From: Sphingomonadales bacterium
Lineage (GTDB): Bacteria > Pseudomonadota > Alphaproteobacteria > SMXS01
Direction of reading: 5' to 3'
Assembly (NCBI GenBank): GCA_022844405.1
Contig: JALHLV010000012.1
Coordinates: 62,001 to 126,000 of the forward strand
Length of the DNA stretch: 64,000 nucleotides
Below, one piece after another: positions 1-64,000 of this stretch. Under the pieces are notes generated by a model. The model ran no database searches. It was given only the letters and a program-made list of their open reading frames with translations, and was not told the origin of the DNA. Position 1 is the stretch's first letter; every line of letters begins with the position of its first letter. The position numbers and the translations under genes are program-made.

Positions 1-1
1 C

Positions 2-688
2 GGGACGCGGCTCAAGGTGGAGGGCCAGCACTACAATCTCAGCCTCATGGTGCCGCTGTTCAATGCCGGTCCGATCGAGCACCCCGGCATTCCGATCCAC
101 CTGGCGGCGGTGAACCCGGTGATGTGCTCGGTCGCCGGAGAGGTGGCCGAAGGTATCCGGCCTCATCCCGTATGCACGCCGTCCTACATCGAGAACGTCA
201 TGCTGCCGGCCGTCCGTGCCGGCGCGGCGAAATCGAGGCGTTCCCTGGACGGGTTTCGCGTGTGCATGAAACCGCTGGTCGCGTCGGCCCGAACCGAGGA
301 ACAGCTTGCCGCCAAGGTCCGTGATGCCCGCGCCCGGATCGCGTTCTACGCCTCGACCCCCGGCTATATCGGGGCGTTCGAGCATCTGGGACTGGGAGAC
401 CTGGCAAAGCGCGCCAGCATCTACTCCCGCGAGCAACGCTGGGAAGAATTGCCCGGGATGATTTCCGACGACGTTCTCGATCGGTTCGCGGTGATCGGGA
501 CCTACGACGAAATCGGCCGGAAGCTGGTCGACCGCTACGCCGGACTGGTCACCGACGTCGAGTTCTCCATTGCCGTGAGCGACGACGCCGACCGCGAGAC
601 GCTTCGGAAACTGGCGCGCGAGATTCAGGCTGACGACACCCGCAGGGACCCGATCGGCGGACCACAACCGCCGGTTCGGCGCCCTTAA
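2..688 (+). CDS. F420-dependent luciferase-like (LLM) oxidoreductase, C-terminal part
   Basis: The reading frame is open from base 2, so the gene begins before the window and only about 228 C-terminal residues are seen. The segment has the C-terminal half of the luciferase-like TIM barrel: the stretch beginning IPIHLAAVNPVMCSVAGEVA is the typical barrel strand where cofactor is bound, followed by a helix with PHPVCTPSYIE and a late helix with YDEIGRKLVDRYAG. By family knowledge these proteins transfer hydride between F420 (less often FMN) and an organic substrate in the cytoplasm; the substrate is unknown. The GTG at 17 is internal, not a real start. A further 27 sense codons in the same frame follow the stop (689-772). 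Family assignment is good; use of F420 rather than FMN is inferred. Confidence 0.8.
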   Translation, partial: GTRLKVEGQHYNLSLMVPLFNAGPIEHPGIPIHLAAVNPVMCSVAGEVAEGIRPHPVCTPSYIENVMLPAVRAGAAKSRRSLDGFRVCMKPLVASARTEEQLAAKVRDARARIAFYASTPGYIGAFEHLGLGDLAKRASIYSREQRWEELPGMISDDVLDRFAVIGTYDEIGRKLVDRYAGLVTDVEFSIAVSDDADRETLRKLAREIQADDTRRDPIGGPQPPVRRP

Positions 689-779
689 CTGGACTTCCTG
701 AAGCAACGCAATTTCAAGAGCGACGACATCAGGTCCACCATCGCCGAGATTTCGAACCCCGCACCCAAATAAATCTCCA

Positions 780-798
780 AGCCCGTCTCGCTCGGGCT
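780..798. terminator. possible bidirectional terminator hairpin
   Basis: AGCCCG and CGGGCT form a perfect six-pair stem around a seven-base loop. It lies between the end of the LLM gene and the stop codon of the leftward gene that follows. Read leftward, the stem is followed by a T-rich stretch. It could end leftward transcription; support for rightward termination is weaker. Confidence 0.35.
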
Positions 799-1342
799 AA
801 AGCGCGGCCGCGGTCACACCTTCCGGGCGCGGGATACGGAAATGCGTTGCCAGTTCGTGCCACTGCGGCGGCAGGCTCGCCCCGTTCCCGGCAAGGCGGT
901 TCGCCAGAAAGTCGCGGATGTCGCCGCCTACAAGTTTCTGGGCATCGCCCCACCATTGCTGCCCGCCGGGTGTCAGAATGATGGCCAGCACGGCATTGAT
1001 CGAGCCGACGAACGGCTTTTCGCTGATCAGGCCCTCCTCCCATTGATAGAGGGTCTGCTCGGCGATCCACAGGCTCTCGAACGCCCAGGCAAAGAAGCGG
1101 TGGCGCTTGAACTCATCCTGCCCGAGATAATCGTGCAGGCAGTCGCGCACATCCTCGAACATGTCGGCGTCACCGGCAATTGACTTCACCCAGTCCTGCC
1201 ATTGCGAGAGCACATGCCGCTGCGCATTCGCACGCTCGATGGCATGGGTCTGGCGCATCTGCATGCCAACAAAGACCAGCGAAGCCGGGATCAGCAATAC
1301 ACCAAGAATCTGCGCGATCAGGCTGAGCTGTACGAGGGTCAT
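797..1342 (-). CDS. hypothetical membrane-anchored protein
   Basis: I do not recognise this 181-residue protein. It begins [14 protein letters not shown] and has one clear membrane span at about residues 5-27, then a soluble region rich in Trp and aromatic residues (for example [28 protein letters not shown]). The layout, one N-terminal helix plus a helical cytoplasmic domain, resembles small anchored proteins of unknown function found across Proteobacteria. The frame is open further upstream to 1588, but the start at 1342 is preferred because it makes an ATGA overlap with the stop of the preceding small gene. The two genes should therefore be co-translated. Confidence 0.6.
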
Positions 1343-1560
1343 TCCATAGGCAGGTAAATCTCCCTGCCCTTCTCCTTGAACAGGTCGGACATGGCTTTCA
1401 TCCCGGCTTTGGCATTCTGCTTGGCGGCGAAACCACGCACGTCCCGCGCGATCTTCATCGAGCAGAATCTGGGCCCGCACATGGAGTAGAAATGCGAGCA
1501 CGCCTCGCCGCAGGTTTCGAACTGCTTGTCCATGTTGGCCTTGATCTTGTACATCGGCAT
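1339..1560 (-). CDS. ThiC C-terminal-like small cysteine protein (possible remnant)
   Basis: This 73-residue protein carries [16 protein letters not shown] and later [17 protein letters not shown]. Both closely resemble the extreme C-terminus of phosphomethylpyrimidine synthase ThiC, where a CSMCGPKFC-type motif binds the radical-SAM [4Fe-4S] cluster. The catalytic barrel of ThiC is absent: there is no related coding sequence upstream before the GNAT gene. In the cluster motif the first Cys is Tyr (YSMCGPRFC), although two further Cys lie just before (C17, C21). It may be a stand-alone metal-binding microprotein or a decayed ThiC fragment. Translational coupling to the membrane protein downstream suggests it is still expressed. 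No good ribosome binding site is visible before the ATG at 1560. Confidence 0.6.
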
Positions 1561-1685
1561 TTAACTTTATTGCGAACGCCAGCCCCAAAGGGACAACCCT
1601 ACACTGACGTTAGTCGATCCAAGACCAGTGCGCCAACAATAGTGGAGTGCACCCCGTCGGTGAGACACGTCCAATTGAGTGGATG

Positions 1686-2141
1686 TCACCGCAACCTGAT
1701 CTTGTAGCCTTCGTGGGTCGCTCGGAAACCGAGCCGTTCGTAGAACCGGTGCGCCTCTTTCCGGGACTTATCGGTTGTCAGCTGGACGATGCTGCACCCT
1801 CTTTCCCCGCAACGAGCGATTGCCCATTCGAGCATTGTCTGACCAAGACCAGAGCCTCGATGGTCCTGATCGACGCGGACGGCCTCGATCTGGCCGCGCC
1901 AGGCGCCGGTTAGGGCGAGCCCAGGAATAAAAGATAGCTGCAACGTGCCGACGACCGTCTGGTCGAGCAGCGCGACGACGAGGAGTTGGTTCTTGTCGGC
2001 CATGATCGCGTTGAACGCCGCGACATAGGCCGGATTCAGAGGCTCCGACGCATCCTCCCGCGCGATGCCCAGCGGATCGTTGGCGAGCATGGCCACGATC
2101 TCGGGAAGGTGATGCTCTTTCGCCTGTTCGAAGGTGATCAT
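1686..2141 (-). CDS. GNAT family N-acetyltransferase
   Basis: This is a 151-residue single-domain GNAT acetyltransferase, the usual length for the family. Motif A is visible as IEAVRVDQDHRGSGLGQTML at about residues 86-105, with the R-G-x-G-x-G pyrophosphate-binding loop for acetyl-CoA. Motif B is the late EAHRFYERLGFRAT. The protein should transfer acetyl from acetyl-CoA to a small amine or protein; the substrate cannot be read from sequence. It lies just downstream of, and in the same direction as, the Hsp70 gene (15 bases apart), so the two may be co-transcribed. Start is the ATG at 2141. Confidence 0.85.
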   Translation of the reverse strand: MITFEQAKEHHLPEIVAMLANDPLGIAREDASEPLNPAYVAAFNAIMADKNQLLVVALLDQTVVGTLQLSFIPGLALTGAWRGQIEAVRVDQDHRGSGLGQTMLEWAIARCGERGCSIVQLTTDKSRKEAHRFYERLGFRATHEGYKIRLR

Positions 2142-2156
2142 GCATCGCCCCTTGGG

Positions 2157-3473
2157 TTAAGCATCGAGATCGACGATCTGGTCCGTCATCAAGGCGGCGC
2201 CGGCCTCGTCGTCGCCGATCAGCGCCAGGCCCCTGGCGATGGAGACCAGCTGGTCGCTGCTCTGGATCGCGGCGCCGGGGAAGCGATGGTCGAACAGGGC
2301 GCGGACGGCGGGGACGAAGGAGGTGCCGCCGGTGAGGAAGACGATGTCGATGTCCGCCGCGTCCAATTGTGCCTCCTGCAATGCCTGGCCGACCAGAGCG
2401 TCCAGCTTTTTCATGTCCGGATCAATCCAGCTCTCGAACTGGCGCCGCGTGACGTCGGTCTCGATGACGGTGCCGTCGAAGCTCAGGCGGAAGGTGGCGC
2501 TGTCCTGGGACGACAGGTCGCGTTTGGTCTTCGCGACCGCTGCGTGCATGTCGAAGGCTGCTTCCGCGTTGATGAAGCGGATCAGCTTGTCGATCCGTTC
2601 GGGTGCGAAGCTGTAGCGCTTCAGGTCGACGATCTCGGCATAGATCCTGTTGGTCCGCAACATATAGACCTCGTTCCAGCGCGCGAGCCTGGTGTAGTAG
2701 CTGATCGGGAACGGCAGGGTTTTGCCCAGGCTGTCATACTCCGAGCCCTTGCCGAGCGCGGGCGAGACGATCCGGTCGATGATCCGGTAGTCGAACCGGT
2801 CGCCGGCGATATCGAGGCCGCGCGAGGCCAGCGGCTCCATGACCATCGCGCCGCCGCGCGGTACGAGGCGAATGATGGAGAAGTCGCTGGTACCGCCGCC
2901 CAGATCCGCGACGAACACGTTCGCCGCCTCGGTCAGGTCGCGGACGAAATAGTAGGCGGCGGCCAGCGGCTCGTAGACGATCCGCATCTCGGTGAAGCCG
3001 AGCGGCTTGAGGGCCGCGCCGTAGCGTTTGATCGCCAGGTCGTCGCTGGCGTTCAGGCCGGCGAAGCGGATCGGACGGCCGATGACGATGCGCTTGCTGC
3101 GCCAGGCCTCCGCCATGTCGCCCCGCTCGCGCATGGACAACACGAACGCGCGCATCAGGTCTTCGAAGCCGTAGGAGGCGCCATAGATCGCGGTGTTGGT
3201 GAAATGCGGGTTGCCGGCGAAGGTCTTGATGGATTTGAGGAAGCGGCATTCCGGCTCGTTCTGGGTGAACGCGTCGATTGCCCACTGGCCGCCTTCGACG
3301 CAGGTCCGCGCCCTGCTCCTTCCGCTCTCCTCCTGCCAGAAGGTCAGCAGGGTCGGGAAGATGCGTTCCTCGCCCTCCGGCCGATCGAACGCCACGGTGT
3401 GGATATCGCCATCCTCGCGCAGCACGCAGGCGACGGAATTGGTGGTGCCGAAATCGAGACCGATGGAATGCAT
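2157..3473 (-). CDS. Hsp70-family ATPase lacking the substrate-binding domain (YegD-like)
   Basis: This 438-residue protein has the actin/Hsp70 nucleotide-binding fold: phosphate-1 loop GLDFGTTNSVACVL at residues 4-17, phosphate-2 DLGGGTSDFSII at about 191-202, and an adenosine-type loop FLTGGTSFVPAVR near 383. It ends soon after the ATPase domain, so the C-terminal peptide-binding domain of DnaK is missing, as in E. coli YegD-type proteins. It should bind and hydrolyse ATP in the cytoplasm; partners are unknown. No DnaJ or GrpE gene is nearby. It is a single gene upstream of the GNAT and may share its transcript. Confidence 0.85.
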   Translation of the reverse strand: MHSIGLDFGTTNSVACVLREDGDIHTVAFDRPEGEERIFPTLLTFWQEESGRSRARTCVEGGQWAIDAFTQNEPECRFLKSIKTFAGNPHFTNTAIYGASYGFEDLMRAFVLSMRERGDMAEAWRSKRIVIGRPIRFAGLNASDDLAIKRYGAALKPLGFTEMRIVYEPLAAAYYFVRDLTEAANVFVADLGGGTSDFSIIRLVPRGGAMVMEPLASRGLDIAGDRFDYRIIDRIVSPALGKGSEYDSLGKTLPFPISYYTRLARWNEVYMLRTNRIYAEIVDLKRYSFAPERIDKLIRFINAEAAFDMHAAVAKTKRDLSSQDSATFRLSFDGTVIETDVTRRQFESWIDPDMKKLDALVGQALQEAQLDAADIDIVFLTGGTSFVPAVRALFDHRFPGAAIQSSDQLVSIARGLALIGDDEAGAALMTDQIVDLDA

Positions 3474-3516
3474 TGCCGGACCACTTTACCGAAATCGCGC
3501 CGGGGTTCGAGCCTGA

Positions 3517-4674
3517 TCATGCACCGCGCCGGATCGGGAGCTTGCGGCGGCCCCAGAACAGGAACGGGCCGATGCGCTCGCCGTCATCGACCAGTTCCAG
3601 GCGGGGGAAACGGTCGCGCAGCGCCGACAGGGCGACCTGCGCCTCCAGCTTGGCGAGTTCGGCGCCGAGACAGAAATGGATGCCCAGCCCGAAGGACATG
3701 ATCTTCCGGATCGGCCGGTGCACGTCGAAGATGTCGGGGCGCTCGAACACCGCGGGGTCCCGGTTGGCCGCGCCGTAATGGGTCAGCACCTTGGTATTGG
3801 CCGGGATGCGGGTGCCGGCGATCTCCACCTCGCATGCGGTGGTGCGGAACAGGCCCAGCAGCGGCGGATCGAACCGCAGGCTTTCGTTGATCGCCTTGTT
3901 CAGGTCGATCCGGCCGGTGCGGAAATCGGCCCATGCGCCGTCGATCGAGAGCATGCGCCACATGAAGTTGGTGATCAGCGACGTCGTGGTCTCGTTTCCC
4001 GCGACGAACAGCTGGAGCGTCAGCCCGACCGCCTCCTCGTCGGAGATGTCGACGCCGTCGCGCCGCGCCCGGGCGATGCGGGCCAGCAGGCTGTGATCGT
4101 CCATGCGACCGCGCTTGGCGCGCAGCAGGTCGAGGATGTAGCCGCGCATGCGCAGCAGCTCGGCCTGGTAGGCGGAAGGATCCTGCGCCGACAGCGCCGC
4201 CACCGACGCGTCGGACCACAGCTTGAACTGGTGAATGTCGTCGGTCGGAATGCCGAAGATTTCGCAGATGATGATGACCGGCAGCGGAAAGGCGAGATCG
4301 TCGTGCACGTCCCACACCTCCCTGTCCTCGACGGCATCGAGCATCTCGCGCGCGATTTCCTCCAGCTGCGGGCGCAGCCTGGCGATGGCGCCGGGCTTGA
4401 GATCGTCCTGCACCAGCCGCCGGAAGAAGGTGTGCTGCGGCGGATCCGACACCACGCCGACCGGCGCGAGGAAGTTGGGTCCCTGCCCGAGCCCGCTGAT
4501 GAACCGCGCCGGATCGAGCAGCACGTCGTTCACGTCCTGATAGCGCGAGACGATGTAGAACGGCGGATCGAAGCCCTCATACAGGCGGCACCGGTCGCCC
4601 GCGAGCAGCCGGCGCGCGGAAATGGACGGGTCGGTCATTTCCCGGGCGCCCATCAAGTCAAGCGTATCATCCAT
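3517..4674 (-). CDS. cytochrome P450
   Basis: This is a 385-residue soluble bacterial P450. The I-helix oxygen-binding motif is VAGNETTTS near residue 222 (the usual A/G-G-x-D/E-T-T), the ExxR motif is ESLRFDPP near 261, and the haem loop FGLGIHFCLGAELAK places the proximal Cys near residue 334. It would hydroxylate a hydrophobic substrate using electrons from a ferredoxin and reductase, but no redox partner gene is in the window. Start is the ATG at 4674, preceded by GGGAGAG; the frame is open further upstream but that part overlaps the acyl-CoA dehydrogenase gene. It sits 26 bases after that gene in the same direction, which suggests a shared transcript and an oxidative step on a carboxylic acid or terpenoid-like substrate. 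Confidence 0.9.
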   Translation of the reverse strand: MDDTLDLMGAREMTDPSISARRLLAGDRCRLYEGFDPPFYIVSRYQDVNDVLLDPARFISGLGQGPNFLAPVGVVSDPPQHTFFRRLVQDDLKPGAIARLRPQLEEIAREMLDAVEDREVWDVHDDLAFPLPVIIICEIFGIPTDDIHQFKLWSDASVAALSAQDPSAYQAELLRMRGYILDLLRAKRGRMDDHSLLARIARARRDGVDISDEEAVGLTLQLFVAGNETTTSLITNFMWRMLSIDGAWADFRTGRIDLNKAINESLRFDPPLLGLFRTTACEVEIAGTRIPANTKVLTHYGAANRDPAVFERPDIFDVHRPIRKIMSFGLGIHFCLGAELAKLEAQVALSALRDRFPRLELVDDGERIGPFLFWGRRKLPIRRGA

Positions 4675-4700
4675 TGGCTGGCTCTCCCGTCGTTCGATGG

Positions 4701-5906
<1,206 letters not shown>

Positions 5907-6006
5907 CCTCCCCGCGATGTTACCGCCCGGACCATATTAGAACGCTCTGGCGCAAGCACGCGTGAATTTTCTAGAGTGTGCCCGAACAGTTTTCCGGGAG
6001 CCATTC

Positions 6007-6966
6007 ATGACATTGGTCATCGCCCATCACCTGCCCGAAGGGATCGTGCGGCAGCTCGAGCCGAAGCTGCCGGGCGGGGTCGCGCTCGCCAGCACGCCGA
6101 CGGCGCCCGACCACTGGCGGGTGCCGGCGGAGGCGACCGCCATGATCCTGCTGCCGCCGCATGGCGGCATCAATTATCCCGAGGTGAAGCCAAACGGCTG
6201 GCCATTCGGGCTGCGCTGGGTGCAGGCCGTGTCGACCGGCGTGGACGACTATCCCAAGTGGGTTTGGGAGGTCGAGAACGCCACCTGCGGCCGGGGGACG
6301 CAGTCCAACGCCATCGCCGAGTTCGCAGTCGCCAGCATCCTGGCGCTGGAGAAGCGCTTCCCCGAGGTGTGGATCGACCGGGGCGACGAGTGGCACCACA
6401 TGCAGCAGAACCCGCTGGGCACCGTCGAGGGCAAGACCGTCGGCATCGTCGGCTTCGGCACCATCGGCCAGGCGGTGGCGCAGCGCGCGGCACCGTTCGG
6501 CGCCCGGGTGCTGGCGACCAGCCGCGGCGGCGCATTGCCGGCTGGCTCGGCCGCGCAATACGCGACGCTCGACGAGGTGCTGGCCCAGTCGGACCATCTG
6601 GTGCTGGCCGCGCCGCTGACGCCCCAGACGCGCGGGATGATGAACCGCGAGGCGTTCGCCAAGATGAAACAGGGCGCGCATTTCGTGAACATCGCCCGCG
6701 GCCCCATGGTCGACCAGGACGCGCTGCTGGAGGCGCTCGACAACGGCCATCTGCGGATGGCGACGCTCGACGTCACCGATCCGGAGCCGCTGCCCAACGG
6801 CCACCCGTTCTACAGCCATCCCAGGGTGCGGCTGACGCCGCACATGTCGTGGGGCAAGGGCGGCAACCCGTTCGACGCCATCGGCGGGCTGATCGTGGAG
6901 AACATCCAGCGCTTCCAGAGCGGGCGGGAGCTGTTGAACCCGGTCGACCGGGACGCGGGTTACTAG
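6007..6966 (+). CDS. D-2-hydroxyacid dehydrogenase family protein
   Basis: This 319-residue NAD(P)-dependent dehydrogenase of the D-isomer-specific 2-hydroxyacid family has the Rossmann loop GIVGFGTIGQA near residue 145, the catalytic Arg in NIARGPMVDQDAL (about 230), the Glu in DPEPLPNGHPF, and the catalytic His in TPHMSWG near 278. It should reduce a 2-keto acid or oxidise the hydroxy acid, or act on a related carbonyl. The ATG at 6007 is chosen because CGGGAG lies just upstream; the GTG at 5962 lacks this. It starts a rightward run with the VOC and ligase genes. A second member of the family is encoded at 20480-21472. Confidence 0.88.
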   Translation: MTLVIAHHLPEGIVRQLEPKLPGGVALASTPTAPDHWRVPAEATAMILLPPHGGINYPEVKPNGWPFGLRWVQAVSTGVDDYPKWVWEVENATCGRGTQSNAIAEFAVASILALEKRFPEVWIDRGDEWHHMQQNPLGTVEGKTVGIVGFGTIGQAVAQRAAPFGARVLATSRGGALPAGSAAQYATLDEVLAQSDHLVLAAPLTPQTRGMMNREAFAKMKQGAHFVNIARGPMVDQDALLEALDNGHLRMATLDVTDPEPLPNGHPFYSHPRVRLTPHMSWGKGGNPFDAIGGLIVENIQRFQSGRELLNPVDRDAGY

Positions 6967-7039
6967 GAGTGAAATTTTCGCGCGCCCGCTTCATCCGGCG
7001 GTGCTAGCGTTCGGACGAACGCGACAACGGGGAAAGACC

Positions 7040-7621
7040 ATGACGTCACTGATCTGCGGTATCCACCACGTGGGCGTCAACGTGCCCGACCTGGAAGCGG
7101 GCCGGAAATTCTACGAGGACGTGTTCGGCTTCGAGGTGATCGGCGTCGACAACTGGGACGAAGGCAACGCCGACGTGAACGCCTATGTGGGCATGGACGA
7201 GTCCTCGGCCGACAGCTACATGCTGCGCGGCGCCAACACCTATCTGGAAATCTGGACGTACCGCACGCCCGCGTCCAACGGCTTCGCCAGCGACCGGCGC
7301 GCGTCGGATCATGGCTATACCCATCTGGCGTTCCAGGTCACGGACTTCGATACGGTGCTGGCCCGGTTCCTGGCGGCGGGCGGCTCGGTGATCAAGCCGC
7401 TGACCAATGCGCGGCCGGGCGGCGCCAAGATCCATTACTGCCGCGACCCGTTCGGCAACATCATCGAGCTACTGGAGATGCCGGAGCAGGCGCGCACGCG
7501 CTTGCGCAACCTGCCGGGGATCGCCGCCGAGGGCGAATTCGCGGCGCATGGCAGCAAGTACTACGTGCTGGAGAATGGCCAGTTCGCCGGCATCCGCGAC
7601 AAGGCCGATTTGCCGAAATAG
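7040..7621 (+). CDS. VOC family protein (glyoxalase/dioxygenase fold)
   Basis: This 193-residue protein has two vicinal-oxygen-chelate modules: GIHHVGVNVPDLEAGRKFYE at residues 7-26 and HGYTHLAFQVTDFDTV near 92, closing with IHYCRDPFGNIIELLE near 135. The His and Glu residues at these places are the usual metal ligands (His8/9, His97, Glu near 147). Family members include extradiol dioxygenases, glyoxalases and methylmalonyl-CoA epimerase; the exact reaction is not evident. It has a good GGGGAAAG site before the ATG at 7040 and ends four bases before the acyl-CoA ligase start, so the two are co-translated parts of the same degradative operon. Confidence 0.85.
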   Translation: MTSLICGIHHVGVNVPDLEAGRKFYEDVFGFEVIGVDNWDEGNADVNAYVGMDESSADSYMLRGANTYLEIWTYRTPASNGFASDRRASDHGYTHLAFQVTDFDTVLARFLAAGGSVIKPLTNARPGGAKIHYCRDPFGNIIELLEMPEQARTRLRNLPGIAAEGEFAAHGSKYYVLENGQFAGIRDKADLPK

Positions 7622-7625
7622 CGCC

Positions 7626-9215
7626 ATGTACACCGGCGAGTCCACCATCGACGCCATCCTGACCGCCCGCGCGGCGCGGAGCCCGGACCGTCGGCTGATC
7701 CGCTTCCAGGACGAGAGCGCGCTGACCTACGGGGTGCTCGACCGGGATGCGACAAAGTTGGCCGACGCCCTGCTGGCGCTGGGCCTGGCACCGGGCGACA
7801 AGGTCGCGGTGATGCTGGCCAACGGCCCGGAGTACCTGCGGACCTGGATGGCGCTGACGCGCGCCGCGCTGATCGAGGTGCCGCTCAACACCGGGCTGAA
7901 GGGCGACCTGCTGGCGCACCAGCTGAGGCTCGCCGAGTGCCGCGCCGTGGTGACCGCGCCCGAGTGGCTGGAGCGGATCGAGGCGGTGGCCGGCGAGGAC
8001 CTGCCGCTGCTGAGGCATGTGGTGCTGACCGGCCAGGCCGCGCCGTCCATCCCGGGCCTTGCCGGGCACCTTCTGGATGACCTGGTCGCGTCGGGGCGCG
8101 AGGTGCGTCCGGGCAAGCGCCAGGGGCCGAACGATCCGACGGTGATTCTGTTCACCTCGGGCACGACCGGGCCGTCGAAAGGCGCGGTGCTGAGCCATCA
8201 TTCGCATTTCGAGATGGCGAAAATCTGCGCCCGCGCCATGGACTACGGGCCCGGGGACGTGCTGTTCAGCACCTTCCCGCTGTTCCACGCCAATGCCCGC
8301 TACCTGACGGTGCTGGCCGCCATGCTGACGGATGCCGAGGCGGTGCTGCACACGAAATTCTCGGCGTCGGGCTTCTGGGACATCTGCCGGCGCGACGGCG
8401 TGACGGCGTTCAACTACATGGGCGCGCTGCTGATGATGCTCAACAAGCAGCCGCCACGCCCGGACGACACCGACAACCGGGTGCGCCGGGCTTACGGCGC
8501 GCCGGCTCCGGCGACCATCTGCAGGGAGTTCGAGGCGCGCTTCGGGCTGCGGCTGATCGAGGTCTACGGCTCGACCGAGCTGGGCACGGTGACGCTGAAC
8601 ACGGTCGAAGGCTTCCGGCTGGGATCGTGCGGCAAGCCGGTGCCGCTCTACGAGGTGCAGATCCAGGACGACGAAGGCCGCCCCTGCCCGCCCGGCGTCG
8701 ACGGCGAAATCGTCGCCCGGCCGCGCGAGCCCGACGCCATGTTCAAGGAGTATTACCGGATGCCCGACGCCACGGTGAAGGCGTTCCGCAATCTGTGGTT
8801 CCACACCGGCGACCGGGGGCGGACCGACGAGGACGGCTATTTCTACTACGTCGACCGGATGAAGGACGCGATCCGCCGGCGCGGCGAGAACATCTCGTCG
8901 TGGGAGGTGGAGAAGGTCATCGACCGGATCGAGGGCGTGCAGGAATCGGCGGTGTTCGGCGTGCCGTCGGAGCTGTCCGAGGAAGAGGTGATGACGGTGA
9001 TCGTGGCCAAGCCCGGCGCGTCGCTCCAACCGGCGGCGATTCTCGACAAGTTGCAGGACCGGCTGCCGTCGTTCGCCGTACCGCGCTATGTGCGCTTTGC
9101 CGCCGCGCTGCCCAAGAACACGTCGGAGCGCATCGAGAAGTACAAGCTGCGCGAGGAAGGCGTGACCGCCGACACCTGGGACCGGGAAAAGGCCGGGTAT
9201 GGGGTGCGGCGGTAG
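7626..9215 (+). CDS. acyl-CoA ligase (AMP-forming)
   Basis: This 529-residue adenylate-forming enzyme has the A3 loop FTSGTTGPSKGAV near residue 175, A5 VYGSTELG near 316, A7 FHTGDRGRTDEDGYFYYVDR near 393 and the hinge DAIRRRGENISSWEVE. It should activate a carboxylic acid as acyl-AMP and transfer it to CoA. The A10 region reads PKNTSERIEKYKLRE: the usual Gly-Lys is Glu-Arg, as in a CaiC-like subgroup I recall. The ATG at 7626 is four bases after the VOC stop; upstream frame extension is only overlap. The last 34 codons and the following 60 bases are duplicated in tandem just downstream, with two base changes. The second copy encodes GYEVRR in place of GYGVRR at the end. Confidence 0.9.
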   Translation: MYTGESTIDAILTARAARSPDRRLIRFQDESALTYGVLDRDATKLADALLALGLAPGDKVAVMLANGPEYLRTWMALTRAALIEVPLNTGLKGDLLAHQLRLAECRAVVTAPEWLERIEAVAGEDLPLLRHVVLTGQAAPSIPGLAGHLLDDLVASGREVRPGKRQGPNDPTVILFTSGTTGPSKGAVLSHHSHFEMAKICARAMDYGPGDVLFSTFPLFHANARYLTVLAAMLTDAEAVLHTKFSASGFWDICRRDGVTAFNYMGALLMMLNKQPPRPDDTDNRVRRAYGAPAPATICREFEARFGLRLIEVYGSTELGTVTLNTVEGFRLGSCGKPVPLYEVQIQDDEGRPCPPGVDGEIVARPREPDAMFKEYYRMPDATVKAFRNLWFHTGDRGRTDEDGYFYYVDRMKDAIRRRGENISSWEVEKVIDRIEGVQESAVFGVPSELSEEEVMTVIVAKPGASLQPAAILDKLQDRLPSFAVPRYVRFAAALPKNTSERIEKYKLREEGVTADTWDREKAGYGVRR

Positions 9216-9436
9216 CCGCGCGTGGTTGGGCAGCGGGACGGCGCTGTCAATTAAATGCACTGTCACCGTAACTGCAAGAACACGTCGGAGCGCATCGAGA
9301 AGTACAAGCTGCGCGAGGAAGGCGTGACCGCCGACACCTGGGACCGGGAGAAGGCCGGGTATGAGGTGCGGCGGTAGCCGCGCGTGGTTGGGCAGCGGGA
9401 CGGCGCTGTCAATTAAATGCACTGTCACCGTAACTG
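9113..9436. repeat. 162-bp tandem duplication of the ligase 3' end
   Basis: Copy 1 (9113-9274) holds the last codons, stop and downstream flank of the acyl-CoA ligase; copy 2 (9275-9436) repeats it head to tail. I see two base differences, GGGAAAAGG versus GGGAGAAGG and ATGGGGTG versus ATGAGGTG. The unit length is a multiple of three, but the stop in copy 1 prevents a longer protein. Each copy ends in a stretch containing GTCAATTAAATGCACTGTC. Nothing is expected to be translated from copy 2. The near identity points to a recent event. Confidence 0.95.
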
Positions 9437-9455
9437 GTGCGGGTGTCTACCCTTT

Positions 9456-9529
9456 CCGTGTCCCTGAGCCTGTCGAAGGGCCTTGCACGAGCGCCGATGC
9501 GAGGCCCTTCGACAGGCTCAGGGACACGG
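9456..9529. repeat. 27-bp perfect inverted repeat (REP-like palindrome)
   Basis: Arms at 9456-9482 and 9503-9529 are exact complements around a 20-base spacer. Each contains CCCTGAGCCTGTCGAAGGG. This sequence is, from general knowledge, a widespread intergenic palindrome in alphaproteobacterial genomes. It could fold into a strong RNA hairpin ending transcription from the ligase operon, but no T-run follows. Confidence 0.85.
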
Positions 9530-9599
9530 TGAATTTTGAGCGTTGCAGGGCGACAGGTGGTCAATGACACGATTGACAGCATGCCCCCGATACATCGGG

Positions 9600-9628
9600 T
9601 TGGACAGTTTAGTACACATGCGTATTAT
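9600..9628 (+). promoter_or_regulatory. predicted sigma-70 promoter of the SDR gene
   Basis: TTGGAC (9600-9605) and TATTAT (9623-9628) are separated by exactly 17 bases, a near-consensus housekeeping promoter 39 bases before the SDR start. A palindrome, CCCGAT-AC-ATCGGG at 9586-9599, abuts the -35 box. A MarR-like box lies inside the spacer. Confidence 0.6.
9609..9624 (+). promoter_or_regulatory. candidate MarR operator, site 1
   Basis: TTAGTACACATGCGTA lies between the -35 and -10 boxes of the predicted SDR promoter. It matches 13 of 16 positions of the sequence read leftward at 12870-12855 in the promoter region next to the MarR gene. A repressor bound here would block RNA polymerase. This rests on only two sites. 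Confidence 0.45.
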
Positions 9629-9666
9629 CCCGGTGCGGTACTGGCGCCAGCCTGGGGAGGAAACAC

Positions 9667-10578
9667 ATGGCAAAGCTGCTTGATGGACGCGTGGTCATTG
9701 TTACCGGCGCGGGCGGCGCCATCGGCTCGAACATCGCCAGGCTGGCGGCCAGCCACGGCGCGAAGGTGGTGGTCAACGACCTGGGCGGCAGCGCGGCGGG
9801 CGAAGGCGCCGATGCGCGGGCGGCGCAAATCGTCGCCGACGAGATCAACGCCTCGGGCGGCACGGCGCTGGCCAATTTCGGCAGCGTGGCGAGCTGGGAT
9901 GATGCCCAAGCCCTTGTGCGGCAGGCGCTCGACGCCTGGGGCCGCATCGACGTGGTGGTGAACAACGCCGGCATCCTGCGCGACACCATCTTCCACAAGA
10001 TGGAGCTGAAGGACTGGCAGCTTGTCGAGCAGGTCAATCTGACAGGCACATTCAACGTGTCGCGCGCCGCCGCGCCGCACTTCAAGGACCAGGGCAGCGG
10101 CTGCTTCGTGCACATGACCTCGACCAGCGGCCTGATCGGCAACATCGCGCAGGTGAACTACGGCGCGGCCAAGCTGGGCGTCGCCGGCCTGTCGAAGTGC
10201 ATCGCCATCGACATGCAGCGGTTCGGCGTGCGCTCCAACTGCATCGCGCCGTTCGCCTACACGCGCATGGTGGCGACGATCCCGCAGACCGACGCCAACG
10301 AGGAGCGGCTGCGCATCGTCAAGCAGATGGGGCCGGAGAAGATCGCGCCGTTCGTGGTGTCGCTGATGACCGACGAGGCCAGCGACGTCACCGCCCAGAT
10401 CTTCGGCGTGCGCAAGAACGAGATCGTGCTGTTCAGCCAGCCGCGGCCGATCCGCAGCGTGCATACCAACGAGGGCTGGACGGTGGAATCCTGCCTGAAG
10501 ACCGCGCTGCCCGCGCTGCGGCCCAGTCTCTACAAGCTGGAACGCTCGCCGGACGTGTTCAACTGGGATCCGATCTGA
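9667..10578 (+). CDS. short-chain dehydrogenase (3-hydroxyacyl-CoA dehydrogenase-like)
   Basis: This 303-residue SDR has the coenzyme loop TGAGGAIGSNIA at residues 13-24, NNAGIL near 99, and the catalytic set Ser in TSTSGLIGN (about 156) with Tyr-x3-Lys in VNYGAAKLG (about 168-174). Length and the VVVNDLGGSAAGEGADARAA segment resemble the 3R-hydroxyacyl-CoA dehydrogenase domain of peroxisomal-type multifunctional enzymes, so the third step of beta-oxidation is the likely role. The ribosome binding site GGGGAGGAAAC is strong. It has its own promoter after the duplicated ligase end, and a candidate MarR box inside that promoter. Assignment to SDR is firm; the substrate is inferred. Confidence 0.88.
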   Translation: MAKLLDGRVVIVTGAGGAIGSNIARLAASHGAKVVVNDLGGSAAGEGADARAAQIVADEINASGGTALANFGSVASWDDAQALVRQALDAWGRIDVVVNNAGILRDTIFHKMELKDWQLVEQVNLTGTFNVSRAAAPHFKDQGSGCFVHMTSTSGLIGNIAQVNYGAAKLGVAGLSKCIAIDMQRFGVRSNCIAPFAYTRMVATIPQTDANEERLRIVKQMGPEKIAPFVVSLMTDEASDVTAQIFGVRKNEIVLFSQPRPIRSVHTNEGWTVESCLKTALPALRPSLYKLERSPDVFNWDPI

Positions 10579-10732
10579 GGTGTTCCATCCGCGCCATCAC
10601 GCGGCGGCGCATCCGTAACCGGTACTGGCCGAAGACAGAGGGGCCGACAGCGCCGGCGGAAAGGTTGTCGGGGGTTAAGGGGTAGCCCCTCCCCAATTCG
10701 TCATCCTGGCGACGGTTGTGGTGGGGTTGCGG

Positions 10733-11467
10733 TTACCCCGCCATGGTCAATCCGCCGGAGACGCTGATCACCTGGCCGGTGATGTAGGCGGCGTCGTCGC
10801 TGGCGAGGAAGGCGACCATGCCGGCGACGTCCTCGGGTTCGCCCAATCGCTTCATGGGGATCGCCTTTTCGACCGAGGACAGCCAGCGGGCGCCGTCGTC
10901 GCCGAAGCTGGCGTCGAGCAGCGGGGTGCGGGTCGGGCCGGGGGCGACGGCGTTGACGGTGACGCCGGACGTGGCCAGCTCGCGGGCCAGCGACTTGGTG
11001 AAGGCGATCAGCCCGCCCTTGGCCGCCGAATAGACGGCAGTCAGCCCCGCGCCGACGCGGCCGGCGTCGGAGGCGATGTTGACCACCCTGCCCCGGCGGC
11101 GCGCCGCCATGCCGGGACAGACCGCATGCTGGAGATTGAGCGGGCCACGCAGATTGATGGCGATGATTTTTTCCCAGTCGCCGGGCGACGTCTCGAGGAA
11201 CAGGCGCGGCGAGTCCCAGCCGGCGCAGTTGACCAGGATGTCGCAGGGGCCGGACTCGGCCTCGAAGCGGGCGACGCCGGCTTGGACGCTGCCGTAATCG
11301 GTGACGTCTACCTGGCAGGCGAGACCGGACACCTCGCGGGCGGCGTCCACATTCAGGTCGAAGATGCCGACATGGCAGCCTTCTTCGGCGAGGCGGACCG
11401 AGATGGCCTTGCCGATGCCGCTGGCACCGCCGGTGACGATGGCGCGCCTGCCGGTAAGGCCTCTCAT
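10733..11467 (-). CDS. short-chain dehydrogenase/reductase
   Basis: This 244-residue classical SDR has TGGASGIGKAIS near residue 12, NCAGWDS near 84, Ser in NIASDAGRVGAGL (about 134) and the catalytic YSAAKGG (Tyr near 147), and ends ISVSGGLTMAG, all usual for 3-ketoacyl or hydroxyacyl reductases. It should oxidise or reduce a hydroxyacyl-CoA-like substrate with NAD(P). The start overlaps the stop of the lyase gene by TGATG, and a GTG codon one triplet upstream is an alternative. It is the last gene of the leftward maoC-lyase-SDR operon opposite the MarR gene. Confidence 0.88.
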   Translation of the reverse strand: MRGLTGRRAIVTGGASGIGKAISVRLAEEGCHVGIFDLNVDAAREVSGLACQVDVTDYGSVQAGVARFEAESGPCDILVNCAGWDSPRLFLETSPGDWEKIIAINLRGPLNLQHAVCPGMAARRRGRVVNIASDAGRVGAGLTAVYSAAKGGLIAFTKSLARELATSGVTVNAVAPGPTRTPLLDASFGDDGARWLSSVEKAIPMKRLGEPEDVAGMVAFLASDDAAYITGQVISVSGGLTMAG

Positions 11468-12345
11468 CACCCGTTTTCGCTTTCTGGGCCAGCCATGTCG
11501 AGCACGCGGCGCGCCTGCTTCAGGTGCGGCATGTCGAGCATCTGGCCGTCGAGGCCGACGACGCCGGAACCGCCGACCGTGTCGAACGCGGCAACGACGC
11601 GGCGGGCGTGGGCGATCTCATCGGCGGTGGGCGTGAACGCCCGGTTCATCACCGGCACCTGGTCGGGATGGATGGCGATCATGCCGACGAAGCCTTCGCG
11701 GCGGCCGGCGGCGCAGGCGACGGCGAGGCCGTCGAGGTCGCGGAAATTGGTGTAGAGCCGGTCGATGGGCGCGATCCCGGCCGCGGCGGCGGTGGCGAGG
11801 CACAGGGCCCGGTTGATCTCGTGGATCGGCAGGAAGTTGCCGGCCGGGTCGCGGTTGGTGCTGGCGCCGACGGCCGCGGCGAGATCCTCGGGACCGGGCG
11901 TAATGCCACACAGGCGGGAGCCGGTGTTCACGAAGCTGGGGTAATTGAGCAGCATCTCGGCGGTTTCGGCGACGGACAGGATTTGCGTCCTGCCGCGCTC
12001 GACGCCTTCGCGGGCCTCCAGCGCATCCAGGTAGTGGCCGAGCAGGACGACGTCGTGGCCGGTGCGCGCCTTGGGCAGGAAGATGCCGTCCGGCGCGCCG
12101 GCCATGATGGCGGCCAGGTCGTCGAGCGCGAAGGGCGTGTCGAGCGGGTTGATGCGCACGAACAGGCGCGCCTTCGACGGCCGGGCGCGCAGATAGTCGA
12201 GGATCAGGCCGCGCGCCAGCGGCAGGCGATCCTGCGAGACGGCGTCCTCCAGGTCGAGGATCAGCACGTCGGCGGCGACGGAAGACGCCTTCTCCAGCTT
12301 GCGGTCGCTGTCGCCCGGGACGAACAGCAGGGAGCGCATGGCCAT
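11467..12345 (-). CDS. HpcH/HpaI aldolase / CitE-type CoA-ester lyase
   Basis: This 292-residue TIM-barrel lyase begins MAMRSLLFVPGDSDRKLEKA, then DVLILDLEDAVS (about 28-39), VRINPLDTPF (about 63), IFLPKA and VAETAEMLLNYP, the usual Arg, Glu and Asp positions for Mg2+ and CoA-ester binding in CitE and malyl-CoA lyase relatives. It should cleave or form a carbon-carbon bond in a 3-hydroxy dicarboxyl-CoA such as a malyl- or citramalyl-CoA. It starts two bases after the MaoC stop. A MaoC hydratase beside a CitE lyase resembles the mesaconyl/methylmalyl-CoA hydratase and lyase pair of known pathways, supporting a hydrate-then-cleave sequence. Confidence 0.85.
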   Translation of the reverse strand: MAMRSLLFVPGDSDRKLEKASSVAADVLILDLEDAVSQDRLPLARGLILDYLRARPSKARLFVRINPLDTPFALDDLAAIMAGAPDGIFLPKARTGHDVVLLGHYLDALEAREGVERGRTQILSVAETAEMLLNYPSFVNTGSRLCGITPGPEDLAAAVGASTNRDPAGNFLPIHEINRALCLATAAAAGIAPIDRLYTNFRDLDGLAVACAAGRREGFVGMIAIHPDQVPVMNRAFTPTADEIAHARRVVAAFDTVGGSGVVGLDGQMLDMPHLKQARRVLDMAGPESENG

Positions 12346-12347
12346 GG

Positions 12348-12803
12348 TCAGCCCCGCTCCTTGCGGAACATCAGCGCCGAGCGCTCGCAGATGCCGATCA
12401 GTTCGTCCTTCTGGTTGAAGCCCTTGTGCTCGAAGATGACGATGCCGGCTTCTGGCCGCGACTTGCTGTCGCGCTTTTCGAGCACGGTGGTCTCGGCATG
12501 GAGCGTGTCGCCGACGAACACAGGGTTGGGAAAGCGCACCTTGTCCCAGCCCAGATTGGCGATGGTGGTGCCGAGCGTTGTCTCCTGCACCGAGACGCCG
12601 ACCATGAAGCCCAGGGTGAAGACGCTGTTTACCAGCGGCTTGCCGTAGGGCGAGGTCCTGGCATATTCGTGATCGAGATGGATGGCGGCGGGATTGTGGG
12701 TCAGCACCGAGAACAGCAGATTGTCGGTCTCGGTGACGGTGCGCCTGATGTCGTGCTCGAAGCGCTGGCCGATCCGGAATTCCTCGAAATACAGTCCCGC
12801 CAA
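12348..12803 (-). CDS. MaoC-like (R)-specific enoyl-CoA hydratase
   Basis: This 151-residue single hot-dog domain protein has the hydratase motif HNPAAIHLDHEYA near residue 36, followed by YGKPLVNSVFTLGFMVG. This matches MaoC-type hydratases and mesaconyl-CoA hydratase-like proteins. It should add water to an enoyl-CoA. The start is a TTG at 12803 with a good GGAGG six bases upstream. The divergent MarR gene also starts with TTG. It is first in the leftward operon whose promoter region carries the second candidate MarR box. Confidence 0.85.
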   Translation of the reverse strand: MAGLYFEEFRIGQRFEHDIRRTVTETDNLLFSVLTHNPAAIHLDHEYARTSPYGKPLVNSVFTLGFMVGVSVQETTLGTTIANLGWDKVRFPNPVFVGDTLHAETTVLEKRDSKSRPEAGIVIFEHKGFNQKDELIGICERSALMFRKERG

Positions 12804-12854
12804 CGCCTGCCTCCCCGCTTCGCGACCGCGCCCATTCAGTATGTGGGCAACCGG

Positions 12855-12870
12855 TAAACATGTATACTAA
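12855..12870 (-). promoter_or_regulatory. candidate MarR operator, site 2 (divergent promoter)
   Basis: Read leftward this is TTAGTATACATGTTTA, 13 of 16 identical to the site at 9609-9624. It lies in the 94-base gap between the divergent MaoC and MarR genes. On the rightward strand it contains TATACT, a plausible -10 box 30 bases before the MarR start. Binding here could control both directions. Confidence 0.45.
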
Positions 12871-12897
12871 TTAGCGGCCGACCAGACAGGAGCAGCC

Positions 12898-13404
12898 TTG
12901 CCCAAGACCGCCAAAAAGCCCACGGAAATGCCCGAGGCAGAGCTGGAGGATTTGCGGCTGAGCTTCCTGATCCACGACGTGTCGCGCATGCGGCGCACCG
13001 CCTTCGACCAGTACATGAAACCGCACGGCGTCACCCGTTCGCAGTGGTGGGTGCTGTCCAACCTGTCGCGCCACGACGGCATGATGCAGACAGAGCTGGC
13101 CGACATCCTCGACGTGGGCAAGGTCACGGTCGGCGGGCTGGTCGAGCGGCTGGAGCAGGCGGGCTGGGTGGAGCGCCGGGCCGACGCGACCGACCGGCGC
13201 GCCAGGCGCGTCTACATGACGCCGAAGGCCCGCAAGTTCGTCGCCGGCATCCGCGAGGCCGGCCACGAGATGAACGAGTTGGCGTTCGCCGGCCTGTCGC
13301 GGGACGACCGGCGCGATCTGTTCGACCTGCTGGGCCGGATCAAGGCCAACCTCAAATCCATCGAGAAATCCAGAGTGGTTTCAGCGTCCGCTGAACCACT
13401 CTAG
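12898..13404 (+). CDS. MarR family transcriptional regulator
   Basis: This 168-residue winged-helix protein has the MarR arrangement: an N-terminal dimer helix, the recognition region MTELADILDVGKVTVGGLVERLEQAGWVERR-like (about residues 62-95) and wing RADATDRRARRVYMTPKA. It should bind DNA as a dimer and respond to a small acid or CoA ester. The start is TTG at 12898 with ACAGGAG upstream. It is divergent from the maoC-lyase-SDR operon. A shared 16-bp motif suggests it controls both its own region and the SDR at 9667. The last ten or so codons, encoding VVSASAEPL, and the stop fall inside a 92-bp dispersed repeat, so the native C-terminus may have been replaced. Confidence 0.9.
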   Translation: MPKTAKKPTEMPEAELEDLRLSFLIHDVSRMRRTAFDQYMKPHGVTRSQWWVLSNLSRHDGMMQTELADILDVGKVTVGGLVERLEQAGWVERRADATDRRARRVYMTPKARKFVAGIREAGHEMNELAFAGLSRDDRRDLFDLLGRIKANLKSIEKSRVVSASAEPL

Positions 13405-13463
13405 GACCGATTGCCGCGGCTGAGGGACGCCAAGACGATTTCGTCCCGGCTGAAAGCGAACTA
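13372..13463. repeat. 92-bp dispersed repeat, copy 1
   Basis: This segment matches 51418-51509 over its full 92 bases without gaps, about three quarters identical. It starts AGAGTGGTTTCAGC, which pairs with GCTGAACCACTCT a few bases on to form a strong hairpin, and ends GGCTGAAAGCGAACTA, itself partly complementary to the start. The MarR stop codon lies inside it. It has the look of a small palindromic mobile repeat. Confidence 0.75.
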
Positions 13464-13511
13464 ACGTAGCCGGCGGGGACCATGAAATCCGTTCAAGGAA
13501 AGGAAACGAGG

Positions 13512-14102
13512 ATGTCGAAAGCCGAAGACCATGAAGTCGTGTCGATCTATCCGCACAGCCAGGACCAGATCGAGAAGATGATGACGCTGGCGCCGGAATG
13601 CGTGCTGAACTGGGCCACCCAGGACGGCTGGCCGGTGGGCGTGATGCACGCCTTCGTGTGGGACAAGGGCCATGTGTGGCTGACGTTTTCGTCGCACCGG
13701 CACCGGGCCGCGGCGATCAGGCGCGACCCGCGCGTGTCCATCGTGGTCAGCGGCACGTCGAGCCGCGATCCGGCGTGCCCGCGCGGCGCCATCACCATCA
13801 AGGGCCGCGCCGTGTTCCACGACGACGAGGCGACCAAGAAGGCGTTCTACCGCAAGCTGGCGCACAAGGTGAGCCCGACCGACAAGGCCGGCGAGGACGA
13901 TTTCTACAGCCTGCTCGATTCGCCGCTGCGGACGGTGATCGAGGTCACGCCGGAGAAGTGGATCACCTTCGACGCCGAGAAGTCGCACAAGCACCGCCAG
14001 GGCACGCTGGACGAATCCGAGCTGGGCAAGCCGCTGAGCGGCGATACGGAGCGGATGAATGCCGAGCGCGCCAAGCGGGGCCTGCCGCCGCGTCAGTTCT
14101 GA
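13512..14102 (+). CDS. pyridoxamine 5'-phosphate oxidase-family (FMN split-barrel) protein
   Basis: This protein of about 196 residues has the split beta-barrel pattern of the pyridoxamine phosphate oxidase superfamily: WATQDGWPVGVMHAFVWDKG near residue 35, then VWLTFSSHRHRAAAIRRDPRVSIVVSG, a typical FMN phosphate-binding stretch, and GAITIKGRAVFHDD. Many relatives bind FMN, F420 or haem and reduce unsaturated substrates. The F420-type LLM gene in this window makes F420 use possible but not shown. The ATG at 13512 follows AAGGAAACGAGG; an in-frame ATG at 13482 is an alternative start adding ten residues. It lies just after the 92-bp repeat and is convergent with the hydrolase gene. Confidence 0.8.
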   Translation: MSKAEDHEVVSIYPHSQDQIEKMMTLAPECVLNWATQDGWPVGVMHAFVWDKGHVWLTFSSHRHRAAAIRRDPRVSIVVSGTSSRDPACPRGAITIKGRAVFHDDEATKKAFYRKLAHKVSPTDKAGEDDFYSLLDSPLRTVIEVTPEKWITFDAEKSHKHRQGTLDESELGKPLSGDTERMNAERAKRGLPPRQF

Positions 14103-14105
14103 GTC

Positions 14106-15101
14106 TCACGAGGCGTTCAGGGCCTGCCGGCCGGTCGTGCCCAAATCGGGGCGCGCCGCCGGCGGTTCGAGGCTGCTGAAGTCGAGCAACCGTTCGCCTG
14201 GCGGCGGCACGATCTCGTCAAGGTCGCCGGTCAGGTAACGATCGAAGAACGTCGCCAGCAACTTGCGCTTCAGGATATCGAACATCAGGTTGTGATGGTC
14301 GACTCCGCGGAAGCCGATTCCGACGGCGCCGACGAGCTGTTCGAATGCCTCGGCACCGTCGCGGTCGGGCTGATGGTCCGCGCCGAAGAAGGCGAGCAGC
14401 CGCGTCGAGCGGACGGCGATGCTGCCGTAGAGCCGTTCGAAGATCGCGAAATCGGCATGCTGATCGTTGAGCGAATAGCCGCGCTTTTCCCACATCCGCA
14501 CCAGGTGAAAGGTGGGGCCGGGCGGCTTGCCGGACATGGATACGGCCCGCTCGGCCCCGAGCATGGCGCCGACGGTGAACGATGCCCAGCCGCCGCCGCT
14601 GGTGCCGATGCTGCGCACCGACCGGTAGCCGGCCAGATCGATATCGCGGCGGATGCGTTCGGCGACGAGCCCGAGGTCCGGCGCGTATTCCGGCACGCCC
14701 TGCAGATAGATGCGCTTGCTCGGATCCCTGAGCAGCAGCACGTCGAACCGGCTGCCGTCGAGGTGCTGAAGTACGACCGGAACGGGAACCTGCAATCGAT
14801 CGGCCAGGCCGCAGAACGCCAGGAGAAGGTCACGCGGCGCGTCCTGCCCGTTCCGGGTCGTGTAGAGCGCGACATTCCTGGATATCAGTTCTCTCCGGAA
14901 TGGCTGCACCGTCTTCGCCTGCATGAACATCATGGCGCGGATATTCTCCGACCAGGCGGATACTTCCGGGGGCAACATTGTCCGGTAACGAGACAGCGAC
15001 GCGATGTCGTTCGGGGTCGCGTCACATTCGGTGAGGATCTGCAGCCGGTAGAAATCGGCTGGCGTGCGGCATGCCATGAAATGCTCGACGAGCAGGTTCA
15101 T
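14106..15101 (-). CDS. alpha/beta hydrolase-like protein of the ligase-ACP operon
   Basis: This 331-residue protein has a nucleophile elbow GTSGGGWAS (G-x-S-x-G), preceded by a strand and a helix with AERIRRDIDLAGYRSVRSI, and a late DHHNLMFDILK that could supply the catalytic His. The alpha/beta hydrolase fold is likely though overall similarity to named families is not obvious to me. Its ATG overlaps the stop of the acyl carrier protein gene (ATGA), so it is translated with the ligase and carrier protein. A role releasing or moving an acyl group from the carrier protein (thioesterase or acyltransferase) fits the context but is inferred. It ends four bases from the oppositely oriented PNPOx-like gene. 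Confidence 0.65.
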   Translation of the reverse strand: MNLLVEHFMACRTPADFYRLQILTECDATPNDIASLSRYRTMLPPEVSAWSENIRAMMFMQAKTVQPFRRELISRNVALYTTRNGQDAPRDLLLAFCGLADRLQVPVPVVLQHLDGSRFDVLLLRDPSKRIYLQGVPEYAPDLGLVAERIRRDIDLAGYRSVRSIGTSGGGWASFTVGAMLGAERAVSMSGKPPGPTFHLVRMWEKRGYSLNDQHADFAIFERLYGSIAVRSTRLLAFFGADHQPDRDGAEAFEQLVGAVGIGFRGVDHHNLMFDILKRKLLATFFDRYLTGDLDEIVPPPGERLLDFSSLEPPAARPDLGTTGRQALNAS

Positions 15102-15379
15102 CCGGCCGCGCTCTCCCCGGCAAGATAGGCCGCCATGGCGTTGATGCTGGGCCTGGTCTCCACCTCGCCGCTCGTCAGGGTGATGCCAAACTCGGTCTCG
15201 AGGAAAATGCAGAACTCCATGCGCGCGAGGGAATCGAACCCCAGTTCCTCGAAACTGCAGTCGCGGGCCGGGTCGTTCATCCGCTCGAGCATGGCGGGCG
15301 AGTTGGGACCGATCGAGGGATTGGCCGCGATGGCGGCCAGAACCCGTTCGCGCATGGCCAGGTACGCAGGCGACGTCAC
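15098..15379 (-). CDS. free-standing acyl/peptidyl carrier protein
   Basis: This 93-residue protein has the carrier protein signature EELGFDSLARMEFCIFLE, where the Ser of DSL receives the 4'-phosphopantetheine arm, followed by EFGITLTSGEVETRPSINAMAAYL, the usual helix III region. The start is GTG at 15379, with GGGAGAG upstream and a GTGA overlap with the ligase stop; the hydrolase ATG overlaps its own stop. The carrier is thus locked between a ligase that could load it and a hydrolase that could unload it. It is not the primary fatty-acid AcpP, which normally sits with fabD, fabG and fabF. Confidence 0.88.
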   Translation of the reverse strand: MTSPAYLAMRERVLAAIAANPSIGPNSPAMLERMNDPARDCSFEELGFDSLARMEFCIFLETEFGITLTSGEVETRPSINAMAAYLAGESAAG

Positions 15380-16818
15380 TGGAACTCTCCCTGCGATGCA
15401 CGGGCCGACAATTCGCGCCGCACCACCTTGCCCTGCGCATTGCGCGGAATCTCCGGCAAGCCGATCACCTTCCTCGGTGCCCGGATGCCCAGCCGCTCGC
15501 GGCAGTACGACATCAGCGCCCCGAGGTCGCAGCCGTCGGCGCCGACCACGGCCAGCATGGGAATGTCGCCGTGCACCGGCGAGCGCATCGGAAACGCTGC
15601 GCACTCGATCACGCCGGGGAAGTGCTCCGCCACCTTCTCGATCTCGGCCGGGAAGATGTTGATGGAGTTGAGGATCATCATGTCGTCGGCGCGGCCGCCG
15701 AACACCAGGACGCCGTCGTCGGTCAGCGCGCCGCGGTCGCCGCCCACGAACCATCCGTCGCGGAACATCCTGGCGGTCAGTTCCTCATCGCCGAGATAGA
15801 AGCTGGCCATGCCGGGCGTGCGGATGCGGATCAGGCCTTCGACATTGGGCGGCAAAGGCCGGCCGGCGTCGTCGGTGATCTCCAACTGAACACCGGGCAA
15901 CGGCCGCCCGACGCCATCGGGGTAGCGGGCGTGCATGTCAGGTCCGGCGACGGCGATGTTGCCGCATTCGGTGGCGCCGTATTCGACGTAGAGCAACGGG
16001 GTCTGCCGGTTCCGGAAGGCGGCACGCATGGGGCCGGGTATGCGCGAGCCGCCCACATAGACCGCGATCCCCTCGGGTACCCGGTCCGCCACCTCGATCA
16101 GCGACTGGGCCTGGGCAGGAGAAAGCCGCAGCAGGCTGACGCCGAAACGGCGGCAGATCTCCGGAATCTCGGAATGGTCGGCGGCCTGGAGAAGGCTCGT
16201 ATAGCCCGTCACCGCGCTACGCAGCCGGTGCTTCTTGGGATAGAGGAATTCCACCGGCGACGGGACGTATTCGACGCCGGTCTGCGACACCATCGAGCGG
16301 GTCCGTGCCTGGAGCATCGTCGACCGGTGGGAGATCGGGATCACCTTGAAGGTGCCCGTGGTCCCCGATCCCGTGAACAGCGACGCGACAGCCTCGTCGC
16401 CCGGAACCGGCGCGGCGGCGTCCCCGGCGGCGAGCGCCGATGTCGCCTGCTCGAAGTCCGGGACGATCAGCGGGGCCGCGTCCGACCTCTCGCCTTCATC
16501 CGCCAGGATGGCCGCGATGCCGCACCTGGCGACGAGGGCCTGCCGTGCCGACGGCGGATCGTGGCTGGCGATGTTGACTTGCGGACAACCCAGCCGCAGC
16601 AGCGCGAGGCTTGCCAGCATATGCCGGCGCTCGTCGGCGATCGAAATGCCCACGACGTCGCCCGGACGCAGTCCGTGCCGTTCCAGCCAGGCGGCGAGGC
16701 GAGAGACCTGCGCGCCGTATTCGCCGAACGCGAGGACACCTTGCGCGTCGATGAGCGCGGGGCGTTCGGGGTGTTGCCCGCAGGTGTTGCGGAAGCTGAC
16801 GAGAAAGCTGCTGTCCAT
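15376..16818 (-). CDS. AMP-dependent acyl-CoA/acyl-ACP ligase
   Basis: This 480-residue adenylate-forming enzyme has A3 FTGSGTTGTFKVIPIS near residue 152 (first Ser of the usual TSGTTG loop is Gly-Ser), A5 EYGATECGN near 279, A7 GWFVGGDRGALTDDG near 356, hinge GRADDMMILNSINIFPAEIE and a C-terminal PRNAQGKVVRREL with the A10 Lys. It should activate a carboxylic acid as acyl-AMP. The GTGA overlap with a carrier protein gene suggests transfer to the carrier's phosphopantetheine rather than, or as well as, CoA. It is the first gene of a three-gene leftward operon; the next gene upstream, acetoacetyl-CoA synthetase, is 52 bases away in the same direction. Confidence 0.88.
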   Translation of the reverse strand: MDSSFLVSFRNTCGQHPERPALIDAQGVLAFGEYGAQVSRLAAWLERHGLRPGDVVGISIADERRHMLASLALLRLGCPQVNIASHDPPSARQALVARCGIAAILADEGERSDAAPLIVPDFEQATSALAAGDAAAPVPGDEAVASLFTGSGTTGTFKVIPISHRSTMLQARTRSMVSQTGVEYVPSPVEFLYPKKHRLRSAVTGYTSLLQAADHSEIPEICRRFGVSLLRLSPAQAQSLIEVADRVPEGIAVYVGGSRIPGPMRAAFRNRQTPLLYVEYGATECGNIAVAGPDMHARYPDGVGRPLPGVQLEITDDAGRPLPPNVEGLIRIRTPGMASFYLGDEELTARMFRDGWFVGGDRGALTDDGVLVFGGRADDMMILNSINIFPAEIEKVAEHFPGVIECAAFPMRSPVHGDIPMLAVVGADGCDLGALMSYCRERLGIRAPRKVIGLPEIPRNAQGKVVRRELSARASQGEFQ

Positions 16819-16870
16819 GACGGCACGCTATCATCGTGCCGCCGGTCGGTACACGCTCGAAATGGTCCCG

Positions 16871-18832
<1,962 letters not shown>

Positions 18833-19023
18833 GGTTTCTCCTGTTCCATGAACCAGGCACGGCTGACGACGGGCGGCTGGCCAGTCAGCGCGGTCGACGG
18901 GAAGGCCGCGAAGAACAACGCCGCCCCGGCCACATCCTCGATCGTCGCGGACGGCTTGTCGAGCAAGAGGATGGCGCGGCGGCTCCAGCGGTGATACCGC
19001 ATGGCGCGGCAGGAGCATGTCCA

Positions 19024-20238
19024 GTGAGCAATGAACGACAGCACCAGGTCGCGGTGATCGGCGCCGGGCCAACGGGCCTGATGGCGGCCGAGATCCTCAG
19101 CGCGGCCGGCATGGCGGTGACGGTCTACGACCGCATGCCATCGCCCGGCCGCAAGTTGCTGATGGCGGGGCGCGGCGGCCTGAACCTGACCCATTCGGAA
19201 CCGTTCGATAAATTCGCTGGCCGGTACGGCGCGGCGTCGGACCGGCTGCGGCCGATCCTGGAGGCGTTTCCGCCGGCGGCACTGGTCGCCTGGGCCGAGG
19301 GTCTGGGCGAGCACACCTTCATCGGCTCAAGCGGCCGGATATTCCCGAAGGCCATGAAGGCGTCGCCGCTGCTGCGGGCGTGGCTGCGGCGGCTGGGCGG
19401 CCAGGGTGTCGAGTTGCGGACACGGCATGACTGGCTGGGCTGGGACGATGAAGGCGCCCTCGCCTTTCACGGCCCCGACGGTCCAGTGACGGCAGAGCCG
19501 GACGCGACCGTGCTGGCGCTGGGCGGCGCGAGCTGGGGCAAACTGGGATCGGACGGACGCTGGTCAGGGTCTCTGGCGGCGCGCGGCGTCGGCATCGCGC
19601 CGTTCCAGCCGTCCAACTGCGGTTTCGTCGCCGACTGGAGCTCGCTGTTCCGCGCCCGCTTCGGCGGCACCCCTTTGAAGGGGATCGCCCTGCGCTTCGA
19701 GGGCCAATCGGTCCGCGGGGACGCCGTGGTTACCCACTACGGCATCGAGGGCGGCGCGGTGTATGCGCTAAGCCCGGCGTTGCGGGATGCCATCGCCCGG
19801 GACGGCAAGGCAGTGCTGGAAATCGACCTGCGGCCGGACATGACGCGCTCCAGGCTGACGGACAGGCTGAGCCGCCCGGCGAAAGGCCAATCCCTGAGCA
19901 CTTTCCTGCGCAAGGCCGCGCATCTGCCACCGGTCGCGGTCAACCTGCTGCGCGAAGCGGGCGATCTCCCCAGCGGCGGCGCGCTCGCGGCGTTGATCAA
20001 AAGCGTCCCCGTCACCCTGACCGCGACCCAGCCCATCGACCGGGCGATCTCCACGGCGGGCGGGGTAAGCCTCGACGCGGTGGACGACGACCTGATGATC
20101 CGCGCCCTGCCCGGCGTGTTCGCGGCGGGCGAGATGCTGGATTGGGAAGCGCCGACCGGCGGATACCTGCTGCAGGCGAGCTTCGCCACGGGTGTCGCGG
20201 CGGCGCGCGGCGTGCGGGCCTGGCTGGGTGAGCGATAG
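19024..20238 (+). CDS. BaiN/HI0933-type NAD(P)/FAD-dependent oxidoreductase
   Basis: This 404-residue flavoprotein begins with the dinucleotide-binding fold [21 protein letters not shown] at residues 8-28, followed by the family-specific [20 protein letters not shown] near 42. The C-terminus has [28 protein letters not shown] and [13 protein letters not shown], typical of the HI0933/YhiN group. Members are flavoproteins of largely unknown substrate. GTG at 19024 is preferred because AGGAG lies nine bases upstream and the fold begins at once; longer in-frame extension would overlap the divergent ligase start. It ends before a palindromic repeat. Confidence 0.85.
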
Positions 20239-20316
20239 TGGGGCCAGATCGTCGACCGCCAGGATTGGTCGTCAGGGGCCTTTCATGTGACTACTTCGCC
20301 GTGAACCGCTTCGCGG

Positions 20317-20429
20317 TCACCCCTCATCCTAACCTTCTCCCCGGCGGGGAGAAGGGACTTGGCTGGAGCCTCGGCTAACCCTTCTCCCCGCCGGGGAGAA
20401 GGTGCCGCGAAGCGGCGGTTGAGGGGTGA
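20317..20429. repeat. inverted pair of palindromic intergenic repeats
   Basis: The left copy (20317-20356) and right copy (20379-20429) are inverted versions of one sequence, each holding the palindrome CCTTCTCCCCGGCGGGGAGAAGG or its equivalent. The right copy has an extra GCCGCTTCGCGGC-type segment. Sequences of this kind are common between genes in Alphaproteobacteria. Here they separate two convergent genes and could act as a terminator in both directions. Confidence 0.85.
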
Positions 20430-20479
20430 GCCGCGACAGCGGCTTGTCCGCCAGGCGGATCGATCTGCTCGACGGACAT

Positions 20480-21472
20480 CTACCTCACCGACTTCAGCGC
20501 TTCCTTGTTGATCACGCGTACCGGATTCCCCGCCGCAAAGGCGGCGATGGCTTCGGGCATGTCGCCGTAGAAGGCGGCCAGGGTCTCGTTTGTAACGTAG
20601 CCCAGGTGCGGCGTGACCGTGACGTTGTCCATGTTCCGGTACGGGTGGTCGGCGGGCGGCGGTTCGCGGTCGAAGACGTCGAGGCCGGCGCCAGCGATGC
20701 GGCGGTTGCGGAGGACGTCGATCAGAGCGGCTTCGTCGACGATGGGACCGCGCGAGGTGTTGATCAGGTATGAGTCAGGCTTCATCAGCACCAGTTCGCG
20801 GGCGGTGACCAGGCCGCGGGTGCGCTCGCTGAGCTGGACGTGGATCGACAGCACGTCCGAGCGGCGGAACAGCTCGTCCTTCTCCACGCGGGCCGCGCCC
20901 GAGGCGGCGGCGGCCTCCTCGGTCAGGTTCTGGCTCCAGGCGATCACCGGCATGCCGAAGGCGTGGGCGTACTGCGCCATGCGCTTGCCGATGCGGCCGA
21001 GGCCGAGCAGGCCCAGCGTGCGGCCGGCGAGGATGATGCCGGTCGTCGCCTGCCAACCGCCGTCGCGCATGCGCAGACCTTCCTGTGCCACGTGACGAAC
21101 GGTGGCGATCATCAGGCCCCAGGTCAGCTCGGGCGTGGCGTTGGCGACATTGGCGAAAGCCGGACGGGAGAAGTCCGAATGGACCACCAGCACGCCGCGA
21201 TCGGTCGCGGCCTGCATGTCCAGGTTGGCGAGGCCCATGCCGATGATGGTGATCAGCTTCAGGTTCGGCAGCCGCTCGATCAGGGTGCGCGGCAAGGCCA
21301 TGCGCTCGCGGATGGTGCACAGCACGTCGAACGGCCGCAGCAGCGTCGCCGCCTCGTCCTCGGACAGGTGCCGGTCGAACACGGTCAGTTCGGCGATGCC
21401 GTCGAGCGGCGACCAGTCGGCCACGTCGAGGGCAACGCGGGCGTAGTCGTCGAGGATCGCGACCTTGAGCAT
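20480..21472 (-). CDS. D-2-hydroxyacid dehydrogenase family protein
   Basis: This 330-residue enzyme has the NAD loop LGLLGLGRIGKRMA near residue 150, the catalytic Arg in INTSRGPIVDEAAL (about 235), Glu in VFDREPPPADHPYRN, and His in VTPHLGYVT near 290. It belongs to the D-isomer-specific 2-hydroxyacid dehydrogenase family, in a branch near phosphoglycerate and hydroxypyruvate reductases. Start is the ATG at 21472; the frame is open further upstream, overlapping the SnoaL-like gene. It follows that gene by 14 bases and a Gfo/Idh oxidoreductase before it, all leftward, so they are likely one catabolic operon. Confidence 0.88.
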   Translation of the reverse strand: MLKVAILDDYARVALDVADWSPLDGIAELTVFDRHLSEDEAATLLRPFDVLCTIRERMALPRTLIERLPNLKLITIIGMGLANLDMQAATDRGVLVVHSDFSRPAFANVANATPELTWGLMIATVRHVAQEGLRMRDGGWQATTGIILAGRTLGLLGLGRIGKRMAQYAHAFGMPVIAWSQNLTEEAAAASGAARVEKDELFRRSDVLSIHVQLSERTRGLVTARELVLMKPDSYLINTSRGPIVDEAALIDVLRNRRIAGAGLDVFDREPPPADHPYRNMDNVTVTPHLGYVTNETLAAFYGDMPEAIAAFAAGNPVRVINKEALKSVR

Positions 21473-21486
21473 GGCGGCGCCTTCTA

Positions 21487-21900
21487 TCAGGCCGAGTGCA
21501 GGCTGGTGTAGGTGCGGGACTTGAACAGCCAGCGCCCGTCCCGCTTCACATAGGTGTCGTCGTAGCGGCCGGTGTCGGTGCGCGTCCTGCCGTCGGGCCA
21601 GATGATGAATTCGCGGGGATAGGCCCGGCCTGTTGCCGTATCGCCCGTGACGGCGACGGCGCCGAGCACCGACGTGGCAACCATGGGCGGCAGGCTGTTC
21701 ATGGCCGCGCCCCATGCCTTCACGATGGCGTCGCGGCCGACCACATGCTCCATGCCGGGAATGGCGGCCAGCTCCCAGACGCCGTCCTCGGCCCACAGCG
21801 CACCCCAGGCCTGCGCATCGTTGAGCGTGACCGCGTCGGCGTAGGCCGCCACCAGCTCGTGGATCGCAAGCCGGTCTTCCACCGGTCCCTCAAACGCCAT
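21487..21900 (-). CDS. SnoaL/NTF2-like protein
   Basis: This 137-residue protein has the cone-shaped alpha+beta fold pattern: AIHELVAAYADAVTLNDAQAWGALWAEDGVWEL at residues 12-44, with the typical Tyr-Ala-x-Ala and W-x-x-L-F/W-x-x-D-G-x-W, and a final strand GRWLFKSRTYTSLH. Family members are small isomerases, cyclases, dehydratases or dioxygenase subunits acting on polyketides, steroids or aromatics. The product here is unknown. The ATG at 21900 is chosen by alignment to the family; the frame opens up to 22062. It sits between a hydroxyacid dehydrogenase and a Gfo/Idh oxidoreductase. Confidence 0.8.
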   Translation of the reverse strand: MAFEGPVEDRLAIHELVAAYADAVTLNDAQAWGALWAEDGVWELAAIPGMEHVVGRDAIVKAWGAAMNSLPPMVATSVLGAVAVTGDTATGRAYPREFIIWPDGRTRTDTGRYDDTYVKRDGRWLFKSRTYTSLHSA

Positions 21901-21926
21901 GCCGTCCTCTCCAGTCCGTTCAGATG

Positions 21927-22916
21927 TCAGGCGCCGCGCGGCTTCATCCCCGCGGCGCGGTAAACGTTGTCGATCACCCGCATGTTGGCGATGCCTTCCT
22001 CGACGGGCGTGAGGATCGGCGCGCCGTCGCGCACATTGGCCACGAAGCCCAGCGCCTGCCAATCGTAGGTGGCGCGCTCGTGCGGCGCCTCGATAGTCCT
22101 GACTCCGTCGATCTCCAGCTCGATGCCGCCGCCGCGCGACGGATGCACCGGATTCTCCAGGATCATCCGGCCGCGCTCGCCGATGATCTCGGCGCTGATG
22201 ATGAAATCGTCGGCGTCATCGTTCAGCGACAGGTCCATGCGGCCGGCGCAGCCGCCGGGGAAGCGCATGTGGGCGACCATGGCGCCGTCGATGCCGGGGC
22301 GGAACTCGGTGGCCGTGGCGCTGGTGATCTCCGGCTCGCCGCCCACATAGCGCAGGAAGCTGACGGCGTAGTAGCCCAAATCCATGGTCGCGCCGCCGGA
22401 CAGCGCCGTGCTGAAGCGGATGTCGTCGGGGGTGAAATACTTGCCGGGCACCATGAAGTTGAATTTGATCTCGCGCAGCGCGCCCAGCGTGCCCGCTTCG
22501 ATGATCGCTTTCATGCGCGGCGTCTGCGGGTGGTAGAGCCAGTGCACCGCCTCGACCAGGATGCCGCCGGTGCGTCTGGCGGCCTCGGCCATGATCCGCG
22601 CCTCGGCTTCGTTCGACGCGATGGGCTTCTCGCACAGCACGGCCTTGCCGGCCTCCAGCGCCTTCACGGTCCATTCGCAATGCAGCGAATTGGGCAGCGC
22701 CACATAGATCGCCTCGATGTCCGGGTCGTCGAGCAGCGCCTGGTAGGTGGCGCCGCGCGGAATGCCGTTTTCCCTGGCGTATTCGGCCGCGCGGGCCGCG
22801 TCGCGGGCGCCGACGGCGACGATGTCGATGCCACCGACGCGGGAGACGGGCGCGAACAGGCCGTATCTGGCGATGGCGCCGGCGCCGAGCACCCCGAGAC
22901 GCACGGGCGCGGCCAT
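21927..22916 (-). CDS. Gfo/Idh/MocA family oxidoreductase
   Basis: This 329-residue protein has the N-terminal Rossmann fold RLGVLGAGAIARYG at residues 6-19, the signature VLCEKPIASNEAEARIMAEA near 93 with the conserved Lys, and YHPQTPRMKAII. The C-terminal beta-sheet domain with DLGYYAVSFLRYVGG near 183 carries the usual substrate-binding Asp and Tyr. It should oxidise or reduce a sugar, inositol or related compound with NAD(P). It is 26 bases upstream of the SnoaL-like gene and two bases downstream of efp; in the latter case the two differ in role but could share a transcript. Confidence 0.88.
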   Translation of the reverse strand: MAAPVRLGVLGAGAIARYGLFAPVSRVGGIDIVAVGARDAARAAEYARENGIPRGATYQALLDDPDIEAIYVALPNSLHCEWTVKALEAGKAVLCEKPIASNEAEARIMAEAARRTGGILVEAVHWLYHPQTPRMKAIIEAGTLGALREIKFNFMVPGKYFTPDDIRFSTALSGGATMDLGYYAVSFLRYVGGEPEITSATATEFRPGIDGAMVAHMRFPGGCAGRMDLSLNDDADDFIISAEIIGERGRMILENPVHPSRGGGIELEIDGVRTIEAPHERATYDWQALGFVANVRDGAPILTPVEEGIANMRVIDNVYRAAGMKPRGA

Positions 22917-22919
22917 GGC

Positions 22920-23489
22920 CTAGTCCTTCGCGCGTTCGACGTAGGAGCCGTCCTCGGTCTGGATCACCACGCGGGTGCCCGGCGCGATGTGCGGCGGCAC
23001 GTTGGTGCGCACGCCGTTGGACAGGATGGCGGGCTTGTAGGACGACGACGCGGTCTGGCCCTTCACAGCCGGCTCGGTCTCGGCGATCTCCAGGGTGACG
23101 CGGGCCGGCAGTTCGGCGGCGATGGGGTTGCCGTCATGAATCTTCAGGATGCAGATCATGCCTTCCTGCAGATAGGCGGCCTGGTCGCCGATCATGTCCT
23201 TGGCCACGACGACCTGGTCGTAGGTTTCAGGGTTCATGAAATGGAAGCCTTCGCCGTCCTCGTACAGATAGGTGAAGTCGCTGTCCTCGACGAAGGCGCG
23301 CTCGACCTGCTCGGTGGTGCGGTAGCGCTCGGACACCTTGGTGCCGTCGGAGATGCGGCGCATGTCGATCTGGGTGACCGAGGCGCCCTTGCCCGGATGG
23401 ATGTTGTCGGCGGTCAGCACGACGTAGAGCTTGCCGTCGACGTCGAGCACGTTGCCCTTGCGAATCTGGGAGGCGATAACCTTGACCAT
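22920..23489 (-). CDS. efp: translation elongation factor P
   Basis: This 189-residue protein is elongation factor P, which binds ribosomes stalled on proline runs. Its KOW-like domain I has [20 protein letters not shown], where Lys34 in the PGKG loop is the residue beta-lysylated in bacteria with EpmA and EpmB. Domain II ([22 protein letters not shown]) and domain III ([19 protein letters not shown] and [17 protein letters not shown]) are complete. AAGGA seven bases before the ATG at 23489 supports the start. The modifying enzymes are encoded divergently only 85 bases away, so the whole module is here. Confidence 0.97.
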
Positions 23490-23573
23490 GTCTGATCCTT
23501 GTGAGGAGGCGGCCCGGCCGTCACTTCGGAGGCGCGGGCCGAGAAGTTGGTTTTTCAGCGCCGCATTTAGCCT

Positions 23574-24689
23574 ATGTTGGCGCAAATCGCCAGCCTGACC
23601 TTACGGAGCCGACGCCGCTTGCCGCCGAAAACCGCCCATCCCGCCGCTTCGCCCTGGTGGACGCCGGACGTCCACGCGGACCGGCGCGGCTTCCTGCTGG
23701 CGCGGGGCCGCATCCAGACGGCGCTGCGCGGCTTCTTCGCGGAACGGGACTTCGTCGAGGTCGATCCGTCGGCGCTGCAGGTGTCGCCGGGCAACGAGGC
23801 GCATCTCCACGCCTTCGGTACGCGCGCTATCGGACCGGACGGCACCGAGTTGCCGCTCTACCTGCATACCTCGCCGGAATTCGCCTGCAAAAAGCTGCTG
23901 GCGGCGGGAGAGCGGCGGATTTCCTGCTTCGCCCATGTTTACCGCAACCGGGAGCGCGGCGCGCTGCATCATCCCGAATTCACCATGCTGGAATGGTACC
24001 GGGCGGGCGAGAGCTACGAGACGCTTATGAACGACTGCGCCGCGCTGCTGGCGCTGGCGGCCGAGACGGCGGGCGCAATGCGGCTGACGTTCCGCGGCAA
24101 GGACGCCGATCCTTTCCGCGAACCCGAACGGCTGACGGCGGCGGAGGCGTTCGAGCGGTTCGCCGGGATCGATCTGCTGGGCTCGGTCGACGCAGTGGGC
24201 GAAACCGATTTCGCGCATCTGGCCGCGCAGGCGCGCGCCGCCGGAATCAGGGTTGCCGACGGCGACGTGTGGGCCGATCTGTACAGCAGGGTGCTGGTCG
24301 AGAAGATCGAGCCGAAGCTGGGCATGGGCCGGGCCACGATCCTGGACCAGTATCCGGTGTCGGAGGCGGCGCTGGCGCGGGCGACGGCGCACGACGCGCG
24401 GGTGGCGGAGCGCTTCGAGCTCTATGCCTGCGGCGTCGAGCTGGCGAATGCGTTCGGCGAACTGCGCGACCCGGCGGAGCAGCGCCGGCGGTTCGAGATG
24501 GAGATGACCGAGAAGATGCGGGTTTATGGCGAGCGTTACCCGGTGGACGAGGACTTCCTGGCGGCGCTGGCGCTGATGCCGGAGGCGAGCGGCATCGCGC
24601 TGGGATTCGACCGGCTGGTGATGCTGGCGACGGGCGCGTCGCGCATCGAGCAGGTGTTGTGGGCGCCGGTGGCGGAGACTGTTTCGTGA
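23574..24689 (+). CDS. epmA: EF-P lysine ligase EpmA (lysyl-tRNA synthetase paralogue)
   Basis: This protein of up to 371 residues is a class II lysyl-tRNA synthetase catalytic domain without the anticodon-binding domain. Motif 2 is [20 protein letters not shown] near residue 122 and motif 3 is [14 protein letters not shown] near 342. EpmA uses ATP to attach (R)-beta-lysine to Lys34 of EF-P. The ATG at 23574 lacks a ribosome binding site; TTG at 23619, with ACGGAG upstream, is an alternative giving an N-terminus closer to known EpmA. The stop overlaps the epmB start (GTGA), so the two are translationally coupled. The gene is divergent from efp. Confidence 0.93.
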
Positions 24690-25747
24690 CGTTCGACCGG
24701 CCCATCACCACCGCGGAAGAGCTGGAAGCGGCGGAACTGGTTCCGGCGGAGCGGCTCGCGGGCCTGCGCGAGGTCGCCGCGCGCTATGCCCTGTCGATCA
24801 GCCCGGCGATGGCGGCGCTGATCGATCCCGGCGATCCCAACGATCCGATCGCGCGGCAGTTCGTGCCCGACGCGGCGGAGCTTGCCGTGACGGCCGAGGA
24901 ACGGGCCGATCCGATCGGCGACCATGCGCACAGCCCGGTCGAGGGCATCGTGCACCGCTATCCGGACCGGGTGCTGCTGAAGGCGGTGCATGTGTGCCCG
25001 GTCTATTGCCGGTTCTGCTTCCGCCGCGAGATGGTGGGGCCGAACGGCCTGGGCACGCTGTCGCCCGAGGCGCTCGACGGCGCGCTCGGCTATATCTCGG
25101 ATCACGCCGAAATCTGGGAGGTGATCCTGACAGGCGGCGATCCGCTGGTGCTGTCGACGCGCCGGCTGGGCGAGATCATGGAGCGGCTCGCCGGGATCGA
25201 GCATGTGAAGATCGTCCGGATTCACACCCGCGTGCCCGTCGTGGAACCGGACAGGATCGATGCCGCCCTGATCGCGGCGCTGAAGGCGAGCGGCAAGACG
25301 GTCTATGTGGCGCTGCATGCCAATCATCCGCGCGAGCTGACCGGCGCGGCGCGCGGCGCCTGCGGGTTACTGGTCGATGCGGGCATTCCCATGGTGAGCC
25401 AGTCGGTGCTGCTGCGCGGCGTGAACGACGATCCGGAGACGCTGGCGGCGCTGATGCGGGCGTTCGTCGAGGCACGGATCAAACCGTACTACCTGCACCA
25501 TCCGGACCTGGCGCCAGGCACCAGCCACTTCCGCGTTTCTCTCGATGAAGGCCGCGCGCTGGTCGCGGGTTTGCGCGGACTGGTCTCGGGCCTCGCCCAG
25601 CCGACCTATGTGCTCGACATCCCCGGCGGCTACGGCAAGGCGGTGATCGACGGCGGCGCCGTGCGGGACATGGGCAATGGCTGCTATTCGGTGTCGGACT
25701 TCCGAGGCGGCGAGCATCGTTACCCACCCGCGGACAGGGACGGATGA
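24686..25747 (+). CDS. epmB: EF-P beta-lysylation protein EpmB (lysine 2,3-aminomutase-like)
   Basis: This 353-residue radical SAM protein has the cluster motif CPVYCRFCF with Cys104, Cys108 and Cys111, followed by VILTGGDPL near 151 and the lysine 2,3-aminomutase segments KTVYVALHANHPREL and YLHHPDLAPGTSHF. EpmB converts (S)-alpha-lysine to (R)-beta-lysine, the substrate of EpmA, using SAM, a [4Fe-4S] cluster and PLP. The GTG at 24686 overlaps the epmA stop by four bases. Its own stop overlaps the ATG of the next gene, a helical repeat protein of unknown role. Confidence 0.93.
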   Translation: MTFDRPITTAEELEAAELVPAERLAGLREVAARYALSISPAMAALIDPGDPNDPIARQFVPDAAELAVTAEERADPIGDHAHSPVEGIVHRYPDRVLLKAVHVCPVYCRFCFRREMVGPNGLGTLSPEALDGALGYISDHAEIWEVILTGGDPLVLSTRRLGEIMERLAGIEHVKIVRIHTRVPVVEPDRIDAALIAALKASGKTVYVALHANHPRELTGAARGACGLLVDAGIPMVSQSVLLRGVNDDPETLAALMRAFVEARIKPYYLHHPDLAPGTSHFRVSLDEGRALVAGLRGLVSGLAQPTYVLDIPGGYGKAVIDGGAVRDMGNGCYSVSDFRGGEHRYPPADRDG

Positions 25748-27000
25748 CCGACGACCTCGCACGCCGCGCCCGGGAAATCGCCGACCGGCTGCCAATCGCC
25801 GAGCGGCTGACGGTGCTGGCGCGCTTCGGGTTCATGCATATGGCGGCGGGCGACGCCGAGGCCGCGCGAGCGGTGGCCGCCCAGATCGACGACGGGCTCG
25901 CCGACGCGGAGGATCACGGCGTGTCCTGCCCCGAGGTTGCGACCGAGCTGGAGGCACTGGAGTCCTGGATCGGCTCCGCGTCCCGGGAAAAGCCGGACCC
26001 GCGCCAGGACGGCATCGATCTGGCCGATCAGATCATGGCCAGACCCGACGCGCTGCCGCAACTCGCCGAAATCATCCGGAGCGGCAACGTGCCCAGCCTC
26101 GGCTCCCGCGCCGCCGCCGACGCATTCGAGGAGTTGTGCCGGCGCGGCGAGCCGGCGCGCGCCCGCGCGCTGCTCGACCAGATCAGCGGCAGCGAGGCCG
26201 GTCACCGGGCGCGGCTGCGCGCGGGGATAATGCTGAAGCGGGAGCCGGCGCTGGGGCCTGACGGCGAGCGGCTGATCGACGAGGCCATCGCCGACGCCGC
26301 CCGCATGGACCGTGCCGAGGGCAAGGCCGCCAAGCGCCAGTTCCTGGCCGGCATCGCGCTGATGTCGTTCGACGATGTCGATGTCGCGGCGCGGATCATG
26401 CGGGAGCTGCACGACGACGGCCACCGCGAGCTGTCGGCCGGCGTGAAGCAGCGCCTGGCGCGGGGGCTACTGTCGCGCGGGCAGGCCGAGGAAGCGTTGC
26501 GCCTGCTGGCCTCGATCCGGTCGGACGCGGCGCGCGAACTGGCGACCGCGGCGCTGCTGGACGAACTGGCCGCCGCCTCGGGCCTGGCGGCGGCCCGCGC
26601 GCTGATCGCCCAGTTCAGCACGCCGGCCGCCGTGACGTCGGCGTGGGCGAAGCTGGCCGCCCGCGCGGCGCGCGACGACCCGGCGCAGGCGCGTGCCGAT
26701 CTTGCCATGGCCATCGGCGTCCTGGCGGCGTTCAGGCCGTCCGATCCCTTTTTCTACACGGCGCTCGGCGATCTGCTTTCCGGATATGCCGCCGTGGAGC
26801 ATGCGGACACGGCCGCCGAGGCCGCCATTCTTGGCCTGCTGGGCCCAGACAGCGCTTTCTCGGATTACCGGTTGCGGCTGACGGAGTACCTGGCCGGCGC
26901 GCTGGTCGCGCGGGGCCGCCAGGACGCCGCCGTGACGCTGGCCGCGCGGCTCGACGAGGAAGCCGCCGCGGTCATGCTGATGCGCGCGTCGCTGCCATGA
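25744..27000 (+). CDS. hypothetical alpha-helical repeat protein coupled to epmB
   Basis: This 418-residue protein is not one I recognise. It is almost entirely helical, with short Ala/Leu/Arg-rich helices in repeated pairs (for example AERLTVLARFGFMHMAAGDAEAARAVAAQI and RLARGLLSRGQAEEALRLLAS), a TPR- or HEAT-like solenoid pattern. There is no signal peptide or membrane span. Its ATG overlaps the epmB stop (ATGA), so it is made together with the EF-P modification enzymes. Solenoid proteins usually mediate protein contacts. A link to EF-P or translation is suggested only by position. Confidence 0.7.
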   Translation: MTDDLARRAREIADRLPIAERLTVLARFGFMHMAAGDAEAARAVAAQIDDGLADAEDHGVSCPEVATELEALESWIGSASREKPDPRQDGIDLADQIMARPDALPQLAEIIRSGNVPSLGSRAAADAFEELCRRGEPARARALLDQISGSEAGHRARLRAGIMLKREPALGPDGERLIDEAIADAARMDRAEGKAAKRQFLAGIALMSFDDVDVAARIMRELHDDGHRELSAGVKQRLARGLLSRGQAEEALRLLASIRSDAARELATAALLDELAAASGLAAARALIAQFSTPAAVTSAWAKLAARAARDDPAQARADLAMAIGVLAAFRPSDPFFYTALGDLLSGYAAVEHADTAAEAAILGLLGPDSAFSDYRLRLTEYLAGALVARGRQDAAVTLAARLDEEAAAVMLMRASLP

Positions 27001-27121
27001 GGCGTGCGTCGCCCCGGCAATCGGGTTACAATGCAGAGCGCGTTTATACAGCGCACGGTTGTCTGGCTTCATCCGAGCGGGCAACCGAGGGGACGCTCGA
27101 GCAGTGCAGATCAAGGAACGC

Positions 27122-27505
27122 ATGATGCCCCATAACGGTCATGACCGTATCCTGGTCGTGGACGACCAGCCGGAAGTGCGGCAGGCGGCCGTCAGGCTGC
27201 TGAATGCGCTGGGGCACATCACCGTGGAAGCCGACCAGGCCGCCGCGGCGCTGGAGATTCTGGAGCGCGACGACCATTTCGACCTGCTGTTCACCGACAT
27301 CGTCATGCCGGGCTCGATGAACGGCGTCGACCTGGCGCTCGAGGTGCGGCGCCGGCATCCGATGATGCCGATCCTGTTCACCTCGGGCTATGTGGAGCCC
27401 GAGCTGATCCGGGAGCATGCGGACGACCTTCGGGCCGAACTGCTGAAGAAACCCTACGGCAAGGCCGAACTGGCCAAGGTGCTGGAACGGGTCCTGGAGC
27501 ACTGA
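27122..27505 (+). CDS. single-domain response regulator
   Basis: This 127-residue protein is a stand-alone receiver domain. It has the acidic pair in ILVVDDQPEV at residues 10-19, the phospho-acceptor Asp in DLLFTDIVMPGSMNGVD near 60, Thr in ILFTSGY near 86 and Lys in LLKKPYGKAEL near 108. With no output domain it would act by protein contact or phosphotransfer. No histidine kinase is adjacent. The ATG at 27122 is chosen over an upstream TTG because AAGGAA is nine bases before it. It is convergent with the EF-G-like gene 12 bases away. Confidence 0.88.
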   Translation: MMPHNGHDRILVVDDQPEVRQAAVRLLNALGHITVEADQAAAALEILERDDHFDLLFTDIVMPGSMNGVDLALEVRRRHPMMPILFTSGYVEPELIREHADDLRAELLKKPYGKAELAKVLERVLEH

Positions 27506-27517
27506 CGGAATCAAAAT

Positions 27518-29572
27518 CTAGTCGTCGTCGTCCTTCGGCTTGAAGGCAGCGATCACCTTGGCCTGGATGTCGGGCGGGGTCGGCTCGTCATGGCTGTATT
27601 CCATGACATAGGTGCCGACGCCGGCCGTCATCGACTTGAGCTGGCTGGCGTAGTTCATGACTTCCGACAACGGCACCTCGGCGTGCATGGTGGCCATGCC
27701 GCCAGGCAGTGTGTCGGTGCCGAGGATGCGGCCGCGCTTGCCCGACAGGTCCGACGAGATATCGCCGATCATCGACGAGGCGATGGTCACCTCGAGCTTC
27801 ACGAAGGGTTCGAGCAGCACGGGACGCGCCTTCTTCACGCCGTCGATGAAGGCCTTGCGGCCCGCGGTCGTGAAGGCGATCTCCTTGGAATCGACGGCGT
27901 GGTACTTGCCGTCATAGACGCTGACCTTGATGTCCTGCATGGGATAGCCGGCGACGGCGCCGCCCTGCATCACCTGGCGCACGCCCTTCTCGATGGCCGG
28001 CAGGAAATTGCGCGGAATGGAGCCGCCGAAGGTGTCGTCGACGAACAACAGGCCGTCGACCGCGCCGTCCTCGCCGTTGAGCGGCGACACGCGCATATAG
28101 ACCTCGCCGAACTGGCCGGCGCCGCCGGTCTGCTTCTTGTGGCGGTGATGGCCCTCGGCCAGCGCCGTAATGGTTTCCTTGTACGGCACACGCGGCGGCC
28201 TGGTGCGGATGTCGAGGCCGTAGCGGTCCTTGAGCAGCCTCAGCTTGGCGCGCAGGTGCAGGTCGCCCAGGCCGCGCAGCACCGTCTCGCCCGTCGACTG
28301 GACCCGCTCGATCTCGACGGTCGGGTCCTCGGCGACGATCTTGGCCAAGGCGTCGTGCAGCTTGCCCTCGGCGCCGGTCGCCGTCACCTCGATGGCCAGG
28401 CCGTACATGGGCCGGGGCAGCGGCCACGGGCGGATATGCAGGTCGTCGGCCACGCCGTCCGAATGGATCACCGAATTGAAGTTGATCTCGTCGATCTTGG
28501 CGACGGCGCCGATGTCGCCGGCGACGATCTGGTCGGTTTCCGAGTGCTGCTTGCCCTGCAGCTTGAAGACATGGCCGATCCGGATGCCCTTGCGCGCGTC
28601 GCCGACACGGGGCTGGAAATCATGGCCCACATGGCCCTGATGGACCTTGAATACGGCCATCTTGCCGACGAAAGGGTCGTGCGACACCTTGAACACGTGG
28701 GCGATCAGCGGCTTCTTCGAATCCGGCACGCCCCGCAGGCGCTTGACCTCGCCGCCGTCGGAGTATTCGAAGCTGCGCGGATTGCCCTCCAGCGGGCTGG
28801 GGCAGAGATGGGCGAAGATGTCCTTCAGCTTGCGGATGCCGACATTGTCGCGGGCGCAGGTAAAGCAGATCGGCACCAGATGGGCCTCGCGCAGCGCCTT
28901 CTCGAACGGGTCGTGGAGCTGCCCGGGCGTCACCTCGCCCTCCTCCAGGTAGATGGCCATGAGGTCTTCGTCGACCTCGACCACCTGGTCGATGATCGCG
29001 GAATGGAAGCCGGCGACGTCGCCGAGGTCGCTGTCGCCGGTGGCGTTGGCGAAGCAGTCGATGACGGCGGTGCCGTTGCCCGCCGGCAGGTTGAGCGGCT
29101 GGCAGACCGCGCCGAAGGCGTCCTGCACCTCGGCCAGGGTCCGGGCGACATGCTCGATATGGTCGATCTTGTTGATGACGATCATGCGCGGCAGGTTGCG
29201 CTCGGCGGCGATCTTCATGATCCGCCGGGCGACCGGATCGACGCCGGCCGCCGCGTCGATCACGACGCACACCGTCTCGACGGCGGGCAGGACGCTGATC
29301 GCCTTGCCGATGAAGTCGGGGCTGCCGGGCGTGTCGATGACGTTGACGTGGCGGCCATCATGGTCGAAATGGACCAGGGCGCTGTCGAGACTGTGCCCGA
29401 ACTCCCTGGACAGGTCGTCGAAGTCGCAGACCGTGTTCCTGTCCTGCACGCGGCCCGCGCGTCCGATGACGCCGGCATTGAACAGCATCTGTTCGATGAG
29501 GGTGGTCTTCCCCGCCGCGGCGGGGCCGGTTACGGCGATGTTGCGGATGTCGGCGGTGGTGTACCCGGGCAT
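27518..29572 (-). CDS. elongation factor G-like GTPase (EF-G paralogue)
   Basis: This 684-residue translational GTPase has G1 VTGPAAAGKTTLIE near residue 14, switch II VNVIDTPGSPDF near 77 and NKID near 133, then domain II and the C-terminal EF-G domains IV and V (for example YKETITALAEGHHRHKKQTGG and the final beta-alpha-beta fold). Its P-loop is GPAAAGKT, and the 'FHRHKKQTGGAGQFGEV' region and EF-G-like C-terminus match the fusA2 group rather than the housekeeping factor. It ends with an acidic DDDD tail. Such paralogues are thought to help in ribosome recycling or recovery; the exact role is unknown. It is transcribed leftward, convergent with the response regulator. Confidence 0.88.
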   Translation of the reverse strand: MPGYTTADIRNIAVTGPAAAGKTTLIEQMLFNAGVIGRAGRVQDRNTVCDFDDLSREFGHSLDSALVHFDHDGRHVNVIDTPGSPDFIGKAISVLPAVETVCVVIDAAAGVDPVARRIMKIAAERNLPRMIVINKIDHIEHVARTLAEVQDAFGAVCQPLNLPAGNGTAVIDCFANATGDSDLGDVAGFHSAIIDQVVEVDEDLMAIYLEEGEVTPGQLHDPFEKALREAHLVPICFTCARDNVGIRKLKDIFAHLCPSPLEGNPRSFEYSDGGEVKRLRGVPDSKKPLIAHVFKVSHDPFVGKMAVFKVHQGHVGHDFQPRVGDARKGIRIGHVFKLQGKQHSETDQIVAGDIGAVAKIDEINFNSVIHSDGVADDLHIRPWPLPRPMYGLAIEVTATGAEGKLHDALAKIVAEDPTVEIERVQSTGETVLRGLGDLHLRAKLRLLKDRYGLDIRTRPPRVPYKETITALAEGHHRHKKQTGGAGQFGEVYMRVSPLNGEDGAVDGLLFVDDTFGGSIPRNFLPAIEKGVRQVMQGGAVAGYPMQDIKVSVYDGKYHAVDSKEIAFTTAGRKAFIDGVKKARPVLLEPFVKLEVTIASSMIGDISSDLSGKRGRILGTDTLPGGMATMHAEVPLSEVMNYASQLKSMTAGVGTYVMEYSHDEPTPPDIQAKVIAAFKPKDDDD

Positions 29573-29718
29573 GGCGAAACTCCCGCGAAGGAGGAACGAC
29601 GTCGCGGACTTCGCCGCGGATCAGGTCAACTCAAGCTCCCGGTCATTATACGCGCTGATGGGCGTCTCGGCGATTCCTTAGGACCGCTCATTCCAATCCA
29701 TGCATCTACAACAATGCT

Positions 29719-29744
29719 GCATCGCAAAATGGATATTGCGATGC
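29719..29744. promoter_or_regulatory. perfect 8-bp inverted repeat with possible sigma-54-like GG-N10-GC
   Basis: GCATCGCA (29719-29726) and TGCGATGC (29737-29744) are exact complements. The 3' part also reads TGGATATTGCGATGC, which keeps the GG and GC doublets of sigma-54 promoters at the right spacing but lacks the CAC core. It lies upstream of the porin gene leader, in the 353-base gap between the EF-G-like and porin genes. It may be an operator or a weak promoter. Confidence 0.3.
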
Positions 29745-29806
29745 GGGAGCGATGTGACGTGATGATGACATTGTCTAGCTCGCCGCTGAGCTAATCCCGA
29801 CAGGAA

Positions 29807-29869
29807 GCGCGATGACGCGCCCCGGCAACGCTGCCGAAATCCACCGACGGTGGATCGAGGCGGCCTTTT
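29807..29869 (+). promoter_or_regulatory. candidate NasT antitermination leader of the porin gene
   Basis: Hairpin 1 is GCGC around the six-base loop GATGAC (29807-29820). Hairpin 2 is CGGC around AACGCT (29823-29836), with A1 and G4 as ANTAR proteins require. The GCCG arm of hairpin 2 can instead pair with CGGC at 29861-29864, enclosing ATCCACCG-A-CGGTGGAT and followed by TTTT, a terminator. The two folds exclude each other. Loop 1 has G, not A, at position 1. Confidence 0.5.
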
Positions 29870-29925
29870 CCGTGCGCCCAAAACATCCCGGCGCACCCGT
29901 AAAAAAACAATCAAAAGGGTGGAAC

Positions 29926-31149
29926 ATGATCAAGCAGAACAGGTTCGGACGGCACATCGCAGCGGCGGCGCTGGCCGTCACCGCGGCAGGTGCCGCGACG
30001 GCGGCACAAGCCGGCGAGTTCGGTGTCGCCATTGCCCAGACGAAACCTATCCTCGATGTCCGTGTCCGCTACGAGAACGTCGACCAGACCAATTTCCTCG
30101 AGAACGCCGATGCGCTGACCCTGCGCGTTCGTGCCGGCTTCGAGACCGGCAAGGCCTGGAACACCGCGTTCCTGGCGGAGTTCGACTGGATCGAGAGCAT
30201 CGTCGGCGACTACAACAGCACGACCAACGGCAAGACCAGTTTTCCCGTCGTCGCCGACCCGCAGGATGTGGAGCTGAACCGGCTGCAACTGACCAACACC
30301 AGCCTGCCGCAGACCACCATCACGCTGGGCCGCCAGCGCATCAACCTGGATGACCAGCGGTTTGTCGGCAATGTGGGCTGGCGCCAGAACGAACAGACGT
30401 TCGACGCCGTTCGCATTGTCAACAAGTCGGTTCCCAAGCTGACCGTCGACCTGACCTATCTCATTCAGGCAAACAGGATTTTCGGCCCGGATTCGGCGCA
30501 GGGACGGTGGAGCGGCGACAACTTCCTGGCCAATGCCGGCTACGATCTGGGCTTCGGCACGCTGTCGGTGTTCGGCTATTGGCTGAACTTCAAGGAATCG
30601 CCCGGCAACTCGTCGCAGACCTTCGGCGCGCGGTTCGCCGGCAAGAAGGTTTTCTCCGGCATCACCTTCAACTACGCCGCGTCGGTCGCGACCCAGAGCG
30701 ACTGGAAGAACAACCCGGTCGACTACAGCGTCATGTACTACCTGGGCGAAGGCAGCGCCACCTGGAAGGGCGTGATGGCGGGCGGCGGCTGGGAGTCGCT
30801 GGGCGGCGACGGCGTGAAGGGTTTCTCGACCCCGCTCGCCACCCTGCACAAGTTCCAGGGCTGGGCCGACCTGTTCCTGAACACGCCCGCCAACGGCATC
30901 ACCGACACCTATGCCAAGGCGGGATACACGATCAAGAACGTCGGGCCGTTCAGCAGCATCAGCCTGCTGAGCTTCTATCACTGGTTCGACTCGGAGAACG
31001 GCGGCGCCGCGCTGGGCCAGGAATTCGACATCTCGCTGACCGCGGCCTGGGAGAAGTTCGAGTTCACGGTCAAATACGCCGACTACGACCGCGACACGTT
31101 CGGCGTGGACACGCAAAAGATCTGGTTCCAGGTCGACTACAAGCTGTAG
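29926..31149 (+). CDS. outer-membrane porin of the nitrate locus
   Basis: This 407-residue protein has a Sec signal peptide (HIAAAALAVTAAGAATAAQA, cleavage near residue 29) and then alternating beta strands with aromatic girdle residues, ending VDTQKIWFQVDYKL, typical of outer-membrane barrels. The overall pattern (LDVRVRYENVDQTNFLENADALTLRVRAGFETG) resembles the alginate export/OprB-like barrels often annotated as hypothetical. It lies 67 bases before nasT in the same direction. A nitrate uptake porin is a reasonable idea from context, supported by a leader that resembles NasT targets, but the substrate is not shown by sequence. Start is ATG 29926 with a weak GGTGGAAC site; the longer open frame crosses the leader. 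Confidence 0.8.
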   Translation: MIKQNRFGRHIAAAALAVTAAGAATAAQAGEFGVAIAQTKPILDVRVRYENVDQTNFLENADALTLRVRAGFETGKAWNTAFLAEFDWIESIVGDYNSTTNGKTSFPVVADPQDVELNRLQLTNTSLPQTTITLGRQRINLDDQRFVGNVGWRQNEQTFDAVRIVNKSVPKLTVDLTYLIQANRIFGPDSAQGRWSGDNFLANAGYDLGFGTLSVFGYWLNFKESPGNSSQTFGARFAGKKVFSGITFNYAASVATQSDWKNNPVDYSVMYYLGEGSATWKGVMAGGGWESLGGDGVKGFSTPLATLHKFQGWADLFLNTPANGITDTYAKAGYTIKNVGPFSSISLLSFYHWFDSENGGAALGQEFDISLTAAWEKFEFTVKYADYDRDTFGVDTQKIWFQVDYKL

Positions 31150-31216
31150 GGCAGAGCGGGAGTATGGCTTGCGCCCTGCTCCCGTCCTCTCTACTATTGC
31201 TGCGGTGCAACATAAC

Positions 31217-31831
31217 ATGTCCAGTCCTTGCGGCGGCTCGGTGAACGATACCAAGCTCAACATCGTCGTGATCGACGAGAACCCGGTACGGGCCGCCATC
31301 CTCGAGGACGGCCTGCGGGAAGCCGGCTACACCAGGGTCACGCTGATCGGCGAGATGACCAACCTGTTGCGGCGGCTCACCGAGATCGACCCCGAAGTGA
31401 TCCTGATCGACCTGGAAAACCCCAGCCGCGACGTGCTGGAGCAGATGTTCCAGGTGTCGCGGATCGTGCGCCGGCCGGTCGCCATGTTCGTCGACCAGTC
31501 GGACAGCGCCATGATCCAGGCCGCGGTCGACGCCGGCGTCAGCGCCTACATCGTCGGCGGGCTGCAGAAGGACCGGGTCAGGCCGATCCTGGACATGACG
31601 ATCAGCCGCTTCCACGCCTTCGCGCGGCTGCAGGACCAGTTGGAGGAGGCCCGCAGCAAGCTGGCCGACCGCAAGGTGATCGAACGCGCCAAGGGCATCC
31701 TGATGAAGCAGCGCGGCATGGCGGAGGAAGACGCCTACAAGCTGCTGCGCGAGACCGCCATGGCACAGAAGAAGAAGCTGTCCGACATCGCCGAGGGCGT
31801 GGTGATGGCGGCCAAGCTGCTGGGCAATTGA
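31217..31831 (+). CDS. nasT: NasT-type ANTAR antitermination regulator
   Basis: This protein of about 204 residues has a receiver-like N-terminal domain (LNIVVIDENPVRAAIL and EVILIDLENPSRDVLE, keeping the Asp) and a C-terminal ANTAR domain, ERAKGILMKQRGMAEEDAYK to LLRETAMAQKKKLSDIAEGV. ANTAR domains bind paired hairpins in nascent RNA and prevent terminator formation. NasT is held by the nitrate sensor NasS and freed when NasS binds nitrate or nitrite. The nasS gene follows by ten bases. Hairpins fitting the ANTAR target lie before nrtA and, less perfectly, before the porin gene. GTG at 31241 is an alternative start. Confidence 0.93.
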   Translation: MSSPCGGSVNDTKLNIVVIDENPVRAAILEDGLREAGYTRVTLIGEMTNLLRRLTEIDPEVILIDLENPSRDVLEQMFQVSRIVRRPVAMFVDQSDSAMIQAAVDAGVSAYIVGGLQKDRVRPILDMTISRFHAFARLQDQLEEARSKLADRKVIERAKGILMKQRGMAEEDAYKLLRETAMAQKKKLSDIAEGVVMAAKLLGN

Positions 31832-31841
31832 GGGGCTGGCC

Positions 31842-33137
31842 ATGAAGGAAAGCAGTATCGGCGCGTGGGATTCGGTCGCGCCGACCGACCAGGGCGAACC
31901 GGAGCGGCCGCTCCGCACCGTGCGCATCGGTTTCATTCCGCTGGTGGACTGCGCGACGCTGGTCGTGGCCGCGGAAAAGGGATTCGGCCGGCGCGAGGGC
32001 CTGGCACTGCACCTGGTGAAGGAAACGTCGTGGGCGAACATCCGCGACCGCGTCAACCTGGGTCATTTCGACTGCGCCCACATGCTGGCCGGCATGCCGA
32101 TCGCCAGCAGCATGGGCATCGGTCACGTCAAGGTGCCGACGGTCGCGCCGTTCCTGCTGGGCCTGAACGGCAACGCGGTGACCGTCTCGCTGCCGCTGTA
32201 CGAGCAGATTCGCGGCACCGGCGTCGACGGTGACGATCCGGCGAGCCTGGGCCGGGCGCTGAAGCTGGTGGTCGATCAGCGCCGGAACACCGGGCTGGAC
32301 CCGCTGACCTTCGCCATGGTGTTCCCGTTCTCGTGTCACAACTACGAACTGCGCTACTGGATGGCGGCCGCCGGGATCGATCCGGACCGCGACATCCGGC
32401 TTGTCGTGATTCCGCCGCCGCTGATGGTGGACAGCCTCGCTGCCGGCCACATCGACGGCTTCTGCGTCGGCGAACCGTGGAACAGTCTCGCCGTCGACGC
32501 GGGCATCGGCCGCATCCTGCTGACCAAGTCGGCGCTGTGGCACATGGGCGTCGAGAAGGTTCTCGGCGTCCGCGCCGACTGGGCGGCGGACAACCGTCCG
32601 GTGCTGGAGGCGCTGATTCGCGCCTTGTACCGGGCCGCGCAGTGGGCGGACGACCCGGCCAATCGCGACGAGCTGGCCGATATGCTGGCACAATCGGCCT
32701 ATCTGGGCATTCCCAGCCGGATCATCCGGCGCTCGCTGTCCGGGGACATCCTGGTGCAGGCCGGCGAACCGCCGGTCCACATCGACGACTTCATCGTATT
32801 CAACCGGCAGGCGGCCAATTTCCCCTGGGTGTCGCAGGCGGTGTGGATCTATACCCAGATGGTGCGCTGGGGCCAGTCCGAGGCCTCGGCCGAGGCCGAG
32901 ACCGCGGCGCGCCGCTGCTTCCGGCCCGATATCTACCGCTCGGCGCTGCGCAACTCGGACATGGCGGTGTCGCTCCCCAGCATGAACGCCAAGCTGGAAG
33001 GCGCGCTGTCGGGCGAAATCCCGGTCGGCTCGGTCGACGGCAGGCTGACGCTGGGCCCGGACCGCTTCTTCGACGACGGCGTGTTCGACCCGGACGATCC
33101 GGAGGGCTATCTGCGCCGGTTTGCGATCCGCACATGA
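31842..33137 (+). CDS. nasS: NasS-type cytoplasmic nitrate sensor
   Basis: This 431-residue protein belongs to the NrtA/CmpA nitrate-binding family: RTVRIGFIPLVDCATLVVAAEKGF near residue 25, HFDCAHMLAGMPIASSMGIG near 75, [21 protein letters not shown] near 167 and CVGEPWN near 209. Unlike transport binding proteins it has no signal peptide, so it stays in the cytoplasm. By family knowledge NasS binds nitrate or nitrite and releases NasT. It follows nasT by ten bases. It shares extended motifs with NrtA (33504), which has a signal peptide, consistent with duplication of one for sensing and the other for uptake. Confidence 0.93.
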   Translation: MKESSIGAWDSVAPTDQGEPERPLRTVRIGFIPLVDCATLVVAAEKGFGRREGLALHLVKETSWANIRDRVNLGHFDCAHMLAGMPIASSMGIGHVKVPTVAPFLLGLNGNAVTVSLPLYEQIRGTGVDGDDPASLGRALKLVVDQRRNTGLDPLTFAMVFPFSCHNYELRYWMAAAGIDPDRDIRLVVIPPPLMVDSLAAGHIDGFCVGEPWNSLAVDAGIGRILLTKSALWHMGVEKVLGVRADWAADNRPVLEALIRALYRAAQWADDPANRDELADMLAQSAYLGIPSRIIRRSLSGDILVQAGEPPVHIDDFIVFNRQAANFPWVSQAVWIYTQMVRWGQSEASAEAETAARRCFRPDIYRSALRNSDMAVSLPSMNAKLEGALSGEIPVGSVDGRLTLGPDRFFDDGVFDPDDPEGYLRRFAIRT

Positions 33138-33295
33138 CGAGCGTGCGCCGGCGCACGATCTCGTATATTGCGCCGCACGCGATTTTTGATTAAACCATAG
33201 GCACGGACTCAGTCGAGTCTAAAAAGTAGGCATAAGTCAGTCTTTCGAGGGTCGCCTGCCCGGCCCAAAGGTCGGAAATCGCCGAACCAGAAAAC

Positions 33296-33310
33296 TGGCA
33301 CGCGGTTTGC
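33296..33310 (+). promoter_or_regulatory. sigma-54 promoter of the nrt-nas operon
   Basis: TGGCACGCGGTTTGC matches the sigma-54 consensus TGGCACGNNNNTTGC at every fixed position, with GG and GC ten bases apart. Initiation about 12 bases after the GC places the mRNA start near 33322, just before the first regulatory hairpin at 33325. I could not identify NtrC sites upstream with confidence. Confidence 0.8.
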
Positions 33311-33324
33311 TTACCAAGAACTGA

Positions 33325-33376
33325 GGCGGCCAAAGACGGCAGCCAGGTTCGAGACATTCGCCCAACGGCGGGCAAT
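33325..33376 (+). promoter_or_regulatory. ANTAR (NasT) target: two six-base-loop hairpins
   Basis: Hairpin 1 (33325-33344) pairs GGC-G-GCC with GGC-A-GCC around the loop AAAGAC. Hairpin 2 (33356-33376) pairs ATT-C-GCCC with GGGC-AAT around AACGGC. Both loops have A at position 1 and G at position 4, the defining features of ANTAR-bound RNA. The hairpins are 11 bases apart, at the very start of the predicted transcript and before an intrinsic terminator. Confidence 0.75.
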
Positions 33377-33385
33377 CACCACAGC

Positions 33386-33439
33386 AACGTCGCTGACCGG
33401 TCCCTCGACAAGGGGACGTCCTGGTCCGCGGCGTTTTTT
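33386..33439 (+). terminator. intrinsic terminator in the nrtA leader
   Basis: A long stem pairs AACG, CGC, GACC and GTCCC with GGGAC, GGTC, GCG and CGTT, with small internal loops, and runs straight into TTTTTT (33434-33439). It stands between the sigma-54 promoter and nrtA, 64 bases before the start codon. Without antitermination, most transcripts should end here. Confidence 0.75.
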
Positions 33440-33503
33440 CTGTCCTGGTCGCCCGGCATCGGTCCGGCCGCAACGAAACGCGAATGAAGGAGTGAAAGGG
33501 TAC

Positions 33504-34901
33504 ATGAGGCACACTTACGAAACTTTTCCGGTCACCACGCTCGCCCGCGCCGCCGTCATGGCCGTGGCGCTCGCGGCCGCGCCGACCGCCCTGGCCAAGC
33601 CGCTGGCGCTCGAGAAGGACGAGTTGACGCTCGGGTTCATCAAACTGACCGACATGGCGCCGCTCGCGGTCGCCTACGAGCTCGGCTACTTCGAGGATGA
33701 AGGCCTCTACGTGAAGCTGGAGCCGCAGGCCAACTGGAAGGTGCTGCTGGACCGCGTGCTGACCGGCGAACTGGACGGCGCCCACATGCTGGCCGGCCAG
33801 CCGATCGGCGCTTCGATCGGCTACGGCACCAAGGGCGACGTGGTCACGGCCTTTTCGATGGACCTCAACGGCAACGGCATCACCGTGTCGAACGACGTCT
33901 GGCAGGCGATGAAGAAGAACGTGCCCATGGGCAAGGACGGCAAGCCGGTCCACCCGATCAAGGCCGATGCGCTGAAGCCGGTGATCAAGCAGTTCGCGGC
34001 CTCCGGCAAGCAGTTCAAGATGGGCGTCGTCTTCCCGGTCTCGACCCACAATTACGAGCTGCGCTACTGGCTGGCGGCCGGCGGCATCAACCCGGGCTAT
34101 TACGCGCCGGGTGACATCAGCGGCCAGATCGGCGCCGAGGCGTTCCTGTCGGTGACGCCGCCGCCGCAGATGCCGGCGACCATGGAGGCCGGCACCATCA
34201 ACGGCTACTGCGTCGGCGAGCCGTGGAACCAGCAGGCGGTGTTCAAGGGCATCGGCGTGCCGGTGATCACCGATTACGAAATCTGGAAGAACAATCCGGA
34301 AAAGGTGTTCGGCGTCACCAAGGGGTGGGCCGACAAGAACCCGAACACCCATCTGGCGGTGGTCAAGGCGCTGATCCGCGCCGCCATCTGGCTGGATGCG
34401 GGCAACAACGCCAACCGCAAGAAGGCGGTCGGATTCCTGGCGCGTCCCGACTATGTCGGGGCCGACGCCGCCGTCATCGCCAACTCGATGACCGGCACCT
34501 TCGAATACGAGAAAGGCGACAAGCGGCCGGTGCCGGACTTCAACGTGTTTTTCCGGTACTTCGCCACCTACCCCTACTACTCGGACGCGATCTGGTACAT
34601 GACGCAGATGCGCCGCTGGGGCCAGATCGCCGAGGCCAAGCCCGATAGCTGGTACACCGACACGGCCAAGAAGGTCTATCGGCCGGACATCTACCTGAAG
34701 GCCGCCAAGCTGCTGGTCGATGAAGGCAAGGCGAAGAAGGAAGACTTCCCCTGGGACACCGACGGCTTCAAGCAGCCGCAGGGCGAGTTCATCGACGGCA
34801 TCGTCTATGACGGCCACAAGCCCAACGAATATCTGGAGAAGTTCGCCATCGGCCTGAAGAGGACCGACAAGGTGGCGAACGGCAAGGTCGTGTCCCAATG
34901 A
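33504..34901 (+). CDS. nrtA: nitrate ABC transporter substrate-binding protein
   Basis: This 465-residue periplasmic nitrate-binding protein has a Sec signal peptide ([19 protein letters not shown], cut near residue 31). The mature part shares with NasS the segments [60 protein letters not shown] and [14 protein letters not shown]. It captures nitrate, or possibly nitrite, for the NrtB permease. The ATG at 33504 follows AAGGAGTGAAAGGG; the GTG at 33492 lies inside that site. Expression should depend on the sigma-54 promoter and the NasT-controlled leader. Its stop overlaps the permease ATG (ATGA). Confidence 0.93.
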
Positions 34902-36031
34902 CCGCGGTCACGGGAACTTCGGAGAACCTGATGTCGACTATCGCAACCGCCCATTCCCCCGACCAGCCGGCCGGCGAGCAGCCCGCCGGTGCCGGAAAGC
35001 GCGAGCGGGTGTTCGCCGCGATCAACCGGGCCGACGGCTATCTGAAGGTGCTGGGCGTTGGCTGGCTGACGCCGCTGCTGAAGATGGCCGCGGGCGACTC
35101 ACCCAAGCATCAGGGCAAGGAACTGTGGCAACTCCTCGGCGTGCCACTGCTGGCGATCCTGCTGTTCCTCGCGGCGTGGGGCGCTCTGGCGCCCAAGGTA
35201 CAGACCAGCCTGGGCGCCGTGCCGGGACCGGCGCAGGTCTGGGAGCAGGTCGGCACGCTGTGGCAGGCGCACAAGGACGAGCGCGTCAAGGAGGATGCGT
35301 TCTACGAGCGGCAGGAGACGCGCAACGCGGCACGCCTCGCCGACGATCCGACGGCCGACGTGAAGCTGCGGCCCTATACCGGCAAGCCGACCTATCTGGA
35401 CCAGATCTGGACCAGCCTGCAAACCGTGTTCATGGGCTTCCTGCTGGCGACCGTGATCGCCGTGCCTCTCGGCATCGCCTCGGGCCTGTCGAAGACGGTG
35501 AGCGCCGCGCTCAATCCGATCGTGCAGATCTTCAAGCCGGTGTCGCCGCTGGCCTGGCTGCCGATCGTCACCATGATCGTCAGCGCAGTCTATGTGAGCG
35601 ACGACCCCATGTTTTCCAAGTCGTTCATCAATTCGGCGATCACCGTTACCCTGTGCTCGCTGTGGCCGACGCTGATCAACACGGCTGTGGGCGTGGCGTC
35701 CATCGACAGGGACCTGATCAATGTGGGCCGGGTGCTGCAGCTTTCCTGGCCGAAGACGGTGTTCAAGCTGGTGCTGCCGTCGTCGCTGCCGTTCATCTTC
35801 ACCGGCATGCGGCTGTCGCTGGGCGTGGGCTGGATGGTGCTGATCGCGGCCGAGATGCTGGCGCAGAACCCGGGCCTGGGCAAGTTCGTCTGGGACGAGT
35901 TCCAGAACGGCTCGTCGGCCTCGCTGGCGCGCATCATGGTCGCCGTGCTCACCATCGGCATCATCGGCTTCCTGCTCGACCGGGTCATGCTGGCGCTGCA
36001 GGCGGCGGTCACCTACTCGACCAACCGCTAG
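34898..36031 (+). CDS. nrtB: nitrate ABC transporter permease
   Basis: This 377-residue integral membrane protein belongs to the NrtB/SsuC permease family. It has an unusual hydrophilic N-terminus of about 75 residues, one helix near 77-95 ([21 protein letters not shown]), a periplasmic-side insert with [20 protein letters not shown], and then the core helices. The ATPase-contacting loop is [22 protein letters not shown] with the EAA-like motif near residue 275. It forms the channel for nitrate taken from NrtA and works with the double ATPase encoded next. The start overlaps the nrtA stop; ATG at 34931 is a possible alternative. Confidence 0.92.
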
Positions 36032-36040
36032 GAGGGCGCG

Positions 36041-37732
36041 ATGACATTCCTGAGGCTCGACGGCGTCTGCAAGGGGTATGGCGAGGGCGACAACCGCACC
36101 GAGGTGCTGCGCGACATCAACCTGGACATCAGGGAAGGCGAGTTCGTCGCCATCGTCGGCTTCTCCGGCTCGGGCAAGACCACGCTGATCTCGGCCATCG
36201 CGGGGTTGAGCAAGCCCGACAGGGGCAAGGTGCTGCTGAAGGGCAAGGAGATCACAGCGCCAGGACCGGACCGCGGCGTGGTATTCCAGAGCTACTCGCT
36301 GATGCCGTGGCTGACGGTGCGCGGCAACATCGCGCTGGCCGTCGACAGCGTGTTCCGGAAGGAAAGCCGCACCGAGCGAGCCGCGCGCACCCAGCACTAC
36401 GTCGACATGGTCGGCCTGTCGCACGCGGCCGAGCGCCGGCCGGCCGAGCTGTCGGGCGGCATGCGCCAGCGGGTGGCGGTCGCCCGCGCGCTGGCCATGA
36501 ACCCGGAAATCCTGCTGCTCGACGAGCCGCTGTCGGCGCTCGACGCGCTGACCCGGGCCAAGCTGCAGGACGAAATCGAGCGCATCTGGTCGCAGGACAA
36601 GCGCACGGTGGTGCTGATCACCAACGACGTGGACGAGGCGATCCTGCTGGCCGACCGGATCATCCCGCTCAATCCCGGGCCCGGCGCCACCTTCGGTCCG
36701 GAATTCCGGGTGGAGCTGCCGCGCCCGCGCGACCGCCGCGCCATGAACGACGACATCCGCTTCAAGAAGCTGCGCGCCGGCGTCACCGAATATCTGATGA
36801 AGGTGGCCAGCACCCGGGCTTCAAGCCAGGGCGAGGCGCTGACCCTGCCGAACGTCACTGCCATCACCCAGGCGCCGCCCGCGGCCTACCGGGACGCCGC
36901 GGCCAGCCCGCATGAAAGCCGCTACGTCGAGTTCGGCGCGGTCTCCAAGGTCTATCCGACGCCGAAGGGTCCGCTGACCGTGGTCGACCGCTTCGACCTG
37001 AAGATGAAGAAGGGCGAGTTCGTCTCGCTGATCGGCCATTCCGGCTGCGGCAAGTCGACGGTGCTCTCCATGGTCGCCGGCCTGACCGACATATCGGCGG
37101 GCGGCATCGTGCTCGACAACAAGGAAGTGGTCGCCGCCGGGCCGGAACGCGCCGTGGTGTTCCAGGCGCCGTCGCTGTTTCCGTGGTTGACGGCGCGCGA
37201 AAACGTGGCGCTTGGCGTGGACCGGGTCTATCCGACCGCGTCCTATGCCGAGAAGGGCGACATCATCGCCTATTACCTGGCGCGTGTCGGTCTGGCCGAC
37301 GCCATGGACAAGCGCGCCGACGAGCTGTCGAACGGCATGAAACAGCGCGTCGGCATCGCCCGCGCCTTCGCGCTCAGCCCCAAACTGCTGCTGCTCGACG
37401 AGCCGTTCGGCATGCTGGACTCGCTGACCCGCTGGGAGTTGCAGGAGGTGCTGATGGAGGTCTGGGCGCGCACCCAGGTGACCGCTATCTGCGTCACCCA
37501 CGATATCGACGAGGCGATCCTGCTGGCCGACCGGGTGGTGATGATGACCAATGGACCCAGCGCCCGCATCGGCAACATTATGCAAGTGGACATCCCGCGC
37601 CCGCGCACCCGGACGGCGCTGCTGCAACACCCCGACTACTACGCCTACCGCGAGGAGCTGCTGAGCTTCCTCGAGGAATACGAAGGCGGCGCGCGGCCCA
37701 GGAACGGCGACGCCGAGAACAAGGCGGCGTGA
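36041..37732 (+). CDS. nitrate ABC transporter ATPase, two nucleotide-binding domains in one chain
   Basis: This 563-residue protein contains two complete ABC ATPase domains. Domain 1 has Walker [11 protein letters not shown] near residue 44, signature [15 protein letters not shown] near 138 and Walker [13 protein letters not shown]. Domain 2 has Walker [11 protein letters not shown] near 331, signature [15 protein letters not shown] near 427 (Asn instead of Gly) and Walker [13 protein letters not shown]. The family usually has separate NrtC and NrtD subunits; here both are joined by a roughly 60-residue linker after domain 1, without the NrtA-like C-terminal domain of cyanobacterial NrtC. 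It powers nitrate uptake with NrtAB. Its stop overlaps the nasA start by one base. Confidence 0.92.
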
Positions 37733-40395
37733 TGCAGGCGCTTCCGCTGCCCTCGTCCAGACCGGTCAAGACCACCTGTCCCTATTGCGGCGTGGGCTGT
37801 GGCGTGCTGGCCATTCCCGGCGATGACGGCCAATGGCGGGTAGCGGGCGATCCGGACCATCCGGCCAACCTGGGCAAGCTGTGTTCCAAGGGATCGGCGC
37901 TGGCCGAGACCCTGTCGCCGGACGACCGGCTGTTGCATCCGCTGATCGGCAACCGGCCCGTGTCGTGGGACGCGGCGCTCGACGCGGTCGCCCGCGGGTT
38001 CAGCGACACCGTCAAGCGGTATGGGCCAGACAGCGTGGCCTTCTATCTGTCGGGCCAGCTGCTGACCGAGGACTATTACGTCGCCAACAAGCTGATGAAG
38101 GGCTTCATCGGCTCGGCCCATGTGGACACCAATTCGCGGCTGTGCATGGCCTCGACCGTCGCCGGCCACAAGCGCGCCTTCGGCAGCGACACGGTGCCCG
38201 GATGCTACGAAGACCTGGACCAGGCCGACCTGATCGTGCTGGTCGGCTCCAATGCGGCCTGGTGCCATCCGGTGCTCTATCAGCGCATGGTGGCGAACCG
38301 CCGCGACCGGGGCGCGCGCATCGTCAACATCGACCCGAGGGTGACCGCGACGACCGATCAGTCCGACCTGCAGCTTTCCATCGCGCCCGACGGCGACACC
38401 GCGCTGTTCGAGGGCCTGCTGGTCTACCTGGCGGATACCGGTAAGCTCGACGCGGAGTTCATCGCCCGGCACACGGAGGGCTTCGACGCCGCGCTGAACG
38501 CCGCGCGCCGCGGCCGCGGCTCGTTGACCAGCCTCGTCCGCCGCACCGGGCTGCCGGCCGAACAGATCGAGGCGTTCTACCGGTTGTTCGCCGACAGCGA
38601 ACGGGTGGTCACCTGCTTCTCGCAGGGCGTCAACCAGTCGGGCGCGGGCACCGACAAGGTCAACGCGATCATCAATTGTCATCTGGCGACGGGGCGGATC
38701 GGCCGGCCGGGCATGGGTCCGTTCTCGCTCACCGGCCAGCCCAACGCCATGGGCGGCCGCGAGGTGGGCGGGCTGGCGAACCAGCTCGCGGCCCATATGA
38801 GGTTCGACGCGAAGAGCCGCGACATGGTCGGCCGGTTCTGGAACGCGCCCAACGTGGCCGCCGGCGAAGGGCTGAAGGCCGTCGAGATGTTCGACGCCAT
38901 CGACAAGGGGCGCATCAAGGCGCTGTGGGTGATGGCGACCAATCCCGCCGTCAGCCTGCCGCGCGCCGACCGGGTGCGCGACGCGCTGTCGCGGCTCGAC
39001 CTGCTGGTGGTGTCGGAGAACATGGCGGTGACCGACACGTCGCGCCTTGCCCATATAAGGCTGCCCGCCTCGGCCTGGGGCGAGAAGGACGGCACGGTCA
39101 CCAATTCCGAACGGCGGATCAGCCGGCAGCGGCGGTTCCTGCCGCCGATGGGCGACGCCAGGCCCGACTGGTGGATCATCAGCCAGGTCGGCCGCCGCAT
39201 GGGTTTCGAGGACGCTTTCGGCTTCCAGAACGCCGCCGATATCTTCCGCGAGCACGCCGCGCTGTCGGGATTCGAGAACGCCGGTGGCCGCGATTTCGAT
39301 ATCGGCGGCCTGGCCGTACTGTCCAATGCCGAGTACGAGGGACTGGCGCCAGTGCAGTGGCCGTTACGCCGGCAGGCCGGCACCGAGCGTCTGTTCGCCG
39401 ATGGCGGTTTCTTCCATCCGGACGGCAAGGCAAGGTTCGTGGCGCCGGCGGCGCCGGTTGCCGACGGCATCGACGCCGGCTATCCGCTGATGCTGAACAC
39501 CGGACGGGTGCGTGACCAGTGGCACACCATGACCCGCACCGGCAAGAGCGCGCGGCTGGCGCCGAACGCGCTGGAGCCGTTCCTCGACATTCACCCGCTG
39601 GACATGGACGCCCATGGCCTGACCGAGGGCGGCGTGGCTAAGGTCCGCAGCCCGGACGGCGGCGCGACGCTACGGGTGCGCACCAATGAAGGGGTGGCGC
39701 CCGGCAATGTGTTCGCGCCGATCCACTGGACCGGCGTCAATGCCAGCGCCGGGCGCATCGGCTCGCTGGTGCACGGCGTGACCGACCCATGGTCCGGCCA
39801 GCCGGCGTCGAAAATGACCCGCGTCCGGGTAGAGCCGCTGCGCATCCGGGCGGAGGGATTCATCCTGTCCAGGATGGATCTGGACCTGGCGGGGTTCGCG
39901 GCCTACTGGGCGCGCTTCAAGGTCGACGGCGGCTGGGGCTATGTGGTCGCCCACGACCGGCCCATCGCCTGGGCGTCATGGTTTCCGTCGCTGGCGCGGC
40001 AGGCCGAGGGCGACGCCGTCGAATACACCGATCCCGCCGCCGGCATCCATCGCGGCGCGGTGGTCGGCGAACGGCTGGAGCTCGCCGCCTTCATTACCGA
40101 GGGCCGACATGACGCGTCATGGAGCGCCATCGCACCGCTGCTGGCCGCCGATGCGCTGTCCACCGCCGACCGGCTGACCTTGCTGTCCGGCAGGACCGCC
40201 GACGCGCGGCCCGACAACGGTCCGGTCGTCTGCGCCTGCCTCGGCGTCGGGCGCCTCCAGATCGAGGCGGCTGTCCGCGACGGGCACACGTCAATCGAGG
40301 CCCTCGGCGTGGAACTGAAGGCCGGAACCAATTGCGGATCCTGCGTGCCCGAGCTGCGCGCCATGCTCAGATCCCTTGATGTCGCGGCCACCTAA
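37732..40395 (+). CDS. nasA: assimilatory nitrate reductase catalytic subunit
   Basis: This 887-residue molybdopterin enzyme reduces nitrate to nitrite in the cytoplasm. The N-terminal [4Fe-4S] ligands are Cys16, Cys19, Cys23 and Cys51 (CPYCGVGC and GKLCSKG). The bis-MGD domains follow, with SNAAWCHPVLYQRM, TGQPNAMGGREVGGLANQL and the C-terminal cofactor-binding domain (MLNTGRVRDQWHTMTRTGKS). A BFD-type [2Fe-2S] domain ends the protein with Cys834, Cys836, Cys868 and Cys871, as in Klebsiella-type NasA, suggesting electrons come from NAD(P)H via a partner flavoprotein. No such NasB-type partner or nitrite reductase gene is in the window. TGATG overlap couples it to the transporter ATPase. Confidence 0.95.
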   Translation: MQALPLPSSRPVKTTCPYCGVGCGVLAIPGDDGQWRVAGDPDHPANLGKLCSKGSALAETLSPDDRLLHPLIGNRPVSWDAALDAVARGFSDTVKRYGPDSVAFYLSGQLLTEDYYVANKLMKGFIGSAHVDTNSRLCMASTVAGHKRAFGSDTVPGCYEDLDQADLIVLVGSNAAWCHPVLYQRMVANRRDRGARIVNIDPRVTATTDQSDLQLSIAPDGDTALFEGLLVYLADTGKLDAEFIARHTEGFDAALNAARRGRGSLTSLVRRTGLPAEQIEAFYRLFADSERVVTCFSQGVNQSGAGTDKVNAIINCHLATGRIGRPGMGPFSLTGQPNAMGGREVGGLANQLAAHMRFDAKSRDMVGRFWNAPNVAAGEGLKAVEMFDAIDKGRIKALWVMATNPAVSLPRADRVRDALSRLDLLVVSENMAVTDTSRLAHIRLPASAWGEKDGTVTNSERRISRQRRFLPPMGDARPDWWIISQVGRRMGFEDAFGFQNAADIFREHAALSGFENAGGRDFDIGGLAVLSNAEYEGLAPVQWPLRRQAGTERLFADGGFFHPDGKARFVAPAAPVADGIDAGYPLMLNTGRVRDQWHTMTRTGKSARLAPNALEPFLDIHPLDMDAHGLTEGGVAKVRSPDGGATLRVRTNEGVAPGNVFAPIHWTGVNASAGRIGSLVHGVTDPWSGQPASKMTRVRVEPLRIRAEGFILSRMDLDLAGFAAYWARFKVDGGWGYVVAHDRPIAWASWFPSLARQAEGDAVEYTDPAAGIHRGAVVGERLELAAFITEGRHDASWSAIAPLLAADALSTADRLTLLSGRTADARPDNGPVVCACLGVGRLQIEAAVRDGHTSIEALGVELKAGTNCGSCVPELRAMLRSLDVAAT

Positions 40396-41924
40396 CGCGC
40401 TGCCGACAACGCCGGGCTGACCCAGCGGACGCCCGCCAGCACACCCAGCGCCATCAGCGAAAGGACCAGCGCGGCCAACCATGCGTGGTTCGCCGCCATG
40501 GCGCCGGCGAAGGCCCAGCTAATGGAGCTGAACGCCTCGGCGAAGGTGGCGATGCGCGACGACTGCTGGCGGCGGCGGAAGGTGCTGCGCCTGGCCTGGG
40601 CGCGGAACCAGAGCTGGACCGAGGTGGCGGAGGCGGTCGAGATCGCCACGCCGACCACCGCGACCAGCGCCTCGAACGGCGCCATCAGCGCGAATACGGC
40701 GATCAGCGGCGTGAAGATCAGCGCGACCGCGCCCATCACCGCCTCGAGCTTGGCACGGACCACGGCGCGCTCGGACACGGGCGCGCTGGCGACCAGGTCG
40801 GGCGCATCCTCGCCCGACACCACGACCCAGGTGAGGCCGCCGGCCAGCTGGCCGGCGGTCATGATCAGGATCGGCACCAGCAGCGTTCGGGCGTCGAGGT
40901 CCGAACCCACGCTGCGCCAGAGCAGCACGGCCGGCACCACCAGATAGAGCAGCTGCATCAGGCTCTGCGACAACAGCCAGGGATCGCGCAGCAGCAGCAC
41001 CCATTCCTTGCGGCGAAGGGTGCTGGAGGGCGACCCGCCGCGAAACAGCGCACTACGGCGGCGCCCGCGCGCCACGCCCGGCGCGGTTCCGGCGGCGGCG
41101 GCCGCCTGGCGGCCAAAGCGAGGCGCAAGCAGGATGACGGTGATCCAGAGGACCAGCACACCGGCGGCGACCATGCCGGCGAGACCGACGGGATCGCCCT
41201 GCAGGATGGCGCGGCCCGGCCACCAGATCATGCTGTCGGCCGATGGGGCGTGGCTCGCCAGCCGCTCGATTTGCGACGAGGCGCCCTCGGACTTTTCGCC
41301 ATAGGACATGATGGCGACGATCTGGATGCCGATGACGAAGCCCGCTCCCATGACGGCGGCGACGATCTGCGCGACCAACCGGGTGCGCCTGGGGCCAATG
41401 GTCCGCAGCAGCAGCACCGCCAGCGCCGCGGCCGCGGCCGTCGCCAGCATGCCGATCACGGCGATGCCCACATACGCGGCGAGCCATTGCCAGCCCGCCG
41501 TCACCGCCAGCACGTTGATCATGGGTGACGAGACGAGGGTGGCGGTGGCGGTCACCGACATCGCCATGGCCACGATGCGCACGGCGAAAAGCCGATGTGT
41601 CGGCGCCGGCGAGGACATGATCAGGTCAAGGTCGGCGCGGGCATAGAACGCGCGCGTCACCGTCTCCATCGCCTGCGAGGTAATCACCGACAGCAGCAGA
41701 ACCCCGCTGCCGGTGAGCGCGACGAGCGCCGACAGGCCGGTCGAGGGCGGGCCGCGACCGACGATCAGCCAGGCGACCCAATGCGCCAGCACGGCGAAGG
41801 CCGCGATCCCCAGGCCGAACGCCCAGCGCCGCTGCTTGCGGCCGCCGGTCATCGTGGCGAACCATTCGCGCCAGGCGAGGCGGATCTCGTGGCGGGCGAA
41901 CCAGAGGGTGGAGCCGGACCGCAT
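40392..41924 (-). CDS. ABC exporter permease (ABC-2 type)
   Basis: This 510-residue integral membrane protein has many hydrophobic segments (for example AAFAVLAHWVAWLIVG, ALVALTGSGVLLLSVITSQ, VAAVMGAGFVIGIQIVAIMS, MVAAGVLVLWITVILLA), consistent with about ten to twelve spans, and a middle cytoplasmic loop RRRSALFRGGSPSSTLRRKEWVLLLRDPW typical of ABC-2 exporters. It should pair with the ATPase encoded just upstream, whose stop overlaps its start by TGATG (a GTG codon one triplet earlier is an alternative). The exported molecule is unknown. It is convergent with nasA, overlapping it by a few bases. Confidence 0.82.
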   Translation of the reverse strand: MRSGSTLWFARHEIRLAWREWFATMTGGRKQRRWAFGLGIAAFAVLAHWVAWLIVGRGPPSTGLSALVALTGSGVLLLSVITSQAMETVTRAFYARADLDLIMSSPAPTHRLFAVRIVAMAMSVTATATLVSSPMINVLAVTAGWQWLAAYVGIAVIGMLATAAAAALAVLLLRTIGPRRTRLVAQIVAAVMGAGFVIGIQIVAIMSYGEKSEGASSQIERLASHAPSADSMIWWPGRAILQGDPVGLAGMVAAGVLVLWITVILLAPRFGRQAAAAAGTAPGVARGRRRSALFRGGSPSSTLRRKEWVLLLRDPWLLSQSLMQLLYLVVPAVLLWRSVGSDLDARTLLVPILIMTAGQLAGGLTWVVVSGEDAPDLVASAPVSERAVVRAKLEAVMGAVALIFTPLIAVFALMAPFEALVAVVGVAISTASATSVQLWFRAQARRSTFRRRQQSSRIATFAEAFSSISWAFAGAMAANHAWLAALVLSLMALGVLAGVRWVSPALSAAR

Positions 41925-42688
41925 CACGGCGCGGCATGGTCAACGGTTTGCGAAACGAGCTCGAGGAACGTGTCCTCGAGGCTCGCGCCGCCGCTGCCGG
42001 CGTGGTCGCGCAGCTCGTCGAGGGTGCCTTCGGCGATCAGCCGGCCGTGGGCGATGATGCCGATGCGGTCGGCCATACGCTCGGCCACGTCGAGAATGTG
42101 GGTCGTCATGACGATGGTGCTGCCGGCGGTCACATGGTCGCGTAGCACCTGCTTGACCTGGCGCGCCGAGCCGGCGTCGAGGCCGGTCAACGGTTCGTCG
42201 AGGATGATCAGCCGGGGGTCGTGCACCAGCGCGCCGGCCAGCGCGACCTTCTGGCGCATGCCCTTGGAGAAGCCCTCGCAGCGTTCATGGGCATGGGCGT
42301 CGAGGCCCAGCCAGCCGAGCAGGTCGCGGGCACGGCGTTCGCCCAGCCCGGCGTCGACGCCCCACAGGCCGGCGACGAATTCGAGATATTCGCGCGGCGT
42401 CAGCTTGTCATAGATCATCGGCTCTTCGGACAGCCACGCCATGACCTGCTTGGCGGCGATGGGATCGGCCAGCGCGTCGATGCCAAAGATCGAGACCGAT
42501 CCGGCGTCCGGCCTGAGCAGACCGGCGACGATGCGCAGGCTGGTGGTCTTGCCCGCGCCGTTGGGACCCAGCAGCGTGTAGAACTCGCCGGCGCGGATGC
42601 TGAGATCGAGTCCGTCCACCGCCGGACGGTCGAACCGCTTGACGAGACCGCGGATGTCGAGCGCGGCGGAGGACTGGAGCTGGTTCAT
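41924..42688 (-). CDS. ABC exporter ATP-binding protein
   Basis: This 254-residue ATPase has Walker A LLGPNGAGKTTSLRI near residue 39, the Q-loop in WLSEEPMIYDKLTPREYLEF, signature FSKGMRQKVALAGALVHD (Lys replacing the second Gly) near 140, Walker B LIILDEPLTGLDAGSA and the switch His in VMTTHILDVAE. The sequence LLGPNGAGKTT with a C-terminal GTLDELRDHAG resembles exporters of the CcmA/DrrA type. It energises the permease it is coupled to. It is divergent from the ACP-ketosynthase-LptFG cluster, so a functional link to that pathway is possible but not shown. Confidence 0.88.
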   Translation of the reverse strand: MNQLQSSAALDIRGLVKRFDRPAVDGLDLSIRAGEFYTLLGPNGAGKTTSLRIVAGLLRPDAGSVSIFGIDALADPIAAKQVMAWLSEEPMIYDKLTPREYLEFVAGLWGVDAGLGERRARDLLGWLGLDAHAHERCEGFSKGMRQKVALAGALVHDPRLIILDEPLTGLDAGSARQVKQVLRDHVTAGSTIVMTTHILDVAERMADRIGIIAHGRLIAEGTLDELRDHAGSGGASLEDTFLELVSQTVDHAAP

Positions 42689-43040
42689 CGACCCTCGGTC
42701 AGGTTGGCCCCCTCGATCCTAAGCCCGCCGGGAACGCCGAGGCGAGATGTTTCGGCGCGTCCGGTCGCATTGCCGGGCGCTCAATTACTTCACGAGCGTG
42801 AGCCCGTATGCTGCTACCATGAAGAGCGGTTCCGCAGACACCTTGGAGAGGATGCCTTTCTACACCATAATCCACTGGCGGCCGCAGGGATGCGTCATCG
42901 ATCCAGCGCCGCGAACACGAATTGATTGCCGAAGTGATGAAGCGCGCTCTGGCGACACTATCTTCTAGAGGCACGAGGGGTGGTCCGGGCGCAGCCATAT
43001 GTCTGCACGGTTCCGGCATGGCAGCGGCGGGAGGCAGGTC
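42689..43040. other. 352-base divergent intergenic region without a clear gene
   Basis: This gap separates the leftward ABC exporter from the rightward ACP gene. Short open frames here (such as 42747-42968) lack a ribosome binding site and any family pattern. The AT content is above that of the flanks, with CACTATCTTCTAGAGG near 42955 as a possible -10 region, but no consensus -35 is evident. The strong GGGAGG before the ACP start lies at its right edge. Confidence 0.5.
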
Positions 43041-43292
43041 GTGAACGCGACCGAAGAACAGGTTCTAGAGGTCATTCGAAAACACGCGCCGGACGCGACC
43101 GCGCCGGTTACGCGCCATTCCAGAATCGAGGACGTCGGCATCGATTCCTACGGCCTGATCGAGGTCGTGTTCGATCTCGAGGAACAGCTGGCCACCGATA
43201 TTCCCTACAACGCGAACGATGGATCCCTGGTCGGCGCCGAGACCGTGGGCGACCTGATCGACAGGCTGCTCGCCCTGCTCGACAAGGCCTGA
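43041..43292 (+). CDS. acyl carrier protein (specialised)
   Basis: This 83-residue carrier protein has RIEDVGIDSYGLIEVVFDLEEQ-like sequence, with the phosphopantetheine Ser in GIDSYGLIE near residue 38 and the C-terminal GAETVGDLIDRLLALL helix. GTG at 43041 is chosen because GGGAGG stands six bases before it; an upstream ATG at 42999 has no such site. The gene ends one base before the ketosynthase ATG, so the carrier and condensing enzyme are made together. It differs from housekeeping AcpP (GADSLDTVE) and is a second free-standing carrier in the window. Confidence 0.88.
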   Translation: MNATEEQVLEVIRKHAPDATAPVTRHSRIEDVGIDSYGLIEVVFDLEEQLATDIPYNANDGSLVGAETVGDLIDRLLALLDKA

Positions 43293-43293
43293 C

Positions 43294-44517
43294 ATGAGCC
43301 GCCGCGTCGTCGTCACGGGGTTGGGCGTGGTGTCGGCCATCGGCATCGGCCGGGACGCCTATTGGGAGGCGCTGCGCAGCGGCACGAGCGGTATGGGCAC
43401 CTGCACCGCCCTGTGGACGCGGGACGAACGGAGCGAGGCGTTCCAGCCCATCGTCGCCGAGGTCAGCGGCTTGGAGGCCGCTGCCACGGCCCTGGGCGTC
43501 GAGGTCACCCGCATGGACCGGTTCACCCAGATGGCGGTGATGGCGGCCGACGAGGCGCTGGCCGATTCCGGCCTCAGCATCGGCAACGAGGATGCCAGAC
43601 GGATCGCCACCATCGTCGGCAGCGGCATCGGCGGCCACGAGACCCAGGACGAGGCGTATTACGGCATGCTGCGGCGGGGCAAGCGCGTCCATCCGCTGAC
43701 CGTGCTGCGCACCATTTCCAGCACGGCGCCGAGCCTGATCAGCATCAGGTACGGCCTGCGCGGGCCGGCCTTCGCCATCGCCAGCGCCTGCGCCTCGGGC
43801 GCGCACGCCATCGGCGTCTGCACCGACCTGATCCGTGCCGGATCGGCCGATATGGGCCTGGCCGGCGCGGCGGAAGCCTGCCTGACCTATGGCTGCCTGA
43901 TGGCGTGGAACGCCATGCACATCATGAGCGCGGGAATCTGCCGGCCGTTCAGCAAGAACCGCGACGGCCTGGTGATCGGCGAAGGCGCCGGCATCCTGGT
44001 GCTGGAGGAATACGAACACGCCGTCGCACGCGGCGCGGACATCTACGCCGAGATCGTCGGCTTCGGCATGAACGCGGACGCCAAGGACATGCTGAATCCC
44101 TCCATGGAAGGCGCCACCGACGCCATGCAGCTTGCCCTGGCCGGCCATAGGGTTATCGATCCGTCACGGGTCTACATCAACGCCCATGGAACCGGAACGC
44201 TGGCCAACGATCCGACGGAGACCAGGGCCATCCGGGCGGCGTTCGGTGCCGCCGCGGACGCCATGGCGGTGTCCTCCACCAAATCCATGCACGGGCACCT
44301 GCTGGGCGCGGCCGGCGCGGTCGAGTCCATCGCATCGATCCTGGCCATGCGGCATTCCTTCGTGCCGCCGACCATCAATCTGGACGAGCCGGACCCGCAA
44401 TGCGACCTAGACTATACGCCCAATGCGGGACAGGTCCGCGAGATCGACCTGGCGATCTCCAATTCGTTCGCCTTCGGCGGACTGAACGCCGTGGTCGCCT
44501 TCGGCAAGGCGAAATGA
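43294..44517 (+). CDS. beta-ketoacyl-ACP synthase (FabF/FabB-like)
   Basis: This 407-residue condensing enzyme has the full catalytic triad: Cys166 in SACASGAHAIG, His298 in NAHGTGTLAND and His335 in KSMHGHLLGAAGAVE, with Lys330 and the C-terminal NSFAFGGLNAVVAFGKAK. It should extend an acyl chain by decarboxylative condensation with malonyl-ACP. It starts one base after the neighbouring ACP stop. No fabD, fabG or fabZ lies nearby, so it must borrow these or carry out one special condensation. The two LptF/G-like genes follow in the same direction after 23 bases. Confidence 0.92.
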   Translation: MSRRVVVTGLGVVSAIGIGRDAYWEALRSGTSGMGTCTALWTRDERSEAFQPIVAEVSGLEAAATALGVEVTRMDRFTQMAVMAADEALADSGLSIGNEDARRIATIVGSGIGGHETQDEAYYGMLRRGKRVHPLTVLRTISSTAPSLISIRYGLRGPAFAIASACASGAHAIGVCTDLIRAGSADMGLAGAAEACLTYGCLMAWNAMHIMSAGICRPFSKNRDGLVIGEGAGILVLEEYEHAVARGADIYAEIVGFGMNADAKDMLNPSMEGATDAMQLALAGHRVIDPSRVYINAHGTGTLANDPTETRAIRAAFGAAADAMAVSSTKSMHGHLLGAAGAVESIASILAMRHSFVPPTINLDEPDPQCDLDYTPNAGQVREIDLAISNSFAFGGLNAVVAFGKAK

Positions 44518-44540
44518 TGCGAACGCGCCGGTAGCCCGCA

Positions 44541-45650
44541 ATGCGAACCATCGAGGGCTACATCACGAGACAGATCGCCCGGACAAGTGGCATCGTCCTG
44601 CTGATCATGACGGCCGCCTTCCTGCTCGAACGCTCACTGCGTCTGATGCACGAGATCGACCCGTCCGCCGTTCCCCTGGAGCTGGCGGCCGGCCTGCTGT
44701 TCGCGCGCCTTCCCGAAATCCTCGGCATCGCGATACCCTGGGCCTTCTTCGCGGGCATCCTGCTGACATTTCAGCGCCTGGTTAGGGACAGCGAACTGGA
44801 CGCGGCCTATGCATCGGGTATCGGGCCGCCCGAGCTCGCGCGCATGCTACTGCTGACGTCGGGATGCGTGGCGGCGCTGCTGGCTCCGGTGTTCTGGTTT
44901 CTGCTGCCCCATGGACACTACCACGTCAGGGAACTGACCCAGCAGGCGGCTCGTGCGGCCATCGGCGCGCCGCTCAAGCTGGACTCCTTCGTGCAGGTCG
45001 ATGACGGCGTTCTCTATGTCCAGCCGCGCAGGTCCGGTGGACTCGCCGACATCTTCGTCTACGAGCCCGGCGTGAAGGGCGACCGCTATGTGACGACCGC
45101 CGTCGTGGAAAACTTCGAACTGTCGGCCAAAAAGGGCACGCTGTTCTTCACGGCACGCGATGGAAGGCGGGTGACCATTGCGGCGCCGGGCCGGGCATCC
45201 GGCCTGCTGACGTTCAGCCATCTCCGGCAGCTCGTCCATGCGGTCCCGCCGAACAGCGCCATCCCCCGGGGCAAGGATGCGGGAGAGCTGACCCTGAGCG
45301 AGCTCCTTGCGCCGCCGCCAGCCCTTGCAAGAACCGAGGGCCATTCCCTGCGTTCGCAGCTACACATCAAGATCGCCCGCGTCCTTGTCGTCCTCCTGCT
45401 GCCGTTGATGGCCGTGCCGCTGGCACTGGGCTTTCCGGTCTCACGGCAATGGATGGCCATCGTGATCGGAGGCGGCTTGATCCTGGCGCTCGATCAATCC
45501 CTGATCTTCGGCGAGGCCCTTGCCAGCCGTGGAGAAACCTCGCCATGGCTAGGCATTTGGGGCAGCATGGGCGTGTTCGCGGCGATCGCCCTGTCGCTCT
45601 CGGTCTTTCAGGGTTTCCGTTTCTCGCGCGGCCACGCCGGTGCGCATTGA
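44541..45650 (+). CDS. LptF/LptG family permease (first of pair)
   Basis: This 369-residue membrane protein has the LptF/LptG layout: an N-terminal helix bundle (TSGIVLLIMTAAFLLERSLR, AAGLLFARLPEILGIAIPWAFFAGILL, and LLLTSGCVAALLAPVFWFLLP), a central soluble beta-jellyroll of about 150 residues that sits in the periplasm, and C-terminal helices (ARVLVVLLLPLMAVPLALGF and IVIGGGLILALDQSLIFG). In the Lpt system such a pair extracts LPS from the inner membrane. Here the gene follows an ACP and ketosynthase instead of lptD and surA. It is therefore likely a paralogue moving another lipid, possibly made by its neighbours. No LptB- or LptC-like gene is adjacent. Confidence 0.85.
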   Translation: MRTIEGYITRQIARTSGIVLLIMTAAFLLERSLRLMHEIDPSAVPLELAAGLLFARLPEILGIAIPWAFFAGILLTFQRLVRDSELDAAYASGIGPPELARMLLLTSGCVAALLAPVFWFLLPHGHYHVRELTQQAARAAIGAPLKLDSFVQVDDGVLYVQPRRSGGLADIFVYEPGVKGDRYVTTAVVENFELSAKKGTLFFTARDGRRVTIAAPGRASGLLTFSHLRQLVHAVPPNSAIPRGKDAGELTLSELLAPPPALARTEGHSLRSQLHIKIARVLVVLLLPLMAVPLALGFPVSRQWMAIVIGGGLILALDQSLIFGEALASRGETSPWLGIWGSMGVFAAIALSLSVFQGFRFSRGHAGAH

Positions 45651-45657
45651 GACCAGC

Positions 45658-46737
45658 ATGACCCGCATCCTTGCCCGGTATTTCTCGGCGGTGATCCTGA
45701 AGCATTACGTGCTGTTCAGCATCGCCGCCGTCGTCATCGCGTCACTGGTCGAGTTCCTGGAGAACCGGGACGGACTGCTCGACGATCCATCGGTGAGCAT
45801 GCTGGATGCGCTCAAATACTCGGCGCTGAGCGCGCCCGCAATCTTCTCGTTGCTGGCCGGGTTCATCGCGCTGGTGTCGGCGCTGATCGCGGCCATGACC
45901 CTGCTGCGCTATTCCGAGCTGAAAGCCATGCTCGCCGCCGGCCTGGGCCACGGGCAGCTTCTTCTGGCGCTCGCCCCAGCGGCGCTGAGCATGCTCGCGT
46001 TCCATTTCCTGATGGACAGTGCCGTATTGCCGCGCACCGCCGCCGAATTGCGGGCGTGGGGTGTCGGCAAGGCCTGGACGCGGCAACCGGGCGACACCGA
46101 AGCGATCTGGACCCGGGACGGCGACTATATCGTCGCCGTGCGCGGGCTCGACGCGCGCGCCGGGGCGCTTGTCGGCGTGGAGGTGTTCGCGCTCGGCACG
46201 TCGGGCGATCTGAAATGGCACCTGTCGGCGCCGGTAGCACGTCTCGATGCAGGCTATCTGGTGATCCCTCGGGCGACGCGCACCGTCGCGGGCGGCGCCC
46301 GGACGTCCACGGTCAGCGACGTGCGTTTCAGGTCGAGGCTGGACTTCGACACGCTGGCGCTGCTCGCGCCCCAGCCTCACCAGATGTCGGCGTGGACTAT
46401 CGCCAGGCTGCTGAAGCAATCAGGCGCCGCGTCCCGTCCGCGCCACGTCTATGACCTGTGGTTCCACCGGAGGCTGGCGGCGCCGGTGACGACGGCGCTG
46501 GCCGTGCTGCTGCTGGCGCCGATGATCGAACGCCTGCACCGCATCAGCACCGTGCCGATCGTCCTCGTTGGCCTAGCGGGCGGGTTCTGCTACTTCGTCG
46601 CCGATGGCTTGCTGACGGGCCTGGGGGAAGCGGGCCTGGTCCGGCCGGCGATTGCCGCATGGGCGCTGCCTTGCCTGCTCGGCCTGCTGATCCTTGCGAT
46701 GTCCAGAGACGGCCCGAGGCCGATCGCCGGCCTCTAG
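45658..46737 (+). CDS. LptF/LptG family permease (second of pair)
   Basis: This 359-residue protein is the second LptF/LptG-type permease, with helices YVLFSIAAVVIASLVEFLE, FSLLAGFIALVSALIAAMTLL, LLLALAPAALSMLAFHFLMD, a periplasmic jellyroll (ARAGALVGVEVFALGTSGDL) and C-terminal helices ending in VRPAIAAWALPCLLGLLILAM. Two different LptF/G proteins side by side would form the usual heterodimer. It begins eight bases after the first permease stop at ATG 45658; a GTG at 45640 overlapping the first gene is an alternative. Its stop overlaps that of the convergent glycosyltransferase. Confidence 0.85.
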   Translation: MTRILARYFSAVILKHYVLFSIAAVVIASLVEFLENRDGLLDDPSVSMLDALKYSALSAPAIFSLLAGFIALVSALIAAMTLLRYSELKAMLAAGLGHGQLLLALAPAALSMLAFHFLMDSAVLPRTAAELRAWGVGKAWTRQPGDTEAIWTRDGDYIVAVRGLDARAGALVGVEVFALGTSGDLKWHLSAPVARLDAGYLVIPRATRTVAGGARTSTVSDVRFRSRLDFDTLALLAPQPHQMSAWTIARLLKQSGAASRPRHVYDLWFHRRLAAPVTTALAVLLLAPMIERLHRISTVPIVLVGLAGGFCYFVADGLLTGLGEAGLVRPAIAAWALPCLLGLLILAMSRDGPRPIAGL

Positions 46738-48257
46738 GCCGCCGCCAGGGCGCGGCGCGCGGCGCGGCTCTGGATGAACGGTTCCCAGAACGCCTGCGTC
46801 GTGGTGATGGTGATGCCGATGGTGAAGGTGATGAGGAACGGATCGATCACCGGATCGGACCTGAAGACCATGTAGCCAATGCCGAACAGGCAATAGAGCG
46901 CGATCACCGCCTCGACCAGCACCTGGCCGCCGAGCTTCTCGCGATAGGCCTTTCCGACGACGGAATCACCCTGCCGCTCGATCCGGAACTTGGGCGTCCG
47001 CACGAAGCCGGTCTTGACGTTGAACACCACTTCGAGGATCGCCCGCGTGTTGGTGACGGCGACACCCATGCTCCAGAACATCAGGTAGAAATAGTGGTGG
47101 ATTCGCTTCAGCCAGTTCCGGTGAAGGTCGCTCTGAGCGTAGAGGAAAAGCACCGGGGGGCCGAAGGAACAGAGCGTGACGAAGATGATGATCGGCAGTG
47201 CCGCCGACGACAACTCGGCGTCCTGGCGTAGCCAGAGCTGGGCCGGCCAGCTTATGGAGATCACCATCAGGCAGGGCTGCAGAATCATGGAGATCATGTA
47301 GAAGAAGGACTCAGCCTTGGCATACCACGGGATCTTCGATCGCAAGATGTCGGGCATCAGCTTGCGCATGACCTGGAAGCCGCCCTTGGCCCAGCGGTGC
47401 TGCTGGGTCTTCGCCGCGGAGATGGTCGCCGGCAGTTCGCCCGGGCAAATCACCTGGGGCAGATATTTCTGCTTCCAGCCGCGGATCTGGGACCGGTAGC
47501 TGAGGTCCAGATCCTCGGTCAGGGTGTCGGCCTGCCAGCCGCCGGAATCGTCGATCGCCGTCCGCCGCCAGACGCCGGCCGTGCCCTGGAAATGCATCAT
47601 CAGCCCCGACCAGCACTGGGCCGCCTGGATGACGTAGTTCAAGCCGTCCAGACCGACGGACTGGGCGATGGTCATCTTCGAGTAGTCGGCGTTCAGGTGG
47701 CCCCACAGGGTCTGAACGAGGCAAAGCCGGGGATCATCGAAGAACGGCAGCGTCTTCCGGAGGAAATCCGGCGCGGGCACGAAATCGGCGTCGAAGATGG
47801 CGATGAATTCGCCCCTGGCGGTCTTGTTGCCTTCCTTGAGCGCGCCCGCCTTGAACCCGGTGCGGTCGGTCCGGTGAACAAGCTCGATGTTGAAGCCTTC
47901 GGCCCGGTAGCGCTCGGCGAGACCGCGGGCGATATCGGTGGTCTCGTCGGTGGAGTCGTCGAGAATCTGGATCTCGTAGTGGTCCCGGGGATAGTCGAGC
48001 AAGACGATGTTCTCGATCAGCCGGCCGACCACGTAGCGTTCGTTGTAGAGCGGCAGCTGGACGGTCACGAACGGCAATTCGCCGCCCCTGCGGCTCCAGG
48101 CGTCCCATATGGCCGCATCCTGGACGAGCATGGCTTTCTTGTGCCTGGCATGGAGCCAGACCATCAGGCAGCAGTACAGTCCGAACAGACACAGGAAGGC
48201 CCCCGCCAGGATTTGCAAGCCCAGCAGCACCCTGATCGCAATATCCGTGAACCCCAT
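46734..48257 (-). CDS. membrane glycosyltransferase family 2 protein (CESA/CslA-like)
   Basis: This 507-residue processive-type glycosyltransferase has one N-terminal helix (VLLGLQILAGAFLCLFGLYCCLM), the GT-A domain with PLYNERYVVGRLIENI, the first Asp in EIQILDDSTDE, the DxD in IFDADFVPAPD, TEDLDLSYR and the QQHRWAKGG (Q-x-x-R-W) motif, followed by four or five C-terminal helices. There is no PilZ domain. This layout transfers sugar from a nucleotide donor to a lipid or polymer at the inner membrane. It lies between the LptF/G pair and the hydroxylase and GNAT genes but on the opposite strand, so a shared pathway is likely by position only. Confidence 0.9.
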   Translation of the reverse strand: MGFTDIAIRVLLGLQILAGAFLCLFGLYCCLMVWLHARHKKAMLVQDAAIWDAWSRRGGELPFVTVQLPLYNERYVVGRLIENIVLLDYPRDHYEIQILDDSTDETTDIARGLAERYRAEGFNIELVHRTDRTGFKAGALKEGNKTARGEFIAIFDADFVPAPDFLRKTLPFFDDPRLCLVQTLWGHLNADYSKMTIAQSVGLDGLNYVIQAAQCWSGLMMHFQGTAGVWRRTAIDDSGGWQADTLTEDLDLSYRSQIRGWKQKYLPQVICPGELPATISAAKTQQHRWAKGGFQVMRKLMPDILRSKIPWYAKAESFFYMISMILQPCLMVISISWPAQLWLRQDAELSSAALPIIIFVTLCSFGPPVLFLYAQSDLHRNWLKRIHHYFYLMFWSMGVAVTNTRAILEVVFNVKTGFVRTPKFRIERQGDSVVGKAYREKLGGQVLVEAVIALYCLFGIGYMVFRSDPVIDPFLITFTIGITITTTQAFWEPFIQSRAARRALAAA

Positions 48258-48451
48258 GACCCGCTTCTCCCTCGGCCGGCGCCAAGCATCCGGCCTGCGC
48301 TGGAACTGGGAACCGCCCGTTTGCTGTGCAAGACCGCAGCCGCCCCCAAGCCTAGGCGAAACAGCCCGTCCCGGCCAATTCCCGTTGCTGCCGACAGCCC
48401 GATCTATCTTTCAAATCGGGAGCATGGCAGACTCACGACATTGAGCAGCGC

Positions 48452-49207
48452 ATGAGCAAATCAGCAAGAAAGTTTCTGGTCGGCTACAGGTCCTGGCGGG
48501 ACAATGCCCGCCTGTCGGACGGCATGACGCTGGCCGACCTGATCCACGCCTATGTCTCGTTCCCGTCGATCCAGCTCAACATGGCGCTGGCCGCGACGGC
48601 GCTCGCGGTCGCTCTCGCATGGGAGCCGAACCCTGCCCTGCTGATGCTGATCTCGGCCATCGCGGTGGTGGCGTACTCGGTCGTCGAGTATGTGTTCCAC
48701 CGCTTGATCTTGCACGGAAGCTGGCTCTACCGCCACAAGGCGACGGCGGCGCTGTGGAAGCGGGTGCATTACGACCATCATCAGGACACCAGCGACCTGT
48801 CGGTGATGTTCGGCGACCCGAAAACCACGCTGCCGCCGATCCTGATCATCGCGATTCCGCCGGGCTATCTGATCGCCGGCGCCGCCGGCGCCGCTTTCGC
48901 GGTGTTCTGCGGCATCGTGCTGACCTCGGTCTACGAATTTTTCCACCTCTACCAGCATGTACCCTACGAGCCGAAAAGCACCTGGCTGCGGCGGCTCAAG
49001 AAGCGTCACCTGGCGCACCATTTCCACAACGAGACCGGCAATTTCGGTATCACCACGGCGATCTGGGACGAGGTGTTCGGCACCAACTACGACAGCGCCA
49101 GAGAACGGCCGCGCAGCGCCAATGTCCGGCATCTCGGCTATACCGGGGACGAGGCGGAACGGTTTCCATGGGTGATGGAACTGAGCGACCCTGGAACCGG
49201 ACGGTGA
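48452..49207 (+). CDS. sterol desaturase/fatty acid hydroxylase superfamily protein
   Basis: This 251-residue membrane protein has the histidine boxes that hold the diiron centre: EYVFHRLILHGSWLYRHK, HYDHHQD near residue 109, FFHLYQHVP near 168 and KKRHLAHHFHNET near 186. Several hydrophobic spans flank them. Family members hydroxylate or desaturate sterols, fatty acids, sphingoid bases or carotenoids using oxygen. It is divergent from the glycosyltransferase and overlaps the next gene by GTGA. With the nearby ACP, ketosynthase and LptF/G-like exporter it suggests a hydroxylated membrane lipid. The substrate is not known. Confidence 0.9.
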   Translation: MSKSARKFLVGYRSWRDNARLSDGMTLADLIHAYVSFPSIQLNMALAATALAVALAWEPNPALLMLISAIAVVAYSVVEYVFHRLILHGSWLYRHKATAALWKRVHYDHHQDTSDLSVMFGDPKTTLPPILIIAIPPGYLIAGAAGAAFAVFCGIVLTSVYEFFHLYQHVPYEPKSTWLRRLKKRHLAHHFHNETGNFGITTAIWDEVFGTNYDSARERPRSANVRHLGYTGDEAERFPWVMELSDPGTGR

Positions 49208-50340
49208 AACCGGGCATCGACGTCGTCGCGGTCGACAGCAAGACGCTGCGCGAGGCGTTCATCCGGCTGCCCTGGTCGCTCTATGGCGACGATCCCAACT
49301 GGGTGCCGCCGCTGCTGATGAACGAGCGCAAACGCATCGGCGCGGTCGGCGCGGGGATGGACGCGCGCCGTCAACTCTGGATCGCCCGTGTCGACGGCAA
49401 GCCCGCCGGCCGCATCAGCGCGCAGCTTGGCCGTGACGAGGACCACGGCCATTTCGGCTGGATCGAGGCGATCGACTCCGACGCCGTGTTCGACGCGCTG
49501 TTCGCCGCCGCCGAGGGCTGGCTGCTGGTGCGTGGCGCAGGCCGTTGCTCGGGACCGTTCAGCTTCACGATCAACGACGAATCCGGGCTGCTGGTGGACG
49601 GGTTCGACACGCCGCCGATGATCCTGATGCCGCATGGGAGACCCTATTACGCGCGGCAGCTCGAGCGGCTGGGCTACCGCAAGGAAATGGACCTGCTCGC
49701 CTACCGCATCGACACGCGGACGCCGCTGCCGCGTTCGGTGGAGAAGATCCGCCGGCTGGTGTCCGACGATCCCAGGATCACCCTGCGGCAGATGCGCCGC
49801 GAGCGGTTCGAGGACGAGATCCGGACCGTGCTCGACCTGTTCAACGATGCCTGGTCCGGCAACTGGGGCTTCGAGCCGTTCAGCGAGGCGCACATCGCCG
49901 AGATGGCGAAGGACCTGAAGCCGCTGCTGCCGGCGCCCGCGTTCAGCGTGGCGGAATATGACGGCCGGCCGGTGGCCTTCGCGCTGGGCCTGCCCAACAT
50001 CAACGAGATGATCCGCGACCTGAACGGCCGGCTGTTTCCGCTGGGCTGGGCGAGGCTGCTGTACCGGATCAAGACCGGCCGCTATGCCAGCGGCCGCCTG
50101 CCGCTGATGGGCGTGCGCAAGGAGTTCCAGGGCACGCCGCTGGGCGCCGCGCTCGCGGTCGCGGTGATCGAGCAGCTCCGCGCCGCGTGCCTGAAGCACG
50201 AGGTCTACATGGGAGAACTGTCCTGGGTGCTGGAGACCAACAAGGGCGTGCGCAGCATCATCGAGGCGTTCGGCGCGCAGGCGTACAAGACCTACCGCAT
50301 CTTCACGCGCGACCTGGCGCCAGCGAAGGCCGCGCGCTAA
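49204..50340 (+). CDS. GNAT-fold acyl/acetyltransferase-like protein
   Basis: This 378-residue protein resembles the YghO-type large GNAT proteins found in lipid gene clusters. It has two GNAT-like halves: an N-terminal one with WIARVDGKPAGRISAQLG near residue 60 and a C-terminal one with FSVAEYDGRPVAFALGLPNIN near 250, then GTPLGAALAVAVIEQLR as the CoA-binding helix and GELSWVLETNKGVRSIIEAFG. It should transfer an acyl group from CoA or carrier protein. GTG at 49204 overlaps the hydroxylase stop, so the two are coupled. An N-acyltransferase role in an acylated amino lipid is a plausible but untested reading. Confidence 0.75.
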   Translation: MKPGIDVVAVDSKTLREAFIRLPWSLYGDDPNWVPPLLMNERKRIGAVGAGMDARRQLWIARVDGKPAGRISAQLGRDEDHGHFGWIEAIDSDAVFDALFAAAEGWLLVRGAGRCSGPFSFTINDESGLLVDGFDTPPMILMPHGRPYYARQLERLGYRKEMDLLAYRIDTRTPLPRSVEKIRRLVSDDPRITLRQMRRERFEDEIRTVLDLFNDAWSGNWGFEPFSEAHIAEMAKDLKPLLPAPAFSVAEYDGRPVAFALGLPNINEMIRDLNGRLFPLGWARLLYRIKTGRYASGRLPLMGVRKEFQGTPLGAALAVAVIEQLRAACLKHEVYMGELSWVLETNKGVRSIIEAFGAQAYKTYRIFTRDLAPAKAAR

Positions 50341-50413
50341 ACCTCGGATTGGCACCCGCGAGCGACATTGTATACACTTCCATCATCCGTATTCCTTTGG
50401 CCGTGGGGGCACA

Positions 50414-51001
50414 ATGAGCCGCACATCGTGCGTACTGACTTTCTCCATGATCGCCGCGCTTTCCGCGCCCGCTTCGGCCGCGCCCGCGGACGGTTCCTAT
50501 CTGGTCGCCCAGGCGGGCCCGACCGTTTCCAGTCCGGCGCCGGCGGCGCCTTCCCAGGCCCCCGCCGCGGTGCCCGGACCCGATGCGCTCACCCTGCTGT
50601 GCAAGGGCACCTACTATTTCCAGAACACCGGCGCGACACCGAACAGCGCGCCCGCGAGCCCCGCCACCCAGCAGACCCAGTTCACCATCAAGATCAGCTA
50701 TGCCGGCCAGTACATGGACCTGATCGCCAGCGAGTGGCCGGCCCTGATGGTGTCGAAGGAGAATCCGGCGGTCGTCCGCTCGGCCAAGTTCACCGCCGAC
50801 GACGACATGCTGCGGGCCATGTTCGCGCCGGCGACGGGCAACGAGTTCCAGGGAACCCTGCGCAACATGGGCCTGTCGAAGCTGGCCGGCGACTACAAGG
50901 AAATCATCACCCTGAACCGCAAGACCGGCGACTTCACCTATCCCAACACCAACGGCCGCTGCGAGAAGGTCGAGGCGGCGGTGAAGGAGAACAAGTTCTG
51001 A
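50414..51001 (+). CDS. hypothetical exported protein
   Basis: This 195-residue protein begins with a Sec signal peptide ([19 protein letters not shown], cut near residue 22), then a Pro/Ala-rich linker of about 35 residues and a compact domain with LLCKGTYYFQNTG, FTIKISYAGQYMDLIASEW and a C-terminal Cys near the end (NGRCEKVEAA). The two Cys may form a disulfide. I do not recognise the family. It follows the GNAT-like gene by 73 bases in the same direction. It could be a periplasmic accessory to the lipid cluster, but nothing in the sequence proves this. Confidence 0.65.
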   Translation: MSRTSCVLTFSMIAALSAPASAAPADGSYLVAQAGPTVSSPAPAAPSQAPAAVPGPDALTLLCKGTYYFQNTGATPNSAPASPATQQTQFTIKISYAGQYMDLIASEWPALMVSKENPAVVRSAKFTADDDMLRAMFAPATGNEFQGTLRNMGLSKLAGDYKEIITLNRKTGDFTYPNTNGRCEKVEAAVKENKF

Positions 51002-51048
51002 GCCTCGTTCGGCGGCCGACGAGACAAGGGCCGGGGTGAAGAACGCGG

Positions 51049-51348
51049 TCAATGCCGCCTGGGTTCCGACGCCGTGAGTGGGCTGGTCGGGTTCGATAGC
51101 GCTACCACATCTCTCGCCTTGACCGGCGTCGCCGCGCCGAGACTCCGGGCGCTTCTGCAGTAGCGCTGCCAGACGATGCGCGCCGAGTCGACCGCCCCCG
51201 GACAGGCGCCCCAAAGGACCAGGTAGTCCTTGAGTTCGCGCCAGCACCTGGCGTCAGGCATCGCGGTATCGCGCCGCGCATGGTCAATGAAGTCGTCGTG
51301 CGGACTGGATCCGCGCGGTTGCACCCTGACATAAGCCTTAAACGACAT
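51049..51348 (-). CDS. YozE/SAM-like small protein
   Basis: This 99-residue protein has MSFKAYVRVQPRGSSPHDDF, then ARRDTAMPDARCWRELKDYL and WGACPGAVDSARIVWQRYC, the pattern of the YozE sterile-alpha-motif-like domain: a short helix with Phe/Tyr, a D-D-F motif, then helices with W-x-E-L and G-A-C. Such small proteins are common but of unknown role. ATG at 51348 is chosen because GGAGG stands six bases upstream. An overlapping pair of alternative hairpins lies about 40-60 bases upstream in its leader. The gene is leftward, between the rightward exported-protein gene and the phosphatase gene, and is not part of either operon. Confidence 0.65.
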   Translation of the reverse strand: MSFKAYVRVQPRGSSPHDDFIDHARRDTAMPDARCWRELKDYLVLWGACPGAVDSARIVWQRYCRSARSLGAATPVKARDVVALSNPTSPLTASEPRRH

Positions 51349-51384
51349 CACAGCCTCCATCGAGGCTGACTGAATAGCCCAGCC

Positions 51385-51411
51385 GAGTTGCATGGAGATG
51401 GCAACTCCATG
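51385..51411 (-). promoter_or_regulatory. mutually exclusive hairpins upstream of the YozE-like gene
   Basis: GAGTTGC (51385-51391) pairs with GCAACTC (51401-51407). CATGGAG (51391-51397) pairs with CTCCATG (51405-51411). Both are perfect seven-pair stems and share bases, so only one can form. They lie 37-63 bases before the start codon and could form a switch in the 5' leader or be remains of a repeat. Confidence 0.35.
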
Positions 51412-51417
51412 GCAATT

Positions 51418-51509
51418 AGAGTGGTTTCAGCTCATTCGGAACCACTCTTGCAGTCGTCGCCGCGGCTTTCGGACGCCAAGGCGATTCCGCCTTGGCTGAA
51501 AGCGCTCTA
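51418..51509. repeat. 92-bp dispersed repeat, copy 2
   Basis: This is the partner of 13372-13463. It begins AGAGTGGTTTCAGC and ends GGCTGAAAGCGCTCTA; these ends are themselves near-perfect inverted repeats (12 of 14). A second hairpin pairs AGAGTGGTT with AACCACTCT near the left end. The last bases supply the stop codon of the leftward PhoD-type phosphatase gene. Confidence 0.75.
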
Positions 51510-52568
51510 GGCGCGGGCCTGGAGTTCCGAGAGTTTGATGTCGCGGGTGATCAGGGGTGCGCCACGCAAATCGCCGGAGCCGATCTGAACGAGAGGATCG
51601 GACCGCTCCCAGTCGATGCGAACGGTACCGAAGTTGGGTTGGGAGAATCCCTCGCCGACCCGGTTCCTGTTGGGCGCCACATAGGGCCAGGTTTCGGTCA
51701 GGCCGCTGGAGGTCATGTCGTAGAGCGGATAGGGCGTCAGGCCCTCGAGCCGGGACAGTTCGGTATAGTGGGTGTCGCCGCTGAGAAAGAGAACGCCGTT
51801 GGCACGGGTACGGGTCAGCACGGCCAGCATGCGGCGGAACTCGTAGGGAAATTGAACCCACGACTCCCAACCCGGATTGTCGGCGAGGAACTGGGTGCTG
51901 GTGCCGATCAGCCGGACCGCCGCCGGCTGCCTGAGTTCGTGCTCGAACCAGGCCCACTGCGCCTCGCCCATGAAGACCGCGGCCGGGTCGGGATTGGGGA
52001 TGTAGGGGCCGCGGTCCTCCGGGATGACGTTGTATCCGAGCAGAGGCGTGCGCCACCATCGCAGGTCGAACAGGATCACCTGCACGCGCCGGTCCGCCGG
52101 GCCGAACAGGTACGAGGTGTAGATGCCCTCGCGCTTGCGCCTCGGGCTGTCGGCGGGCTCGTTCCAGAAATCGAGGAAGATGTCTTTCGATTCCTGCTTC
52201 CTGGGATATTCGGTGCCGCCGTCGTTGACGCCGTAGTCGTGATCGTCCCAGGTGGCGATCACGCGGCTCGACGCCTTCAGCTTCCGGAAGCCTGGCTTGG
52301 CGGCGAGCTGGGCATACTTGTCCCGCAACACCGCCATGTCCTCGGTGTCGCCATAGATGTTGTCGCCCAGGAAGATGAACAGTTCCGGGGCATAGGCGTT
52401 GACCGCGTCCCAGATCGGCTGCTCCTTGTCCTGCTTGGCACAGGAGCCGAAGGCGATCCGGGTCAGCGGCATCTCGGGCTTCGCCTGCCCCGCGAGCGGC
52501 GACAGCGCCGCCAGCGAGGCTATCGCCGCGCCGCCGGCGAGGACGGCCCGGCGCGAGACGCCCGCCAC
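51507..52568 (-). CDS. PhoD-type alkaline phosphatase/phosphodiesterase
   Basis: This 353-residue protein has a Tat-type signal (SRRAVLAGGAAIASLAALSPL) and then the PhoD metallophosphatase core: IAFGSCAKQDKEQPIWDAV near residue 39, FIFLGDNIYGD near 67, VIATWDDHDYGVNDGG near 103 and the late FLSGDTHYTEL near 252 with the metal-binding His. PhoD enzymes release phosphate from esters in the periplasm. The GTG at 52568 is one base after the TonB-dependent receptor stop, so both are translated together. The last codon region and stop lie in the 92-bp repeat, so the C-terminus may have been altered. Confidence 0.88.
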   Translation of the reverse strand: MAGVSRRAVLAGGAAIASLAALSPLAGQAKPEMPLTRIAFGSCAKQDKEQPIWDAVNAYAPELFIFLGDNIYGDTEDMAVLRDKYAQLAAKPGFRKLKASSRVIATWDDHDYGVNDGGTEYPRKQESKDIFLDFWNEPADSPRRKREGIYTSYLFGPADRRVQVILFDLRWWRTPLLGYNVIPEDRGPYIPNPDPAAVFMGEAQWAWFEHELRQPAAVRLIGTSTQFLADNPGWESWVQFPYEFRRMLAVLTRTRANGVLFLSGDTHYTELSRLEGLTPYPLYDMTSSGLTETWPYVAPNRNRVGEGFSQPNFGTVRIDWERSDPLVQIGSGDLRGAPLITRDIKLSELQARA

Positions 52569-52569
52569 G

Positions 52570-54825
52570 TCAGAATTCCTTGCTGACGGTGACGAAGAAC
52601 TGGCGCGGCGACCCTGCCAGAAGCGTCTGGAACAGCCCGCCCGGATCCGAGTTGACGAATCCGTTGGAGCCGATGGTCGAGACGTATTTCTTGTTGGTCA
52701 GGTTGTTGACGTTGGCCTGGACCACCAGGCCCTCGATCCACGGGCTGCCGGAGAACCGGTACCCTACGCTGAGTTCGACCAGCGCGCGGGACGGCACCTG
52801 GCCATTGTTGAGATAGGTGTAGAAGCGCTTGCCCATGTATGCGACGCCAATCTTGGCGAACAGGGCATCGTCGTCATAGACCAGTTCGGCCTTGAACAGA
52901 TGCTTCGGCGAATCGACCACCGTCTTTCCCTTGGTCAGGGTGACGTTGCCGTTGCCGTCGACCACGTTGTCGTCATAGCTCGAGTCGTTGTAGGCATAGG
53001 ACCCGAAGAGCGTCACGTCGTCGACGATGGTGAGCGTGCCCGCCGCCTCGAAGCCATATGAGGTGACGTCGCCCACATTCTGCAGCACCGACGGGTTGCC
53101 CTGGATGCCCGCGCCGACGGTGATACCGAGCAGGCGGTCCTGGAAATCCACGTAGTAGGCGGCGAGGACGCCCTGGAAACGCCCGCCCTGAAAGCGGTAG
53201 CCGATCTCGTAGGTGTTGGACGTTTCCGGCTTGAGATCACCGGCGATGGCGTTGAAGCCCGCCTGGGTCGTCGAGAACGGGCCGGAGGTGACCGACGAGA
53301 CGAAGGCGCGCATGTTGCGGGCGAACGACGCGAAGATCTCCTGGCCTTCGGCGAACTCGAACACCGCGCCGGCCTGCGGCAGGAAGTTCTTCTCGGCCTT
53401 GATCTTGCCCGTCGGGAAGCTGGTGTTGACCACGGGCGTCGCCTCGTTGGTCACCCGCAGCGACTTGAAACCCGCGTTGATCGCGAAACTGTCGGTGATC
53501 CGCCAGGTGTCCTGGAGGTGGAATTGCAGCGTTTCGGTGTGGAGGTCGAATTCCCACTGGGTAAAAAACGGATCGCGCTGGAAATGGATGCTGCGGGACG
53601 CCGCGGGCTGGTCGAGCCCGATGCCGTAGAATCGCCGCGCCTGGTTGAAGTCGTTGGTTTCCCACCAGAATCCGCCATTGATCTCGTGGCCTCCGATTTC
53701 CCAGTTCACCGCGCCGATCACGCCGCCGCGGTCGATGGCATATTCGGTGGTGCGGATCGAGATCGGTCCGCCGCCGGGCGTCGGCACATAGGGCGTGTAC
53801 CACAGGCCCTGGCCGCGGTTGCGATGGTAGTAGCCGGTCAGCTTGACGCTGAGGCCTTCGGTCAGCGGCGCCTCGAGCGTCAGTCCCGAAATCAGGTCCT
53901 TGCGCAGGCCCGATGCATCGTAATAGGCGTCGTCCACGGTCAGGATGGGATCGGGAAAGTTCGTGCCGCCGCTCTGGAAGATCTGCGCCACTTCGACGGC
54001 GGTGTCCCAGTCGGGGCGGAAATTGTCCCACTTGTAGCCGAGCCGGTCGATCATCTCGAGGGACAGGTCCTGGTAATCGTTCTCGCGCCGATCGGAATAA
54101 TTGACGAAGCCTGTCAGGGTGGCGGTGCCGATGGGCTGGACGAATTTGAAGTTGATCTGGTTCTGCCGCTGGACGCCCTCGCCCTTCCACTTGTCGGAGT
54201 CCTGGAACGTGTAGCTCAGATACATGCGCGTGCCGGTAGCCAGCTCGCCGGAATCGATGCGCACGAACGGCCGCAGCGCGCCGTCGCTGCCGGCGGTCAT
54301 GGCGACCTTGCCGCCGAACTCGGCCGACGGGTCGCGCGAATTGAACTGCAGCGTGCCGCCCAGATTGCTGCTCGAGGCGGTGCCGAGCGAACCTGAACCC
54401 TGCGACACCCTGATCAGGCCGATGTTCTCCGACGATATCGCCCGGCTGATGTGCAAGCCGTTGTGGTTGCCGTAGGACATATCGCCGAGCGGCACGTCGT
54501 CGAGCGTGAAGCCGAGCTGGTTCTGGTTGAAGCCCCGGATGGAGATGCGCGTCGACCATTCATAGGCACCGTAGGCGTCGGCGGACTGGAAATTGACGTT
54601 CGGCAGCTTCTCGATCGCCTTCAGCGGGCTGGTGCCGGGCGTCAGGATGGCGATGTCGGCCGCCTTGATCTCCTGGATCTGCCGGGTCTCGCCCTGGCCG
54701 TAGACGATGATCGACTCAACCGATGCCAAGCCTGCAGCCGGCGCCGTTTCCTGCGCCATGGCGGCCGGCGTCATCGCCGTCGTACCCAGCAGCACCCACA
54801 ACACACCTTTCGTGCGATTTCCCAC
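52570..54825 (-). CDS. TonB-dependent outer-membrane receptor
   Basis: This 751-residue receptor has a signal peptide (VLLGTTAMTPAAMAQ), a plug domain (LKAIEKLPNVNFQSADAYGA through FTLDDVPLGDMSYGNHNGL and VSQGSGSLGTASSSNLGGTL) and a barrel ending with the C-terminal Phe SKEF. No clear N-terminal signalling domain is present. GTG at 54825 has GAGGGGG upstream. It is coupled to the PhoD-type phosphatase, suggesting import of a phosphorylated organic compound whose phosphate is then removed in the periplasm, or release before uptake. The ligand itself cannot be read from sequence. Confidence 0.9.
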   Translation of the reverse strand: MGNRTKGVLWVLLGTTAMTPAAMAQETAPAAGLASVESIIVYGQGETRQIQEIKAADIAILTPGTSPLKAIEKLPNVNFQSADAYGAYEWSTRISIRGFNQNQLGFTLDDVPLGDMSYGNHNGLHISRAISSENIGLIRVSQGSGSLGTASSSNLGGTLQFNSRDPSAEFGGKVAMTAGSDGALRPFVRIDSGELATGTRMYLSYTFQDSDKWKGEGVQRQNQINFKFVQPIGTATLTGFVNYSDRRENDYQDLSLEMIDRLGYKWDNFRPDWDTAVEVAQIFQSGGTNFPDPILTVDDAYYDASGLRKDLISGLTLEAPLTEGLSVKLTGYYHRNRGQGLWYTPYVPTPGGGPISIRTTEYAIDRGGVIGAVNWEIGGHEINGGFWWETNDFNQARRFYGIGLDQPAASRSIHFQRDPFFTQWEFDLHTETLQFHLQDTWRITDSFAINAGFKSLRVTNEATPVVNTSFPTGKIKAEKNFLPQAGAVFEFAEGQEIFASFARNMRAFVSSVTSGPFSTTQAGFNAIAGDLKPETSNTYEIGYRFQGGRFQGVLAAYYVDFQDRLLGITVGAGIQGNPSVLQNVGDVTSYGFEAAGTLTIVDDVTLFGSYAYNDSSYDDNVVDGNGNVTLTKGKTVVDSPKHLFKAELVYDDDALFAKIGVAYMGKRFYTYLNNGQVPSRALVELSVGYRFSGSPWIEGLVVQANVNNLTNKKYVSTIGSNGFVNSDPGGLFQTLLAGSPRQFFVTVSKEF

Positions 54826-55133
54826 GCGATCCCCCTCGGATTATGGAACGCGAGCCGGCGAAACACCGACTCCGAGGGCCAGCTTGGCCGAGCATGATGA
54901 CCGTTGTCCGAAGGACGCATGACAGGGATGTTGCAGTGCACAATATCATTGCGCGGACCTGCTGTGAGGTTCCGGCAGTCCGGATGCCCAGCGAGGGGCC
55001 AACTCACTTGCTGCATGACCCGGGGACAAACCTCACGCTAGTTACACACCCAGACGCCAGTCGTTGCCCGGAGCGGCCAGAGAGGTTACGGTGTCGGTGG
55101 AAATCGTGAGGGTCCCTGGCGACCTGCCAGCGC
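54826..55133. other. 308-base divergent gap between receptor and MFS genes
   Basis: This stretch holds the promoters of the receptor and MFS genes but neither shows a strong consensus. GCACAATATCATTGCGC at 54938-54954 is a near-palindrome (CAAT/ATTG arms around a three-base centre) upstream of the receptor and could be an operator. Apart from this I see no gene or repeat. Confidence 0.4.
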
Positions 55134-56486
55134 TTGTCACCGACTGGGCGGGGAGGCTCGGGAATACTGCCGACTAGCGAGCAATCTGCAGGCGCCGGGT
55201 CTGGCGAAAAGCCGGCGTGGTCGGTCGGTGGCCGGAACTACGTTCTGGTCCTGCTGACCGCGGTCGCGGCGATCAACTTTCTCGACCGACAGATTCTCGG
55301 CGTCCTGCTCGAACCCATCCGGGAGGAGTTCGCCCTCGCGGACTGGGTGCTCGGCCTGCTCACCGGATTTGCGTTCGCCGTGTTCTACGCATCGCTGGGG
55401 ATTCCGATCGCCGCATTGGCCGACCGGTACAGCCGGCGCAACATCATCGTCATCTGCACCGCCATTTTCAGCGTGATGACCGCGGTTTGCGGCGGCGCGC
55501 AGAACTTCTGGCACCTTTTCCTGGCGCGCATCGGCGTCGGTGTCGGCGAGGCCGGCACGATGCCTGCGTCGCAATCGCTGATCTCCAATCTGTTCCCGCC
55601 CACCAGCCGGGCCACGGCCATGGGCCTGCTGGCGACGGGCGGCAATATCGGCCTGATGCTGGGGCTGCTGATCGGCGGATGGGTCAATGAATGGTGGGGT
55701 TGGCGCTGGGCGTTCGTCACGGCGGCCGTGCCCGGACTCTTGCTGGCGCTCGGCATCTGGCTCACGGTCAAGGAGCCGGCGCGGCCCCACAACCCCGACG
55801 AAGGCGCCCGGCCGCATGTGGTCAGGGAAACCATCGCCAGCATCGCCTACATGGCCCGCGTCCCGTCGCTCCGCTGGTTCACCGCGGGGGGCGCGCTGTA
55901 TGGACTGACGGGCTATGGCCTGTACACCTTCATGCCCTCCTACTTCATCCGCTATCACGGCTTGACGACCGGCGAGGCCGGCACGGTCATTTCGATCATG
56001 ACCGGCGTGCTCGGCGCCATCGGCACCTTCGTCGGCGGCTACATCTGCGCCCGGTTGGCGGCCCGGTACGGCATGCACTGGAACGGCTGGCTGCCCGCCA
56101 TCGCGATCACTCTGAGCGCGCCGTTCATGTTCACCATGCTGCTGTCCGACGATACCTGGCTGGTCATGGGGCTGTTCATCGTGCCCGGTCTCCTGTCCAG
56201 CGTTTATGCGGGTCCGACCTGGGCGATCATTCAGGAGCTGGTCTCTCCCGGCCGCCGGGCGATGGCGGCATCGGTGTACATGCTGATCTTCAATCTCATC
56301 GCGCTGGGGCTTGGGCCGGTGTTCACCGGCACGGTCAGCAGCGCCATCGAGCCGGCGGTGGGCGCCCAGTCGCTGCGGTATGCCATGGCCGCCGTGGTCG
56401 TGATCAGCCTCGTCGGCGCCTTTGCCTATTTCATGGCCTCGCGGCGCGTGACGGGCGACCTCGAGCGCCTGCGCGGACAGGGGTGA
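55134..56486 (+). CDS. MFS transporter (spinster-like)
   Basis: This protein of up to 450 residues has twelve predicted spans. The first helix contains NYVLVLLTAVAAINFLDRQIL near residue 33, the helix 2-3 loop is GIPIAALADRYSRRNIIV with the MFS G-x-x-x-D-R-x-x-R-R motif, and later helices include GVGVGEAGTMPASQSLIS. This resembles the spinster/hexuronate group of transporters that move lipids, sugars acids or drugs. No ribosome binding site supports the TTG at 55134 and no other start codon is available between the upstream stop at 55107 and the first helix, so the true start is uncertain. It is divergent from the receptor gene. Confidence 0.85.
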   Translation: MSPTGRGGSGILPTSEQSAGAGSGEKPAWSVGGRNYVLVLLTAVAAINFLDRQILGVLLEPIREEFALADWVLGLLTGFAFAVFYASLGIPIAALADRYSRRNIIVICTAIFSVMTAVCGGAQNFWHLFLARIGVGVGEAGTMPASQSLISNLFPPTSRATAMGLLATGGNIGLMLGLLIGGWVNEWWGWRWAFVTAAVPGLLLALGIWLTVKEPARPHNPDEGARPHVVRETIASIAYMARVPSLRWFTAGGALYGLTGYGLYTFMPSYFIRYHGLTTGEAGTVISIMTGVLGAIGTFVGGYICARLAARYGMHWNGWLPAIAITLSAPFMFTMLLSDDTWLVMGLFIVPGLLSSVYAGPTWAIIQELVSPGRRAMAASVYMLIFNLIALGLGPVFTGTVSSAIEPAVGAQSLRYAMAAVVVISLVGAFAYFMASRRVTGDLERLRGQG

Positions 56487-56504
56487 GGCAGCAGGCGCCG
56501 GCCG

Positions 56505-57722
56505 TCAACCGGGAGCGGAAAACCGGCGCGTCGCCCTGGCCAGCCCAAACCGCCAGAGCTTGACGAGATCGTTTTCCAACTGGCGATAGCCGGCCTCCGG
56601 CGCCGCCGGATCGAGATGGGGTCCCGCCGCGGCGCAGAGTTCCGCCCAGCTCAGCGGGCCTTGCGCAAGCTTCTCGAGCGCGGCCGCGGTCGACGCGAAG
56701 GACACGTTGATCGACGTCTTGGCGTCGGCGAACGTGGCCAGGCCATCGACGGATTCACCTCGCAGCATATCGAAATGCCAATCGACCAGAGGCGTGCGGA
56801 CGTCGATTCCCGTGGCGCCCGCCGCTGGTTTGCCGAAGACGGCGAATCGATATCCTCCCACAAGCAGGTCCTTGGCAGCCGCGGCCCCGGCCCGTTCACG
56901 CGATGACGGCAAGCTGCCGGACTCGTCGTTTGGCAGATAGGTGAGAAACTCCAACCCCGCGGGCGCGAGCTCGGCGGCAAGGGTCGGCGTATCGACGACA
57001 TCGAATACGTGATTGAGGATTTCGTGAAAAATCAACGTGTCCTGCATGGCCGCGAGCCTCTGGATGACACGGCGCAACACCGGCGCCTGGTGGCTGTCAG
57101 ATGGAATCGACCGTGCCAGGTCGTCGAGCCGGCCCCGGACAACGGCAATGCGCGCCGGCACCGGCGCGCTCGGGTCGTCCATGCTGCGCGCCAGCTTGAT
57201 GATGCTGGCGCGCAGAAACGGGACGACGCCGGCATAGTAGCTGATGACGGCCACGCCACCCGGCTTCAGGCAGCGGCGCAGCAGATCCAGGATGCGCTGG
57301 CGAACCTGGAGGGGCGTCACGTAGAAGACGCCGATATGGTAGATGAGATCGAACTGGCCCAGTTCATCGGCGTCCAGGTCGAGAAAGTCGGCATGGCGAA
57401 TGTCGGCCCGATCGCCGAAGCCCACGCACCGCTTGCTCGCCCGCGCGGTCGCCTCACGCGAGATGTCGATTCCCACCAGTCGCCCCGGCATGCGCTCGCC
57501 CGCCGCCGCGAGCTGCGCGCCGGTGCCGCAGCCCAGATCCATGACGTCGCCGCCGGAAGCCGCGCAGCCATACAGCGCCGCCAGACCGAGAACCGACTCC
57601 GGCAGGAGCAGGCGGTTGAGTGGCGCCTCGTAGACGACCTGATCATATGCCTCGGCGATCGACGCATTGAGCGCGCGTACCGCTGCGTCCTGGCCGTGGG
57701 AGATGGAATCCTGTTGCGGCAT
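56505..57722 (-). CDS. class I SAM-dependent methyltransferase
   Basis: This 405-residue protein has the SAM-binding motif I VMDLGCGTGAQLAAAGE near residue 61, GIDISREATARASKR for motif II, and DLIYHIGVFYVTPLQVRQRI and GVAVISYYAGV as later strands. The roughly 180-residue C-terminal region carries a second, regulatory-like domain (LEFLTYLPNDESGSLPSS). It should methylate a small molecule, sugar or protein. It is the last gene of the leftward cluster GT-AKR-AlkP-methyltransferase, 26 bases after the AlkP gene, and is convergent with the MFS gene 18 bases away. Confidence 0.85.
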   Translation of the reverse strand: MPQQDSISHGQDAAVRALNASIAEAYDQVVYEAPLNRLLLPESVLGLAALYGCAASGGDVMDLGCGTGAQLAAAGERMPGRLVGIDISREATARASKRCVGFGDRADIRHADFLDLDADELGQFDLIYHIGVFYVTPLQVRQRILDLLRRCLKPGGVAVISYYAGVVPFLRASIIKLARSMDDPSAPVPARIAVVRGRLDDLARSIPSDSHQAPVLRRVIQRLAAMQDTLIFHEILNHVFDVVDTPTLAAELAPAGLEFLTYLPNDESGSLPSSRERAGAAAAKDLLVGGYRFAVFGKPAAGATGIDVRTPLVDWHFDMLRGESVDGLATFADAKTSINVSFASTAAALEKLAQGPLSWAELCAAAGPHLDPAAPEAGYRQLENDLVKLWRFGLARATRRFSAPG

Positions 57723-57748
57723 CCGTGTTACCCCGCTTGTGTAGACCG

Positions 57749-59368
57749 CTACCGGTCCATGCCAGCCAATAGCGATCTGCCATCGGTGTCGGCCGCCAGT
57801 GAGCAGCCCAGCAGGGCGGCGATGGTGGCCGGAACGTCCTCCAGCCGGCCGGGCTGCGCGGACAACGAGATGGCTGCGTTGGCGGGCCGGATCATGAAGG
57901 GATTTTCGATCACCGAGCCCTGCTTCTGGTGGCCGCCGGGCCGGAAGAACGGAAGCGGTCCGATGCGGCCCAGGTCCGGATGATCGACGGTATCCGTCGA
58001 ACTCTCCTCGCTGAACAGCACCACGAGGTCGGCCGGCGATTCATCGGGCGACTCATCGAGCGGATTGCGCCTGACCCGGATCACCCGGTCGACGATCTTC
58101 CGCCCGTCGCGGGCGTCGCGGGCGTCCAGCAGCATCGCCTCGATCTCGTCGCAAACGGCACCATATTGCTCCAGGGGAACAACGCCGTTGGCCTCGCGGC
58201 CCATGAGGTTGAGCCGGATATAGCCATCCGCCACGCTGGGGAGAGCAAAGGCCTTCATGGCCTGCCAAACCGGCTTGTACCAGTTGGTCGGCTGCCAGCT
58301 GAAGGTATCGTGGAGGCTTTCCTGCTCGAGGGGTGACTGGAGGTCGCCCGCGTTGTCGGGATTGCGCAGTTTCCAGATCTCATGCTTCCAATGTTCCGGA
58401 TAATGCAGCGCCGGCGCGGGCGGCGGCGCATCCAGCGAACCGACGGCTAGCGCGGCCTTGCCTGGAAAACACCAGCGATACAGCAACTCCGGCAAGAACA
58501 CGCTGCGGGGATTCTCGAGGCAATCCGCAACGATGCTGTCGACGGTGAAGACTACGATGCTGACGTCATCCGCGACGTTGTCGATCAGAGCGCCAATGGC
58601 GCTGTCCACGGCCTGATACACGTCGAGCAGCAAGTCGCGATCGTGGTCGTGTCCGAGGCTGTTCAGCGGGTGATCCTGGCTCATGTGCCACAAGGTGTGG
58701 CCACCGACATGGATCTCGCTGAAACAGGTGATGAACAGATCCCAGTCGTTGTGATTCATCAGGTCGATACAAATGTTCTTTCTGGTGTCGATGGAAGACA
58801 GCAGCTTGTCCTTGAAATTGACCAATCCGTTCATGTCATAGGCACTGGGAACGCGGTAGGAATAGCCCTCCTTGCCCTCGCGTTCGTTATAGAATTTGAG
58901 CGCCGTGTCCTGTTTCGGGTCAAAACCGTAGCGGTCGTGTATCTGGTCTATCAAATGGCGCGGCAGGGATTCAGGGTAGGTTTCGTTCAGCTCCGAGGCC
59001 CAGCCGACAATTTGCAGGCCCTTGACGGCCTTCGAAATCGCTGCGGGCAGGTCGAAGACGATCACGTTCTTGCCTTCAAAAGCGTAAAAGGGCGTATGCC
59101 TGTAATAATTGTATAAGCAATTGTTGATTGTCTGATAGTCCTCTGGATAGTAGTTGGAAATCCAATACTCCAGATTGTCTATACTGACACCGGACAAGAA
59201 GGTCGCCCAGGAGTTCTGGTTGCTGTATTTTTTGGCATGCCTGACCAGGCCGTAAAGGGAACTCTGTCGCAATCCGGCCAGATTGGGAAGCTGTCCGGAG
59301 TCCATCAGGTCCACCAGCAGCTGGTTGGTCGGAGCGTCGATGCCGATCGCCAATACCTTATTGCGCAT
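57749..59368 (-). CDS. AlkP-superfamily phosphodiesterase-like protein with altered metal site
   Basis: This 539-residue protein has the AlkP/type I phosphodiesterase fold: KVLAIGIDAPTNQLL at residues 4-18 with the first metal Asp, NQNSWATFLSGVS near 50 as the nucleophile region, EIHVGGHTLWHM near 223 and RPGGHQKQGSV late in the chain. The usual second-metal motif SDHG is not present; the matching strand reads VVFTVDSIVAD. The D-x-x-x-H motif has His-Val-Gly-Gly-His. It may be a divergent or non-hydrolytic member. Ribosome binding site AGGA precedes the ATG. The region is richer in A and T than its neighbours, suggesting transfer of the cluster. Confidence 0.7.
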   Translation of the reverse strand: MRNKVLAIGIDAPTNQLLVDLMDSGQLPNLAGLRQSSLYGLVRHAKKYSNQNSWATFLSGVSIDNLEYWISNYYPEDYQTINNCLYNYYRHTPFYAFEGKNVIVFDLPAAISKAVKGLQIVGWASELNETYPESLPRHLIDQIHDRYGFDPKQDTALKFYNEREGKEGYSYRVPSAYDMNGLVNFKDKLLSSIDTRKNICIDLMNHNDWDLFITCFSEIHVGGHTLWHMSQDHPLNSLGHDHDRDLLLDVYQAVDSAIGALIDNVADDVSIVVFTVDSIVADCLENPRSVFLPELLYRWCFPGKAALAVGSLDAPPPAPALHYPEHWKHEIWKLRNPDNAGDLQSPLEQESLHDTFSWQPTNWYKPVWQAMKAFALPSVADGYIRLNLMGREANGVVPLEQYGAVCDEIEAMLLDARDARDGRKIVDRVIRVRRNPLDESPDESPADLVVLFSEESSTDTVDHPDLGRIGPLPFFRPGGHQKQGSVIENPFMIRPANAAISLSAQPGRLEDVPATIAALLGCSLAADTDGRSLLAGMDR

Positions 59369-59377
59369 GATCAGATC

Positions 59378-60289
59378 CTACCGCGCCAGAGATTTGATAC
59401 GCTCGATATCCCGTGGATCGAGGTGGGGTTGGTCGAAACACCGGACATTGGCCATCAAATGATCCCGGTTGCCTGTGCCGATCAGGGTGCAGTCAATCAG
59501 CCGGTTGGCCGCCAGGAAGCGGTATGCCAATTCGCACGGTTCCATCGTCCCGATCCCGGCCAGAATCTGCCTGAGCCGTGCTCCCTGCAGCCGGTAGCCC
59601 TCTGCGTCCGCCTGGCCGTCCAGGTTCCGCTCGCTCAGAATATCGTGAAAACTGCGCCTATTGTGGCGAAACGCGAACATCGCCAAGACGCCGATGTCGT
59701 TGTCCCTCGCCGGCTTGAAGACGCTCTCGTCGGCGGCTTGGCTGAGCATATTGTACCCCGCCATCACGACATCCCAATGGGACGACTTTACTGCCGCCGC
59801 CAGGCTGCGATGATGGGGATCGCGAGCAAAGGCCTCGGTCATGCCAACATAGCGTATTTTGCCGGCTGCACGCGCGTCCAGCAGACAAGGCAACAGCTCG
59901 GATTCCACGAAGCCGTACTCTTCCGGCAAAACGCCGTGAAAGCTGTAAATGTCGATATAGTCGGTGTTCAGCTCCCGTAACGCCTGGTCTATCCCGGCGG
60001 TGATGTCTTTCGGGCCATATCTCCGGTCTCCTCGGGAAACGGAATGTTTCGAGGAGATAATGACCTGGCTTCTGTCAATTTCCTTGAGCGCGGCGCCGAT
60101 CACGATCTGCGTGCCATTGCGCTCCGACGTATCGAACAGATTGATCCCGGCATCGTGGGCCGCGCGAACAAGGGGAACGGCTTTTTCCGGGGAGGCGTGC
60201 TGGTTCATGCCGAGACAACTCAGCCCGCCACCTCCCAGGCCACAGCAACTCACCGACAGTTCGGTGCGACCGAGCCTGTTGTATTTCAT
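59378..60289 (-). CDS. aldo/keto reductase
   Basis: This 303-residue NADPH-dependent oxidoreductase starts MKYNRLGRTELSVSCCGLGG and has the family signatures AHDAGINLFDTSERNG (catalytic Asp, with Ser at the usual Tyr-adjacent region), VIISSKHS with the catalytic Lys, and SHWDVVMAGYNMLSQ. The common catalytic Tyr near residue 50 is less clear (FDTSERNGTQIVIG), so activity should not be assumed. It should reduce an aldehyde or ketone, possibly a sugar intermediate. ATG 60289 fits the family; 60313 is an upstream alternative. It lies nine bases before the AlkP gene and 69 bases after the glycosyltransferase gene. Confidence 0.82.
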   Translation of the reverse strand: MKYNRLGRTELSVSCCGLGGGGLSCLGMNQHASPEKAVPLVRAAHDAGINLFDTSERNGTQIVIGAALKEIDRSQVIISSKHSVSRGDRRYGPKDITAGIDQALRELNTDYIDIYSFHGVLPEEYGFVESELLPCLLDARAAGKIRYVGMTEAFARDPHHRSLAAAVKSSHWDVVMAGYNMLSQAADESVFKPARDNDIGVLAMFAFRHNRRSFHDILSERNLDGQADAEGYRLQGARLRQILAGIGTMEPCELAYRFLAANRLIDCTLIGTGNRDHLMANVRCFDQPHLDPRDIERIKSLAR

Positions 60290-60358
60290 GCCGTCATCTT
60301 CCCGGTTGGCCATGACATGAGGGCGGCGCGCAACAAACGATCGATATACGGGGCATGA

Positions 60359-61768
60359 TCAGTTCAGACTGAACGACGGATAGAAACCGATCAGGTGGCA
60401 CAGTTCAATATCCACACCGCCGACATTGGTGAAATCTCCTTTCGATGCCTGGCTCCGCGCGATAAAGCGTTCGGTCCGGGCGGGATGTTTGGTCAGCGCG
60501 CCGAGTTGGCGCACCCGCTCCGACCAGCCCTGCCCGTCCATCCGCTGCAGGCCGACAAACCAGTCGGCGAGCAGGGCAATGGTCTTGCCGGCGGCTGAGC
60601 GAGTCAACGGAGCGGGCAGCGCAACGGTCAGCCCGTCGATGAATTCCCGTTGCACTGGGGACAAGGCCGGCGGCCCGCTGGCCAGGGTTGGCTCCAGCAG
60701 CGATTGCAGAAACTTCTCCGGATGACTGCGGTACCGCGTGTAGCAATCAGAGGGCTGCACCGCGGCTGACGTGATCGCGGCTTGCATTTCGGCGATGTCG
60801 ACGCGGCCGAGACAGTGATCGAAATGGCTCTCGTACACAGTATTCCGGTGGTAGTCGACGCGGCACAGGCCCCGTGGGTCAATCAACTCCGGTGCGGCGG
60901 CGTGGGCGCCGGCCACCACCGGCAGACGGCAGAAACTGGCCTCGATCAGAACGCGCCCGAACGTTTCCAGATTGGAGGTACTCGGAAAAACCATGACGTC
61001 GAACTGGGTCAACAAATCCCAAATTTCGTGATTGGGGCGGGCCGGCAGATACTCGTAAAGAGCCTCGGGGCACGCCAGGTCCTTGCGGAGCTCTTCGTGG
61101 ATGACATCCGGCGCGTAGCGCGGCGAATGGATATCGCCACAGGCCAGCAGCTTGTACGTCCGGCTGTGCCGCGGGTCCCCATTCAGACGGGTCAGCAGTT
61201 CAAGAACGTCGTGAAAGTTCTTGTCGTCGGACAGCCGCCCCAGATAGCCCAGGATCGTGATGTCGCCGGTTTCATGCGCCCGTCCGTTCGGCAAGGGGCG
61301 TTGGTCCGGGAAGCCGATGCTCAGCGGATAACACAGGCTGGTCGGATAGTTGGCCAGCCATGGAAACATTTTGACATACACCGCCCAACAATAGTTGCTC
61401 GCGAAGATCAGGCTGTCGCCCGCGCGCAAATAGGGGCGGCATAAGTGCTCTTGCAGCAGATAGCTGCTCCAGATCGCGGTGCGGACGTCGCGGGCGATCC
61501 GGAAATCCAGCCCCAGTTGGTCGCGCAACCAGAAATAGTAGTGGGCGTGGGGGCCGACATTGCTGACGACGACATCGACACCCGACAGGCAATGCCGGGC
61601 GTAGCCCCTATCCGTGAGAAGCCGGTTCAGGTCATGGAATTCGGTTCGAAGAGGCAGGCCCGACGGCTTTTCCAGCAGCGCGGTGATGTTTTCGTGGGCC
61701 AGGTTCACGCCGTCTTTCTGCGGCAAAAGCGGATCGGTTTTGTAGTGGTGCAGGGATACGATCGTCAT
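60359..61768 (-). CDS. GT4-like glycosyltransferase
   Basis: This 469-residue protein has the GT-B fold pattern. The N-terminal half has VVVSNVGPHAHYYFWLRDQLG. The C-terminal half has ITILGYLGRLSDDKNFHDVLE near 184, TYKLLACGDIHSPRY, and the donor-site stretch VMVFPSTSNLETFGRVLIEASFCRLPVVAG, with the conserved E-x7-E. It should transfer a sugar from a nucleotide donor. It is first in the leftward four-gene cluster; with the AlkP-like and methyltransferase proteins it suggests assembly or decoration of a glycan or glycosylated metabolite. Start is the ATG at 61768. Confidence 0.85.
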   Translation of the reverse strand: MTIVSLHHYKTDPLLPQKDGVNLAHENITALLEKPSGLPLRTEFHDLNRLLTDRGYARHCLSGVDVVVSNVGPHAHYYFWLRDQLGLDFRIARDVRTAIWSSYLLQEHLCRPYLRAGDSLIFASNYCWAVYVKMFPWLANYPTSLCYPLSIGFPDQRPLPNGRAHETGDITILGYLGRLSDDKNFHDVLELLTRLNGDPRHSRTYKLLACGDIHSPRYAPDVIHEELRKDLACPEALYEYLPARPNHEIWDLLTQFDVMVFPSTSNLETFGRVLIEASFCRLPVVAGAHAAAPELIDPRGLCRVDYHRNTVYESHFDHCLGRVDIAEMQAAITSAAVQPSDCYTRYRSHPEKFLQSLLEPTLASGPPALSPVQREFIDGLTVALPAPLTRSAAGKTIALLADWFVGLQRMDGQGWSERVRQLGALTKHPARTERFIARSQASKGDFTNVGGVDIELCHLIGFYPSFSLN

Positions 61769-61980
61769 GACCCGGGCGCGCCGGTTCGAATCACGGGAAG
61801 CGCCGGGACGCTGGGCGCGGGCGAGCGGCTGCCGCGCGGTGGTTCATCGATCCGGAAGCACGAGCCATAACTCACCCCGTCGACGCGGGCGAGACTCCCG
61901 CCGAACACGCGGGGCGTGTCCCGGACCCCGATCCGGGAATGGAAACCGGCCTCATAGATCGCGCCCCCGACTATTCTAAA

Positions 61981-61998
61981 CCATTGATATTACAATGG
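61981..61998 (-). terminator. putative terminator after tRNA-Ser
   Basis: CCATTG and CAATGG form a perfect six-pair stem around a six-base loop, followed on the tRNA strand by TTTAG. It lies four bases beyond the encoded CCA. The T-tail is short, so efficiency is uncertain. Confidence 0.5.
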
Positions 61999-62004
61999 GA
62001 ATGG

Positions 62005-62094
62005 CGGAGAGGATGGGATTCGAACCCACGATACGGCTTTTGGCCGTATAACGGTTTAGCAAACCGCCGCCTTCGGCCACTCGGCCACCTCTCC
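62005..62094 (-). tRNA. tRNA-Ser (anticodon GCU)
   Basis: The minus strand folds as a tRNA with acceptor arms GGAGAGG and CCTCTCC, a long variable arm typical of serine (TATACGGCCAAAAGCCGTAT), the T-loop GGTTCGAATCC and the anticodon loop TTGCTAA, anticodon GCU at 62058-62060, reading AGC/AGU. Discriminator G is followed by an encoded CCA (62002-62004). It is 90 bases long without CCA. Confidence 0.97.
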
Positions 62095-62101
62095 ACCGCC
62101 G

Positions 62102-62130
62102 TTCCTAGCGAAGGGACGGATAGGTGTCAA
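62102..62130 (-). promoter_or_regulatory. promoter of tRNA-Ser
   Basis: On the minus strand TTGACA (62130-62125) and TAGGAA (62107-62102) are 17 bases apart. The -10 box ends seven bases before the tRNA 5' end, so the primary transcript may begin at or next to the mature 5' end. Confidence 0.6.
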
Positions 62131-62153
62131 CGGTTTAGCCCGCGACGCCGGAT

Positions 62154-62591
62154 TCAGGGCTGGTCGAGGTCGTCGACATCGAGCTGGCCGCTGAGCCGGC
62201 GCTGCACATGGGACCACGACATGCCCACGCCCATGACGATGGTGAGGATGATCTCGACCACCAGGACGACCATGATGGGAGAGCCCACGTCGACGAGATT
62301 GAAGTCCACCAGCAGCCAGACGAAGACCGCGAACACCGCCACCACCAGCGCGATTCCCAGCAGGCCCAACGACAGCCAGGTGGCGCGGAAATACACCGCG
62401 AAGCCGCCCAGCAGCAGCAGGCCGACCAGGAGCTTCAGCGGCACGTTGCCGGCGCCGGCGTCGGTGCCCGAGGCCATCACCCAATGGACATACGACCAGC
62501 CCGTCGGGTTGAAGGTGGCGAACACCAGCGCCGCGGCGGCCAGCCAGCGCACGAGGAACCCCTTCCAGGTCAACCCGCCCGCCGCCGCCAC
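62154..62591 (-). CDS. DUF6524-like small integral membrane protein
   Basis: This 145-residue protein has four membrane spans: FLVRWLAAAALVFATFNPTG, LLVGLLLLGGFAVYFRATWL, LLGIALVVAVFAVFVWLL and IMVVLVVEIILTIVMGVGMS. The FNPTGWSYVHWV segment after helix 1 is characteristic of the DUF6524 group. Function is unknown. The GTG at 62591 is supported by AGGAG six bases upstream. It lies nine bases downstream of the methyltransferase-like lipoprotein gene and probably shares its transcript, ending shortly before the tRNA gene's promoter. Confidence 0.75.
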   Translation of the reverse strand: MAAAGGLTWKGFLVRWLAAAALVFATFNPTGWSYVHWVMASGTDAGAGNVPLKLLVGLLLLGGFAVYFRATWLSLGLLGIALVVAVFAVFVWLLVDFNLVDVGSPIMVVLVVEIILTIVMGVGMSWSHVQRRLSGQLDVDDLDQP

Positions 62592-62600
62592 CGTCCGCTC

Positions 62601-63509
62601 CTACCGCGACTCGGCGGACGCCATGCCCGTGGTGGCGGGCTTGACGAACTTGATGGTCATGCGATCGCTTTCGCCGATCTGGACGTATCTCTCGCGGTCC
62701 TGGTCGCCCAGCCGCAGCGCCGGCGGCAGGGTCCAGACTCCCTTGGGATGGTCGCGGGTGTCGAGCGGGTTGGCATTGATCTCGGAGTGCTCGGCGGCCT
62801 GGAAACCCGCGGCCTCAGCCAACTTGATCACATAGTCCTGGGTGACGTAGCCGGTGGCCGCAAGCGGATCCTGCGGCAGTTCGGGGTCGCCGCGGTGTTC
62901 TTCGACGCCAAGGATACCGCCGGGCTTGAGCGCCTTGAACATGGCGGCGAACACCTTGTCGGCATAGCCGCCGGCCATCCAGTTGTGGACGTTGCGGAAG
63001 GTCAGCACCATGTCCGCCGATCCCTCGGGCACAAGCTCGACGGTGGCCGGCCCCAGCGTGGTGTAGGTGACCGTGCCGTAAACCGCCGTGCTGGCCGCGA
63101 TCCTGTCCTTCAGCGCCTTGTTCAATTTGGCGCCGTAGCCAGTGCCGTCGCCTTCCTCGAAGATCGCCGCCGTGTACTTGCCCTTGCCGGCCACGTAAGG
63201 CGCGATGATGTCGGTGTACCAGCCGCCGCCGGGCCAGATCTCGACCACGTTCATGGTGGGCTTCAGGCCGAAGAACGCCAGCGTCTGCTGGGGATGGCGG
63301 TATCTGTCGCGGAGGCGGTCCTCGGGCCGGCGGTGCTGGGCCATGACGATGGCCTCGAGCGAGCCCGCGGCCGGTTGCCGCGCGGCAGGCGTTCCATCGG
63401 CGGAACCTGGGGCGGAAGTGGGCGGCTGAGCGGCGTCCTGGGTGCCGCCGTCGCAGGCGACGAGAAGTGCCGCCGTCAGCAGCGCGGCCAGGGTGAGCGA
63501 TTTACGCAT
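62601..63509 (-). CDS. exported methyltransferase-like lipoprotein
   Basis: This 302-residue protein begins with a lipoprotein signal (MRKSLTLAALLTAALLVAC, lipobox LVAC) and a Pro/Ala/Gly-rich linker, then a class I methyltransferase-like fold: NVVEIWPGGGWYTDIIAPYV near residue 83 as a divergent motif I, DMVLTFRNVHNWM near 165 and GILGVEEHR. Exported relatives of this type are common and of unknown function; SAM is not expected in the periplasm, so it may bind another ligand. GGAGG before the ATG at 63509 supports the start rather than the open frame upstream to 63569. Confidence 0.8.
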   Translation of the reverse strand: MRKSLTLAALLTAALLVACDGGTQDAAQPPTSAPGSADGTPAARQPAAGSLEAIVMAQHRRPEDRLRDRYRHPQQTLAFFGLKPTMNVVEIWPGGGWYTDIIAPYVAGKGKYTAAIFEEGDGTGYGAKLNKALKDRIAASTAVYGTVTYTTLGPATVELVPEGSADMVLTFRNVHNWMAGGYADKVFAAMFKALKPGGILGVEEHRGDPELPQDPLAATGYVTQDYVIKLAEAAGFQAAEHSEINANPLDTRDHPKGVWTLPPALRLGDQDRERYVQIGESDRMTIKFVKPATTGMASAESR

Positions 63510-63600
63510 GGATCCTCCGGATTTCCCGTTCGGATCCGCAGCATAGCGTGTCGCCCCCGGTCGCGCCACCCGGGGACGCGCGTCCCCGGGAACAGTCGGA

Positions 63601-63879
63601 TCAGCGGCTCAGCACCCACGCGCGGGCGAGGCGCTGCGCCTCGGCGACCTCGGCCGGGCTCATCAGCTCGGCCAGGTCGGCGCGCTCCTCGCGAGCCCGG
63701 GCGTCGCCCAGCATGGCGGCGATGTTGAACCACTTGTGGGCACGGACATAATCGACGGGCTCGCCATGGCCCGTCGCATAGGCGAGGCCCAGCTCGAAAT
63801 AGGACTCGGCATCGTCGTCGACAGGCGCAAAGGCAGTCGCCGGCGCGCTATACGAAACGCTGTGGGTTGTATCGAACAT
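63601..63879 (-). CDS. Sel1-like repeat protein
   Basis: This 92-residue protein contains one and a half Sel1-like helical repeats: ESYFELGLAYATGHGEPVDYVRAHKWFNIAAMLGDARARE, matching the Y-x-x-G-x-x-Y-x-x-G-x-G...A-x-x-W-x-x-x-A-A pattern. Such short proteins probably mediate protein contacts. There is no signal peptide. It is upstream of the methyltransferase-like lipoprotein gene in the same direction, 91 bases apart, and may be separately transcribed. Confidence 0.75.
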   Translation of the reverse strand: MFDTTHSVSYSAPATAFAPVDDDAESYFELGLAYATGHGEPVDYVRAHKWFNIAAMLGDARAREERADLAELMSPAEVAEAQRLARAWVLSR

Positions 63880-64000
63880 GACTGGTTTCTCCGTGTCTGT
63901 CTTTTGGCAACACGGTTATCCTGGCGCCAGTTCCATGAACGGAATCTTAACGGAATACCGAAATCGTCCCGGCGGCGAAAAAAGCGCGGCGGCTCGAAAC

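Follow-up and report, generated by a model that had tools for sequence, protein, structure and literature searches.

A putative free-standing carrier-protein acyl cassette with an unclassified serine hydrolase in an alphaproteobacterial genus

Introduction

In D-alanylation, the adenylating ligase DltA loads the small stand-alone carrier DltC for transfer to an acceptor, together with DltB and DltD. An AMP-forming ligase, a carrier and hydrolases also lie close together in the exosortase A-associated set (TIGR03098 and partners), as they do in the locus described here. Separate adenylation, carrier and thioesterase proteins are known from kutzneride, namely KtzB/KtzN (adenylation), KtzC (carrier) and KtzF (type II thioesterase), and the same load-hold-release logic is found for nikkomycin in NikP1, an adenylation-carrier (A-T) didomain, and NikP2, a type II thioesterase (PMC4147253). 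Acyl transfer by an alpha/beta hydrolase fold has been described for CsaC (PMC7501274), and glycan O-acetylation by a Ser-Asp-His triad for Asp2 (PMC5578698).

Here we analyse three overlapping genes in a 64,000-nucleotide stretch of a Sphingomonadales genome, referred to as the window. A sequence-only reading of this DNA had proposed that they encode a minimal unit that loads, holds and releases one acid. Our literature search found no description of the trio, or of the sets of ATP-grasp, carrier and hydrolase genes reported below, an absence that we treat as weak evidence. While the load-hold-release idea is known from antibiotic clusters, its free-standing version and the hydrolase family look undescribed.

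Results

Layout of the cassette

The cassette lies on the minus strand and encodes, in this order, an AMP-forming ligase of the ANL superfamily (480 amino acids; 15376..16818), a stand-alone carrier protein with a GTG start (93 amino acids; 15098..15379) and an alpha/beta serine hydrolase that belongs to no named family (331 amino acids; 14106..15101). GTGA is common to the ligase stop and the carrier start, and ATGA to the carrier stop and the hydrolase start. These overlaps had been pointed out in the sequence-only reading and were confirmed by gene coordinates, Pfam domains and recurrence in three other species. The span that it gave for the trio, 14106-16818, is also right, and the likely transcript additionally takes in 18784..16871(-). 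The latter is a co-directional acetoacetate--CoA ligase gene (16871..18784, minus strand; NF002937, 952.9 bits) that ends 52 bp upstream of the trio. No terminator-like site was found in the gap between them, and one shared transcript is probable. A sigma-70-like promoter was not found in the region, the sigma-70 scan being uninformative for this organism. The acetoacetate--CoA ligase gene and a PNPOx-like gene are the neighbours of the trio, and the genome also has a gene for an ACPS-family phosphopantetheinyl transferase.

Two further observations concern gene order in the window. Between 16871 and 19024, patatin and 3-hydroxybutyrate dehydrogenase-like genes are absent, which precede acetoacetyl-CoA synthetase in L002, L008, G002 and G006; in L007 and G004, the patatin gene alone is missing before acetoacetyl-CoA synthetase. 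The second is a row of genes at 43041-46737, which begins with a small one for a carrier-like protein that has a GIDSYGL motif and gave no Pfam match at 1e-5. A ketosynthase gene and two LptF/LptG permease genes come next, then genes for a glycosyltransferase, a fatty acid hydroxylase and a GNAT protein, so that the row is a possible cluster for lipid synthesis and export.

The ligase and the carrier protein

The ligase, for which we propose acid adenylation and carrier loading, matches the Pfam families AMP-binding (PF00501, 1.8e-41) and AMP-binding_C (PF13193, 7.3e-07), and falls below the NCBIfam cut-offs (best match 169.3 bits versus 476; menE 164.6 versus 330). Among solved structures, the nearest are ligases of the MenE type (E 9e-38) and adenylation domains of NRPSs, with CoA ligases included. 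The ANL superfamily elements SGTTG..K158 (P-loop), YGATE (280-284), D378/D379 (hinge Asp) and K464 are present and conserved, with the YGATE motif intact and the catalytic Lys464 sitting in RNAQGK. The nucleotide-binding loop TGSGTTGTFK (residues 149-158; 16345..16374, minus strand) had been called unusual for its GSGTTG. This judgement did not survive comparison, as GSGTTG is an ordinary variant carried by six of seven close relatives and also by one more distant ligase, with TSGTTG in the seventh close relative (G002). We rejected the loop as a mark of specificity, since it varies inside the clade.

In an alignment with MenE, Phe191 of the ligase stands opposite a MenE His, and every one of the seven ligases in the clade described below has Phe or Tyr there. 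We take this to be the position of GrsA Asp235, which is Asp in alpha-amino-acid adenylation domains. Because Phe191 occupies it, there is a weak indication that an alpha-amino acid is less likely as substrate. Lys195, which the seven clade members share and for which the nearest outgroup (L112) has Leu, may point towards the acid pocket.

The carrier passes the Pfam PP-binding profile with 36.2 bits against a cut-off of 20.8 (PF00550, 7.1e-09). D49 and S50 are invariant among 11 homologous carriers, and motif (DSL) and conservation together predict Ser50 (codon 15230..15232, minus strand) as the phosphopantetheine-bearing residue. The carrier of 93 residues with its DSL serine, as originally read, is thereby confirmed.

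The trio is conserved in the genus

The sequence-only reading was to fall if the trio proved not to be conserved. The trio passes this check, as profile and protein searches recovered it from four species belonging to the genus, G000 (the window's own), G001, G003 and G005. Identity of the proteins from the other species to those of the window is 70-73% for the ligase, 67-75% for the carrier and 63-76% for the hydrolase. The junctions in the four species are 4-bp overlaps, with the sole exception of a 5-bp gap between carrier and hydrolase in G001, and acetoacetyl-CoA synthetase lies about 50-60 bp upstream in all four. The dN/dS values of 0.16-0.35 for the trio indicate purifying selection on all three genes. 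Its dS between species amounts to 0.6-1.1, versus 0.23-0.59 for the neighbours tested, its dN is higher too, and its third-position G+C (0.83-0.86) is below that of the two flanking genes (0.92), hinting that the trio may evolve faster than its neighbours or may have been exchanged. The clade ligase was not found in G006 (84% complete) or in G004 (78% complete), where a contig ends inside the relevant region. Genes outside the window were called by a purpose-written codon-usage script, and their starts are approximate. A single scan of public genomes returned L002 (CALQFM020000046.1) as the only record; it is titled 'Candidatus Kuenenia stuttgartiensis' and is evidently a mislabelled metagenome bin that belongs to the alphaproteobacterial genus of the window.

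Carrier linkage is a trait of one ligase clade

In a tree of 45 ligases, the seven carrier-linked ligases form one clade with a support of 0.99. The carrier gene is directly adjacent to the ligase gene in five of them and separated solely by a TauD gene in the other two, and a serine hydrolase accompanies the ligase-carrier pair in all seven. By comparison, none of 15 loci of more distant ligases has a carrier as immediate neighbour; at one of these (L123), a carrier is found one gene away, overlapping a different ligase gene. Judged by this contrast in gene neighbourhood, carrier linkage is a trait of the seven-member clade. The load-hold-release architecture proposed from the sequence is thus supported by genome comparison, with ligase and carrier together in every clade member and a serine hydrolase always present.

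The acetoacetate--CoA ligase gene constantly found upstream in four species could also mean that the cassette ligase is an ordinary acyl-CoA ligase, which acts with acetoacetyl-CoA synthetase in short-chain or ketone-body metabolism and has the carrier as an accessory; lower-similarity relatives are indeed mostly carrier-free ligases. We consider this improbable, given that the carrier accompanies the ligase throughout the clade, including G002, where the pair lies away from acetoacetyl-CoA synthetase. Moreover, the synthetase stands alone in G002 and G006, where it occurs with the patatin and 3-hydroxybutyrate dehydrogenase-like genes and without the trio. Because the G002 pair lies elsewhere and the synthetase is alone in both genomes, the link of the trio to ketone-body genes is probably one of position only. 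A ketone-body role of the trio was set aside on the ground that the ligase-carrier pair occurs without acetoacetyl-CoA synthetase in G002.

A different serine hydrolase occupies the third position in G002

The essentially complete genome of a fifth species, G002, encodes a ligase 56% identical to that of the window, together with a carrier, at a different locus that is not behind acetoacetyl-CoA synthetase. The third gene overlaps the carrier gene by ATGA, and its product has no significant similarity to the window hydrolase. It is another kind of alpha/beta hydrolase (FSH1, 2.3e-4) with a GHSLG elbow and a DH motif, and its paralogues elsewhere in the genus are 34-40% identical to it. As similarity is undetectable and paralogues exist, we infer that the G002 hydrolase is a replacement and favour extreme divergence less. 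The recruitment of an unrelated serine hydrolase to the same slot argues that serine-hydrolase chemistry on an acyl-carrier would be needed as the third step, and is the best evidence for it here.

A second family with a TauD-type oxygenase

In a second alphaproteobacterial family (G189 and G390), the ligase is 40-42%, the carrier 31-42% (local alignments) and the hydrolase 32-33% identical to the window proteins. A TauD oxygenase (TauD/TfdA, PF02668, 4e-33) is encoded between ligase and carrier, and the ligase gene is divergent from the TauD-carrier-hydrolase run. An oxygenase within the set suggests that the acid might be altered while on the carrier, in the window's genus by an enzyme acting in trans from another locus, and then be set free by hydrolysis. 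Such use of adenylation, carrier and thioesterase units has precedents in beta-hydroxyhistidine (NikP1/NikP2) and a kutzneride building block (PMC4147253). We nevertheless see this outcome as a candidate held at below even confidence for the window's trio, as in five genus members the ligase-carrier set has no oxygenase or further tailoring gene beside it and the ligase, with Phe191 aligned to the MenE His, apparently lacks the Asp typical of alpha-amino-acid pockets.

The hydrolase has a predicted alpha/beta fold and an invariant triad

Profile searches with the hydrolase gave no Pfam, NCBIfam or PHROGs match at E up to 1; this includes the type II thioesterase profile (Pfam Thioesterase) and the exosortase A-associated hydrolase families TIGR03100 and TIGR03101. 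Relatives were not found in plasmids, nor in the PDB by sequence. Across 23 relatives with 14-76% identity to the window protein, D126, G135, G166, S168, D246, A250 and H270 are invariant. Ser168 (codon 14598..14600, minus strand) is the predicted nucleophile within the GTSGGG elbow (residues 166-171), Asp246 (14364..14366, minus strand) the predicted acid, the neighbouring Asp242 being variable, and His270 (14292..14294, minus strand) the predicted base. On account of this invariance, the catalytic triad is probably Ser168-Asp246-His270.

AlphaFold2 with the 23-row alignment gave a model with pLDDT 87 and pTM 0.87; a model from only four close hydrolases (pLDDT 39) was discarded. The best structural matches in the PDB are alpha/beta serine hydrolases, headed by EstA (2uz0, Z 15.6). 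CsaC (6yus) reaches Z 13.8 with rmsd 3.3, and the Gap123 complex (6oyc) Z 13.4; both fall into one broad band of similar scores with the esterases, in which differences in Z under 1 are ties and thioesterase, esterase and transferase are inseparable by likeness of fold. The alignments with CsaC and Gap123 begin at residue 23-27 of the hydrolase and thus include part of the N-terminal helices. With predicted fold, elbow Ser, acid and His in place, we are confident in the model-based assignment to the alpha/beta hydrolase fold, as a predicted serine enzyme, and the GTSGGG-containing, alpha/beta hydrolase-like protein of the initial description is upheld.

The presence of CsaC and Gap123 among the best structural matches raises the question of whether the hydrolase is a dedicated acyltransferase of the kind of Asp2/Gap2 or of CsaC, a capsule O-acetyltransferase, which would move the carrier-bound acyl group to the hydroxyl of a sugar, lipid or metabolite, so that the trio decorates an acceptor instead of yielding a free acid. 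CsaC and Asp2 acylate glycans by a Ser-His-Asp triad (PMC7501274, PMC5578698). In addition, one relative (L049) weakly matches the NCBIfam families XcbB/CpsF (0.0068) and Asp2 (0.078), another (L019) sits in a cluster that includes genes for a ketosynthase and a polysaccharide pyruvyl transferase, and transfer would be more sensible than hydrolysis for an operon without tailoring enzyme. On the other hand, plain esterases such as 2uz0 score equally or higher, the trio has no glycan gene beside it in the window's genus, and the TauD gene of the second family better fits modification followed by release. We therefore see the acyltransferase as a plausible candidate, at somewhat below even confidence. 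A link of the hydrolase to XcbB was set aside, as it comes from the single weak match of L049.

Carriers and loaders near hydrolase relatives

About half of the roughly two dozen hydrolase-relative loci that we read, which are partly orthologous and hence not independent, adjoin a carrier or an adenylation-carrier didomain, while other relatives have no carrier nearby. By gene neighbourhood, the hydrolase-carrier link is frequent, not universal. The loader at hydrolase loci of G189 and G391 is an ATP-grasp protein of the glutathionylspermidine-synthase type (PF03738, about 1e-105) with an unknown protein of 190-220 amino acids; G391 also has an A-T didomain as loader, and G344 and G504 are without obvious loader. 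We tentatively suggest that the hydrolase defines a new family of serine acyltransferases or thioesterases that depend on carriers. In this family, a carrier-hydrolase core with varied loaders would make small metabolites, acylated or modified, independently of any PKS or NRPS, a proposal that we hold with some reserve. The loaders in this proposal are the AMP ligase in the window, a ligase with TauD oxygenase (G189/G390), the adenylation-carrier didomain (G391), and the ATP-grasp protein with the unknown protein (G189, G391).

Several of these loci have features of their own. Genes for the 190-220 amino acid protein, a carrier and a window-hydrolase-like protein are consecutive in L055:7376-10518, L053:2089-5273 and L054:7423-9406, the first of these proteins being 44-53% identical among the three loci, and the glutathionylspermidine-synthase-like ATP-grasp gene heads the row in L055 and L053. 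Such rows are looking like an undescribed amide- or ester-forming set. L077:324-6085 (G391) contains a ligase gene, a gene for a protein without Pfam match, the start of which resembles a sulfotransferase, and a window-hydrolase-like gene overlapped by an adenylation-carrier didomain gene. At L018:124-3501, several adjacent sulfotransferase-like genes, one of them Pfam-confirmed, lie a few kb upstream of the G344 carrier-hydrolase pair. The genome search also found a window-hydrolase-like frame with one internal TGA in L009/L006 (G031).

Discussion

We consider it fairly probable that the operon is a free-standing carrier-protein acyl unit, which activates an acid, loads it on the carrier and releases it through a Ser168 acyl-enzyme. 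From its family and motifs, the AMP-forming ligase would adenylate one carboxylic acid. The linkage of ligase and carrier suggests that the acyl group would then be moved to the phosphopantetheine arm of the 93-amino acid carrier, with CoA not the end acceptor. Finally, as the predicted fold and the conserved triad suggest, the hydrolase, our proposed release or acyl-transfer enzyme, would take the acyl group onto Ser168 and pass it to water or to an acceptor alcohol or amine.

It would be futile to load an acid and hydrolyse it off unmodified. Before release, the carrier-bound acid may be modified in some relatives by an oxygenase of the TauD type. Since the operon of the window's genus has no tailoring gene, either its product would go to an acceptor, or an enzyme from another locus would modify it. 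The evidence between acceptor transfer, as suggested in the sequence-only reading, and release of a modified acid is close to even, and the presence of TauD in two relatives points as much to modification and release as to acceptor transfer.

Should the proposed acyl unit prove correct, a family of hydrolases that neither Pfam nor NCBIfam covers would gain a role on carrier proteins that can be tested, and genome mining could pick up small cassettes with a stand-alone carrier beyond antibiotic clusters. As the path from acid to product involves only three small proteins, all predicted to be soluble, it could be rebuilt in a tube, and the purpose of such orphan carriers is therefore directly testable.

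Compared with known systems, the trio differs from the Dlt system in that neither the DltB membrane acyltransferase nor DltD occurs with it, the third gene encoding a predicted soluble alpha/beta hydrolase instead. It also differs from the exosortase A set, as TIGR03098 is absent from the best 25 NCBIfam matches of the ligase. The O-acetyltransferases CsaC and Asp2/Gap2 resemble the window hydrolase in its predicted alpha/beta fold and Ser-His-Asp triad, and their structural matches to it extend over a similar length; however, the donor of CsaC is acetyl-CoA, not an acyl-carrier, the acceptors of CsaC and Asp2 are glycans, and the window hydrolase has no sequence-family match. In the NikP1/NikP2 system, a carrier-bound acid is oxidised and then set free by an alpha/beta hydrolase. 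The ligase-TauD-carrier-hydrolase sets found in G189 and G390 are similar to it, with TauD in place of a P450, whereas NikP1 is a fused A-T protein and the window operon is without oxygenase. The Ktz module, in turn, lies inside a large NRPS cluster and has an amino-acid product, while the trio has no NRPS, no thioesterase-family match and apparently no Asp of an amino-acid pocket; yet for both, the proposal is that one acid is loaded, held and released by a separate ligase, carrier and alpha/beta hydrolase.
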